From Botrytis cinerea B05.10 (Eukaryota > Ascomycota > Leotiomycetes > Helotiales > Sclerotiniaceae), in NCBI RefSeq assembly GCF_000143535.2, contig NC_037312.1:1178001-1242000 (forward strand): a stretch of DNA of 64,000 nucleotides, in the 5' to 3' direction. Made by a program: the position numbers and the translations under genes. Below are positions 1-64,000 of this stretch, one piece after another. Below the pieces are notes generated by a model. The model was not told where the DNA came from, searched no databases, and was given only the letters and a program-made list of their open reading frames with translations. Numbering within the stretch: position 1 is the stretch's first letter; each line of letters begins with the position of its first letter.

Positions 1-1697
1 GATACTCCTAGACTTTTTCAGTATGAGATTGATACCCATCATAATACTGCTGCGAGACAATCAAATTCTATAAAGGAGGAAGAAAAATCGTATCAGTGAC
101 AAGCAAGATTATCACTAGAACTAAAAGTTTCTTCACTTCGAGAATTCTGGGAAAGAATGATGATGTAGTAGGCTTGTCATAACAATAAAGGCTTCAATTT
201 CCCCACAAATGCACGTTTGATATTACTGCGAGGGCTTGATCTGCTAGTTGGTAGCTTTTGTATTGCTTGAAAAACAATAGTTCTACATTCTTCGTTGAAT
301 TCATAGCTAGATGCAACATCTGACGTTCTTCTAGGAAGTACAGTTGTCAATAATGAGTAAATACAGATGGGGAGTAGCACAAACGCCAAAAGTACAAATG
401 GCAAAAGAATCATTAGCAAGAAAACAATTGGCAAAAGTCGATTTATCCTAATCAGTTGAGAACACAAATTGTAGAGAATATAGAAAATGTATTTGAGAAG
501 TCTGAAAATCTTTGAACTAATTCGGTGCTAGTACATGACGATGCTAGTGCGAAGTGGGAATTTGAGTTGTTTCATCAACCTCGCTGTACCGTTGAATCTT
601 ACTACACAATACCCTGTAGTGACATCTTCGATGACATCGACAACAAGATGTTCAATGCAAATTTCCAGATAAATTTATATTTCGTACAACCTGACAATGT
701 GCAAACTTATTGGTCATTAACTTAAAGTTTTGAATAAGCATAAAGAGCTCAGCACGCGACCCATTCATTGTCGAATTTTAATATACAAAATAAAGAGGTC
801 AGCGCCAAAAAGAATCTAGACGTTTCGGCAGTTGGATAATTTGAATTTCCTAGGCGGCGGGAATTTAATATTGGATGGTGCCGAGGCATGCAGGAAAGAG
901 GGGGGCTAAGTGAGGTAGTTAAATCTAGATTTAGGGGGAAAACTAGTTGGATCAGGCTAAGGGAAGTAGATTGCTTGGCAAGGTTTGAGCCGAGTATAGT
1001 ACTTGAAGTTTTTAATTGGTTTCAAGGGTTTTCCTGTTGTATTATGTAACGCACTATATGTACGAAGGGACAAAAGTAAATTGATGTGTATAGATCTTAA
1101 TCATCAGTTACGTTATAACCCTTTTCAAAAAGATTTCAAAAATCGGAAAACTTGGAAAATCTCTTCGAGAAATGATCAAATCTCTCGAAAATCGAGAGCC
1201 TTTTGAGGGGTAGGCACATCTCATCCGTTCAACCATGCTAATATTTTAAATATCTTCTTTTCGATATATAGTAATGACATGGATAATCAGTTAGTGGTAA
1301 GTAGGTGCAGAATGGTTATTTCGTAAGATTAAGAACATGTGATCATGGGAAATAGCATAACAGTACTGAACGGAATTTCCTACCGCGTAAAAGTTCTCCC
1401 AAAATCCCAAGGCTTTCTTTATCTGCCGAAGAAGTCTAGAACTATGACAGAAATCGATTGTCCAATCAGATGCAGTCTATTCCTACAACCCCTATGACTA
1501 GGAGCAAAGATTGTGTTAACGCATATCGTATAAACAAGCGAATCTTAAAAGGGGCCGTCTCCCCACATAAAAATCAAGCCCGCGGATCCACAACAAGCAG
1601 GGATTGCAAAAACAGGACAAAGTTCGAAAAAGATATGGAAAAATGAGAGGGATCAAAAAATCTAGTACGCAGAGGCAAAGAGAATGCCAAAACAAAA
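1..1697. other. gene-poor AT-rich stretch
   Basis: No convincing gene. Open frames here are all under 100 codons, lack recognisable domains and are not joined by plausible introns. A 96-codon minus-strand frame near the left end begins with a hydrophobic segment but has no other support. Confidence 0.6.
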
Positions 1698-1795
1698 CGA
1701 CACCTGAGTGATTCGAACACTCGCTCCCGAAGGAAATGCCTGACTCTGGTTTAAACAGTAGCAGGGCATCGCGTTAACCACTCCGCCAAAGTGCC
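1698..1795 (-). tRNA. tRNA-Ser (anticodon GCT) with a 17-nt intron
   Basis: Folds as a class II tRNA. The 7-bp acceptor stem pairs GGCACTT with AGGTGTC (two G-U pairs), and the discriminator base is G, as in serine tRNAs. The D stem is GCG/CGC and the anticodon stem ATGCC/GGCAT. There is a long variable arm and a T arm containing GTTCGAATC. The anticodon loop reads C-T-GCT-A, then an intron at 1742-1758, then A, so the intron sits one base 3' of the anticodon as in eukaryotic nuclear tRNAs. It decodes AGC/AGU. The anticodon lies at 1760-1762 on the complementary strand. Confidence 0.93.
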
Positions 1796-2132
1796 TGGTT
1801 GAACTGATTCATGTTAGAGGCTACGAGTTGAGAGTATATATTGTAATCTTATCGACGCAATAAAGCACTAAAAAGCTTAACGTCTCCCTTAAATCAACCG
1901 CCCCTCTAAAAGAGTAGCTTTATTTAGGAATACTCAATTGGGCTGTGGTGGATGCGATCGTCTCAAATTTTATTAATAAGGTTTTCAGACACTAGGGTTT
2001 TTGACATGTGCTACAGGCTTCACCCAGCAAGAATCACTCGACGAGTTGTTTCAATTTCTTATAATTAATATATCAAAAGCAATCATTGGTAGTGGGTTTA
2101 TATTATATGAAAAAGAAATCGTTTCGATCGAA

Positions 2133-2193
2133 GTACCTAGGTACTGGGTACCATGTACACAGCACCGTAGTCGTTGATGTGCCTACCTAGGTA
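2133..2193. repeat. paired TACCTAGGTA palindromes
   Basis: A perfect 12-bp palindrome GTACCTAGGTAC at 2133-2144 and a second copy of its core, TACCTAGGTA, at 2184-2193. The GGTACC immediately between them adds further self-complementarity. Confidence 0.7.
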
Positions 2194-2946
2194 CCTTGTC
2201 AATCCGCCAAATCGCTACACATGCCCCGCTAACCTTAATCGTGGATGTTTAAATTGACAACCAGTATTTCGGTTTCACCTTATTCCAACGACGGGGGTTC
2301 CATTACCTGTTATGCTCCTATGCATTTTCGTCGTTTTGTTCATCTCATACTTGTCATCTGCATGCACGCTAGTCGGGGATGTCAAATCTATGAAGCCGTT
2401 TCCAATACTTCATATTCTTTATCAAGGGGAGAGAATTTTGCCACCCAGGTATCTGCATCCTGATCACATCGTCCAGCGAGCAGGTACATGGTCCAAACTA
2501 TTTCTTTTACGTGAAGAATTCTTATTGTACTTCTTGCTGCGTTTTTTATTGCTTTTTGGGAATGGATTACGATGCCGGAGAGTCATGGAATCACTGGTAG
2601 CATCCACTTCGGGAATTTTCTGGCAGTACGGTGCTACTCTAGCATCGGCACGTATGCATTAATGACACTAGCGTGATGTGATAGGCTGAGACGAAGAAGC
2701 TTATTTTTGTTCCGTGCTAGATCAACCTTGACACCTGCAAAAGTTTGCCGATCAGCTATCGTCTACAGGCATGGCTATTTTAACCTTTCATGCTTGTAGA
2801 CTCTCAAAGTCACAAATAACAATGATCGATGTTGTCAGAAGTATCTTGCAAGCTTCTAAGTCTTGTCCACTCCGCATTGAATGACCTAAACCACGAACAT
2901 CCCTAAAAACCGGAAGCTATTGGAGCGGATATCATCGCCAGAATCT

Positions 2947-2967
2947 CGGCCCGCAACTTGCGGGCCG
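2947..2967. repeat. GC-rich perfect hairpin
   Basis: Ten-base arms (CGGCCCGCAA / TTGCGGGCCG) around a single C, in otherwise AT-rich DNA. The right arm starts a second overlapping palindrome TTGCGG-G-CCGCAA ending at 2970. Confidence 0.7.
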
Positions 2968-3936
2968 CAAGTTCCGTCAACATCAGCGACGTTTCGGCTT
3001 TCTTCATTCGAGTAAACATTGCAATTGCAAACCACTCTCATAGAAGTTTTTCATTGCATATAGCAAATACAAGCCAAAATGATATTATATTTGTACTTTC
3101 TCCTTTTTCTGTCTTACACCTCCATTGCGAAATCTGATATTCTCTGCCGTTGCAAGCTATATGAAGCTACCCAGGAAATGGAGTAGAATTGCAACTCAAT
3201 GGTCATTTTCTCAGTATATTTCAATTGTTAAGACGAAGAAATGCACAAATTGTACGAAATTGATTATTTGGTTAAGGATTGGACCGATTGAGAACATTGC
3301 CAAGGTCGAAACGATCTATCGCACACTACTCGGTCCACTTCAAGATTCCCTGCCGATGAGGAAACCGTTTTTGAAAAGTAGTTGCCATTTTGGGATTCTT
3401 TGAGACAGCATTGCCACTTTTCTGTAAAAACAAATAAGCTTAATTTCAAATGCGTTCTTACGTGAAAAGAACCTATAGTGGGCAGCAATATAGGTGGGGA
3501 GACCGCACAGCGAGGGATGATTCAGCTTAGTTATAGCTGAGCCAAGAGCTCTGAAATGAATCTATGTAAACTGTTCCAAGCGTGATAGAGCACAGTTCTC
3601 ATGCCCCTTGGATGCACCCCATTTCTCAATTTAGGCTCTTTGCTTAGTGTATCCTCAATTGATCTTGGCATTTGCGGGGTGCTTAGCAGCCGGGCCGCCC
3701 CTTGAAACGTAGCAAAGAACATTAATCTTAAGATCACGAGTAGTTTTGTGTCTTAAATTCATAGGGCAGATACTATGATGCTTGATATTAGCCTATAGGA
3801 CCCGGAAATACGGGAGAATCGGCTTTTGCTTAGTCCTGATGATTTCGAAAGTATGGATTCCCCAATGTTTGCGTTTGATTACTCCTTTAACCCATCCCGG
3901 CTGACAAACAAGCGATGATATAGTGAAAATCAGGAG

Positions 3937-3943
3937 TATATAT
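3937..3943 (+). promoter_or_regulatory. probable TATA box of the GH10 gene
   Basis: TATATAT lies about 95 bp upstream of the xylanase start codon. A GGCTGA core (XlnR-like, GGCTRR) lies about 35 bp further upstream. Both are pattern matches only. Confidence 0.4.
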
Positions 3944-4035
3944 GATCAAGCTTCTCACCCTCATATTCCTTCATTATCACTCATTCACACAATTTCATTT
4001 CTTCACTCATCGCATCTTTTTACCAGGTCAACAAT

Positions 4036-5630
<1,595 letters not shown>

Positions 5631-8338
5631 ATGCATTTCTACTGATGGAATGGAGGGTGTTGGTACCTCAAAACTATTCAATGTATATAGTTGAGTTTAA
5701 AGGCAGGCCTGTTGCCAATGAGTATGTTTATAGTGTTTTCGTCATGCTTTATCTTCAATTCTGTAGTTAGGGCCTTTTCAATATTATGCACCACCGGTGG
5801 TTGCGTTTACTTTAGTTACTTCTCAGAGCCTTTGATTGTTCTGACATCTACTTGTTCCACATCATGTGATATCCAGCCCGAAAAAAAATCTCGTAACCCG
5901 CAGTCAATTGGAAGCTCAAAAAAAAAGGAGGTGTGAATCCCATCGATATATCATTGAATCATTAGCAGAAAAGATGTGACTGACCAGTGCAAATAAATTT
6001 CAGTGAATTTTGTTGATCTTTCGGCAAAGCTCGCATTTAGAAGCTACTTCGGCCTCTTAAAGAATTTGAATTCAAATCAATATATCAACCATGCAAGCTA
6101 TTTTGAATCAATAAATAAATCTGTATAATTTAAAAATGGTCCGCAAAAGTTAATAGTAACAATTAGTTCAACTTTACACCACGTTAGTCTCGTCAATAAG
6201 AAAAATAAGTATAAATAAGGACGTGGGTATGTTTTCCAGTACTGAAATAACCTTTTATTACACCTCAGATATCTCATAGCCCTTATAGTTCCCCTATTCC
6301 AGTGAGGCTCAGAAAAATGTAGGTAGATAAGATTTTTGAAGTCATACTTGAAAGCACGGAGCTTATCTATTATGGTCAGCCAGTCGCGAGCGTCAATCTT
6401 CAATCTCTGACAATGAACTATCATTCGTTTACGTTAATAAGTTCCGGTGACCCGGTGATATTGATGTCCCCTATCGGATCTCATATATCAAAATATTTCC
6501 ATACCATTTTCTATTCTCGACTCTTATTAAAGCATATCGAAACCAATGCAGAAGGGTGAGTCGTTTATTTGTGGATTTCACTTTATTTGTTTAGAAACGA
6601 AACGCACTATATTTATGGACCCAGTGGTCTGTGAATGGATGAATATCTTGACGAAAACTTAAGAATTGCAGAAACCCCTTTTCAAATTTCCTTGGAAATG
6701 TCTAGCTATTTCTCACTTTGCACTTTCGACTTCCGGATACATTTACTCATCCCAGGCACTGTGTACTGAACATATGTAAAGAAACCCAATTATGATTGGC
6801 CAAGATAGGAGAAAGTGATCACAGCTCATCCAGCGGCGAATAGCTAAAGAAGAGCTGGCGGTGGAATGTTGCTAGAACAATATCTCAATCACTAGCCATA
6901 TTCCGTTGAAAACCCTTGAATTTCAGAAGGGTTTTTGAAAAACGAAAACGGAGCATACGATAGATTACACAAGTCAGGTGCGACCAGCTTTTCTAGACCA
7001 ACTCCGGTCTTTTCTTTGGCTGTTAAACAAGTTTCTACTTGATCTAGTTACTTAAGTCTGAGAATGAGTTGAAGTTCATCTGCTGAGGCACAAAATGGAG
7101 CAAATTGTGTTAGAATAAAGAAGGACAGTAACATTATATCATGCAATTTCAGTTAAAATATTATCAAGATTGATATTGGCGAAGTAAGATAATATCAAGG
7201 AGGGATTTTAGCATCAGAAGAAAACTTTTAGTCTTAATTAGAAGTTGTATGAGCTTGGGGCGTAGTCGCTCTTTTGTATTTAAGAATCCTGAGATGGAAT
7301 ATGATCTCTCTATCTTCAGTCGGTATGTCATGTATAAAGATGAAGCACTGAGGCACAAACAGAAAGTTGCCACATGATCACTCCAACAAGTTGGAGTTCT
7401 TGAAACAACTGCCACAGTGAAGTGGAAAGAGAGTTCATCTCAAGGCTATACAACAGCTGGGTGTTATTCCTTAGAAACAAGGCAACAGAAGATCCATTGG
7501 TATCAACATAGATACATTCTTTCTATAGGTTCATATGTAAATCGAAACTTGTCAAGCGGCAAACTAGGGAGCTGTATGGATATGCGCTATTATGACTGGT
7601 GCTCAAGGAACAAATGACTCCAAGGTTTGAGCCTCGTTAGATAGCCGGCAGTATGACTAAGGGAATAGTGAATGTTCTGAACATCAATCGCAGCTCTTCA
7701 AAGTTCTGCGATTGATTTATAATGTGAGAAGTTGGCATTGATGTGAGCCCATCAGCTTCTTTAATGCAACCGTACAATAGGTTTGCTCTGTAGCAGCAAG
7801 CCATTGATATTGGTCTTAACAAAATGTGTACGGCTCCTGAGCCAACCACAATCAGATTTCTTCTGACTATAGTACGGTAATGACCGTGAACATAAAAACC
7901 AGGCTTATTGGTAGACCGTGAACATGAAAATCAGGCTGATTGGTAATTCGAGCTCATTTTTAACGGTGATCGCTTTGCGTACGGCATCAAGGCTCGCCAT
8001 GATTTGTGATTGAATAAGGTTTTTGGCAGTGAACGTGAGGTATTCAATACAGCCAGCTCGAACCGTACCAATGTTTTGTAACCGCGCAAGACACACAGGT
8101 TTTGAATATAAGCTTCCAAAATTCCCTCCTGCAAAAAAAACTCAACATCTTCTTCTTCCTATTCTACAAGAAACTTTCAAACCCAAGACTTCTTTCTAGA
8201 ATACCTTTTGGATATCACTTTAGTTATCTTACATTAACAACAAAACCAACCTTTGCTACCTATTACCCTCTGAGTAATATTAGATCCATTCACATACCGT
8301 CTATCATTACTTCACAGAGTAATAACTTTCCATTCACG
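5631..8338. other. long intergenic region, no gene recognised
   Basis: About 2.7 kb with only short frames, the longest being 108 codons on the minus strand near 6.1-6.4 kb. None has a domain, a signal peptide or a plausible exon chain. The right end (from about 8.1 kb) is pyrimidine-rich and fits the 5' leader of the next gene. It contains one tandem duplication. Confidence 0.55.
7882..7945 (+). repeat. 32-bp tandem duplication
   Basis: Two adjacent copies of a 32-bp unit beginning GACCGTGAACAT and ending ATTGGTA, identical at 29 of 32 positions. Confidence 0.85.
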
Positions 8339-11300
8339 ATGCCTCCTCAAGAGACCAACAACATGACTAGACAACAGAAGATCAACGCTGGCATTGAAAA
8401 GCTCAAGGCAAAACGCGCTGAAGTTGCCGAGAAGAAGGCTCGCGATGCTGCAAATCCTCCTGGAAAGATTAGCGCATCCTCCACCGCAACTTCTTTGAAT
8501 CAAGCTCCTGAAATGAGCACTTCCCGAATCTCATCTCTTCCACGCATGAAAAAACACCCAGGGAAATCAATGCCCGAGGTTGCTGAGAAGAAAGCCGCTG
8601 AGGAAGCTGCTGCTGCCGCCAAAATTCAGCGCAAGATGGCGGAAAAGGAAGAAGGAGAGATCGATAGCGACACAGAAGAAATTGTATACCATGGCCGCAT
8701 GAGCAATGGTAACCAAAATCGAAAGTCTGCCCCGTTCAAAGACCAAAAGATATTCGGTCGCAACGAGAACACAAACGAGGCTAGAAAAACCACCAAGTTC
8801 AAGCCCGACATTAAGAAAGTCCCACCCAGAGTTCAAAAGTCCCAGGACCTCAAGAAGCCTGAAGAGAAAGACCAGTCTCCAACCAAGCGCAAGTACTTCG
8901 ATACCGACTCTAGCGATTCTGAAGAACAAATCGCTAAGCCTGCCAAGAAGGTGAAGACCGCAAAGGCAGGTATGGACTTCGAAAATCTTCCCACCAAGCG
9001 CAAGCATTCTGAGAAAGTAGAAACAAGTGGTCCTGTAAAGAAACAGAAGATCACTGAGCCAACTCAAAAACCTGTTGCTGCTCCTGTAAAGCGCGCCCCT
9101 GTCAAGGAGACGAAGGTTCGAAACAATCCCACCAAGAATTTGCTAGGTTTTGGTGGTTCTAGAACTACCAAGAAGCCAGCAGCACCAAAGAAACCAGTAG
9201 CACCAAAGAAGGGCTCCATGCAGCCTAGGTCGGTTTCTGAGGCAAGAAACGAAAATGGTGAGAAATCTGTGGAAAATGTCCTCAAGTCTGTTTCTGCAAA
9301 GATTAAGCCAGATGATTTCGCATCACAGAGCGATTCAACCACTACATCAACAATAGAACCATCGAAAAAACATCGATACCTTCCCGATGTTTCGATGGAG
9401 GATCTTTTTGCCGAAGCACCAATTGTGGCAGCTCAACCAATCGAGAGCCCGCAAGCAGCTTTAGATAACGCCCTCCCACGATCAGCCTTCGATAAAGCCC
9501 CTGTCAAGACTAAATCTAGTCGTCGAGGCCCAACTCCTGCTCAAAAAGTCAAAGCTCCAAAAGTCGAAGCCAAGAAAGAATCTGCTTCGTCGACATCTAT
9601 GCCTGCCATGAAATCAACTAGAGTGGCAAAACCTAGTCGCCGCAAAGTTACTCCCGCTCCTGATGTCGATGTCGCACAGCCATCCACTTCCATTCGGAGC
9701 CCATTATCGACTTTCTCGAGCACTTCCAATAAGGCCCAGCCTAGGCGCCGTGGTGCTACTCCTGCCCCCAAGGATGGAGTCATCAAGTCATTGCCTTCTT
9801 TAATCCAATTACCTACCTCATCATCAGCTGGAGAGGCCCAGCCCAATCGTCGTCGTGCTGTTCCAATTCCTCGCGTCGAATCCAAGAAGCAATCTGTTTC
9901 GTCAAAACCACTGACCACCAGGACGCCAACAAAAGAGGCTGGTAGATCTACATCATCTGGTATTACCCTATCAACTTCCGCCCCAAGAAATGTGATCAAG
10001 AAGGCAAACGAAACTGACAGAATGGTACCCGCTCCAAAATCCCCAGTTGTTAAAAAATTGAAAAACACCAATGACAACATGGAAGAAAAGTCAAAGCCAA
10101 AGAAAGTGAAGACAACAAAACAACCAAAGCCTGTGGCTAAAATTAATAGTTTTCTTCCAGCACAATTGAATCTTGAGGCTGAAGTGTTACCAGAGACACA
10201 TATTAATGAAGATATTGTCAGTCTTGGTCCCAAGGTTGGACCAAGCCAAGCACAGCGAAGAATGCCACAATTCCTCGGATTTCCTGGACTTCAAGCTGGA
10301 AACCCAGGCAAGGAGTGTCTTGTTAATGACTTCTTTGAACTTGAAAACGCCGAGGAAAGATTCAAGTTTGTCACTCCGAATACAGAGCTCTCTGACGCAA
10401 CGGAAGCTAAAAACACCACGGAACTTGAGTTCGAGCGCGATTTCCAGCTCGAAATACAAAACTCATTCCATGCTGATCAATTGCGATCAGCTCTGGAAGA
10501 AGCAATTGCCCTTCGAGCTAAAAAAGGTGAATCATCTGACCAAGATTCATCAGATGAAGGTAGTGATGAATATTCTTCCGGAGACGAGTCTGATGAAAAG
10601 CAGTGCAAGGTCACTCAAAGACCCTCTAAGCCAACTGTCCTATACGAGGGATACAATGGTGTCTTGCAAGAGGAACCCTTCTATGCTAGGGATCGGGGTT
10701 ATGAGAAAGATATGTTAGATGCCGACGAGGATAAGGATGAGGACGAGCAACCTTCCACGATATGGCACATTGATCACGGCAAAAAAATTGCTAGACCAGT
10801 TATTACAAAAAGTTACTTCAAGGAATCTGCATATCGTATCTCTGCCTTCGATCAGGCTCTTGAGCCCGCAATGAAACTCTATCTTGAGGGTAAAAAGGCT
10901 AGGGACGCAGCTGCTAAAGAAAAGGCATTGCCACCGGTTCGTGACCCCATTTTTGATGATATGTATGCCTATATCGATCGATGCCTTGGGCCTAGAAAGG
11001 CTAGGAAAGCAGAGCCGGTCATGCCTAGTTCTATCTTTGATGAACTGGAGGCTGAATTTGATCGTTGTCTTGAGGCTCAACATGAGGAAGACGCAGCTGC
11101 CGAAAAAGAGGCCCCACCACCGGTCATTCCTCGCTCTGCCTTCGATGAAATTGAAGAAGAAGGAGAATTTTCCTCTGATGAGAGACATCAGCAAGATTGC
11201 TCAGAGGGAATCTCATCATTTTCTGTCGAGTCTCCGGCGGCTTTTTTAGAAAGTTCCACCCGTGATTGTCCTGCGAGCTCCACCAGTTTTGAAGACTATT

Positions 11301-12190
11301 TCCGCGGGGCATTCTTCGATTTTAATGATGCTTCAGGCCAGGGGTCTAGAGTTATAGAGGATCCATTTTCTCTACTAGACACTTTCAATTTTTCGAACGA
11401 GACGGAGATTCCAGCAAGTCAGTCATTGACGTCTGAAGATGACGATTCTGATTCTACCAAAGAATCCAAAGATAGATTAGAAGAGGAAACCCCTCGGTCA
11501 GAATCGCCTGACTCAAGCACTGTAAGCATTGGGCCATATGTCGGTCTAGGCGGCAGCATTGGTTTGCCTCCTCTTGAAGATCTTCAGGACATTTCTGAGG
11601 ACTCCGATGACTGCGACGAGTCCGATGATGAGGATTCAGAGATGTCAGAAAATGACGAATCCGAGATCATCATCCTCGATGACACTACACCTATAGAGTC
11701 CGAGGAAGATGAGGATCTCCAAGCTACAGACGACGATGAAGACGCAGAGCTTTATCGAAAATACAGGGTTCCAGCAGACCTCTCAAATGTCGAAATTACA
11801 ATGGAGCCAACAGAACTACAATTACTGAAGGCTAAGACGTCATGGGAATTGTTCGAGCTTCAAAAATGGGAGCAGGAGAATGAAGTCGAAGTTCATGCAG
11901 CCTTCGACCGCGAACTTCTCCTTCGCAACATGAACGTCTCGAGAAAACGCATCGCCAACTATATGAAGGTGCTCAGAAAATATGAGAATCGCACAGTCCC
12001 AAAAGCTGAGGTTGTGCCAGAGGATAGCAGTGATGATTCGGATGATGATGATGATGAATTTTCCCATCCCATCAAGCTCAGCATGCCTCAAGTTGTTGAT
12101 GTAATCGCCGACCCAGTTGACTTCTCGAACGTTGACATTGATACAGATGTTGAGAGCAATGCCCATCCTTTCGGACCCATCAATTGGTAA
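8339..12190 (+). CDS. large charged, repeat-rich protein of unknown function
   Basis: A single intronless frame of 1283 codons from the chosen start. The frame is open 79 codons further upstream, but that part reads like a pyrimidine-rich leader, and the ATG at 8339 has good context (CACGATGCC). I recognise no domain. The N-terminal half is basic and rich in Lys, Ser, Pro and Ala, with KxKK-type clusters that could be nuclear localisation signals. About residues 390-510 hold four spaced copies of an RR-x-x-TPAP-like unit. About residues 830-940 hold three related units of the form (A/S)FDxxxE..., separated by AAAxEK(A/E)xPPV linkers. The C-terminal third has long Asp/Glu/Ser runs. The profile suggests a disordered nuclear or chromatin-associated protein, but that is inference from composition only. 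Confidence 0.8.
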   Translation: MPPQETNNMTRQQKINAGIEKLKAKRAEVAEKKARDAANPPGKISASSTATSLNQAPEMSTSRISSLPRMKKHPGKSMPEVAEKKAAEEAAAAAKIQRKMAEKEEGEIDSDTEEIVYHGRMSNGNQNRKSAPFKDQKIFGRNENTNEARKTTKFKPDIKKVPPRVQKSQDLKKPEEKDQSPTKRKYFDTDSSDSEEQIAKPAKKVKTAKAGMDFENLPTKRKHSEKVETSGPVKKQKITEPTQKPVAAPVKRAPVKETKVRNNPTKNLLGFGGSRTTKKPAAPKKPVAPKKGSMQPRSVSEARNENGEKSVENVLKSVSAKIKPDDFASQSDSTTTSTIEPSKKHRYLPDVSMEDLFAEAPIVAAQPIESPQAALDNALPRSAFDKAPVKTKSSRRGPTPAQKVKAPKVEAKKESASSTSMPAMKSTRVAKPSRRKVTPAPDVDVAQPSTSIRSPLSTFSSTSNKAQPRRRGATPAPKDGVIKSLPSLIQLPTSSSAGEAQPNRRRAVPIPRVESKKQSVSSKPLTTRTPTKEAGRSTSSGITLSTSAPRNVIKKANETDRMVPAPKSPVVKKLKNTNDNMEEKSKPKKVKTTKQPKPVAKINSFLPAQLNLEAEVLPETHINEDIVSLGPKVGPSQAQRRMPQFLGFPGLQAGNPGKECLVNDFFELENAEERFKFVTPNTELSDATEAKNTTELEFERDFQLEIQNSFHADQLRSALEEAIALRAKKGESSDQDSSDEGSDEYSSGDESDEKQCKVTQRPSKPTVLYEGYNGVLQEEPFYARDRGYEKDMLDADEDKDEDEQPSTIWHIDHGKKIARPVITKSYFKESAYRISAFDQALEPAMKLYLEGKKARDAAAKEKALPPVRDPIFDDMYAYIDRCLGPRKARKAEPVMPSSIFDELEAEFDRCLEAQHEEDAAAEKEAPPPVIPRSAFDEIEEEGEFSSDERHQQDCSEGISSFSVESPAAFLESSTRDCPASSTSFEDYFRGAFFDFNDASGQGSRVIEDPFSLLDTFNFSNETEIPASQSLTSEDDDSDSTKESKDRLEEETPRSESPDSSTVSIGPYVGLGGSIGLPPLEDLQDISEDSDDCDESDDEDSEMSENDESEIIILDDTTPIESEEDEDLQATDDDEDAELYRKYRVPADLSNVEITMEPTELQLLKAKTSWELFELQKWEQENEVEVHAAFDRELLLRNMNVSRKRIANYMKVLRKYENRTVPKAEVVPEDSSDDSDDDDDEFSHPIKLSMPQVVDVIADPVDFSNVDIDTDVESNAHPFGPINW

Positions 12191-13575
12191 TGGCTGACAT
12201 CGACTTCAACCTTTCTTCTTCTTTTGGGAACGGCAGGTGGTCAGACTGCAAAAATAGGAGATGCAGCTGAAAATCTTCCTACTTCATGATAGCTGCATAT
12301 CATCTAGGAAAAAACAACATTATTTTCACCGCGAATATTGCAGCATCAAAAGCCTTATTCGAAAATAAACTCCAAAAAACTATCCAAAAAAAAGGAAAAA
12401 AGAAATCCAAAAAAAAATTCACTTCTCGTCACTCAGGCTGCTTTCTAAGTCCCCGAAAGGATTGATCACTAGCGCCAGGAGAAACTCAAAATCAATATAC
12501 AGTACCGATTGCTTCTCATAGTAGTCTTTCGTGCATACGCCCAAGAAATCATGATCTCCTTGATTCCAGGGTTCCTATCGACACCATATCGACGACGATT
12601 CTGAAGATTTTTTGGGCATAGCTTCTACACCAATATACTTTAGGAGTTGGGGGAATACCACATACGATAATCCGCAGTTGGGGATTATATGAACCCATTT
12701 ATTAGCTCCACCCTGTGTTATTGTGGGTCTGGTTCTCGGATGTCTGTTCTCCTAATTACCATGTTCTCATTATCTTCAGGGGGTCAAAATTCCGGGACAT
12801 GGGCAAGGTGTGGAGGCGATCGATCTGAAGACGGGAGGATATGTGAAAAGTGCTGGTGGGGGGATTTTGCATGGGATTTTATTTCAGGATTATTTTTTGG
12901 CGACAAGATGTTGAGGTTTGGAGATAGTTTTTGATGAGGTATTGAGATAGAAAGGAAAGAAGGATTTGCGGGGGGAGGGAGGTTATTTTATCAAACTAGC
13001 AAGCAGGGGAGAGGTCAGAAGAATCAACGGAATTCCAAGAGAGCCAAGAAACCTTAGGTCTGGCCAACCTAAGGTGGAGTCGGCTCTCAAGGATAAAGTC
13101 GATTGAGTTTGATAAACACGCAATGGAGAAAACTGGGGTGTTTGATATAGATTAAAGTCGATCCCGAAGGAGCGTCATATTACGGAGGGGGCAGTTGACG
13201 GAGGGAGCTTTTTGGGATATAGAAGATTTGTAGTGGGATATTCCTCTCAAAAAAAGAGTGATTTATATGCAGCTAAGAGCTATAGTAAAGACTGTTCATT
13301 TTAGGTCTCATGAATTGATGATTACAAATGTCTTCTGATCCCTCGCAAGTGAAATTGTGTGAAGCCTTCATGTATTTTTACTTTTACTCTAAAATATAAT
13401 AAATCCTTGAAATCCTCGAAATCCTACCCAAAAGCAGCCCCATGGCTACCCTTTCCGATCTCCTCAATTCTTCTTTTAAATTTGTATTGTCCCGCAATGC
13501 TTGAATATATCTGGCTTCTGGTGAAACTCTAATCTTTTCCTGCAATCTTTATCCTCAAGGACTGACCATTCTCGG
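12191..13575. other. convergent intergenic region
   Basis: The 3' flanks of two convergent genes. An A-rich stretch near 12.36-12.42 kb may be the 3' end of the upstream transcript. The 81-codon plus-strand frame at 12.69-12.93 kb has no recognisable content. Confidence 0.5.
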
Positions 13576-14881
13576 TCACCCTAAACGATATGAATGGTCT
13601 TTTGTCGATACACCAGTGACCTCATCTACCCTCTCTATCACCATAAGATTTTCATTAGATTCTGAAGCTGTAAGCCCCTCCGGTACAGGCTTCTTCCAAT
13701 CTCTCTTCAACTCATTCATAATTCCCTTCCAATCTCCAATCTCCTCATCTGTTCTGATTCTTCTTCTGAATCCATATCCTCTGATCTCTACTAGCCAGAC
13801 CATCATCCAATACTGATTGAAAATCAATGCGAATATGGCGGCTATCCATGAGCTCCCTAGGAATGCACCCCCAACAGAAGCTTCGACACCTAGAGCAGGC
13901 CCTACTAAAGAGACCATCTGGCTTACCATGCTGGTAACGGCTGTTAGATTCAGCGTAACAGTCATTGTGAAATTAGACGCGAGAAAGGAAAAGAAGAGAG
14001 CGCAGTAGACGATGCGGGCTGTGGGTTTGAACATATAAATTGCTGATAGAAAAATTGTAGCACCCGATCCGATCAAGGCTAGACCATAGAGAGCGAGGAT
14101 GGCCATAGTGCCAATGTTCAGCATTCCGGCGGTAAATGGCATTGCAGTGGTAGCGAGACCCAGGAATGGAACGGTAAGCGTAGTATTGACAATACGGAAG
14201 GTAGATGGAGTAGATGAGGTAAGTTGTGTCAAGCCTTTTCAATGCATTAGCTCAGTATGTCCATCTCGCGTGTAGGACCTATTTTATGAGTTTCGACTTA
14301 CCTTTCAAAGCTTGAGAATAATTTGAGCAGCCATCAACGACCCATTTATCCTCTGATGTAATAGTTCCTCGACATATTTTTATTACATGTAAACTGTAGA
14401 AATCTGCAACTCCAACGGTATCTGTGATATTCGAGACTAACGCCTTCTCGGCTTCGTTGAGACCATCGTTATCGCCTGCTTCAATCTTCTTCGCGATGCT
14501 CTTAACTTCCTTGATAACATTACCGAATAATGCCGTGGCGAAGTCGGATGCTGCATCTCTCTTTTCTATCGAATCTGATGATAAATCGCGGCTGTTCAGA
14601 GCAGATATGTCGATTATGCTTGTGGTGTTCGCTGTGGTAGAATTGACTGCTGCAAATTGTACCAAACTTTGACCGAGATTTGCTGTTTTTAACTATTCAA
14701 CATCAGATGAGCGTCCATGAATATGGTAGGACCAGCTTGCCCTTAGGAAATAATAATCTTCTAAAACCCCATTTTTCGAACCCGAGAATATCGTGACGAC
14801 ACCCAATATAAATGATATTGTAGACAAAATCAATGATAAGAGTGCATGCCAGCGAATTGGTTTGCCTTTGTATGTCTTCAT
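13576..14881 (-). CDS. SUR7/PalI-family four-span plasma-membrane protein
   Basis: Exons 14741-14881, 14302-14692 and 13576-14234 give 396 residues. One span lies near the N-terminus (about 10-35), followed by a long extracellular loop with Asn-rich N-glycosylation sites and two cysteines (CRG...GCSNYS), then three spans and a cytosolic tail of about 70 residues. That is the SUR7/PalI layout (eisosome, cell-cortex or pH-sensing proteins). Exon 1 ends in EDYYFLR and exon 2 continues LKTANLG, as expected in this family, but only if intron 1 uses a GC donor (GCAAGC). I found no GT donor that keeps frame. Which member of the family this is cannot be decided from sequence alone. Confidence 0.78.
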
Positions 14882-15834
14882 TTTCTTTTATTTCGTGGTT
14901 TCTTCTGTGGAGCTGAGATAGTGAATGAGAGTAAAGAAATCGGAATCAGCATTCTCTTCTGAGAATATATGAAGATTCAAGAAAATCCCACACTCGTCGT
15001 ACATGCAAGGATTAAAACTAGAAACCCCCGATATAACTTCCAAAGATGCAGCAAAACCTTAAATGAAGTTGCGATAGCCGCATACTTCACCGCAAGCATG
15101 GCTATGCCAGACATATTCCCACCCAAATACCATTTATAATGGTGATTTTCACGAAGAAAGCCTCAGATTGTAATAGAGTTTGGAATCTTCTGTGCAGTTG
15201 CTTCCTTGTAGGGGTATATTTCGTGCCTGATGCGATATGCCTTAAGCGAATACTGATACGACGGGACTCGAAGCTCATGGAAGCCTTCTAGCGCAGAAAA
15301 TCTAGATCGTCACAGGGATAAACATCCATTTATAGGGCTGTGTTGTAGGGGGTATAAATGCCGATAAAGTCCGTGTCATTGTTCGGATGCTCTTTGAAGA
15401 AGATAACATCCGAGATCAGGCAGCACAGCTTGAAGTAAAGCTTGTTTCACTTATTACCCTTGCCGCACGACGAGGTTTTATTTTCCTTCTCCTTAGATCG
15501 TCCTTTCCCGTTGTCAATTGATGCAATCTAGATTGCGTAGTCACATAACCCTAAAATTGTTGTGTGTAGGAAAGAAACCATGATTGTTAATATAGACAAA
15601 ATCAGAAAGTCTTCTGCTGCATCTAAACTCAACAACTATTCACAATCCCTCTTTGTTCAAAGCCGGGCTCGTCGCGCAATAGTCAAAGACCCCATTTTGG
15701 TAATTAATCCCCCAATATGGAGAAAATTCGATTGATTTGCTACTAGCGCCCTACACAGAAAATTTTGCGATAAAAGCCAGCAACTCCGTTCCTCCACTGA
15801 TAGCTTCCGCAAGTAAATAACTATACTTCAGGAA
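14882..15834. other. intergenic region
   Basis: Promoter side of the SUR7-like gene, then AT-rich sequence bordering the decayed transporter fragments. Nothing else recognised. Confidence 0.5.
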
Positions 15835-16136
15835 TCAGCTTAGGTACCGTGTTACAATGTGGATTTGGAAAAAGAAGCCAATGACGAAGAATACCATGGC
15901 AGAGGAGTTGACGCCAGCGGCGAGATAGCCGAGATACCAGCAAATGACTGGAGCAATGACATAGCCAAACCCACGAGTGGGCTAGCGTTTATGCAGCAGG
16001 TAGAAGGGTAGGGAAACAAGCAGACCGACTGAAAGCGCGAGGACGATCCACGGATATGTTTGGCCAACGCCGAAAACAAATTTCGAGAGTGCGCCAAAGA
16101 TAGTGCCTATGATTTGGACATTCAAAGTACACTTGG
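15835..16136 (-). pseudogene. 3' fragment of an oligopeptide-transporter (OPT) gene
   Basis: Read on the minus strand in one frame, this stretch resembles the C-terminal part of OPT-family proton-coupled peptide transporters: a hydrophobic segment GQTYPWIVLALSVG, then LPFYLLHKR, then VNSSAMVFFVIGFFFQ. An in-frame TAG (complement at 15982-15984) sits where a tryptophan would be natural (HKR-stop-PTRGFG). No upstream OPT sequence is found, so only the last ~100 codons remain. The family call rests on pattern memory and is moderate; the decay is plain. Confidence 0.5.
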
Positions 16137-16358
16137 GACTTAGTTCACCATACTACATGATACTTCGCAGAAATACCCATGTTTTCTGATCATTTATTAT
16201 TATTGTAATATTCTATTAAAGCTTTGTACATAGTTTCGGAACGTGGCAATGTTCAAGTGCAAGTGCCTCTCTCAACTCAATTATCGGTAAGCTACCGACC
16301 GCCACAGACAGTGATAGGACAGTGATAATATTGCTCGTTCTTCCATTCCATAGCTTTT

Positions 16359-18039
16359 TCATTCGCCTGCAAATTGGTCCAACTTATTGTCACTATTACG
16401 ACCACCGCTCCCATGATTTTGCTTAGTCTTCAAGCTTTTCCAGTCGTACATCAGGGCGCCCACAATTGATATCGTTGCCAGTAGAATTCTAATGCGTAGA
16501 GCTTCTTTGATCCCAGCACCATACACTTCTCGCAATTCTGCTGATGCCTGGGTAGAAGAATCGCCAGGAAGAGCTGTTGATGCACCGTCCAAAACAGAGT
16601 GAGGATCCAGGTTCGGGGCCACCGCTTTCAGTGCTTTACTAATATTTTCCAGAAAAATTGCCTGGGGGACTGACAAAAAAAGTGCTCCGCTGAAAGTCTG
16701 CGCGAACAAGATAATGCCGATGCCAGTTGCGAAGTCAACTTCCGGGAGGGTCATCTGCACCATGTACAATCCTTGCTCTTCTCCGATTTCAGCCCCACAG
16801 AGTATCTGAAATCCAACTCATTTTGCTCATGAGGTGTGCTGAGGTTGAACAGTCATCAGGAGCCCAGTGCCTATCGATACGAGAATTGAGCAGGCGTGGA
16901 CAAAAGGTGTATAATATCCAGTTGCAGCAGTCTCAAAGCCAGCAAACAAGAATGCCCCTCCAAGACAGAGGCCGGACCATATCTGCAATTATACTGCGTC
17001 GACGTAGCAAACGTAAAGGAACGATGGCACTATCTTTCATCCAGTATTCGATACCGAAGAACGAACAAAACAGTACACCGGCAAGGGTTAGTAGACTACA
17101 ATGCGTGCACTTCTCCATGCATAGGTAGTCCCACCCCATGAGAGTGCCAATAGAAGGCAAATCGTTGCTGATATGAAGGTGAAAGTACCAGCCCAGCCAA
17201 GTCAAATTTAGCGACCTGGCTACGAAATCCAGCTTAATTAAATGTGCTCTGGCAGCCACGACTTCCGGCATAAAAGAAAGCTATGGAAATCATTACGGCA
17301 CCACCAATCGGTAGATTGATGTAAAAACACCAACGCCATGTCGTGGAATCTGAGAAAGCCCCACCCTACTCTGGTGTCAATCGCAACAACAAATAGTTCA
17401 GGGTGGGAAATATCCAAATACTAATAAAGGTCCAGCTACACCCCCAACAGCAAAAATGCTTCCAACTACGCTATTTCATGTCGGCCGCTGGCGCAACGGA
17501 ACACATTCGCCAAGGATGGGTGTAGTGCCTGTTTGTATCCCAGCAGATCCCAAGCCTGCCAACGCCCGCCCGAGGATGAAAACATGGGAAGTCGGCGAAG
17601 TAGCACATACAGTGCTTCCAATATCAAATATCAGTAGTGATACTAGAAAGACAAATTTACTAGAGGAAAGTGTATAGATCTTGCCAAAAGCCGGCTGGAA
17701 TGCACAGGACGCCAATGGATGAATTCTGTTCAACATCAGTTAATATTTCCCAGCCATCACTTTAAAATCAAATGGTTATGAAGATAATTCCGCTGCATAC
17801 CAACCCACATTGTCAATTCTGTGGGAATTTTGGATAATTCGAGCGACAGTGGTCGAAGTTATTGTGTTGTCTACTGCTACGCAAAAAGTCGCTAAGCACA
17901 ATACAATTGGGATCAAGAGCACACTTGAAAACTTGGCATACATTCCCGTATCCTCCACTCGTTGAGGTTCCTCGCTCATTGTCGATTCCCTCATATTTGC
18001 CACTGCAATTTCATTTTCTGTCGAAGTGTTCGGAGTCAT
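16359..18039 (-). pseudogene. decayed MFS drug-efflux transporter (DHA14-like)
   Basis: The N-terminus is intact (acidic leader, then a first span ending VAVDNTITSTTVARI). Pieces of a 14-span multidrug exporter follow in order: [95 protein letters not shown] and FLFAGFETAATGYYTPF. They lie in different frames. A TGA at 17476-17478 replaces a probable Trp after QRPT. At least three frameshifts lie between 17.27 and 16.93 kb, and two more TGA codons near 16.82-16.84 kb. A block after GYYTPF appears deleted. The last 136 codons are open again and lack a normal final span. Clearly non-functional as read. Confidence 0.85.
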
Positions 18040-20033
18040 TCCTTTGAAGCCCTATCGTACACTTCAGCGAGAGGTTCGGGAAGTAAGCATAAGAGGACGA
18101 TGCTGGAATCAACTCTCGAAACAGGAGGAAAATATCAATGGTAAAAATTTCGATTCTTTTCGAAGTTTGTCTTTGTTACGTCGTCACCTCTTTTTCTCGT
18201 CGTATCGTACGTTTGGAGTTTCTACGAGCTACCAAGCTTGGCTTTGTTGACATCCAAAATTTCCTCAACTTGTCACCACTGACGAGTAAATGGGGCAGAC
18301 CAACAGTTGGACATGTCGCGTTGATGAATCTCACCAAATGGAACGATAAGAATCATCCAATAGAGTTTGAAGAATTTATCGACTTTTGCTTTCTTAGGCA
18401 ATCCCACCTTCAGGGGACATCTAACCGAGCTTATTAGGCTCTAAGCCACCTCCGGCCTAGCTTTATCGTCAGATTGGAAATAATTGAGGGGAACAACAAA
18501 ACTGAATAACAGCATCTCTTCGGCATTTATCCTGTCAAAAACACGATCTATCAGACGAACGTAGGAGATCAGAAATTTCTCCAAGTTCGAGGACCCTTTG
18601 TAGCAATTCCAAAGAGAGAATTGCATGGTGCGGACAGAATTGAGGTTATTACAGTCAGTAAGTTGAGCAGCAAAAAATACCGGAAGGATTCGACCCACGG
18701 AAAACAGTAAGCCACCGTGCCTTCCAATAGGCCATAAATTTCTATTCATCGTACCACATAATCAATCTCTGGCTTGAGATCCAAACCCCGCAGTCATCAT
18801 CGGCGTATTTCCTGCCACGGTCATTTTTTGTTTGAGCTGAAAGATCACGAGTTATCGTTTTGGAAACCATCGTACTATACTCCAGGTATATTTAAATCGT
18901 CATGTTGGCCGAATAGTTTGTTCGTGGGAATCAAAACTTGAGAAATGCCTCCTCTATCATCAATTGTTTTTGCAGTCCAGGGCGGTTTCAATTTCCTGAA
19001 TGGAGCCGCCGCTCTTTTATCTTCCACCGCCGCAAGAAAGAGTGCCGAAATGTTACTCACGGACTCGAAACACGCCATCCATGTTTCAGCTCTATCATGT
19101 CTGTCAATAGGGTAAGAATATTGAATTCTCTTAATCTAACCTTGAAGATCAAAGTCTCGGCGCTATACTGATCATCGCCATGCATAATAGTTCGCTCTAC
19201 CTCGTCGCTGCTAAGAGAGGAGACAGGCTTGCTATGTGGTTGTCAGTTGTTGGACGGACGATTGCTGTTGGAATTTTCTGGGTTGATGCTGGACCGTGGA
19301 GGAAAGTCGCGATTTTTGAGGGGCTGTGTGCAAGCGTGCTTGCTGGGAGTTTGCTTTGGGAGTCTCAGGGCGGGAGGGACAAGAAAATCGACTGAAAGTA
19401 AAGAAGAGTTTCAAATATGTCAGAAGTAAAGCTACCACCGAGAACAAATACTATCGTTTTATAACCACGAATATGACAGGCATTGGTAGTCTCTATATCC
19501 GTTCATCAAGTGTCACTTAATAGATTGAAGAACTCATTATTTCCCCTTAAATGTGATAGGCACAAACCAAATATTTGTGTTCCAAATTTTTATTCCTTTT
19601 CAATCTTTCGGTTCAGAGCTGTGTAGGCGATCATTAATTCCTCAAGAATTTCTCCAAATTAATTATCTGGTGATAATATCCCCAAAAGTGTTTCTTGAAA
19701 CCTGAGACGGACTTTCCTGGTGTTGGTGTCGGCGCAATCTGCGCCGTTTAAGTCTCATTTACGATATAAGAACCGATTCCTGACGTGAAATTTGTTGAAA
19801 TTAGCAAAAGACTTGGTCCTGATTGCCCTACTCTGAGTGTAGCTCCGTTACACTTTTCGACTTTGATCATCTCCATCGAAATCACACTCCGGATATGTCC
19901 TGAGCGCAGTTTTCTCTGTTTCTATAGCGCCAGCAATTTTTTGATCCCCTCAATTGTCTTCTATCTCCTTAATCCGTCAACTCAACTTTCTCTATCAAAT
20001 CTCTTCTTTTGCCTCAAATACTGTTTTAATTCT
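18040..20033. other. region with no recognisable gene
   Basis: Frames of 60-102 codons on both strands (for example minus 18441-18749) with no domain and no credible splice joins. Possibly remnants of genes lost with the neighbouring transporters, but nothing can be named. Confidence 0.45.
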
Positions 20034-21116
20034 TCAGAATTCTCTCGTGCCGCCCTCAGCCGACGCGTCCGGTTGCAATTCTAAAGCACGTACTTCTGCG
20101 GCATTTAGAGCTCTTGGAGTACTGTGATTAGATGTTTTTTCGGAAGAAATTACATCTGGTGGTGTCCCATGGTCTTGATCATCTGCGGTTTCTGTTTTCA
20201 TTGATGCATTGGATTGCTCTCTTTGATTTGGGTTTTGGGGTAGTGGATGATTACCCTTGGGCTCCTGTGGTATAATCAGTATCTCCAAAAGTTGATATGA
20301 ATTAATTTTGCTTACTGTCTTCTTTCTGTTTAATACGATTCTATAGTCTCGCTATTTCTGCAAGATCTGGTCTGTTCGTTGAATCTGAGCCAGGGCCCCT
20401 AGATGCAGTATCCTCGGATCGGACTTTGATACTCTTTATAGAAGCTTCTGATTCTTTCGACCTTAAATGAAGACCGTCAGAATCTTTCATATAATTGTTA
20501 TCAACACGCGACACTTGGGTAGACATCTCATCAATGCTCGTATCCTCGAAACCGGACAAAACCTGGCAAGAACTGATTCATAACCACCAGCCCATACCAT
20601 TCAGAATTCCTTCCCACAAGCCAGTTTCTGATTTCTTAATAAGTTGTATTATATCTCCATCATGAAAATTGAAGTCATCAGATTCTCGGTCGTTAAGCGC
20701 TCGCACATATACAATCCCTTTCGGTGCAGCTCTTGACAGACCACCAGCGCTTATATTTTGCTCATTCTTATGCAGACGTCTCTGGTATTCCTTTTCCCTC
20801 TTTAATCCCTCGTCTTTCACAAGCCAAATGATACTTCTCGATGAATTCATCGAGGTCTTTTTTGTCACGAGCATGTCGCTCCTGTTCCAATTGCTTCATA
20901 CGCTCATAAGTATTGCGAATTTCCTCATTTGCTTGCTCCCTCTCTTCTTGCATACGCTTTTTCTTCTTAAAATTCTTCTTTTCTTCTTTAAGAGAAATTA
21001 ATTCGAATTCCTCCCGTTACATGCGTTCTTCCTTCGCCATCTCTTTCTCAAATCGGATAATTTCCAATTCTCTCTCCATCAAGATTAGCTTCGCATCTTC
21101 TTTCAACATCATCACC
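20034..21116 (-). pseudogene. broken 3' tail of the zinc-finger gene: coiled coil plus SH3 domain
   Basis: Directly downstream of the stop of the C2H2/Zn2Cys6 gene, coding-like sequence continues in other frames. A Glu/Lys-rich coiled coil continues after a one-base frame change at about 21117 and is interrupted by TAA at 21017-21019. A second frame change follows near 20845. Then come a copy of the NEQN-SAGG-SRAAPK motif and an SH3 domain (IVYVRALNDRESDDF, DGDIIQLIKKSETGLWEG, GMGWW). Two further Ser/Asp-rich frames (20341-20559 and 20034-20288) may be later exons. Either the ancestral protein was longer and has been truncated, or unusual splicing rescues the tail. I favour truncation. Confidence 0.6.
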
Positions 21117-21672
21117 TCATTCTTCTCTCTCGCGCTCCCGCTCAGACTTATAATGTTCCAACTCCCCCGTCGTCATGCGCGATTCGATATCTTCGCGCAA
21201 CGATTTCTCATTTCGCTCCTTCTCCACTCTAATCCGCTCCAGCTTCCCCCGCTGTTGTACAGAATCCATAAATCTAGGGCGAATAAAATCATTACCAGCT
21301 TGCTTCCTAACTTGTCTTTCTGGATACCCTTCACACACGACGGCATTCTTTTCGCAATTCAGACCTAAATGACAGAAATAGTTAGTATTGTGACTGAGCA
21401 AATAACAATGGTACCATGTGAGTAATTCCAAACGTACACCTTGGTTTCGCTTCATCACACTTCTTCTTTCTCCTCCTGCATGTTACACACCCCGTCTTTG
21501 ATCTTCCTTTTTCAACCTTGGAGAAAGACCATCCATGAGGCATCTCTTTCGGAGCGGCTCTTGACGGACCACCAGCGCTTCTATTTTGCTCTTCCTTTTC
21601 TTCAAACTCATCCCAATCACGCTGTTGTACAGAATCCATAAATCGAGGGTTGATAAAATCATTACCAGCTTG
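20717..21672 (-). repeat. internal duplication of two coding segments
   Basis: Segment A (encoding QAGNDFI-x-PRFMDSVQQR) occurs at 21621-21672 and 21251-21302, 49 of 52 bases identical. Segment B (encoding SAGG-x-SRAAPK) occurs at 21546-21597 and 20717-20769. In the first copy A and B are 23 bases apart; in the second, about 480 bases of coiled-coil coding sequence lie between them. Confidence 0.85.
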
Positions 21673-23428
21673 TGGGGGAAGACCATGAGACATTGTATCA
21701 GTGGCCGCATCACTGTCTACGGGTAATCCGAGAGACCCTGTATCAATGAGGTCACTGTTACCAATGGCTTTTGACTCTGCAACGGAAGCCGATGAATCTT
21801 CGTGATACTCATCTTCACTTAAGCTATCGACCTCCATCGCATCTTCGTTTATAGGTAATGCAAATAAAGCTAATTGCTCCATGTGTCGTCCCAAGTGTCT
21901 TCTAAACTGCCCACGAGTACCATATGACTGAGATGGCTGCACCCCATCAAGGAACGGTCGTTTAGAACCAAATCTTTTATCTTCGATAATTGTTTCCCAC
22001 TGATCACAAAGTCGACACGCAGTGGCAGACACTTTATCCACTGGTTCTTCACTTTGCAACAGCAATGCTTTGAGTTGAGAACCTTTGAGCTCAACTTGGT
22101 GACGTGAGTGTAAGTGAACTTCATACGCCGATGAGGATGAGAATGGAGCATGTTGGCATTGCTGGCAGACCCATTCCCTTCTGTGGTTTTGAACTTCGTG
22201 CGCGAACCATTCATTACGACTCCAAAACATTCTCAAATCACATTCTTGGAAGGTACAAACATATGGTCTAAGGTCCCTGAAAATATGCTTCCTGGTATAA
22301 CTGTCAGCGTCTAAATTGCGGTAAAGCAGACAGACATAGGAATACATACTTCCATGCAGAGCGATTATTGACTATCTGTTCTGTGAAACAATACGGACAT
22401 CGAAAAGGGCTACCGAACTGAAACGGCACATCCTCAAATGTCATTCTCGGATGAGATGGTACATTTAATCTTCCTGTGGACTCTCCTATAACTGTAGCCT
22501 CATAGGAAGTCTGCGAGCCGAATGAGCTACCCAAATCAGATCCATCCTTCTGGGCCGTCGTAGTATTTTCAACAAAGGTTGTTGCTTTGGTCAGAGCAAT
22601 TGTTTTGTCTTCTTTTTCAATGATCATAGCATCATCCCAGTCCCTCGTAAGCTTTCCATGGTGATCCTCGCGATATTTCAAGTACTGGCGTCGCCTTGTA
22701 ATGGCCTTTCCAAGGCGTACAATCAACCAATCAGCACTTCTCTTTGCAGAGCCGTGCTTCTCTCTCACGTGTCCAATATCATAGCTGGCATCAAATCTAT
22801 ATCTCGAAGCAGCTTTGAAGTAGTCATCTCGATTTGGTGAGTTTCGAATAACCATAGAAAGCTTGAGAAGATTTGTGTTCGCATCCGTCATGGCTTGAAA
22901 CAACTCTTGTAGCTCTGAGATCTGTTCCGGCTCCGAGTCTGGTTCCTCATTATCAGAATCACTATATTCCTCAACAGTCCATGAGTCATTTGGTTCCCTT
23001 CCAGTGATAATCAATGCAGCTGAATCTAGTCAGCTAGATTCATAGAGTCAATGGTTCTTCTTACCCTCGTGCAACGATACTTGAAGATTACCTAGGATCT
23101 TCAGAACTCTTTGTCGGATATCTGTAGCTTCTTTTAGACGAAACTCGAGCGAGCTTCTTATTGAAACGTTTTGGAACGCTGCAATACTGTTACCCCATGC
23201 TTTGAAATGTGAAAATAAGCCCTGCATCCTTAAGAGAGATGAATCGCGATCAAATTGCTGGTTGGAGGCCTCGGAAGGACCAATTTCCTTGAGTATCTGT
23301 ATACTCTGCTCAAAACGTTTCCTGCAGTCCACAGAACGAAAACAAATTCCTTCCGATTCACCAAGTGCTGGGGCTTCGATCGCAGCCCACATCTTGACGC
23401 TATCGTCGCTTGGGGGCCGTTCTGACAT
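21117..23428 (-). CDS. AcuF-like C2H2 zinc-finger protein with an added Zn(II)2Cys6 domain
   Basis: Exons 23065-23428, 22350-23019, 21438-22291 and 21117-21364 give 711 residues. The N-terminal helical region with IGHVREKHG and RRRQYLKYREDHH, the zinc-finger block (CTFQECDLRMFW...H, WVCQQCQH...H, ACRLCDQW) and the GRHMEQLALFALP signature match the fungal AcuF-like C2H2 family, whose function is unknown. The C-terminal part then carries a complete Zn2Cys6 cluster, CVTCRRRKKKCDEAKPRC followed by LNCEKNAVVC, with exact CX2CX6CX6CX2CX6C spacing once the GTACGT intron is removed. A DNA-binding cluster at this end is unusual. The protein ends in a Glu/Arg coil. The start is uncertain: ATG at 23458 or 23491 in the same frame, or an upstream exon near 23.65 kb, are alternatives. 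It is head-to-head with the DUF7580 gene. Confidence 0.75.
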
Positions 23429-23799
23429 AGCCTGTGCGTAGGACACCAATATCTTCATGTGCTGTTGTTTACGACGGCGAACTCCACACAACTTGTGGAA
23501 TCTCTGATCTCACCATCATTGTGGATTCTTGGAGGCCTCTCACCCCAAATTATAAAGGTCTCAGTAATCATGCAGCCTCGGACTAAAACCATGAGGTTAC
23601 CCCGCCCGCTTTGGACAAGGATATGATATCGACATGGGGTAGAAGCTGACGTCGCCATTCTTCATTCTCATTCTTCGCGCCAACGTTGTCAGGCGTCGAC
23701 ATGTGCCTTACAGTGATCGTGAGTCTGTGAACATACTCTCAATATCTGGCTACAATTAATCGACTATTTCCATTTGGTGGCTCATAGCCAATTGCCAGT
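23429..23799. promoter_or_regulatory. shared divergent promoter region
   Basis: About 370 bp separate the two start codons of the zinc-finger gene (minus) and the DUF7580 gene (plus). A 67-codon minus frame lies inside and could be an upstream exon of the zinc-finger gene. No operator motif is recognised. Confidence 0.5.
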
Positions 23800-26320
23800 A
23801 TGTCCGGAATTGAGATTGCAGGATTGGTCCTCGGTGGCTTCCCTCTCTTAGTTTCTGCTGCTGAGCACTACAAAGAAGGCTGGGAGCCTTTGATGAGATG
23901 GAAAAGATTTCGCACCGAGTTCCTACGCTTCATCGATGCTATCGATATTGAGAAACAATTGTTCGATCAGATGCTGGAGCGATTTCTTATCTCGGCCGAA
24001 GTTTCCCAGGATGAACTACAACATTTTCTTACGGACCCGAACTACCATGGATGGCACCGAGAAGATTTAGCTATGACCTTGAAGTCGCGCTTAGGTAATT
24101 CCTATGGGGCATTTGTGGGTTCAATCAGGACCATGAATGAACTCATGGCAGAACTGGAAAGCATGTTGTCGTTGAAAGATGGAAAGGTGAGATAAGAAAA
24201 TTATTCCTTTCCCAGAATGGGCAACATTCCAGATTCGCAGACCAGGTGTGAGCTATCAATACTTGATGTGCTCGAAATTCCTTCATTTCTTGTATGGAAG
24301 TTATTGAACGTCCGGGTCGATTTCAATACTCGAGAAGGATTCAACAATTCTAGCGACTTGAATAACATGTTTCGATCGAATTCAGTAAATTGAAAGCCTC
24401 TCATTACCAGGCTTCAATTAAAATCATTGGAACCCCTTTTCACAGAAATTTATACTGATATGACTGCAGTTTGACTGGGCGGATGAGGGAGCCAGTAGCT
24501 GGGACTATCAACTGAAAAGGATTCGGCATAGCTTTAGTAAACGAGGCACGATAACCATCGAGACCCTCGAAAAGCACAATCGGAAACTTCGGGAGCTGCT
24601 CGACTCAACTGACAAACTAGACAGTATGAAGTCCGCCAAGAGAGATACGGCTTTAGCAAATATATTTGGATGCATAAGAAGGCACGCGCAAAGCCTGCAC
24701 ACGGCTCTCAAAGACGGTTGGAACTGTGATTGTCAAGAGCCTCACAAAGTCTCTCTTCGGTTACAGCAACGTACCACGGGAGAATGGTCATCGTTGTTCA
24801 ACCTGTTATTCGAATATCCGAAAGACGTCAAAGGGGTTGCACACGCCCCTCATGAGTGGCGGGAGCTAGTTGTTAGTGCAAAACCAGCCAATACACAAAT
24901 AAATAGCCATGTTGACCATTTTCTGCACCCTTCTGCAGCACTCGTTGGTCGGGAGAAATTGCGGCAAAATTTCGAGCCAAAGTCAACCCCAGAGGTAAAC
25001 ATCACTACTAATCCAATACTTATTCCCATATCTCCTTCTTCCTCTACAGTATCACAATCGAGCTCTCGGGGATCGCCCTCGAGTAATCACTCAACAGCAC
25101 TCGCATCTGTTTCGACAAACGTGATTATAGAGGAAAGTCATGCAAAGTAAGCCATCGCCCCAGTCTCTTTTCTGTAAATACCAGAAGTATCACATTAGTT
25201 TTTATAACAGTGCGCTCTGCTTTTTTAGACAGCACTTTTCTAGTTTTCTCAACTCCCTCAAATCATTCGATTTCTTAAAATTCTCCACACATATGCACTT
25301 TTCCAATGATTTGAATGTTGCAGATTAGTTCTCAACTATTTTGGTTCTTTTGACAAGTTGAGCATTCGACCTGATAACGCGCTTGCTAATATCCGCTCTA
25401 GAAAATGGCTATCAGGAATCAAATCAAAAGTGAGAAAATCCGTCACGATTCATATGCCCCATGAGACTATGAATTCTACGCCACTTGCGCCAGAAATAGA
25501 CCTTTGTGTCCAAACTGGTTCATTCGCCTCACTTTCGATTCCACAAAGTCTCGCAGTCCCAAACGATATCAAAATCAACGACTTGTGCAAAGTTATTTAC
25601 GATTCCAGAGGCACATCTAACTGTTACTTGGGGTACCTGTCCGACGAGCATCAAAATTCCCACGAATTTCGCATCCTTGAAGATAACCCCGTAGCTCGTG
25701 GCCTTTGTGAACAGAATTTCATTAGCCTTGAAACTATTCTTTCAAAGCCCGATAAAGTCTCTCCTCTCAACCGGTATGAGCGATACAAAATTGCATACAT
25801 ACTGGCTTCTTCATTACTACAGCTTCAAAATGCTCCTTGGCTTACTAGCAACCTGCAAAAGCGGCATATCCTCTTTCCATGCGATTGGAACAACCACAAA
25901 ATTCTGATTGACCAGCCACATCTCCCCCACTCCTTTCTCTCCACAAAATCCCAATCAATAATACCAGTACAAACTCCAAACTTTAGCAGTCCTACTACCA
26001 CGGTCAAAAAATCACTCAGTGATCTCGGCATTGTATTACTCGAGCTATGTTTCGGGCAACGCATCGAGGAGCAATCGATCCGGCAAGAATTTCTCGTCGA
26101 TGGCAAAGAGCATGCACGCACGAACTATCTCACTGCTCTAGAGTGGGCCGACGCGGTATATGAACAAGAACCAGCATTGGAACATGTTATCAAATGTTGC
26201 ATGTTTTGTATCTTCGAAGAAAAAGCGAATTGGGATAACCTGAAGTTTACACAAGCTGTGTATGCAAGTGTGGTTGAGCCGTTGGAGAAGATAGTCAATA
26301 GCTGGCCAAATTCATCTTGA
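23800..26320 (+). CDS. DUF7580-type protein (fungal, HeLo/prion-like N-terminus and kinase-like C-terminus)
   Basis: Exons 23800-24186, 24470-25146 and 25324-26320 give 686 residues. The N-terminus (GLVLGGFPLLVSAAEHYKEG, RFRTEFLRFIDAI) and the middle (DWADEGASSWDYQLKRIRHS, LDSTDKLDSMKSA, ALKDGWNCDC) are the standard opening of a large ascomycete family. The C-terminal part (RYKIAYILASSLLQLQNAPWL, SDLGIVLLELCFG, ALEHVIKCCM) is the DUF7580 region, which resembles a degenerate protein-kinase fold with no catalytic Lys/Asp that I can find. Members often sit beside NLR-like genes and are suspected of roles in non-self recognition, but no activity is established. A Ser-rich low-complexity linker at about 315-355 joins the halves. 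Intron 1 is unusually long at 283 nt. Confidence 0.78.
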
Positions 26321-26482
26321 GATACGACTGAAGACGCTTTGAAACAACAAATTTATGAGAAATCTCTCGTTTGTTAAGAAACTTAATTTTATATATAATG
26401 CTGCGACACGAGTGAATGTGCGAATGTGAGTGCACAAGCGTATTCTATATAGCTCTCGTAGCTCTGGACCTAGGATGATAGA

Positions 26483-26506
26483 TACAATACAATACAATAC
26501 AATACA
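26483..26506 (+). repeat. TACAA pentanucleotide microsatellite
   Basis: Four full TACAA units plus a partial one, about 160 bp downstream of the DUF7580 stop codon. Confidence 0.9.
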
Positions 26507-26547
26507 TTCAGCGGCAAATTAACTCCATGCTCCTCAAAAGTGATTTA

Positions 26548-26791
26548 GGGTGCGTTCGGATCGATTTCCGATATATTTGACGCATTTGCCATTTTAAATT
26601 TACTAGACTTAATATTTTATTAGCTCTAATATTGCGTTCACTCGGAAAGCTGTTGAAAGATTTCAGTCACATATCAGACCTAATCGATCTAATATATATT
26701 GAGCTCAATATTGCGTTCGGTAAAAACGATATTATCTCTAATACATCATGTCCAATTTCGAAAAGAAGAAGAAAAAGATCCGAACGCACTC
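26548..26791. mobile_element. Tourist-like (PIF/Harbinger-type) MITE, 244 bp
   Basis: The ends are inverted repeats: GGGTGCGTTCGGATC at the left and the complement of GAGTGCGTTCGGATC at the right, 14 of 15 matching. The element is flanked by the direct repeat TTA on both sides (26545-26547 and 26792-26794). A 3-bp TTA/TAA target duplication and GGG-starting ends are the hallmark of Tourist/PIF-Harbinger MITEs. The interior is AT-rich with two additional copies of ATTGCGTTC and no coding capacity, so it would depend on a transposase from elsewhere. Confidence 0.78.
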
Positions 26792-27917
26792 TTATTAGTG
26801 ACTCTCATGCTTTGAAATAGGAAGATATTTATTCTTATACTTTTTAGATTGTATAATAGATTCCACTCATTCTATTATAAAATCTATTATAGAATCTACT
26901 TTTTTCATTACATACTATAGAATCTACCTCCTCGCCATAGCACCTACTCATTCCGTTATCTAATCTTATCAGAAAGAGGATCGCCTTTTGAATTGAGGAG
27001 TTGCTTGATAAATCAGAGGTATATATCACTAGTGGTATGATAGGAGCCTTTTGTTAGGCCTTTAGGTATAATTGATTTGTGATTGTTTCAGTAATTATAC
27101 GAGGCAGAAACAGATTATATGATAATAACTTTAGGAATGTCTATTTGACATATATAGTTATTACTTAGATGACACCTCAATTTTTGAAAGTTCGAATCTG
27201 AAATTTTTATCTTTGATTGTGTACATTCCTGTTAGAGATGCAATGACTAGTATGCCATTATCACAGGAAGCACTTGTATGTGCTTGCTAGGGAGGGGAAA
27301 GCTCCTCCATTTACCCTATGATGCGAGGCAGATCTTCAGATCAATTGTATCTCGCTTTGATCTGAAAATGAAGATCTTCTACCACCTTTAGGCTTAACAC
27401 ACAAAGAGGTTTGCGCTGTTCATAGCGTAAAGCTTTCTATTCGTCTAGCCCAGCTACTCGGTAAAAGGTTTCGGCAAGGATAATGGTCACTAATCAGACA
27501 GTCCTGGAAATCGATTGATCGATTGCAATAGGATAGTGGCGACGTGACTTGCCATTATCGTAATCACTATGTAGAGCTTTGGCCAGTAATACTCTCCTAC
27601 TCCTTTACGCTCTTGCATTCTCCTTGATACGCATGATCACTACTAGATTAGACGTTAGTATCATATAGAGAGAAATATGTCCGTTATAGCATAGCTCTTC
27701 AAAAACTTTGGTATCTCGAGTTCTGGTTATCTCACATAAACAAAGCATCATACATCTTGTGTCCTAAGTCGCCCACTTCCTTTATTGGAGCATACCACCC
27801 GTTCCATATTAGGTCAAACATTAGACCCAACAAAACCGCTGGTATTAGAAAGTCTATAATCGTACGGAGGTTGGTCATATTATTCATTGTACAAGAGAAC
27901 AGCTACTATTGAGAATA
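26792..27917. other. AT-rich intergenic region
   Basis: No gene recognised. Stop codons are dense in all frames, and short inverted AT repeats occur near 26.86-26.94 kb. It may be degenerate repeat DNA but shows no identifiable element ends. Confidence 0.5.
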
Positions 27918-30206
27918 TTAATGGCTTCTGACATTTAGATCTCTAAACTCCCCTCTCAAGGTGTCAATACCATTCTTTCTCACGTCCTGCACCAACTCGA
28001 AAACTTTAGGCGCGATGACCTTCTCATCGAACCCAAAATATTTGTACGCGTCCGCCCCAGGTAGCGAGTGTCCAAATGAAGACATCGAATAGCCAGAATC
28101 AGCATACCTCTCCCAGCCATTGACAGCATAAGCTTCAATCACAACACGTGGTGCCTGGCTTCTGTACCGTAAGACTTGCCGCTTGTAACTTAAGGATTGC
28201 TCGTCAAAGAGTCTCTGGCATGGAAAGCTAACGACCCGCACCCTCAAGCCAAACTCACTCTCCAGGAGACTTGCTGTTTTCACTGCGAATACCATTTCGG
28301 CACCGACACCAATCAAGGTCACGTCGGCTTCCTCTTTCTCGATGAAAACGTAGGCACCTTTCTGAACACCCTCGCGTGATGAGTACTGTGGATATTGCTC
28401 GAGGTTCTGTCGCGAGAGGGAGATGATGGTAGGAGTGCTGGTGGCGGCTAGCGCAGCGATATATGCACCAGCCGTCTCCTCACTATCGGCAGGTCGAATG
28501 TATAGAATATTTGGCATGGCGCGATAAAGACTTGCCAGTGCAATGGGCTGGTGCGTCGGCCCATCTTCTCCTGTACCGATGGAATCGTGTGTTGCGATAT
28601 GAATCTGCTGCAGCCCTTGAAGGGCACCCATTCGAATTCCTGGTGCTGCATAGATGTAGAACATGAAGAACGAGGAAGTGACAGGAACGATAGTCCCCTT
28701 GTTAAATGCTGCTAGGCCGTTAGATATCGAAGCCATTGCGTGCTCTCGGATTCCCCAATGAATATATCGTCCGGAATAATCTCCATTAATACCACACGAG
28801 GTCTTCAGACCTGGATGCTGGAAATCCACCTTTCCTTTCCACATCATATTTACGGAAGGTGACAGATCAGCTGTTCCCACCATGAAGCTTTTGATGTTCT
28901 CCGCGAGAGGGTTGCAAACTAGCCCAGAGGACTTTCTCGATGGCGTTGGGCTCGTAGGAAAGTCTGCCTTCGCAGGAATGAACTTCGCCCAATCATCCGT
29001 CAGCTTCCCTGCTACACGAAGCATGAATTCTTCGTATAGTACTGGGTGAGCAGTTGCATATGATTTTAGTAATTGATTCCAGTCGGTCTCGATCTGTCTC
29101 CCTCGCGGCTTCGAGTCCCGGAAAAAGGCATAAACCTCGTCCGATACTTGGAAATGCTTTGTCTCATCCATACCGAACGTCCTCTTGATATTTGCAACAT
29201 CTTCCGCACCAAAAGCAGCCCCATGTGCTTTGGCGTCGCCGGCCGACTGACTGCCAATCCCGATGACCGTCCGAATGTTGATAAAAGTAGGTTTATCCTT
29301 GTTATTTCGTGCTGCCATAAGCGCTCGAACTATTGCCTCGATATCGTAATTGCCATCGTGTACATCAATCACATTCCATCCGCAGGCAATCATCTTAGCG
29401 TTGACATCTTCGTTGTTGCAAAGATCCACAGAGCCATCGCATGTAACCTGATTGTTGTCGTAAATCACTGCCAAATTATTGAGCCTCCAGTGGCCAGCTA
29501 AAGAAATAGCCTCCAACGCAACACCCTCCTGTAGACAAGCATCGCCAATCATACACCAGGTCATGTTATCCACTATTGGGTAATTTGTTTTGTTGTATGT
29601 AGCTGCCAGATGTTTTGTAGCCATTGCTAGCCCAACTGCATTTGCAATTCCTTGACCCAGAGGTCCTGTGGTAACCTCAATCCCATCATGTTCGATTTCT
29701 GGATGACCCGGGCAGATCGAGTCCGTTCTTGCGGAGTGGTAGGATTTTAGTTGTTCGAAAGTCATGTTCTTATATCCGACAAGATGTAGAAAAGTATATT
29801 GGAAGAGACATGTGTGACCTTCCAAAGTCAGTATAGAGAAGTGCTATGATCGTATATTCCTCATCCCCTAAAATTTAAAAACACTCAATAATCGGGATCG
29901 CTGCCTACCGTTGGAGAGAACAAATCGATCTCGATTGAAGAACTTTGGATTCTCTGGGGTATACTTCATTACATATTTCCACAGAGCGACTCCAATTGCT
30001 GCCATTCCCATAGCACTTCCAGGGTGGCCCCCTTTGAATTGTTCACAGAGATCTGCGATGAGACATCTGAAGGTCTTTAAAACATGGCTGTTTAGCTCAG
30101 CTCCTTCAAATTTGACATGGACAAGTTCGTCCGGGACTCCAGAGTTGGGAGAAAGCTGCATCTTGAGATCCGTGGGCGACGGCGTTTCGACTGCTGAGGG
30201 AGCCAT
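27918..30206 (-). CDS. transketolase family, dihydroxyacetone-synthase type
   Basis: Exons 29909-30206 and 27918-29818 give 732 residues. Transketolases move a two-carbon ketol unit between sugar phosphates using thiamine diphosphate; dihydroxyacetone synthases use formaldehyde as acceptor. Visible features are GGHPGSAMG near residue 60, TGPLGQGIANAVG, the ThDP segment GDACLQEG...NNLAVIYDNNQ, the pyrimidine-domain HWGIREHAM and DSIGTGEDGPTHQP. The GDA form of the ThDP motif and the AHGAAFG/KRTFGMD region resemble methylotrophic-yeast dihydroxyacetone synthases more than ordinary TKL. The C-terminus (NVRSH) has no clear PTS1, so peroxisomal targeting is not supported. It is divergent from an SDR gene, with a kinase relic, a sugar transporter and a regulator beyond. 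Confidence 0.88.
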
Positions 30207-30884
30207 GTGATGGAGAATTTCAATCAGAGGAAGTCGGATGTAGCGATTGCTGCAGAGAATGGGTAGGCAAGAAGCAAATATATAAACCTCATCTTAGCTC
30301 TTGTTGCCCGCTCATCGATATCGACCAAATCCCCTTGAAATTGCTTAGAATTGCCCCAATGGGAAAAACAGCTGGGTCAGCCATTTCTGAACGGCCTCCC
30401 GCGATCAGCTCCCGGTTGGTACTCTCTACCAAGTTTCAACTCTGGCGTATCAAGGCTGGTATTGCTCTTTTGCTATAAAAAAAAGTCACTGGCGACGCTA
30501 GAGTTTAACCTGGGGCGGAAGTACAAGGAAGCGCCTTGTCCGCCCAATGCTCCACTTTTCTGGGTGCCTACAGTTTCCTCTTCCGGAAGTCCTTCGACAA
30601 TCAGGTTCTCGCATCGTCTCTAGCTCAATTTTATGAGCGTAAAAGGAAGTCATAGGCATTTTCAAGATCTACTTAACCAAAGTCTCCCTTGAGATTATGT
30701 AGACTTAGCATTCAGTACCCGCTACGTGAGCCACAATTAATTTATTTGAACGCATCTCTAAGAATGGAATTCCCTTGCCATACTTGCTTCTCATCCGCAT
30801 AATCTTCTTTGCTTGGTCTTGAAATAAGATACATCTTCGTTTTACTCCTACTCATATCAAACTCTATAGCATTACTTCTTCAAG
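30207..30884. promoter_or_regulatory. divergent promoter region between transketolase and SDR
   Basis: About 680 bp between two divergent starts, consistent with joint control. No specific regulator site is recognised, and the 90-codon frame inside it has no domain content. Confidence 0.45.
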
Positions 30885-31836
30885 ATGGGCAGTGTAGCTG
30901 AGCCAAATGTTCTCCCCTCTCCGGGGTTAAGACCTACAAATCCCCTCTTCTCCCTTGCAGGACGCACAATAGCCATAACGGGAGCAGGCAGAGGTTTAGG
31001 AATTACACTCGCAGCTGCTGTACTTGAGGCTGGCGGCCATGTAGCATGCATCGATATTCTTCCCTCACCATCTGAACTCGAATGGACATCTCTCCAAACC
31101 ATCGCGAAATCAGCCAATCTCACCGTATCATACCACCAATGCGATATCATCCTCGAAGATGAAATCTCAGCTACTCTAGATCTTATCGCAGATGCCGGCT
31201 CTAAGCTTGGTGCTCCGTTCCAAGGAATCATTGCCTGCGCCGGCATCCAGCAAAAAATCCCGGCAGTGGAATATCCGGTCGATGGCTTCAGACGGGTCAT
31301 GGATGTCAATGTAACCGGGACTTTCTTGACCGTCAAACATTCGGCTAGGATCTTCATGGCCGAGGGGACGAAGGGGAGCGTGGTTATGATTGCATCTATG
31401 TCGGGCCAAGTTGCAAATAGGGTATGAGCTGCTCAATTAGCGACCATCAAGGCATACTAATCACGGTACTGTAGGGTTTGACATGTACTGCATATAACAC
31501 TTCGAAGGCAGCTGTGCAACAGATGTGTAGATCTGTTGCTCAGGAATGGGGTGTTCATGGTATCAGAGTAAACACTCTATCTCCAGGAGTAGGTTTTCTT
31601 ACCCTCTTTCGCATTCATCTCTGACCATGCCTCAGTATATTAGAACAGCGATGACGGACGGGCTTCTCGCTGCCGAGCCAGAGGTGGAGAAGACATGGAT
31701 GGCAGGTGCTTTGTTGGGTCGACTTGGGGTACCTGAGGATTTTAAGGCTCCCGCTGTGTTTTTACTTGCTGATGGTAGCTCATGGATGACTGGTGCAGAT
31801 CTTAGAGTCGACGGGGGACACTGTGCCTCCGCATGA
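30885..31836 (+). CDS. short-chain dehydrogenase/reductase (classical SDR)
   Basis: Exons 30885-31421, 31475-31588 and 31636-31836 give 283 residues, a normal classical SDR length. The Rossmann motif is ITGAGRGLG near residue 31. CAG replaces the usual NAG, a serine-bearing strand (MIASMSGQ) is present, and the catalytic pair is Y-x-x-x-K in AYNTSK. RVNTLSPGYIRT and the C-terminal SSWMTGADLRVDGGH are typical. Relatives in this position of sugar clusters are sorbose, arabinitol or erythritol-type polyol dehydrogenases. The substrate cannot be read from sequence, but the transketolase, kinase relic and sugar transporter around it point to a sugar alcohol or ketose. Confidence 0.92.
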
Positions 31837-32391
31837 TTTTTCTTTGCTATTGGCTGGATTATCAAACTATTTGAATATATAAATTACATTAAAACTGCGT
31901 ATATGGGCAAGAAATTTTGGAAGGTTTTGTGTCAATGTGCATTTCGTAAGCAACAGTAAGAAAATATCAGAAATGAATACGATGGATGTGCAAGCAGCGT
32001 ACAGAGCCCAGGGTATTATTTCATAAACAACCACCGAAGCTCCTCTGAAAGGGCTCTAAGGAGGACTGAAAGTCTGTTGAGACTAGCGAAGGCCTTCATG
32101 GCTGCCATGGTCAGCGATCGAACAGCTACGGCCCTTGTGAGTCCAGTTACTGAGCGCTCTAGCTTTGTGGGGTGGAGCTGCATGAGGCAGTACAAAGGAC
32201 AATCCAACTTTGCCCAGCAGATTACGATGTTGATATCGATGGGACTACTAGGAGCACACATAAACTTTTGAAAAGGGGCGAAGACCTGCTAGTAAAACAC
32301 TGCCTATATTTAAGACCGTAGATATCCAGTCTAGGCCAATTAGCCACGAGTACTGTATGATACGAAGCCGAAACAAATAAAAACCACATTA
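31837..32391. other. intergenic region
   Basis: The 3' flank of the SDR gene and of the convergent kinase relic. Short frames on both strands have no recognisable content. Confidence 0.5.
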
Positions 32392-33285
32392 TCACCCTGA
32401 AAATTCTCGCAACGCTCTTCCGATACCCTGTAAAACACTACATACCCCCACAGCACCAGGATCCGGCACTCCTATTCCAGTTTCCTCGATCTGAAGATTA
32501 TCCTTCCCGACATAACTCGCTCTCCCCAATACAGCATCCAATTTTCTTGTAATATCAGCACCCTTCCTCGTCGCAACCACTGCCGTGCTGAAGTCCAGTT
32601 TTTCAGTATAAGCCTCGATAAACGGGATGAGGGCGTCCATCAATATCCTGTGTCCTTTTCGAGCTGCTGTGTAGCGGCAGAGCTCTGCAAGCGCCTCCAG
32701 TAGTGCGTCTCCCATAATCCGAGATATCCTGATGTTGGATGCTGAATTTGATAAGGTCTTATGAGCTGTGCAAAGAGATGAAAGAGAGTTCGTTAGAGCG
32801 TTGGAAGAAGATTGCATACAGAGCACCGGAGTTACCGGCCATCGAGTTTTCGACAATTGTAGAAATGGAATGGAAGTTAGTCATTAGATTGATGCTAGAG
32901 GAAGATATTTGAGTGGAAAAGGATTGGATGGCTGGTAGATTTAATTCATTAGCGGTAGATATGATAAAACGACTTTGTAAGGTAGAGGTAATAATCATTA
33001 GCATGCCTTCTCAGCCAGTATGAGCATTCACTCAGTAGCGGACGCGGTGGGCATACCCCATGGGAGCATCGAGTGCCTTTAAATCTGTTAGGATCTGTTA
33101 GGATCTGCGAGGCTGATGGTGACGCAAAATTCTGTCCTGCTACGCAGACGTCAAGCATTGCCTCGCCCAGATATCCGGCATGTGCTGGTTCATGGCCCGA
33201 TCCACCACCAGACAGAAGTTTGACTTTCGATTTTGTTTGCTGTCGATACAAGACTTCACCTCGTCAGCTCCAACCTTTGTATATA
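32392..33285 (-). pseudogene. internally deleted dihydroxyacetone kinase (DAK)
   Basis: The functional enzyme phosphorylates dihydroxyacetone (or related ketoses) through a DhaK substrate domain and a DhaL ATP domain. Here a DhaK start survives ([17 protein letters not shown], then [16 protein letters not shown]) and a DhaL end survives (ENSMAGNSGALYAI, then LLEALAELCRYTAARKGHR, LDAVLGRASYVGKDN and VPDPGAVGV). The several hundred residues normally between them, including the catalytic His region, are missing. The upstream part is frameshifted by a 10-bp tandem duplication, and another frame change separates ALYAI from the open C-terminal frame near 32.81 kb. The gene cannot make a kinase. Confidence 0.88.
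33083..33102 (-). repeat. 10-bp tandem duplication causing a frameshift in the DAK relic
   Basis: ATCTGTTAGG occurs twice in a row, followed by ATCTG. On the coding strand the extra copy follows the QIL codons; removing one copy lets the DhaK frame run on into [11 protein letters not shown]. Confidence 0.85.
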
Positions 33286-34229
33286 GGTACGTGGACAAAG
33301 ACGGTCCTTCACCCTTTTCAGGTTCGATTAACCTAAAAGACTGATCAAGTCTAAGGGAGCATTGAAGACCTCTGCTTTATATCATGGTAAAGATAGGAGG
33401 GTTTCGAAAGCGGTACGGACTTATACTGGCCTCAAGCAAAATCTTTACGGAGCCTTCCTGGCGTTATATACGTAGTCATCATCGTGGTGTTACTTTCGGC
33501 GCAGCATGAGATTGGCGCTTAAAACTTCCTAGATTACTAATTCGGAAATTCTATATTGTCTAGTAAGCACACCATCCATAGAGAGTCGAAGTAGAGAAGA
33601 CAAAACAATGCTGAGGCGCTGGTTCGGTTGATCAGTGAACATCAGCACGCGGCTATCTTTCCGTCCCTTCATTTTCCAGTGAAGCAGGTCTTGCGATCTC
33701 GCCCTGTGCCTTGCGCGTGGTGAAGGGTTCCAGGTACATCCGTTCCGAGGGCCGAAACAGGCTTGAATTGAACCCCACCACAATGGGTTAGTTCCATATT
33801 CTGAGCATTACGTCTCACGATCTTGTCCAAACCCATAGCGCCAGCGGTGGTTCCAAGCGGGGGCAACAGGTTGTAGTGGGGCCCTGGATGGCGCGCTCGA
33901 CAGCGGCCATCCTAGTTGTCTGAGTGCCTAAAACTTCCTCTTTAAGATATCTTACACCATCTTGTGACTAGTAAATTTAAATCCTTACTCCCCGCAAAGC
34001 CTTTTACTAGTCTCTCCGGTTTGCAGGCTCGCTCAACATTGGGGAATGGGGCCCCAGGATGCGACCCCACAGTGTTGAAATTTGGCCCTTGGGAGGCGAA
34101 GCTCATTGAGATTACTGTGTATAAGACCTTCCTTCATCCACCGACTTAAGTCTTCAGATTGAATTGGAATACAGGTAATCATTCAATATCTGAAGCTGCT
34201 TTTCTATCTACTCGTTAAGCACAGCGAAG
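33286..34229. other. intergenic region with unassigned minus-strand frames
   Basis: Two overlapping minus-strand frames (33529-33783 and 33669-33866) look faintly protein-like but match nothing I can name. The right end is the promoter of the sugar transporter. Confidence 0.4.
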
Positions 34230-36247
34230 ATGACGATTTTCACGGGTGCCCCTCTGTCGTGGGCTATCACGGCGACTGCTGGAAGCGGCTTTCTCCTGTG
34301 AGCACCCCCAACACCGTCCCTTCGAGATACTCAATTTCTAACGATTCCGCAAGATTTGGATACGATCAAGGTGTAATGAGTGGACTTCTCACGGGCGATG
34401 CTTTTATCCGTCAATTCCCAGAGATTGACACAACGCTTACTGGTAAAGGCAGCTCGTCACTTCAGGGGACTGTGTAAGTCATATCACCGTCGGCTTTACA
34501 TAATTCGTACTTACATGAATAGTGTTGCCATATATGAAATTGTGAGGCTACCCTACACCACAGTCGTCGAGCTCATACTAATGTCGTTAGGGTTGTTTCT
34601 TCGGTTCATTATTCTGCTTCCTCTTTGGCGAAAGGCTAGGTCGAAGGAAGTGTATAATGATTGGCTGCGTCGTGCTCTCAATCGGTGCTGCTCTCCAAGC
34701 TTCTGCAAACACTATTCCTCACCTGATCGTAGGCCGGATCGTAGCGGGGCTGGGGAATGGGATGAACACAAGCACTATTCCAGTATGGCATGCCGAATTA
34801 ATGAAGGCTCACAAGAGAGGGAAGGGTCTTGCCGTGGAACTCGCGATCAACATATTGTAGGTTAGGATGAGATCCTCTGAGAAAAGTCGCTGATATATCC
34901 CAGTGGTGTAATGATGGCATACTGGGTGGACTATGGTTTCAGTTTTGTGAATAGTGCCGCTCAATTTCGAGTGCCAATTGCTCTACAGATTATGTTTGCT
35001 GTTGTCACTCTCGCAGGGATTCTTGTGCTCCCAGAGAGCCCGCGATGGGTACGTAGCTTCCGTCCTCTCTTCTTGCTAACTAACTTAGCTAATGGCTGCA
35101 GCTTCTTGCACATGATAAACACGAGGAAGCCAGACACATCCTTTGGGCCCTTGAACTTAACGCAAAATCAATTGAGCCCTCGGACGCGGTAATTCATCAA
35201 GAAATGGCCGAGATCCAACACGCAATCTACGAGGAGCGAGCTGCGGCCGAGGGGTCTGGCGGGAAAAGAGCTCTTCTGAAGAACGGTCCCCAGCGGTTCC
35301 TTTACCGTACTCTACTGGGTATCGGTAGCCAGTTTATGCAACAGCTGAGTGGCATCAATCTTATCACATATGTGAGTCCCCAACTTGTTTCGCTCGCTCG
35401 GTCGTTCCTTAGCTGACAACATGAAGTATGCCCCTGTAATCTTCGAGACGTCGGTCGGCTTATCGCACAGTGTCTCTTTACTGCTTTCTGGCTTCAACGG
35501 AGTCGCCTATTTCCTCTCGTCTTTGATACCCATCTGGTTGATTGACCGGTAAGACTCCCTATATCACACCTACACGGGTGGAAAATACTGATTTTTCCAG
35601 GCTCGGCCGAAGAAAACTCATGTTGTTTGCCGCAGCAGGGCAGGCGGTTTGCATGGCAATATTAGCTGGCACGATCTCTAATGGATCGACGAGCGCAGGC
35701 TATGTCGCAACTGTAATGCTCTTCCTCTTCAACTTCTTTTTCGCAGTGGGCCTTTTGGCCATCCCATGGCTTCGTAAGTCTACCAGACCCAATTATAGCG
35801 CCAATGCTAATCGTATCAGTGCCTGCCGAGTATGCACCTTTGGCGATTCGAACTCCCGCAGCTTCTCTGGCTAGCGCATCGAATTGGATTTTTACCTTCC
35901 TAGTAGTTGAGATCACACCTGTCAGCATTGATAGTATCAAATGGAAGACGTACATATATTTTGCTGGTATGTAGTCACCTTCCACACAAATTGAACGTTG
36001 CCCTCTGATACAGCATATAGTCTTCAACGCTTGCTTCCTTCCACTCATCTACTTCTTTTATCCTGAGACCAAAAACCTGACTCTGGAGCAAATCGACGAG
36101 TTATTCACCGGCGAAAAAGTCTTGTTGCATTGGAAAGAATCTATGGCCGCTACCGACTTACCTCAGGACGATCTTCGAGCGAAGTTTGGAGAGAAGACAA
36201 ATGTTGAACACATTGATAACAGCGTACTGCCCAAGACATCTTTGTAG
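34230..36247 (+). CDS. MFS sugar transporter
   Basis: Exons 34230-34297, 34354-34473, 34523-34541, 34591-34856, 34904-35048, 35102-35371, 35427-35548, 35601-35773, 35820-35966 and 36021-36247 give 518 residues, all in frame. Sugar-porter signatures are FGYDQGVMSG, LFGERLGRRKC, VGRIVAGLGNGMNTSTIPVW, PESPRW at the end of TM6, QQLSGINLITYYAP in TM7, IDRLGRRKL, LLPAEYAPLAIRT and the closing FYPETKNLTLEQID. It is a plasma-membrane proton-sugar symporter or facilitator. The exact substrate is unknown; the neighbours suggest a polyol or ketose. The third exon is only 19 nt. Unlike the kinase relic beside it, this gene appears intact. Confidence 0.92.
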
Positions 36248-36641
36248 ATATGACTAGCACAGCATTTCGTCAGTTGGGAGCCTGTACGGATTGAAAGAAT
36301 ATAATTTCAGCTGAGAGCTGAACTTTTCAGTTGGCAAAGAGTTATGTCTGTATACTTTAACAACGCCGAGTGGAGTAACATGTACCTAGTGTACAAGCTG
36401 ATGATCACGTGTAAATTTTGAAACTTGGGTCTTAGCGCCAAGAGTAGATTACATAATCGTATTATATCCTAAATAAGAAGTTTGAGGCACTCTTAGTGCA
36501 AAAAGTGGAGTAGTAGTCTAGCGTTTGTACTAGGGTGCGGGGAAATGGAGCTCGAGGCAAAAGCAGATGGGACGCGTTGAGAAACCTGCGTCTTTTTTGG
36601 TAATCTTTAGACAGCACGCGTCTATGCTCCGGAGCAGACCT
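36248..36641. other. intergenic, promoter side of the regulator gene
   Basis: About 390 bp between the transporter stop and the regulator start, which share orientation. No specific site recognised. Confidence 0.45.
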
Positions 36642-39308
36642 ATGCTTGATATGGAAGACAGCAATGAGCTTCAACCCACTGTCGCAAAGACCTCCGGCAT
36701 CCTTGCCCAAGCGAAGCAGACACGGACCAGATCAGGGTGTCTTGTTTGCCGTCGGCGACGAAGGAAATGTGTGGTCTCAGTCAATGCCATGCCATCCTGA
36801 ATTTGGAAATGCTAACAGTTGGCTTCAGGTGACGAGCTCAGGCCAGAATGTATGAATTGTCATGAGAGAGGAGAGAGGTGCAAATGGGGAATGAAGATAA
36901 CATTCCGAACCAATAATGCAACGAACATTGACCCAGAACATCCGTCGATGCAGGAGGGATCTAAAAGAAGAGCTCGGCATTTCAAGGTAGCTTAGGGTGT
37001 CAACTCTCGTAGATCTAGCTGACCGGCTTGAAGATTGTGGATGTAACATCACAAGTTGAGAAAGGATCTCGGATAGACGCTGGGATAGACGACCACCCAG
37101 AGATAAATCTAAGTCACACCCATGCAGCGATTAGCTACGAAAGTCCTTACAACAATAAATCTCTGGGGGAGAATATGGAACCCCTGGCCCCCGTAATTGA
37201 CGAACCTTCCATGTACCATTCCCAACTGCATTCGGAGTCTCCTTCACTCAACACGCCCAACTCAATGACCGTATCATATCCTGACGATAATTCTTTCAGG
37301 GAAGATAACGATCAATATATGCAAGTAGGCGCCAGTCGGAGAAGTGAGACATCTGTATATCACCGACAAGCTTCTAGTGGTCAGTCGTATTCCGATGAAG
37401 ATCATTGTATTAGCAATCTAGAAGCGGAACATATGACATCTCTTAATCATGACGTATCGAGCGATCGGACGGATCCCGAAGGTGCAGCTTCTGATCTTCT
37501 AGCACTACGGTATTTGCAGCAATCAAAACCCGCTACTGCTGTATCCCAGGTATCAAGGCCTCCTCCCGACAATAGAAGCAATCTTACGGATATCAATCAA
37601 GCACAGATGCTCGAGCATGGAGTTTTCGATAACCATCAGGATGGTATCTTCCTGCCTGGCTCGGAGTTTCAGGAATTTCACTCGACTTTGAGAGATCACC
37701 TGATCTATACTGCGCGATCGAACTGCCCGACTCGCGTGGGCACCCCAGATTTACAAGCACCTGATTTTAGCTTCGCCGAGAGATCGTTCTCTGGAAATAA
37801 AGGGGCAGACCTAGACTCGGAATCAGCTGGGTACTCCAGGCCACCTGAGATCACACCACAGCGAGAGTATATTTTGTGGAAAACCTGGATTGATGAGCTC
37901 GCTCCATGGGTATCATGGGATTTATCTTGTACTCCGCATTCTGACTAACTTGCTCTAGCTTGATAAATTCGATAATAAGCGCCACTTTGAGCACAAGATA
38001 CCTACAATGGCCAGGAAAATCCCTCATCTCAAGAACTCGATGTTGGCTTTATCTGCTCGCCAGATCGAAATGAAGGAAACCTCCGAGTCATCCTCGGAAA
38101 GCTTAGGGCTGTACCAAGAAGCAATTCATCTTCTTCTGCCAGAGCTACAAAGCAGGGATACTGCTGTGATAGCATCCTGTGTTATATTGTGTGTACTGGA
38201 AATGATGAGTTGTAAGTCGTCGTAAACTAGGCGACAGCAGTTTTGACAATGATCAGGTTCTCCAAAAGAATGGAGGAGGCATCTGGAAGGATGTGCAAAT
38301 TTACTAGAGGCTGTTGGAATCAATGGATTCGTCGGCGGAGTGGAGGAAGCTTTGTTCTGGTGTTTTGCTCGCATGGGTAGCGTATACCACTATTATTTCT
38401 CAAAATCTAGCTAAGTATCGTAGATCTTTGTGGTGCTTTGATCTCTCAGGATATCACGCTTATTCCGGTAACACGTTGGGCATCGAACGTTGACTTCTCG
38501 TCTGACGTCAAGCTTTTCCGAAATCCAGATAATGGCTTCGATACATACGCCAATTATGCAGTCTTTTTGTGCGCCAACTGCGTTGCATACCTCAAAGCCT
38601 GTAAAGGATGGGCTCCGGAAACGCAAGAAAGCCGGTGGATCGAGCTTATTAACCTTCTCGATGATTGGTATACAGTGAGACCAGAGGAAATGAGGCCAAT
38701 CTTTAGTATCTCGCTCAATGAAGGCAATATTCATCGCCCATTTCCGACCGTGTTGTATGGAAATGGGCCTGCAGGTTAAATTGAAGATTTATGCGTCTCT
38801 TGATGTGGACTAACGAATACTAGTCTCCGGAAACCAATTGTATCATACAGCAATGTTGTTAATGTTGCAAGAAAGGCCAGACAGGCTGCAAGTACAACGA
38901 AGACAAGTAAGCTAGCGTCTTCTCAGTGATATCTATCTTGGACTGGGGTCTTCGCTCCATCTTGGAACGCGACCATTTAATGCATTTTCACATATTTCTG
39001 GCTAACGATCTTCTCATTTAGAAATCAATATTTTGGCATGCCCGCCAGATATGTGCTATCTCCGAGTCAAATACACATCAGTAAGTCCATATCTTCACAT
39101 CTCTTCTTGATAATCGATTGCTAATCCAATTAGCGGCGCGTGGACAAATTCAATCCAGCCCATATGGATTGCGGGAAAGGTCATGAGTCACCCGAGCGAA
39201 CATCGAGCTATTTTAGATATACTAGAGAGAATTGAACAAGAGACAGGTTGGGTGACGAGCTGGAGAAGAGAAGATTTGAAGGCCTGGTGGGGTGACTACG
39301 ATGATTGA
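36642..39308 (+). CDS. Zn(II)2Cys6 transcription factor, probable regulator of the sugar cluster
   Basis: Exons 36642-36768, 36829-36986, 37034-37909, 37959-38211, 38257-38376, 38424-38774, 38824-38906, 39022-39080 and 39134-39308 give 733 residues. The DNA-binding cluster is CLVCRRRRRKCDELRPEC followed by MNCHERGERC, with CX2CX6CX6CX2CX6C spacing, split by intron 1. After a Ser/Asp-rich linker, APWLDKFDNKRHFEHKIP and LKNSMLALSARQIE are typical of the fungal regulator middle-homology region (Fungal_trans_2 type). The C-terminus WRREDLKAWWGDYDD is also family-like. The start could be nine bases later, or upstream at 36567. Control of the neighbouring transporter and SDR is inferred from position only. 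Confidence 0.88.
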
Positions 39309-40451
39309 GACTTTTTTGTTATTATTAATTGGAGGCTTGTAAATTGGTGAACTCCGATGAGATGATAATTGTAGCTTGCTTCTTTCTCGACCACGGCGTT
39401 GGCTACAGCTGTGCGAAATGAGTCAATAATTGCCTGTGCCCCAACTCTTTGCATCATGTTCAGTAATGCCATGACCGCAGTTTCACACGCACGCATCCTG
39501 ATATCAGAGTTATAATCGACTACCGTCGCTACCTTTGACCAAAGAAATTGCCTTGCTGTCGAAGGAGGACACTATTCGCAGCCTGTTCAGTGCAATAGCC
39601 GCCAATAGACTGATCTCGGTAGTGCTAATCCGATCCACGCTCCGAGTAAGATATAAGGCTACCCCCCCTGTGGTATCTTTTTGGGACAAAAAGTGACAAA
39701 AAATCAATTTTTAGTATAGATTACTTATTGGTTTCTTAATACAAACTGTTATATTTTTAATACATATCATTTATTCTCAATATCGATTGCTAATTTTAGA
39801 TACCTAGTTATAGAATACTAATTTCAATTATATAATCGTATAAGTTAACGTTATTCAGATATAAAACTAATTCAGCATGCATCAAACCCCATCCCGATTA
39901 TAAAGACATGATACCCGCCACCGAAGAAATACCAACAATACCATTACATAGCTCTAATAAATATCAGAATTACGACAAGTAGGATAGCCACATAGACCCA
40001 CATTCCATCCGACTCTCTTACATGATAAATTGCATGTATGACGTATTCTATTGTATAGTAGGACGCGGGCATCATGGAGTTTAGCATTCCCATTTGGAAG
40101 TTTGAATCAAGAGGTAAGAGGGAGTGAATGTAAGATTTACACATAAGTATTCTTTATGTGTATGTATTTTACGAAATGCCTCGAAATTTAAATGAAGGGA
40201 CTATAGACTTTATATATACATCTAAATATATAGTTTACTTTTCAAGCTATAAATAAAGCATTTCAAAAGATTCCGAGAAACTGTTAGAGCGATCATCAAG
40301 TTTGCCGGAAATTATTCATATAGATCTCAAGACTGTATTGTATTGGATGGATAATTAGAGAATCATGAATTCTCTCAAAACATCAAGTAAACCTGGGAAA
40401 GTCAAAAGATTGCAATATCGACTATCCTTAAATCCATGTCAAGCAATTCGG
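39309..40451. other. AT-rich intergenic region
   Basis: Between the regulator and the convergent GH92 gene. Very AT-rich from 39.7 to 40.4 kb, with no gene recognised. Confidence 0.55.
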
Positions 40452-43051
40452 TTAAAGCTTCACATGACCAACATTCATACTAGGAGGTAAATCCTCTTCA
40501 TTAGTCCCCCAATCGCTTTCTGTGTCACCTAAAACCAATTCTAACGTCTGTCCCTCGGTGAAGAATTCATGTCCACTACGTTCATGGGAAATTAGCACAT
40601 TACTCACTGAGTCCCATACTGTTGGGAGAAAAACTCACATCCAACTCTTATTCCACACGACTCCATCCACCTTCGCACTTTGTACGAAAACATTCCTGAC
40701 ACCTCCATCCCATCCAACGTTTTTAATTGTACTCTTTTTTCCATTCTCATTTGTGAAACTCAGAGATTCGAAGAAGGGTGGGATTATTAAATAGACATTC
40801 TGTCCAGGGTTGGGAAACAATCCCATCATTGAAAACGCGGCAAAGGATGCCATTGCACCCGTATCGTCGTTACCAGGGAGTCCCGTGGTCGAGGTATTGA
40901 AATAGGCGGGTATGTACATATGGGCACGGGATGCTGAGAGAGCAGGACGGCCAGCGTACTAGCGAGGGGTTAGCGAGGTATGTAACTGATATAGGGGGGG
41001 GGGGGAGATGAACGTGGTAAAGAAACACTGTCAAGAACGAAGGTTCATTCCCGATGTCCGTCAAGCCACTTGTATGCAAATAATCGAGACGAGCGATGAA
41101 TTTCTCCGGCCCACCAATCAGATCAATTAGAGTCGCGATATCATGCGGCACAAAACTGTTCAATTGTCAGTAAAAAAATACCACAACAAGAGAGAAAATA
41201 CGCACAATTGATATTCCCAAATACTATCCTCAAAAGTCTCCTGTGGATTGCTCGTTAAACTGCAAAAGGAATCCAACGGACTACAAAGTATCGGATCCTG
41301 ATACCCCCACGTCCCGTTCAAATATTTGGGCTGGAAAAATCCTGTAAATCCTGTATCCACACCATTGATAGACGAAGTTTGATCTTCTCTCCACAGGTTC
41401 TGCCAATTCATCGCGCGATGCAGATATTTCGTATATTCAGGTTTTCCTAAACCTCTCCCGAGAGTCGAGATACAGAAATCGTTGTACGAATATTCTAACG
41501 TCCTAGAGATACTTCTCGAGTTCGTGCCGAAACCCAAATAATCATAGTCGAGGTAGGGGATATAGTTTAGAGCCTTCCATGACATAAGACCGCCGCGGCC
41601 TTCGTTAGACCATTCTAGTGGCTCGTTTTCTGCATCATTTACCACAGCTTCGTAGGCTAGTTGCCAGTCTATACCAGTGAGATTCTTCACATACGCATCG
41701 GAGATAACATTGTCTGCATTTGAACCACCTTGAGTAAATCCTTTACAGAGACTCATACGACAATCTGGGAGCCAGCCAATGTTCTGGTAGGTGTCTAGGA
41801 GACTACGGATCATTTCTGATAGGGCAGATGGATCAATGATAGTGAGAAACGGAAGCTGCGATCTGAATGCATCCCATATACTGTGAGAATATTAGTACTT
41901 CTTAATTTAGCCTGCAATCTAACTTCTTACCAGTAAAAAGAATCAAAGTATGGTTCGCTACTTTCCCATAAGGGATTCTCCCCAGTATAGTTTTGCGGGG
42001 ACATCATAGTCCTATAAATCGCACTATAGAAGTTGGTTAATAGTGAAGTATCACTATCCTTGCCAGCCTCAATTGTCACAACACTCAGTTTCTCTCTCCA
42101 TGCATTCTCGGCCGTCTTCTTCAACCTAGCAAAGTCCCAATCAGGAATTTCATGTTCCGCATTCCGGCAAGCTTTATCCGAGCTAATGAGACTCACACCC
42201 ACTCTGGCACTAATTGTTCTATTAGTCGGTGCCTGAAAGCGGACAAATCCTCCAGCTTGAATATAGAAGAGATTTATGCCTCTCGTGACAAATAGTTCCT
42301 TTGGTTCTGTTCCTGCTCTATTGTTGACCCATATTCCAGTGTCCAGGATGCTTGCTCCGGAAAAGTCAACGCAAACATATGACATGTATGAACCACCACC
42401 GAAACTTGGAATGAAAGTCCCATTTGCTTTGATACGGCCATCGTCAGCCACGCTGATGGTTGCGTTCTGTCTACTGGCACTCAAATCCGTCAAATCCATG
42501 AGGATAAGCGGGCTCAAAGCCGTCCCATTCGAAGATTTCTCTATAGGGAAATTGAAGTGATAAAGAGCAGCATGCTCTGTAACTGTCATCTCTGCATGAA
42601 TGCCATTTGTCAGATTTAATCCAAAATATCCCGGCGTAGCTACCACGGAATTAAGCACATATGGTGTAGCTCGATCCGTGATTAGGAAATTGCAATTGTC
42701 AACCACATCATCAGGACAGTACGATGGAAATAATGGGAAGTTCCCCAGGGAAGGATTCCCTCCTGTACCAGAGTCATGCATATGTGAGAATCCAGTCACA
42801 TTGCTGCCATCCGTTGAGAACCCAGCCGTGTTTTGACCATCAACATCAGCGACCGCTTTAGCCATTCCATATGGAAGGGTAGCACCGGCAAAAACATTTC
42901 CACCATTGTCAGTGCCGATGAGTTGGTTGACATAATGAAGCGGATCGAAGGTACTCGAATTTAACGACGTGTTAAGGGTGTTCCATTGAGCTATTGCAGG
43001 AGACGACAGTAAGAGAGCAATAGAAGCTTCCAAATATTTCCTGGGTTTCAT
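40452..43051 (-). CDS. secreted GH92 alpha-1,2-mannosidase
   Basis: Exons 41931-43051, 41206-41880, 41014-41155, 40639-40958 and 40452-40575 give 793 residues. GH92 enzymes are calcium-dependent exo-mannosidases that trim alpha-mannosides from glycoproteins. The start at 43051 gives a clean signal peptide (about residues 1-21). An in-frame ATG 22 codons upstream would bury it, so it is not preferred. Family features are YVNQLIGTDNGGNVFAGA, PYGMAKAVAD, GFSHMHDSGTGG, FYSAIYRTMMSP, YCIWDAFRSQLP, WLPDCRMSLCKGFTQGGSNAD, FFVPHDIATL and GLPGNDDTGAM (the C-terminal catalytic region). Many N-glycosylation sites fit secretion. The third intron has a weak GTTCAT donor beside a 12-G run, but frame and family fit on both sides. 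Confidence 0.92.
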
Positions 43052-44633
43052 GTTGAAGATGAACGACAAACGATAAGGTAGGTGTTCGTAAAACTGTTGG
43101 TAAATGGGTGACGACATGTTCGTGTTATAAAGTATTAGTACTTGTTTTCAACGCGGGGTTATCAACAATCACACCCGTATGATTGACGCAGTGCTACATC
43201 AATCAATGCGAGAGCCTAGCAAGTGCATTGTGATATCAAGACCTTCCTATAAAGGGCAAGGAGCGACGAAAACCTAAGATCATCATTTTGGATTTAAGGT
43301 GTAGTGATTGACATGTATTGGCACGCATCTAACATGTGATGTGTACAACAAGTATAATGATTCATCGAGAATGTGATTTCATTCCAAGCGATTGGAAGAA
43401 ATGATTTTGTTCATTCCTTAAGATATGCAAATTTATGCAAATTTATTTGACAGCAACTCAGAAAGCAGCATTGAATTCAAGTGTTAACATCTAGTCGCGT
43501 CCAAGGGGAATGCCTGGCTCTTTCTTGAAGTTTTAGAGCCTGCGAGACAATCGTCGTGCCGAGGTTTTGCTGTAAAAGTATTTTTCTCCAACATTAAGTT
43601 TATGTAGACTCTAGACCAACATATTTTCATTGATATCGCTATTCGAACGTAAAGTATGATTAGAGTTTTTAATTCTGAGGAAAAACGCATTGTCCCGGCT
43701 GCTTTTTTCCAATTGATCGAGAGAAGATGCGAAGAGATGGATAAATATAAGAGAGGAGGAAAAGCAAAGGAGTAGAAAAAGAAAAAGGCAAGTTCTGGAA
43801 CAAGGTATGTCATGAATGCGTGCTGGAACATTTAAAGAGAACAAAACTACCCACCTGCTTGCTATTCTATAGATGTTCATTGCTCCAAAGAGATATCGAG
43901 AGCCGTGTCGTAGTGCTCAAGATCTTATCAACTCATGAGTTCGAAACTTCATATTGCAACCAAACCCCGGAAATGGTCCAAACATTTTCCAAAATCAATT
44001 GCAGAGCAATGCTATGTTTCTTAACCCAACTGTTGAATATCCCAAATGAATTATTAAATATTCCAAGGCGGTAGCATATCCTTATTACCTTCATCGATTC
44101 CGGTCAATTCACTAGTGCTTTAATATTCTATCAGTCTATTGTCCCAGATCGTCCTAAGTTTCGACCTGTAAATTATTCGAATGTTTAAGATGATTTTGAT
44201 TTTGGACAATGTCATGGTTATGGATTTTCTCTCCATTAAAAAGTCGCATCGAGATTAAGCATACAGACTACGGGATATGGGCTGGGAAGCACAGAGCATA
44301 CAACAGGATGAAGTGTTGATGTTACATGAGACTACTCGATGTCAACTGCGGAAAATTGCTTTCATCCAGTCAATGACTGATGAATTTACAAAACTTTGTA
44401 AAAATTTTCAATGTCAATAAGAACAATTGAGCAAAAGTTTGGGAAATTCACAGACTCATAGCTTTGATTAAGATGCTTCAAAATGATACTTCTTTCACGT
44501 CCACGTTAACCGTAATAACAAATGGGGTATAATGAAAAGCAAAGTGCTTTAGGACGAGCTTTTATTCATATGATACACCATATAGCCCAAACCCCGTAAA
44601 GATTTCCCATTCCCAGACCATGATGTAAATAAT
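43052..44633. other. intergenic region
   Basis: GH92 promoter side, then low-complexity sequence up to the RPS19 3' end. Minus-strand frames at 43.5-43.9 kb show no domain, and nothing else is recognised. Confidence 0.5.
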
Positions 44634-45398
44634 TTACTCGTCATCTTCTTCCTCATCGGCCTCAACGGTGGTTTGTGCGATACGGTCCAAATCACGTTGT
44701 CCGGATTGAGTGATACGACGACCTCCCTTCTCCTCATCTTGCTCCAAAACACCGATCTTCTCGAGGGATTGCAAGACGTGACGGTCAACAGATCCAGAGG
44801 CGTTGACGTGGTGGGATGGTTTGGAACCACGGTTCTTGGTTGAACCGTGGACCTTGGTGAGACGGCCAACACCAACGGTTTTGCGGAGGTAGATGTGACG
44901 GGCGTTGGCAGCAGCACGAACGTAGTACCAGTCGATAGATTGAGGTGGGAGCTCGTTGGATGCGCTGGTCTTGACGGTGTCAACCCAACCTGCAGTAGAA
45001 AATTTCTTCGTTAGCAATTTGTAATTGTTGAGCGCATGTCAGCGCGATTGTGAAGATTAATGATGAAGATGCATAAATTAGTACGTACCTGGAATTGGGA
45101 GCTTTCCTTGTCTCTTCAAGAAAGCAGCATATGCATCAATGAACTTTTGTGCCTGAATTAACCCGTCGAATCAGCATAATTCCGTCAGCGGAGATCTTTC
45201 GACCCCCTCACACCTGCTCATTTATCGACAAGAGAAGGTAGTTTGCGAAATTCAAGATTGATCAAGTGGGTTGGTGTAAATGATAGAAATTCCAATTCGC
45301 TGTCGCAAATCAAGCTCTCGAGTTCATTTCTTCCCCATTTCATAGCTGGTAGAATTGTATATACTTACGTCAACATCGCGAACAGTGACACCACCCAT
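44634..45398 (-). CDS. RPS19: 40S ribosomal protein S19 (eS19)
   Basis: Exons 45369-45398, 45089-45152 and 44634-44989 give 149 residues, the normal fungal length. It is a structural protein of the small subunit head, needed for 18S rRNA maturation. The sequence begins MGGVTVRDVD, continues AQKFIDAYAAFLKRQGKLPIPGWVD, and has the highly conserved DWYYVRAAANARHIYLRK, GSKPSHHVNASG and LEKIGVLEQDE...GGRRITQSGQRDLDRIA. The 30-nt first exon followed by a 216-nt intron near the start codon is typical of ribosomal protein genes. The C-terminus is an acidic tail. Confidence 0.97.
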
Positions 45399-46400
45399 TT
45401 TTGCGGTATTTGGTAATATGTTCGAAGGGTTTGTCGATGAAGTTCTTTGGGCGGAATGGAGATTGTCGTTGTTCGAAGTTTCGAAAAGAGATGTTGAAAA
45501 TGAAAATTATCCAAAGTGCGGGCGACAAATTTACGCGAGGGGAAGCTTTACCAAACATAGATTAGTGTCACCACATCGGACTTTTCGTTCTCGTCGTACC
45601 GATCCCATCTATCGTCCTTTGCAATGTTCACCCGAATCACCCGAGCCGGAAACAATAGTTCGATGAAGAAAATAGATAAAGCTTAATTTATTAAATAATG
45701 ATAAGAAAACCTCGATGGCATTAACCTTAATCTTGATATGGGAACTAAGAGTTAATTCGACAGATCAGACTAATTCCTGTCGGTGTGACAATCTCGTGCC
45801 ATCTAGAATCTGGAATGGGTCTATGTTGTCAATATCATTCTTTTGATATCTTGGTTGGCATGGAAGCTTCGAAGTGCATTTATTGTACAAGCTGTATAGC
45901 GCCCTAGATATCTACGCAATTGTTGCTTCAGGTGTCACTGCCGAAAGCCAAATCCGACTACTTGAACTCAAGTAATGCTTTCTAATCTATTGTCTAACCT
46001 AAACTACGGGGTTGAAATCTGGCCAACGTTCAAATCCAACTTCAATGTTCAAAAGTACATGCTTCAAAGATTCCATGTTATTATACTGTTCCTCACAAAT
46101 TCACCACCTCATAGACCGACTGTGAGCGACATATCTTATCATTATTTTTGTTCTATTGCCTTGTTGAGCATTTTAGAAAGTTTCAATTGTTGGAACGTGA
46201 AAGAAAAAAACTTCAAGTTATGCTATAATGAACCCAGTGCATAACATCTTTTTACTTGTACAGGGTTCATAAGTTTTGAAAATGTTCGTTGTAGGAGAAA
46301 ATATGTACAAAGTTCCTTCGCATCCATTCAGATGCAATTCCTTCAAAGACAATATCACTCTTTAGATAGATTCGCATCTTTTAAATCCTTATTCAAGGAT
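45399..46400. other. intergenic region
   Basis: RPS19 promoter and the GH12 3' flank. A 103-codon plus-strand frame at 45355-45666 overlaps the RPS19 start and has no recognisable content. Confidence 0.5.
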
Positions 46401-47324
46401 TTAATTGAGCGAGACGGAGTAGGCAGTCGTCTTGAAGACGGCATTGGATCCTAGTCTACATGAGTTTCTCGCCGCTTCAGATGAATTAGAGGATGAACTT
46501 ACCAGTGAATGGCTCGGTACCAGCTTGAATCGACAGTAGATATTGGCTGGATGGGTATTTCTGGTTGGCAGTCAAGTATGTAAGGAATGTCTTCAAGTCA
46601 CCAGAGAAGCTATTGACTGTGCTGGAAGCGACGAAGGAATAGACTCTGGTGGCTCCGTTGAGTCCAGAGAAGAGTTTCCATGACACTCCAGCGATTGTTG
46701 GGGTTGCAATGGGTGTTGATCCAGTTTCTGAAATTGGTCCTGCACCACCCTGAGAATAGTCAGTTTCCGCAACTTAATAAATTAAGGGCAGTGGTAATGG
46801 CAATGGCAATGGAAAACTCACAATGGCACTAAGCCAGATCATGATCTCATAGTTCGCACTGCCAGTCGCAGTAGATGAGGAGAACAAATCGTAGGAAACG
46901 TCAGCAACGACGTTGGAGCCAGTATAGCTAGAAGGGTTCGTGATCAGTTAAGTCCATTGAACAGATATGAAGTAACCAACCTCCATTTCCAAGTAGATGG
47001 GATGGTCGAGATAGCAGAAACCTGCTTAGCTGCCATGTTGAGCCCTGCATTGGCGTAAGACTTGACTTGGGAAGATCCTCCTGCCCATGACCAACTGGTA
47101 GACCAGACAAGAGAATTGCTTGTGTCTGAAGTAACAGTTGTGCATTGAGAACCGGTAAAGCCGGTTATATTCCAAAGATTTTGGAAGACAGTATAAGATC
47201 CAGTTGCGACAGTATCCCATTGGCCACATTTTGTTACAGCAGCCCGCTCCTCAAGAGTAGGAGTAGGGTTGGCAACAGCAACTGTTGCCAAGACTAAGGA
47301 AACCAAGGACTGGGTGAACTTCAT
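46401..47324 (-). CDS. secreted GH12 endoglucanase (cellulase/xyloglucanase)
   Basis: Exons 46981-47324, 46822-46927, 46503-46749 and 46401-46450 give 248 residues, normal for GH12. It cleaves beta-1,4-glucan or xyloglucan outside the cell. The signal peptide covers about residues 1-19. The beta-jelly-roll motifs are [36 protein letters not shown] and [11 protein letters not shown]. The likely nucleophile is E142 in NYEIMIWLS and the likely acid/base E229 in AGTEPFTG. No carbohydrate-binding module is present. A 9-bp-arm hairpin (46382-46390 with 46395-46403) overlaps the stop codon. GH12 members differ in cellulose or xyloglucan preference, which is not resolved here. Confidence 0.95.
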
Positions 47325-49471
47325 GATGATAGAAGTGAAGATTAAGGAACTGAGATGTGCGTGGAATGTTTGAATGAAGGAAAAGAAGAGCGATCAAGGC
47401 TTGTATTTATATAGAATCCATTACGGATATCATGTTACGAGCGCTCACTCGTGGAAACATTGATCGAAATGGAAGGGGATGTTGCCCAGGTAGACCCTGC
47501 GCCAAGTAGATTGACCAAACCTAGGAAAATCGCCATATACAGTTATCTGTACGAGGACAAAGCTTCTAATGTGGTATAGCTTTGGTATCTGGGGTCCTTC
47601 AACGAACTCCCTAATCTATATCTAGGGTGGTTTGTGGCTGCTTGACGGCCAAGATGCTCTGGCCACTTTTTCGCCAATAAACATTCGAGATTAGGGCCCG
47701 GCGATTTCTAATTATGCAAAGTATGATAATGATGGCGAAATTATAATATATGACAAAAATCAAACTGATTATAGTTCTTGGGTTAATATAGAGTGGGATC
47801 TCTTGAACGTGATACAAACGTGGTTGGGGGAGGGGGGCTGAGGAGATCTGCTCTAAATTTGGACAAAACACAGCACTAAATAGCACTAAAATTGAAAATA
47901 GAACCTCCAAATAATACTTTAGAGACTAACCCGCGTTCATCCATTCCATTCATTTAAATGGTCGAAAAACACGCGATGTAATCTTGATAGCATAATTTAT
48001 AATGACCAAAAAGCATTATTATACAATTAGCATCATGCTCCTAATCACATAATTCGCTCAACTCAATTTGAGTTGCGGATTAAACTATCAATACGAAGAA
48101 AACTTCTTCGAATGAGGACAAAAGTAGAAGAGTCAAAAGGTTATTTTGTCCACTAACCATTTGGCATCTGTTAAAATGGGTCTTGTTCGGCATCTAGAAG
48201 TTTGAAGCTGTACTTTGGCAATTCTGGCTAATGTCACTGGAAACATGGATAAAGTCGTACAACCTTGACAGTAACTAGGGGATAGATCTCATGACTTACC
48301 CCGGATTCTTCAAGAGAGGCGAGTGGTGAAGATTGTGCCTAAATTGAACCGACGTTTATGATGGTGAATGATTCCCTTCGTGGTAAAATTTCTCCATGTC
48401 TGAGAACTGCAGTAGTGCAAGGATACGAGATGATCCATTCTCGAATCCTTACTTGAGAGACCTTGATTTGGCACCAGAACACATCTCCACGATCACGTAT
48501 TTTGGCAAACTGTACCACTAAAGATTCTCAACGAAACCTAATCCCATCCTGCGTGTCGACCGATACCCGCAGAATAGGAACTTGGCGCGAAAGCAATCCG
48601 AAATATATCCTCCAATTACAATTTTCAAAAGAAGCTATGCGCTCGGTGCAATGCTTAGATAGTGTCCATTAATCTCTTCTGTGCTGTAGATTCAGTTGTA
48701 TGGTAGACAATGTGTCCAACCCATACGGTATTGTACTCGGAATTGGAGTGTGCTGCTTTCAGGCGTTCAGTCAAAACCAGATTCTAGACCGTGAGGTTTT
48801 GCTGAATTGCAAAAGATCATAACTCGGCTTGCACCGTATGCGAAGCACCAGACAGATGGTGGAAAGGTAGAAGAATGCTTTTCAGATCAGAGAAGCATCG
48901 ATTTAATCTTACCTTGCAGGAACCCACAAAGGGACACCTATGCCATTCAGGTATCTTTACTATGATAATATGCCGCCAATTGGCTGTTAACTTGCTGCGC
49001 TCGACACTTGGCGTAGGTTGATAAATGTTGATTTGGGTAAAACTGACGCTTTATGACATTGGAATTTGAACAGATATATTCTTGCTCTGTGAAGTTGTCA
49101 TCGAACAAAGAACGTGAATGTGGCATAAAAAGGCGGTGGGAGTACTCCTAATCAGGTGACATGAACTTGTTAGCTTGGGACTCTGGCGGCTCTGGTCTCC
49201 ACACCTCACCCCAACTTCCCCTCGAGCAAATCATCAGATTCGATATCGCATTGCATCATAGAAGGGCGATAACTTTCCTTATATATCTTCCTAACTGGAA
49301 GCAGTGAGGGAAGTCGCGTCTCGGAATAGATCAAACTACTTGACGGAATTAAACGACTATATTAGATGGAAAAGATCAACGAACCATCGATATCGCGCAG
49401 AGTACAGTGACCATTGCGACAAGTTGAATAATTTAGCAGAAGTACATCTTGCTGAGGTTTCAACATCAACA
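47325..49471. other. long divergent intergenic region
   Basis: About 2.1 kb between the GH12 and SPT20 starts. Frames under 100 codons lack domains. The plus-strand frame open from 49304 is in frame with SPT20 but is more likely 5' leader. Confidence 0.5.
47404..47413 (-). promoter_or_regulatory. probable TATA box of the GH12 gene
   Basis: TATATAAATA on the minus strand, about 80-90 bp upstream of the GH12 start codon. Confidence 0.5.
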
Positions 49472-52351
49472 ATGGCGCCTGCGGCATCGGTCGCTCAGGC
49501 GACTAACAAAGTCAAACGGCCTATGTCTATTCAAACAAATGGCATCAATTCATCGACTTCGTCTCCGTCCCCATCAATGTCTGCTGGAAGACTACCATCC
49601 GGCTCCAAAAATTTCCAAACCCCTACTACAGCGAATGGCGGTGGAAACTCTTCGGGGGGTCGATCTGCGAATCGAAATCGTTCGGGGCATACGCTTGGTC
49701 GAGGGATCAAGAATAATAGTGCGGGTATGAGATCTGGCAGTGTTGCAGAAGAATTCGTTATACAACAAGTTGCGCAATCACAACCATATGGTAAACCTCT
49801 TGTTATTCTCCGTGGCTCATACACATACTAAAATATTCTAGTCAAAACCGAGCACTATATTCTTCATAAATACCGCAAAAGCCCCCCCTCCCTAATTATA
49901 CACCTCTACGCGACGCATTTTCGATTCGATCAACAACAAAACAGTTTCTCATATACTTCTCCAATGAGAGTACTCCTGGATCATCTCAGACAGAAAACCA
50001 TACCTCATGAGTTGGTGGATTATTTCATACTCAATGAAGTAGCTTTCTACGAAGGTTGCATGATTGTTCAGATCCTCGATCACAAATCTGTTGCCCCCCA
50101 ACAGCCCTCATCTCAACCGAAGGATGGAAGCAAGGAGGGCGTTTCGATTCATACACTCAGTAGTTACATTACACCTTCCCCATATGCGTCGTACCCTCGA
50201 CCCGACCTAGATAAAAGTAGACACTCAAAAGAACAAACTGGCGATGGGCCCACGAAGTCGAGGACATCTGCACAGCAAGATAAGGAAAATATGCCTGCGC
50301 CGGGCACCTCAAACGATTCCCAGAAAACCAAATCAGTCCCTGCACCAGCAAAACTTAAAGTGACAACGTGCGTGCTATTTCCAACACCAATTAGTACCTA
50401 TATCGAAATTGCTCGTAACTCTACTGCACCTCATACACCGGATGTGGACAAGCGCCAAGAACGCTCCGAAGGAAGCACATCAGCTACATTAGCGCAACCA
50501 CCTACACCACTTGGAACTGTCCCACCAACTCCCGGCTTAAATGTACCACCAGCTGCGAAAAGACTGAAACTGGCCAAATCTGAGTTTAATTGCGGCAATA
50601 TATACGCAGCCGAAGCTCAGATTATCCTAGCCACCACCGCCCCCTTGGCCCTTGAGCCTGCAAATAGTGCAACAGAATGTTCACGGCTACTAGAATCATT
50701 AGCCCACCCTATGCACTTAGAAAAGCCTCCTCAGCCCAAGTCCCGTAAGAGAACAGTCGCAGAAATGGCTGCTGATGAAGCACTTGCTGCAGATGAACAA
50801 CGCTTTATGCTAATCTTGGATGAACAACGTTTTGCAACTGTTGCACGGGGCGCCGGAGGTATCAATGTTGCTGATGGTGCTGGCCAGGCTGGTGGTGGAT
50901 TTGAAGCTCGATTTGAGAAATTCAATGCTCTTACAAATATCAGAAAAGATATCGAAGACAAGAAAGCCTTGAAGAAGGCAGCAGAAGCAGAGGCTCAGCG
51001 AAAGTCTAAGGCAGAGGAAGAGATTCAAAGGAAACAAGAGATAGCTGAGGCTCGACAAAAGGAAATAGAAAGACGTCAAAACATGGCAAGACAGCAGCAG
51101 CAGCAGCAACAAGAAGCTCAACGACGCGCCGTAGCTCAGCAGCAGCAGCAGCATTCGCAGGCTCTGCAGGGTATGCCTCCTCAAACGCAAGGTCCCCATG
51201 CACATCCATCTCAAGCCAATGGAATTGTCTCAAATGGTATGCAGGCGCAACGATTTCACCCTCATCAAGGTACCCAGGCCCAAATATCTTCACCAATCGT
51301 TCGAAATGGAACTCCGCACAGCCAGGCATCGCCGACAGTCAATAACGGTATTGGCAATAACCCAATGCAACACTCGACGTCGAGCATGGGTGGCAGTCCC
51401 CCTCGTCCAGGCTCTGTGGTTCACCAAAATCATCCTGCACCCATTGCGGCTCATGGCATGGTAGCTCAAAGAAGCCAGCAAAGTCATGCAGGGACACCTC
51501 GAATGCATAACGCGACTCCTAATATGCAATCTACTCCTTTGAACCGAGGACTCACACCAAGGATGAGCCAAGGGAGCCCGCTCCAAGGCGCTATGGCGCA
51601 AGCACCTGGAATGGGCCAGATTGGCATGAACTCGGCTCAAATGCATGTTCAAGGTATAAACAGCATGTCACCAGTCGAAACGCAACAGTATTTGATGGCA
51701 TTACGAGCTCAGCAGCAGCAGCAAATGCAAGCTCAAAGTATGAGAGCAATGCCTAATGGACAGCAAATGACTCCTCAGCAAATAATGCAGCACCAACAAA
51801 TGAGGCAAATGCAGATGCAAGCGAACGCTAACAACCCAACCCACCAATTAGCTCAAAATTATCAAAATCAATTAACGGCTATGCGGCAAGCTGGCATGCC
51901 TCAAAATATGAACATGAATCAACAATTCATGGGGAATAATATGAACATGCAAAACATGCAGGGCATGGCATTACAGCAGCAAATGCAACAGCAACAGCAA
52001 CAACAACAGTTGCAAATGCAGCAGCAGCATCAACAACAACAACAACACCCCCAGCAGCAGCAACCAATGAACCCACAGACCGCTATGGTACAACAATACA
52101 TGAACGCCCACCCAATGCAAACCCATCAACAGATGGCCGCTGTATATAAGCAACTCTACAATAGAGAGATGGCTTCGGGCGCACATCCTCAAGGCCTTTC
52201 GGAACCTTTGAAGAAGAAATTACAAATGCAAGCCCAGAGCATAGTACTCCAAAACCTCAAAACGAAGATGCAAGCAGGTGGGCAGCAAGGTTTCCCGCCA
52301 GGTATGCAGATGCAAAATGGTATGGGTATGGCAAGGCAACCAGGCATGTAG
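49472..52351 (+). CDS. SPT20: SPT20, SAGA co-activator complex subunit
   Basis: Exons 49472-49790 and 49842-52351 give 942 residues. Spt20 is the structural subunit that holds the SAGA histone-acetyltransferase complex together. The Spt20 domain starts across the single splice site (TEHYILHKYRKSPPSLIIHLY, THFRFDQQQNSFSYTSPM) and continues LLDHLRQKTIPHELVDYF and VAFYEGCMIVQILDH. A Lys/Glu/Gln coiled coil lies around residues 360-430. The C-terminal half is a Gln/Met/Asn-rich disordered activation-type region with several polyglutamine runs. The ATG at 49472 has good context (CAACAATGGCG). The frame is open 56 codons upstream, so a longer start is possible. Confidence 0.9.
51972..52063 (+). repeat. 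CAG/CAA-coded polyglutamine tracts in SPT20
   Basis: Mixed CAG and CAA codons give Gln-rich runs broken by Leu, Met, His and Pro. Smaller runs lie near 51.09-51.15 and 51.71 kb. The mixed codons suggest selection for glutamine rather than pure microsatellite expansion. Confidence 0.85.
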
Positions 52352-52794
52352 GAGGCGTATTGTATAGGTGTATTATTATGGGTATATTTGCATTTGACCT
52401 AATTAAGGAGTTTGAGTTGGTGCAGAATAGGCAATGCTTTGGTTTGAGCGAGGCGCATTTTAGGCATGATTATGACGGGGCTCACGATTGTACATATTAC
52501 TCTGGTCCGAAGATTGGAAAGAATAAGGCGACACAGGAAGCTTGGCTCGGCTCGATAAAGGATTGGCGCAGCCGCATCCCAGGAATTTGAAGAAGAAATT
52601 TACATTTCTCGTTATATGGATAGTTATCTGGGTACTACAAGAACAATAAGATAGTTTATGACTCGCTATCATAAATATTCAACGCCTTCATGAAAACCAA
52701 AACCTCTCTTTTCCGAATAATCCCCTTCCTGTTATACATCAAGACATTTTGCATGCCTGCCCCAAATAATAACTACTTTTATGTTGAGCTCATT
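52352..52794. other. convergent 3' region between SPT20 and the EMI1-like gene
   Basis: About 440 bp of shared 3' flank. A 76-codon frame has no domain content. Confidence 0.5.
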
Positions 52795-53496
52795 TCACAG
52801 ATTGCTTTTTTGTGCCTCTCTGTGTTCTTTCTCCATCCTCCTCCACTCGTCGTCACTTCCTGTCCATTTGGGCTCTTCCACACAAAATGCCTCTTCCCAT
52901 TCTAACCTCTGCTCTCTTCCCTTCCACACATCCTCACTGCTCTTCCCTAACTCCCTATTCTTATCACTCGGATCTCCATATTTTCTCTTCTCCTTCTCAA
53001 CCCATCGTGCTTTGATCAGTTTGGCCTTCTCATTGTCGGCATACGTTCTCGTTTTCATACAAAACCAAAAGTCAGACCATGACTCGCTACAATCTCGTGC
53101 AGACCCATATCGATACAAATTATTGAATTGGCCGCCAAAGGACTGGCAATAGAATGCCGCATCGAAGGCTGTACGGCAGGACATGGTTGTGGGAAGGAGT
53201 TGGATGGAGAGTGGTTCCGAGGAATCAGTTTGGGAAGGAGCTCGAGTAGAGGGTTCAGAATGGGAAGGCTCTGGTGGAGGAATCCGGGGTACACGATTAA
53301 ATTTTGTACTAGAAGGATGGGTGTCGGCCTCCAGTTCCCGGAGAAAGGAATTCAGTTCTTGTTCTGCGATTTCATCGCGAGAAAGGGTTTTCGTTTGAGG
53401 TTTGGATGTGGAAGATGGAGGAGATGAGACTGAATCTTCTGAATTTGAGGAAGCCGGTTTCTCCGCAGAGGGAGCAGATGATGAAAACCACCCCAT
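52795..53496 (-). CDS. EMI1-like twin-CX9C protein (DUF3128)
   Basis: An intronless frame of 233 codons. A Ser/Pro-rich N-terminal region is followed by the DUF3128 core: C107-X9-C117 (CRTAFDAAFYC), then GGQFNNLYRYG, then C136-X9-C146 (CSESWSDFWFC). Two CX9C pairs in a helical hairpin are the pattern of proteins oxidised in the mitochondrial intermembrane space. The yeast relative Emi1 is needed for early meiotic gene induction and is reported as mitochondrial. The C-terminus is a charged helix (WVEKEKRKYG, EWRRMEKEHREAQ). It shares a short divergent promoter with YME2, another mitochondrial gene. Confidence 0.85.
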   Translation of the reverse strand: MGWFSSSAPSAEKPASSNSEDSVSSPPSSTSKPQTKTLSRDEIAEQELNSFLRELEADTHPSSTKFNRVPRIPPPEPSHSEPSTRAPSQTDSSEPLSIQLLPTTMSCRTAFDAAFYCQSFGGQFNNLYRYGSARDCSESWSDFWFCMKTRTYADNEKAKLIKARWVEKEKRKYGDPSDKNRELGKSSEDVWKGREQRLEWEEAFCVEEPKWTGSDDEWRRMEKEHREAQKSNL

Positions 53497-53788
53497 TGTA
53501 TAGATTGTTGGTAGAAATTGGACTCTTGAGGACTACGAGGCTGAAGCTTGTGTGTGGATCTCGAGAACAAAATTCAACACGCGGGGAAGTTTCTGCCGAT
53601 TCGCACGTGACAAGGCTGTCGGTTCCTTTCGAGGTATGACGACACTGCTTCCCGCCTTTTGTTTTGGCTTGGTTTGAGCCGTCTTTCAACCAACGCCCGA
53701 GGGAACTTTATTTCTACCTTTTGGGTTTTGTCTCTGGATAAATGGTACGACAAATCATGAAGATATACTTTCAGAGGTAGGCGCAAAT
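53497..53788. promoter_or_regulatory. short bidirectional promoter between two mitochondrial genes
   Basis: Only 292 bp separate the divergent starts of the EMI1-like gene and YME2, so both promoters must lie here. No TATA-like element is obvious. Confidence 0.6.
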
Positions 53789-56428
53789 ATGAACAGGCGC
53801 ATCTTGTTCAATCCTACGAGCGTGCCGGCGTTACGTACCCCGCGCCCTCCAAGGCTTCAAACGCGTGCTTTTGGCAATGTCGGGAATTTTGCTAGAGTTG
53901 GTCTGAAAGGACTGAAGTATGATAGATCGAAGGGGATGAAGGGTGTGAGGAGAGAGAGTACGCAAATTGGGGAGAATGAAAGTGGGCATATCACTGCTGG
54001 AACTAATGAGGGAATCCTGTTCTTGGATAGTGAGTTCTCATACTTCTTGGTGGAGCCATAAGTTCAAAACAGCTTGCTGATGTATTTTTTCAAAGACATT
54101 TTTCCAATAAAGCTCGGGTGGCTTCTTCGAATACCTTGGTATGGAAGAATGGATTCAGGCCTACCAGATATTCTTTATCGGTTCAATAACAAAGTGTTTT
54201 CCAAATACGATCCTTTGAGTTTAGTGGAGCGTGCGATACCCCCCAGCGTCCCCTTAAAGGTAACTGAGATATTGCCTCGACTTAAAGAGGGGGGCGCGTT
54301 CATCAAATTCTCACACGATCGTAGCATAACGACTCAGGAGATAGAAAGGCTCATTTCAGAATATTTGAAGGAGAAGCCGATCAAGCCTTGGTTCAATCCT
54401 TTTCGACAAATGCGAGCAAAACTTGTACGTGGAAAACCCTGGCTCGAGGATTTGTACAGATTCCCAAGCACTCGAATCCGTGTTGAATTTGTACCTTCTA
54501 CCCCTGGCGGCGAAGTAGCCGAACTTTCACAAGAGGTTATTTACAGCTTGTTCCGGAAATATGGAAAGATTGCAGAGATCTCTTCGCAGCCTTCGGATTC
54601 TAAAGTTTTACCAAAGTTTGCTATGCTTGATTTTGCTAATATTAGACACTCAATCATGGCTAGGAATTGCTTACACGGCTTAAAAGTTACTGAGGAACTG
54701 GGTGGTGGAAAGTCTGGCACCATACTTCGACTGTCATTTGAGGCTAAGATGCAAGCCCATCATATTAGAGAATGGCTTACCAGTCATCCACGTGTTGTTA
54801 TTCCAGCAGTAGCCGCAATTCTTGCCACTGTAACCGTCGCAGTTTTTGACCCAATTCGAACCTTTTTCATCAAGGCACATATCGATCATGCTTTCAGTCT
54901 CAAGGACAACAAGATCTATGCATGGTTCGCAAGTCAAGCAAAGGACGTTTTCTCTTTCCATGTGCACAAAGCAGAAGAAGCAAGCCTAAGTGCCATTTGG
55001 GATGATAGAAAGCAAGCCATTGAAGATTTACAAACTTGGCTTATGGAGACTGCCGATACCTTTATTGTTGTACAAGGACCACGAGGATCAGGAAAGAAAG
55101 AGCTCATCATTGATCAAGCTCTTAAAGGGCGGCCAAATACCTTACTTATAGACTGCAAACCTATTCAAGAAGCAAGAGGCGACTCGGCCACCATTGCGGC
55201 AGCTGCTGCCACTGTTGGATATCGACCAGTTTTCTCCTGGATGAACAGTTTCAGCAGTTTGATTGATCTAGCTGCACAGGGTACAATTGGCGTTAAATCT
55301 GGATTTTCCGAAACCTTGGACTCACAGCTTGCAAAAATTTGGCAAAACACTGCAACTGCTCTAAAACAGGTGGCTTTACAAAATCGAAAGAAAGGCGACA
55401 AGGACGATAATTTGGCTGACGATGATTGGCTTGAAGCGCATCCAGAGCAGAGACCTGTTGTTGTCATTGACAATTTTCTACACAAGAATGAGGACAGTAG
55501 CATCGTTTACGACAAGATTTCAGAATGGGCAGCTGGCCTCACTACTTCCAACATTGCTCATGTCATATTCCTCACCAATGATATTTCTTACTCTAAATCC
55601 TTGAGTAAAGCGCTCCCAGATCGAGTTTTCAGACAAATAGCGCTTGGTGATATCACACCTCAAGTAGCCAAGAAATTTGTCATAAGTCATCTAGAAAACG
55701 ATCCAGAAAATCCTAAAGACAAGACAGAGAAACTTTCCGAATCTCAACGTAGAGAAGATCTTTCGGAATTGGATGAGTGCATCGAAGTCCTAGGAGGCCG
55801 GTTGACTGATCTAGAATTCTTGGCACGTCGACTGAAGACTGGACAAACTCCGAAACGCGCTGTAGCTGAGATTGTTGAGCAAAGCGCTTCAGAGATCATG
55901 AAAATGTATCTATTATCTGCTGAAAAGGGGGACCGTAAATGGTCAGTCGAACAAGCATGGTACTTGGTCAACTCTCTTGCTGAGAACGATACTTTACGAT
56001 ATAATCAGGTCTTGCTCTCTGATACGTTCAAATCATCCCTTACATCATCGGCATCGAACGGAGAAAATGTTCTCGAAGCACTCTCCGCAGCGGAATTGAT
56101 CACGATCAAGACCTTCAAAGGTCGTCCACAAAGCATCAAAGCTGGAAAACCAGTATATCAAGCTGCCTTCAAGATGTTAAGCGAAGATCGTGTATTACGA
56201 AGCAGACTTGACTTGGCAGTCCTTACTGAGCTAACTAAGATTGAGACGAAGAGCATTGATAAGTATGAAAATGAATTAGTCATGCTCGGTACTTTACCTA
56301 AGCAGCCTTATGAAGTTGGTCCTCGTATCAAATATCTATTAGACAAATTAGCGGCGAGTCAAAGAAAGGTTGAGGCTTGGGAAAAGGAAATGGGATTTCT
56401 GAAAAAGGTTTTGATGGTTGAATATTGA
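53789..56428 (+). CDS. YME2: mitochondrial escape protein 2 (Yme2/Rna12), inner membrane
   Basis: Exons 53789-54029 and 54096-56428 give 857 residues, the usual family length. Yme2 is an inner-membrane protein affecting mitochondrial DNA structure and escape. The N-terminus is Arg-rich without acids (MNRRILFNPTSVPALRTPRP), a likely presequence. GILFLDNIFPIKLGWLLRIP is family-typical. An RRM-like region (TRIRVEFVPST ... FAMLDFANIRHSIMARNCL) spans about residues 207-280, with one membrane span at about 312-330 (VVIPAVAAILATVTVAVF). A P-loop (GPRGSGKKE) lies near 408 and a Walker-B-like segment (RPVVVIDNFLH) near 530. The C-terminal domain ends in a coiled coil. Confidence 0.95.
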
Positions 56429-57286
56429 GATAAAAGAGCATCATATTTTAGAATATACCCATCTCAATTAATGTATAAGTATGTCAATTGTAATATGAAC
56501 TGTGGTCTACCATCCTGGTAATAAGTGAGACTATGGAACATTCTAGTATTTGAACCAGTGATCTATAAATTGCTCATTTTGATGACTATCCGCAATATTG
56601 CAGATATTTTTAACAGTGTTCTAAATATTTAACCCAACTTATCCCTAGAAAAATTCTCAAGGCTTTGATAATGCTATTTCTAGCTTGATGGTTTAATGGT
56701 AGCCTACGACAGGAGCCCACTAATTACTTGCTTGAGTCTTTGTATGATTGTTCTATTCCTTCAAATCACTGTGCTTGAATATGATTCACTGGTTTGAGAT
56801 CACCTCAAGATTACAAGATTACAACATCAATCAAGGGCATTTGTCGAGGGTTCTTTGTCAGGTCTACCCCATTAGAGAATCAATTTCAATTATCGAATGT
56901 GCTTTGAACAAGAGTTACAAAAAACTTCATTGTAATGGTTGTAATCATACCATAATGTTATTTGGAGCCGAGCTTAAATTGGAAACTGTTAGACATTTAT
57001 TAGGCGCAGATTATGGCTACTAATTATGATACTAAATTCACATAGAGCTTTGACTGGCTACCGCGTGTTATTCACCTGAACGAACATACCACTTATGAAA
57101 CTTGCAATACATGCAACAAGCGAACACTACTAGCGGCCCTTGGCGAGGCAACTTTACACCTGTATTCTTTTCCTTTAAAGTCGCCCGTCTTTCCAATTTA
57201 GAATAATTTAAATCATCAACTCTTTACAATTTATAAGCATTTAGAGATTTCCAACAAACAATTCATTCTATCTTAACATAACAGCA
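56429..57286. other. intergenic region
   Basis: YME2 3' flank and promoter of the secreted protein gene. A 91-codon frame at 56748-57023 has no recognisable content. A tRNA-like string near 56.69 kb does not fold (see rejected). Confidence 0.5.
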
Positions 57287-58260
57287 ATGGTTTCCCAAGT
57301 CAAATTCTTCGTCGCCTTGTGCTTCATTCTCATCAATGTTTTGGTTAATGTTCAAGGCTACGAATTTACTATTGGCCCTCATGCCGATGTTGATATTACA
57401 AAGGTAAGCTAAAGCCTAGTTCATTCATCATTTGAGCTAGCTAACAAGCACAGTTCGAGGCTACACTCACTGTCCCACCATTCTCTAAGGACGGCAGACA
57501 TCAATTTGGAGCAGGTTGCACCAACCAAGCTCACGATTATGCTCACGAGAATCGTCTCAGCGATCATAACCCCGGTAAATGGGAAGTTGATATGATGCAG
57601 TAAGTATTTCTGACGTTGCACGTTGCATTAGGAAGCTAACGGGTAACCTCATAGTGGTAATGGTGGTATTGCCACGGACAACAACATTTTGCCAGGCGAC
57701 AAGATTTACAGTACTTTTGAATATGATATTGCAACTCATATTACCATCAACAATGTCACAATCGTGCCTGGTTCCCAAAGTATCAACGTCGGTCAGAAGA
57801 CAAGAACAAAGATTGATGTGGTAAATATTCGTAAGTAACCTTGCAAGTATGTTACGCTAGCAGTACTAACTTTGAAATAGCACAAGAGGTTCCCACTGCT
57901 GGAAAGTTGAACGTTGTAAGTTTGATTAGATCCTACTGTTCTCAAGATAGCCAGCTACTAATTTAATACTACAGGTCAGACTTTACTTCCGTCCAAGTGG
58001 TGGCGCTGTTTGGGATTTCGGACCAATTGTCTGGGAGAATGTTATCATCACTTCTCGAACAACTGATGCGTCCTGGTGCAGTCAAAGGTAAGCTCTTTTG
58101 TCTCTTTATTCGAGATTAATGGCTAACATATAGATAACCTAGTTGGAAAATCAGTGATGATCTTAGTGTCACTGGTGGTAACAAGTTTTGGGGAGAAGGT
58201 GACCAAACAATTTGCCAGACTGATCGTATGTCATGGGAGCCTGCTAAGAAAGGCAATTGA
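57287..58260 (+). CDS. small secreted protein of unknown function
   Basis: Exons 57287-57403, 57454-57599, 57655-57830, 57881-57915, 57975-58087 and 58143-58260 give 234 residues, all joined in frame with good GTAAG donors. Residues 1-25 are a signal peptide (VKFFVALCFILINVLVNVQG). The mature part is short, Asp/Asn/Thr-rich, with alternating hydrophobic strands (KIYSTFEYDIATHITINNVTI, LNVVRLYFRPSGG, GPIVWENVIITSR), suggesting an all-beta fold. It has three cysteines (AGC, SWC, TIC), so no complete disulfide set, and a C-terminal WGEGDQTICQ. I do not recognise the family. Secretion and size would fit an apoplastic protein or effector candidate, but nothing in the sequence proves that. Confidence 0.8.
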
Positions 58261-58896
58261 TTCATGGTTAGGAGTACGGGACACGGTATGGAGAAGGTTA
58301 TCTGGACTTATGGGACAGACAATATTCGTTTCGCGCGATGTTCTTATCAATAGCTCCTAAGTCGTGTATCAACGCATTTGATTGATATCTTGAGTATCTG
58401 AGTCTGATGAAGAGATAATAATGCCACACGCTTATTTAATATCTGATATCTTCATATCATCATAGAACTGGTGACTTGTAATAATTTGGGTTCCCAAACA
58501 TTTGTTGACTATTCTTTCCATATCTTAGTTCTTTTCAGATGTTCTTCAGACCAATCAAATGGGAGGATACTCGTTCAAACTCTTGTAGTCTAATATTATT
58601 TTGACAGTTATTTTTTGCCATTCAATTTCTTCCAATTGAAATATCGTATGTTTGTAAGGAGCACGTGCAACACCACACTAACCAGCTTGCTAGCCTACAC
58701 TCTATCCAATTCCTCCACCATGTTGCCATAGTTTTTCTTTTTACCTCATCAACAACATATATCTTCCACTTCTCACAATTCTGACTGTTTTTGATTTGTT
58801 TTCTTTTTCAATGCTAAACTGTGATGTGTTCATGACTTCTAAAGATTTTATTTTTGCTTGTCATGGTCAAAATGATTACATGCATCCATATTTGGT
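58261..58896. other. convergent intergenic region
   Basis: The 3' flanks of the secreted-protein gene and the NACHT-HET gene. No gene recognised. Confidence 0.5.
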
Positions 58897-61800
58897 CTAC
58901 TCAAGCCAGAATTCCTGCCCCTCGTTATCCCCAGCTTTATATGCTTCCAATATCTCACCCTCCATGATACCTTCAGCGTAACTGGCATGAAATGTTAGCT
59001 TGTTTCTTTTGAGTACAAAAAGATGATTTTACCAATCCCCGACGAGCTTGTAACTTTTTTCCGGTGGCCCAGGTTCAGCCTGTGCATAATCAACTTGGAT
59101 TTCCCGAAGCAAAAATGGCACAATGCTACCAAATAACACGACCACTAAGTCACCCCTTCTAACACTCTGCGGGCCAAGACACTTGGTGTATCGTCGACAA
59201 TTAAATTCTACAGTTTTTTCCCTCTGGCTTTTCCAACATATATTTTGAGAAGGCCGCAGTTCTCGGTCACAATCAATAACGGAGTCAATGACAACACCCC
59301 ATACTTTCAAAGTCTTGAGGTCGCTAGAGAACTTAAATGGGTGATTGTGCAGGATATACTTGCCCCTAGCATTGTATGCTTGTGATACATCCTGTGGGTC
59401 TTGCAGTGTGCTTTGCTGTATGGCATCACTATAGACTTCGTCTGAATAAGGCATCCACGGAGTCCCAAGTCTCCCAGTAAGGAGTCAGGTTCCCATCGAG
59501 TGAGGTCTCCATGTTTAGAATGCTCATAGCTTTAGCTTTGCTAGTTACTGTCTCTGAGTTATCTCTCGACTCACTAAGCCACATTATAACTTCCTGGGCC
59601 TGGCTGTAGACTCTTGCCATTAGTGTTATCTGGAAGCTACGCTCTTCAAAGTTCAGCATATCAATACATATTGCATCTACCCAAAGCACGCGAGACTCAG
59701 TTTTGTCTCTTAAATGTACTAAAGCAGAGTGCAAATTTGGCCTCAGATGTTTAGAAAATCCGTTGCCGTACACCCTCCACACTTCCCCAGGGTTATCGTT
59801 ACCCCATGCATATGATAAAGCAACATAATCTGGATTGTTGTCCAGCGAATCCGTACATATGCCACACCTGAGCGGGGAGTCAAGGTCGTTGGATGGATAC
59901 AAAATCACAAGCCTAGTGGCATACGGATAGGGCCCTAGAATCGGTTTGTAAGGCGTTTGCTGGGAATTTATACTTCTCTCGGATACACCAGAGTCGTCGA
60001 ACGGGAAATCTAAATCCTGAAGCGCAACTAGAAGTTCCGTGTACATGTTTGGAGTGAATTTATGAGCACAGCTTCTTAAGCGGGCAGCCTCCATAGATAC
60101 AACCACTGGGCGTCGCCTGTAAAGAATGGGGTTCGCAATGCTATTGTGCAAACGCAAAGAATCCGGCGTAGTCCGCGCTTTTAAATTATAAGAATCCGTG
60201 GTCGCCATGATATGCATGGACCAAGAATACCAGCAATACTCTCGTAAATTAAAAGCAGCACTTCGCCCATCCTTATTTTTGAAGCAATGGAGGAGGTAGT
60301 AAAGGCAGGCTTGTGCTATTGTTTGGTGCTCCTTACGTATATCTGTAAATCGAAATAATCCAGGCGGACGACTGAAGTCGTGAATTGGACACAAATATTC
60401 TTGGACTGAGAAGTGAGCAATCTTAAGTATATGAACTCCTTGGGGCACCATTTCCACATCATCTACTAGTGGTGGTTCTAATTTTACCAGTCCAGGAAGG
60501 CTTTCCACAATATCGAGAGCATGACGACGACTTCCGATACAAAGTAGTTCATTTTTGAATAGTCGAATGGTGCAAACTTCCACGATCTCCTCCACAAATA
60601 ATGGCCGAGCTGCAAAAATGAGCCATTTCAATACTGTCTCAAGTTCTGATACCAAGATCTTTGGTATACGACTTATGATCAAATCATAAAAGATATCTAG
60701 GTCTCTAGGTAATGAAATGAAGATATTTTCAAGGTCTGCCTTTTGAATCACTCTCAAGTTCCTAGTAAGATACTCAAGTTCCTTCATTTGAAGTGCCGCA
60801 AGTCGGAACCTGTGCCTATTAATACGTTTATAGGAAAGCAATGCCGACAAGCCAAAACTTACATTCCGTCGGAGCCTTGACTAAGTCTTCGAGAAATCAG
60901 AGTCTTGATCTTGGTAGATTGAGAGTTAAGCCTCCTATGATTGGAGATTCGTGCCTGAACAAATTGTTCAATGTCAAGGGTTATGTGTGCAGTATCTCGT
61001 ATGAGCCATCTCCATCCGTAATCTTTAGGGAAGGACGATTTCAAATCACCCTCCTCGCGGCTCACGATGACGATTCTGAAGTTCGGATCTTGAATCGAGG
61101 ACAACTTCTCAATCACCTGAAGATAACCATCTCGTGGCTTTCCAGGGGGTACCTCATTCAATCCATCAACAACCAAAGTAATACTCTGACAGGCTTCAGG
61201 TGTTTCTGAGTTAGTCAACATGGCGGGGAAAACTTCGAGTGAGCTAACAATTGACAAAAGTAATGTTGTTAGTTGGACTGTCAAAGGAGGATACGGCTTA
61301 CAACTCTCATATAGCTCTTTCACTTCAGGCAGAAGGCCATGCTTTTCGTAAAGCTGTGCGATGATTGACCTTTGAAAATTGCCAACATCGAAGGTGGAAT
61401 TGTCACTGAATGAGCAGTAGTAAAATGCGACCAAGTGAGTATTATTTGAAGTGGCTTTCGGAGAGATAATCCGCAAGATGTTTGGAATATTTTCAATGAG
61501 ATGCGAGCTGTAGTCGTTAGTATTTTCTCTTTTTTTGAGACATCAAATGCAAGTATTCACCATATCATGGTTTTTCCGGATCCGACTATTTAATATCAGC
61601 ACTTCATATCCCATTCGATGATTAAAACTGGATCGAATGGTTGCGCTGAACATTGAACTTGTTCACAACTATCTGGAACATCTCTTTCCAATTTTTAGTA
61701 CTGAATTGGACAATGCAAAAGTCCATTCAATCCGAAAAATTGGGAATTACAAGGGCTGTTTTTAGGATGATGTTGATTTTTAAACGAAGTTAGGTGGACG

Positions 61801-62195
61801 CACCTTCTCCTCTCAACCATAGAAATTTCTTGTTCGAGGATGCCCATTCTTTGAAATCACCATTGAGAAAATCTTCCCCTGTGTCTTCTGCTCGTTCTTC
61901 ACGATGAATAGTATGCTCTTTGTATTGGGAGATTCTTAAATCTTCTGGATCGAGCCAATTCAAGATCTCATCTCTTTTCGGCACTGGTAATCAAAAGTCA
62001 GCGATACTAGACATGTCAATATTTCAATTGGGGATAGTTACCTGCTGCTTCATATGTTATGTTCGTTCCGACGAAGAGTCGGGAGCCTGCTTCAGCCTTG
62101 ATGTGACTTATATCCTGTATGATATTCTGGCGCTCGTGGGATCTGGTTTGACCATGATTTACGAGTCTATTTGTTAATGCCCCAGGAGAATTCAT
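58897..62195 (-). CDS. NACHT-winged-helix-HET chimeric NLR-like protein
   Basis: Exons 62042-62195, 61804-61983, 61561-61585, 60863-61507, 59549-60815, 59033-59391 and 58897-58981 give 904 residues in frame. A short N-terminus (ILNWLDPED, EWASSNKKFLWLRGE) leads to the P-loop GSGKT (113-117) and a Walker B, LVVDGLNE (D234). A winged-helix region follows (FISLPRDLDIFYDLIISRIP, KWLIFAARPLFVEEI, KIAHFSVQEYL). In the same uninterrupted exon a HET domain starts (YVALSYAWGN, RVLWVDAICID, ARVYSQAQEVIMWLSE). The tail RRGDLVVVLFGSIVPFLLR ... GDCYAEGIMEGE is the usual HET-protein C-terminus. HET proteins trigger heterokaryon-incompatibility cell death. The usual ankyrin, WD40 or TPR repeats are absent, and the last third of the HET domain (the WWxRxWxxQE part) is missing. 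The intron at 59392-59548 is inferred to keep the frame and may be wrong. Confidence 0.75.
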
Positions 62196-62454
62196 GGCGG
62201 CATTGACGTCTATTTGCGTGAATCTCTATCGAGTTTTATCAAATTTTTTTATTAGGATTAAATATAAGTTAGACTTTGTTCTATGGTGGATCGAGGCTCT
62301 GGGTTTCTAATTATAGTTCAGACAGCCATGCTATCCCCTGGATGCAGCTATCTCAGCCGCTATCTGAACATTACTTGTACATCATGTACATTCAGAATTT
62401 ATTCCATCTACTTGATTTGCTTTGATAATTCTTCAAATCATCAAGTCCTAAAGG
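62196..62454. promoter_or_regulatory. divergent promoter region of the NACHT-HET / PigL_N pair
   Basis: About 260 bp between the two start codons in head-to-head orientation. No specific element recognised. Confidence 0.5.
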
Positions 62455-63628
62455 ATGGCAGACGTTCTTGCTCTTGAAAGTGCAGTTGTTGGTATTATCG
62501 TTGCTGCTTTCCACAGTGCTAGTCTCCTGCACGATGATTTAAGCGAGGTAAAAATGCGGGTAGAGGCTATCAAACCTATCGTCGGTGATCTCGGCTCTGT
62601 CGTCGGTGTTCTTTCATCTCTGGATGCTACTGTGAAAAGAAGCAACCAGGCTCAAGGGGTAGCAAGCAAGATTGATAATGAAAATTTTAAGGCGGCGGCT
62701 GAAAATTGCAACAGGGTTTGCGCGAAATTTCGAGAAAAATTAGCCAAGTGGATAAGACACCCCTCGAACAATAAAATGGATTAGAGAGATAGGTTCAGGG
62801 TTGGATTTTGTCGGAACACGTGACCGATAAAACGTGATCATATCACGTTTTTCCCCACATACGCACGAAGTGCGTAAGTGGGATGGCAAACTTAGAATAG
62901 CAATCCCTCTTTATACAAAGAGGGCAGAAAGAATAACAAAATCTTTACCATATATGAATTTCGTGTATATATACCCTTAAGAAGTCCGCCCAACAGATCT
63001 TTGGCTGAGAAGGAACTTCTCGAGTTTAACAGACAGTTGGTGGCATGTAAAGGGACGTTCACGATCGCACTGCAAATGGCTACATTGTAAGCAAAGAATA
63101 CTGATTTTTGTACTTTTTCTGTATCGACTGCAATCTAATTTCTTCAACTCTAGTTCGGTTACTTTGCGGCAAACTCATGAAACTGAATCGGTTATCGAAA
63201 GATTAGACGATACCAATAAAAGCATAAACCAAGCGGGTCTTCTTGTTAGAGATCGTCTCGACAACCTTGACTATCAATTGCAAAGGGTTACGACTGAAGA
63301 AGTGTCTATGTCAGACAGAGAAGCAAGCCAGGTCATGTCTGGATCGGCTGCCAACGAAACATCACAGTCTTTGCCGCAACCTTCTCCACAAGAAACGCAG
63401 GAGATCTTTGAAAAAACATGGAAGCAGGCACTAGCAGAAATCGCTTCCCACCGAATTAAAATTGGTAAAGTGACTCAAGCTTCCAACGCTAAAGCGGTCA
63501 TAGGCGTTCACGGACTAGAAAATGCCAACGAAATGAATGTAGAGATAGACGATGTTTCCGTAGGACCGGGAAGTTGGTCGCTTGTGGGGGTTTCAAATGG
63601 TGTTGATTTGAATGCATTTTTCAAGTAA
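62455..63628 (+). pseudogene. PigL_N-domain (NLR N-terminus type) gene, broken by a stop and a solo LTR
   Basis: Starts MADVLALESAVVGIIVAAFHS and continues in the pattern of PigL_N domains, which often open fungal STAND proteins: LLHDDLSEVKMRVEAIKPIVGDLGS in short pieces, then CNRVCAKFREKLAKWIRH and KMD. A TAG at 62782-62784 replaces the usual Trp before RDRFRVG. Twenty bases on, a 187-bp LTR interrupts the codons. After it the frame resumes as LAEKELLEFNRQLVACKGTFTIALQMAT, an intron at 63087-63153, then SVTLRQTHETESVIERL and a C-terminal region ending at 63628. Removing the LTR and one 5-bp flank copy restores the phase exactly. Without the nonsense codon and insertion the product would be about 300 residues with no NTPase. 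Confidence 0.82.
62809..62995. mobile_element. solo LTR, probably Copia-type, 187 bp
   Basis: Begins TGTCGG and ends CCAACA, matching inverted ends (5 of 6) with the canonical TG...CA. It is flanked by GATTT (62804-62808) and GATCT (62996-63000), a 5-bp target duplication with one transition. Inside are an imperfect palindrome (AACGTGAT-cat-ATCACGTT), a GCAC/GTGC hairpin and TATA-like strings (TTTATACAAAG, GTATATATACC). No retrotransposon coding sequence is present, so it is the product of LTR-LTR recombination. Confidence 0.82.
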
Positions 63629-63879
63629 GCTAATCGTAGAGAAGGACGCTTGGATTTGTGACTTACTTAGGCCTAAATGTTGGAACAAGGGATGAGCGAG
63701 GGAGAAAGAGCTAGACAAATCAGTCCCTATGCTTGAAGTTCTAGGTTATCTTCGTGGATTTTTTTATTAGTGAACTTCACAGAAAGGAACAGATACAAAG
63801 AAGAATCAGGATTTATATTAATAAAGCTTCGGGTAATAGCTATCTCTCTGGTTGAAAAGCCAATTTGATATCCTCGTCA
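63629..63879. other. short convergent intergenic region
   Basis: Between the PigL_N pseudogene and the last exon of a minus-strand gene. Nothing recognised. Confidence 0.5.
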
Positions 63880-63971
63880 TTAATTCAAATTCATCACATA
63901 AATAACTTCTCTCACATTCTCCATACTTCCACCCGGAGCATAGCTCTCTCGAACACCAAATAGAGTATTGG
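63880..63971 (-). CDS. last exon of a gene running off the right edge, unidentified
   Basis: The minus-strand sequence after a CAG acceptor reads NTLFGVRESYAPGGS, then MENVREVIYVMNLN and a TAA. A TGA just upstream in the same frame means an intron must end here if it is coding. The text looks like a real protein C-terminus, but I cannot name the family from about 30 residues. Confidence 0.5.
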
Positions 63972-64000
63972 CTGATCATCTAATATCAAAAATTCCCGTC

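What the first reader, a model, noticed from the sequence alone, without database searches (positions are those of the whole stretch)
58897..62195. NLR-like protein with HET domain behind NACHT and winged helix, and no repeat domain
Known HET/NACHT proteins usually carry HET at the N-terminus and WD40, ankyrin or TPR repeats at the C-terminus. Here the winged-helix end and the HET start lie in one uninterrupted exon with no stop or splice site between them, so the fusion is in the genome and not a modelling error. The repeat sensor is missing and the HET domain lacks its last third. It may be a new architecture in which the NTPase drives a C-terminal HET, or a deletion joining two adjacent genes.
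Basis: partly seen in the sequence, partly recalled or inferred. Interest (0 to 1): 0.75.

Follow-up and report, generated by a model that had tools for sequence, protein, structure and literature searches.

The report
Broken Botrytis immune receptor, rearranged domains
In the grey-mould fungus and its relatives, an immune-type receptor carries a cell-death (HET) module where its sensing repeats should be and sits beside a likely cell-death partner gene, and in the strain sequenced here both genes are broken.

Summary
The window is a Botrytis cinerea chromosome (species from protein hits; strain B05.10 recalled from assembly size). In detail: one minus-strand gene (62195-58897) reads NACHT-winged helix-HET, with winged helix and HET in one exon and no repeats found. 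The fusion is not a local accident: six named Botrytis species, Ciborinia, Acephala and four unnamed records have HET behind the winged helix; in the 8 of these entries scanned, HET matches to position 145 or 146 of 146. What is local is damage: where another B. cinerea protein has 180 more residues, this DNA has an internal deletion, frameshift and immediate stop. Its C-terminus has two repeats, and the receptor's N-terminus one, resembling HET-s-related amyloid motifs. Best reading: a HET-S/NWD2-like amyloid two-gene cell-death module whose receptor carries HET in the sensor position. The partner is broken here too. My literature searches found no description of this order. Amyloid signalling and HET activity are untested.

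The parts
58897..62195 (-). NLR gene (broken allele): amyloid-like motif - NACHT - winged helix - HET - frameshifted HET C-terminus
   Evidence: homologues
62061..62123 (-). NLR residues 25-45, r0-like motif matching the published HRAM signature at 7 of 7 positions
   Evidence: signature from PMC4518210
61057..61882 (-). NACHT-type NTPase (NPHP3_N, PF24883), residues 86-270, with introns inside
61561..61585 (-). 25-nt mini-exon completing the P-loop (GEVGSGKT)
   Evidence: same peptide in P0001
60314..60876 (-). winged-helix (HETHS) region, residues about 331-500, motif AHFSVQEY; includes a 53-nt intron 60810-60862
59504..59827 (-). HET domain, profile positions 1-111 of 146
59431..59434 (-). 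junction of the internal deletion; the reading frame hits TAG at 59431-59429
58897..59433 (-). remnant of the HET protein's C-terminus in another frame, with a likely intron 58982-59032
62196..62454 (.). 259-bp divergent intergenic region between the two genes
   Evidence: sequence
62455..63628 (+). HeLo-like (PF17111) partner gene, broken: in-frame stop at 62782-62784 and an LTR-like insert
62809..62995 (+). 187-bp dispersed insert, TG...CA ends, flanks GATTT/GATCT, solo-LTR-like; three other matches at 68-72% identity
63449..63511 (+). r1-like repeat of the HeLo-like protein (6 of 7 HRAM positions)
63533..63595 (+). r2-like repeat of the HeLo-like protein (5 of 7 HRAM positions), followed by an aromatic tail

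Best explanation
In its intact form this is a two-gene cell-death module of Helotiales fungi. A receptor (amyloid-like r0 motif - NACHT - winged helix - HET module) is paired with a divergently transcribed HeLo-like protein ending in two amyloid-like repeats. Inferred mechanism: the C-terminal HET module occupies the sensor position and holds the NTPase off; a cue triggers nucleotide exchange and oligomerisation; clustered r0 motifs nucleate an amyloid that templates the r1/r2 repeats of the HeLo-like protein, whose N-terminal domain then attacks the membrane and kills the cell, as in HET-S/NWD2. The HET module may add a second, TIR-like output. Shown here: domain order, its conservation, linkage of the two genes, motif match. 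Inferred: amyloid relay, sensing, killing. In this strain the module is dead or altered: HET is cut by a deletion with frameshift, and the partner has a stop codon and an insert.
For: Order: 8 entries with a HET hit scanned by me (6 named species, unnamed P0009 and P0011) match HET to profile position 145 or 146. P0048, P0049 and P0011, all unnamed, also place HET behind the winged helix. In the own genome 0 of 43 other matches to the winged helix-HET exon span both parts. Partner: PF17111; 7 of 10 entries P0001-P0010 have a partner protein whose longest contig has the same length, with locus tags one or two steps apart in the 5 cases where both tags are shown. r0: 7 of 7 positions in the window and in the 7 Botrytis homologues that keep the N-terminus; 2 other matches in 29979 positions of 47 proteins; 38 of 20000 shuffles of the window's first 60 residues, 60 of 20000 for P0005. 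r1 6/7 in 10 of 10 partners tested, r2 5/7 in 9 and 6/7 in Ciborinia, loop 7 residues, aromatic tail, as PMC4518210 describes for HRAM pairs. HET is the most divergent region among 8 Botrytis-type entries (mean pairwise identity 0.70 against 0.82 NACHT and 0.84 winged helix), yet W670, E722, W793 and R795 are kept in 12 of 12 sequences with HET.
Against: Acephala's N-terminus fails the strict signature. A scoring matrix built only from r1/r2 gave mixed results: in 5 of 9 receptors, the window's included, N-terminal shuffles did as well in 122-324 of 2000, and in 3 of 9 (P0001, P0003, P0004) another place in the protein scored higher; in the other 4 shuffles did as well in 6-18 of 2000. Shuffles of the partner's tail match as well in 16-56 of 5000. 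No Pfam HET-s prion-domain hit was listed. Three of the full-length partners exceed the 310 aa used as a limit in PMC4518210 (P0040, P0041, P0047). Most HRAMs sit at NLR positions 5-9 (PMC9815663), here at 25. In the distant relatives HET is not consistently the least conserved part. Structure models are poor. No expression or functional data. Relatives are predicted gene models; P0006, P0007 and P0009 lack a readable P-loop.
Confidence: 0.6

Rival explanations
1. The C-terminal HET is the executioner: NACHT oligomerisation clusters and activates HET directly, as N-terminal HET is activated in HET-E, and the r0 resemblance is chance or relic.
For: W670, E722, W793 and R795 of HET are kept in 12 of 12 family members with HET; HET alone is stated to be sufficient for cell death (passages of PMC10197012 and PMC12881547).
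Against: It leaves unexplained the linked HeLo-like gene and the r0 signature in all 8 Botrytis sequences tested; in the surveys seen, NLR effectors sit at the N-terminus.
Confidence: 0.2
2. The two linked genes form a receptor/effector pair, but signalling is by ordinary contact, not amyloid templating.
For: r1/r2-derived scoring gives weak support for r0 in 5 of 9 receptors; strict signature missed in Acephala.
Against: r0 matches 7 of 7 published positions in 8 of 9 receptors tested; repeat number, loop length and aromatic tail fit HRAM proteins.
Confidence: 0.15
3. A strain-specific deletion joined two adjacent genes, a NACHT NLR and a HET gene.
For: There is a real deletion in this gene.
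Against: That deletion lies inside the HET part, not between winged helix and HET; species of two families share the junction with a complete HET.
Confidence: 0.02

Closest known systems
HET-S/NWD2-type HRAM gene pairs (HeLo or HeLo-like effector with r1/r2 beside an NLR with r0)
   Same: Adjacent divergent genes; HeLo-like PF17111 effector of 304-316 aa in the full-length entries with two C-terminal repeats, loop 7 aa, aromatic tail; NLR with a single N-terminal motif.
   Different: NLR has a HET module instead of WD/ANK/TPR repeats; motif at residue 25 rather than 5-9; r2 misses two signature positions. The HRAM survey's main text names no Botrytis or Sclerotinia.
HNWD family (HET-E, HET-D, HET-R): HET-NACHT-WD40
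   Same: HET and NACHT in one protein.
   Different: Order reversed (NACHT-WH-HET), no WD40 found, amyloid-like motif at the N-terminus.
NACHT-ankyrin NLRs, among them HeLo-like-NACHT-ankyrin proteins of Botrytis (P0051, P0052, P0055, P0056)
   Same: Ankyrin NLRs are the next receptors outside the family: P0013 and P0014 of other fungi for the window protein, and P0051, P0052, P0055, P0056, labelled with PF17111, for the Acephala winged helix-HET query.
   Different: The Botrytis ones are all-in-one proteins with ankyrin repeats; here the HeLo-like part is a separate gene and HET stands in place of the repeats.
het-B (HET plus lectin-fold protein, with a PII-like partner gene)
   Same: HET protein in a two-gene locus with divergent haplotypes (passages of PMC10890737).
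   Different: Not an NLR; different partner; HET at the N-terminus.

Membership tests
HRAM amyloid NLR/HeLo two-component systems | 21-residue r0 motif at the NLR N-terminus (G19; hydrophobic 5, 8, 10, 16, 18; R/K 15) | tested here: met
   7 of 7 positions in 8 of 8 Botrytis sequences with an N-terminus (window and 7 homologues); not met in Acephala P0010
HRAM amyloid NLR/HeLo two-component systems | HeLo or HeLo-like effector, under 310 aa, with two C-terminal repeats, loop 6-18, aromatic tail | tested here: inconclusive
   PF17111 met in 3 of 3 scanned; 304 aa in five B. cinerea entries, 305-316 in other full-length species entries; loop 7 and FF tail met; r1 6/7, r2 5/7 or 6/7 in 10 tested
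HRAM amyloid NLR/HeLo two-component systems | Effector and NLR genes adjacent | tested here: met
HRAM amyloid NLR/HeLo two-component systems | Pfam HET-s prion-domain match (PF11558) | tested here: not met
   No such hit listed for 3 partners and 3 receptors at E up to 10 (HMMER filters drop most matches above 0.1); not decisive, only 38 of 155 HRAM proteins match it (PMC4518210)
HRAM amyloid NLR/HeLo two-component systems | Amyloid templating from receptor to effector | not testable with these tools
   Needs fibril and seeding assays
Fungal NACHT NLRs | P-loop, Walker B and winged-helix motif | tested here: met
   GEVGSGKT, TLVVDGLNE (DGLDE or DALDE in the 10 relatives scored), AHFSVQEY. Foldseek with a low-confidence model lists NLR and CED-4 structures, NOD2 and NLRP3, but also many origin-recognition-complex chains
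Fungal NACHT NLRs | C-terminal WD40, ANK or TPR repeats | tested here: not met
   No repeat family listed in the window protein or in the relatives scanned
HNWD (HET-E/D/R) | N-terminal HET domain | tested here: not met
   HET starts at residue 663, and at 572-663 in the six named relatives scanned
HET domain proteins | Complete HET domain | tested here: not met
   Window: 1-111 of 146. Relatives: the match reaches position 145 or 146 in 8 of 8 entries scanned that have a HET hit

The most novel reading that the evidence does not exclude
A lineage of Helotiales NLRs has exchanged its ligand-sensing repeats for a whole HET protein, so that a TIR-like death domain became the sensor, or a second output, of an amyloid-relayed receptor. 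The paired loss of both genes, and the split of B. cinerea into two HeLo-like haplotypes differing mainly in the first 50 residues, would mark it as an allorecognition locus with a null haplotype.
Probability: 0.35. Interest if true: 0.75.

Novelty: new variant of a known kind. Interest (0 to 1): 0.6.

Why it matters
The surveys whose passages I saw treat HET as an N-terminal NLR effector and C-terminal repeats as the sensor (PMC10197012, PMC4986451). A conserved receptor with HET in the sensor place, linked to an amyloid-type HeLo-like partner, gives a natural test of whether HET can regulate as well as kill, and of what activates fungal NLRs that lack repeats. It also shows that the B. cinerea strain sequenced here carries a broken version of a locus that at least one other B. 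cinerea record keeps with a complete HET, a candidate difference in strain compatibility.

Tried and rejected
Rejected: fusion by local deletion (homologues share the junction); broken P-loop (my first impression; a 25-nt mini-exon supplies it); a paralogue in the same genome (NACHT exon, HET C-terminal piece and partner C-piece match only themselves; the partner's N-piece has one 31% match).

Led nowhere: AlphaFold models of the receptor (mean pLDDT 47.7) and partner (40.6) were too poor for HET or HeLo fold claims; PDB sequence search gave nothing for the receptor and one weak hit for the partner; NCBIfam gave only hits far below their cut-offs. A matrix built from r1/r2 gave mixed support for r0, told under evidence against. 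The stretch with intron 2 matched only itself in the genome. No DNA of other strains was at hand, so breakpoint microhomology and the frequency of the deletion were not measured.

Full report
WHERE. The window is C3:1178001-1242000 of a 42,630,066-base, 18-contig genome. Best protein hits, 93% for the receptor and 97-99% for the partner, are named Botrytis cinerea; that it is strain B05.10 is recalled from the assembly size, not given by a call.

THE GENE. On the minus strand five exons read as 794 aa ending at a TAG at 59431-59429. A 25-nt exon (61585-61561) completes the P-loop. Pfam finds NPHP3_N (a NACHT-type NTPase) at 86-270 and HET at 663-770, profile positions 1-111 of 146; no repeats. 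The winged helix (AHFSVQEY) and HET lie in one exon of 1381 nt.

THE FUSION IS OLD. A search of 5.8 billion proteins gave 29 hits among 6950 candidates. P0001 (B. cinerea), P0002-P0006 (B. fragariae, B. aclada, B. sinoallii, B. byssoidea, B. narcissicola), P0007 (Ciborinia camelliae) and P0010 (Acephala macrosclerotiorum, Mollisiaceae; 41% identity) carry NPHP3_N and HET in this order in the alignment. P0008 (B. hyacinthi) ends before HET; P0009 and P0011 (unnamed) begin after NACHT. Pfam scans of P0001, P0002, P0004, P0005, P0007, P0009, P0010 and P0011 match HET to position 145 or 146 of 146. P0003 and P0006 were not scanned by me and rest on the precomputed labels and the alignment. A second search, with Acephala residues 300-800, gave 24 hits and added P0048 and P0049, unnamed records with HET behind the winged helix. 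These are predicted proteins, and some models are visibly cut (P0006 and P0007 around the P-loop). NCBI calls P0001 'ankyrin repeat protein', but no ankyrin family was listed for it; the next receptors outside the family are ankyrin NLRs. In the own genome, 0 of 43 other matches to the winged helix-HET exon cover both parts, and the NACHT exon and the HET C-terminal piece match only themselves.

THE LOCAL DAMAGE. In P0001, 180 residues lie between the two sides of the junction at 59434-59431. Here they are missing, the frame changes and TAG follows at once. The HET C-terminus continues in another frame and ends like the relatives that keep their ends. Nine donor-acceptor pairs could bridge the frames by splicing, but none could supply the missing residues. 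The Walker B motif reads DGLNE here and DGLDE or DALDE in the 10 relatives scored. Before the junction the window differs from P0001 at 52 of 794 residues.

THE PARTNER GENE. On the other strand, 259 bp away, starts a PF17111 gene (HeLo-like, so named in PMC9815663). The partner's C-terminal search gave 18 hits. Of the 10 receptor entries P0001-P0010, 7 have a partner protein whose longest contig has the identical length (P0001/P0030, P0003/P0043, P0005/P0041, P0006/P0042, P0007/P0047, P0008/P0044, P0009/P0046), and the locus tags are one or two steps apart in the five cases where both are shown (P0003, P0005, P0006, P0007, P0008). None was listed for P0002, P0004, P0010. Here the partner has an in-frame stop (62782-62784) and a 187-bp insert with TG...CA ends and near-matching 5-bp flanks, with three other matches at 68-72% identity in the genome. 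Its first 50 residues differ at 14 positions from five B. cinerea entries (P0030, P0032, P0033, P0034, P0036) but at 3 from P0031 and P0037, while the last 157 residues differ from these seven at 1-8. P0031 and P0037 have gene models that skip the region of the insert, which suggests, without proof, that they share it.

THE MOTIFS. PMC4518210 (abstract, Results part 1 of 2, figure and table section, and passages seen) defines HET-s-related amyloid motifs: G19, hydrophobic 5, 8, 10, 16, 18 (T sometimes at 10), R/K preferred at 15, two repeats with a loop of 6-18 (154 of 155) in HeLo-type proteins chosen under 310 aa, often an aromatic tail, and a copy on the adjacent NLR. I tested this rule. 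Receptor residues 25-45 fit 7 of 7 in the window and in the 7 Botrytis homologues with an N-terminus; Acephala does not fit. Chance: 38 of 20000 shuffles of the window's first 60 residues and 60 of 20000 for P0005; two other hits in 29979 positions of the 47 proteins; 4 in 28044 positions of window ORFs, a count that was not split by source. The partner's repeats fit 6 and 5 of 7 (Ciborinia 6 and 6), the loop is 7, the tail ends in FFK. Less favourable: shuffled tails do as well in 46 of 5000 (P0030), 56 (P0040) and 16 (P0047); and a matrix trained on r1/r2 placed r0 beyond 1% of N-terminal shuffles in only 4 of 9 receptors, with a better-scoring place elsewhere in 3 of 9.

HOW IT MAY WORK. 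By analogy with HET-S/NWD2 (passages), oligomerised receptors would expose clustered r0 motifs that template r1/r2 and arm the HeLo-like domain. HET in the sensor place is the odd part. Among 8 Botrytis-type entries (P0001-P0006, P0008, unnamed P0009), HET is the least conserved region (mean pairwise identity 0.70; N-terminus 0.79, NACHT 0.82, winged helix 0.84, linker 0.77, post-HET 0.78, tail 0.81), though W670, E722, W793 and R795 are kept in 12 of 12 sequences with HET; in the distant relatives HET is not consistently lowest. This fits a fast-evolving sensing part that keeps the fold, but equally a second output under diversifying pressure. I put the first ahead because NLR sensing parts are C-terminal; this is inference.

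LITERATURE. Full-text searches: 'C-terminal HET domain' with NACHT, 0 papers; 'HET domain', NLR and Sclerotiniaceae, 0; 'C-terminal HET' counted 0 in every fungal NLR paper among the 15 listed of 114. Other listings showed no title or abstract start about this order; most of those papers were not opened. Passages of NLR surveys describe HET as N-terminal. [quoted passage not shown] whether the post-HET tail here, labelled PF26639 in P0002-P0004, P0007 and P0010, is that domain was not tested. Bcvic1/Bcvic2 were seen only as a reference title; that they are another locus is recalled. Supplements, subscription papers and bioRxiv were not searched, so absence in print is not established.

Noticed in passing
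62809-62995: Dispersed 187-bp element with TG...CA ends and near-identical 5-bp flanks, inserted in the HeLo-like gene; three other matches at C1:1265210, C16:1231239 and C11:1347439.
   Followed up: partly
62455-62784: B. cinerea has two HeLo-like haplotypes that differ mainly in the first 50 residues (window against five entries: 14 of 50, against 1-5 of 157 in the C part); B. calthae sides with the common one (3 of 50).
   Followed up: partly
61153-61179: Walker B motif reads DGLNE in the window allele but DGLDE or DALDE in the 10 relatives scored.
   Followed up: no
1698-1795: tRNA gene on the minus strand, the only Rfam hit at gathering threshold in the window.
   Followed up: no
25310-26317: Open frame with a DUF7580 match, a family I did not look into.
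   Followed up: no
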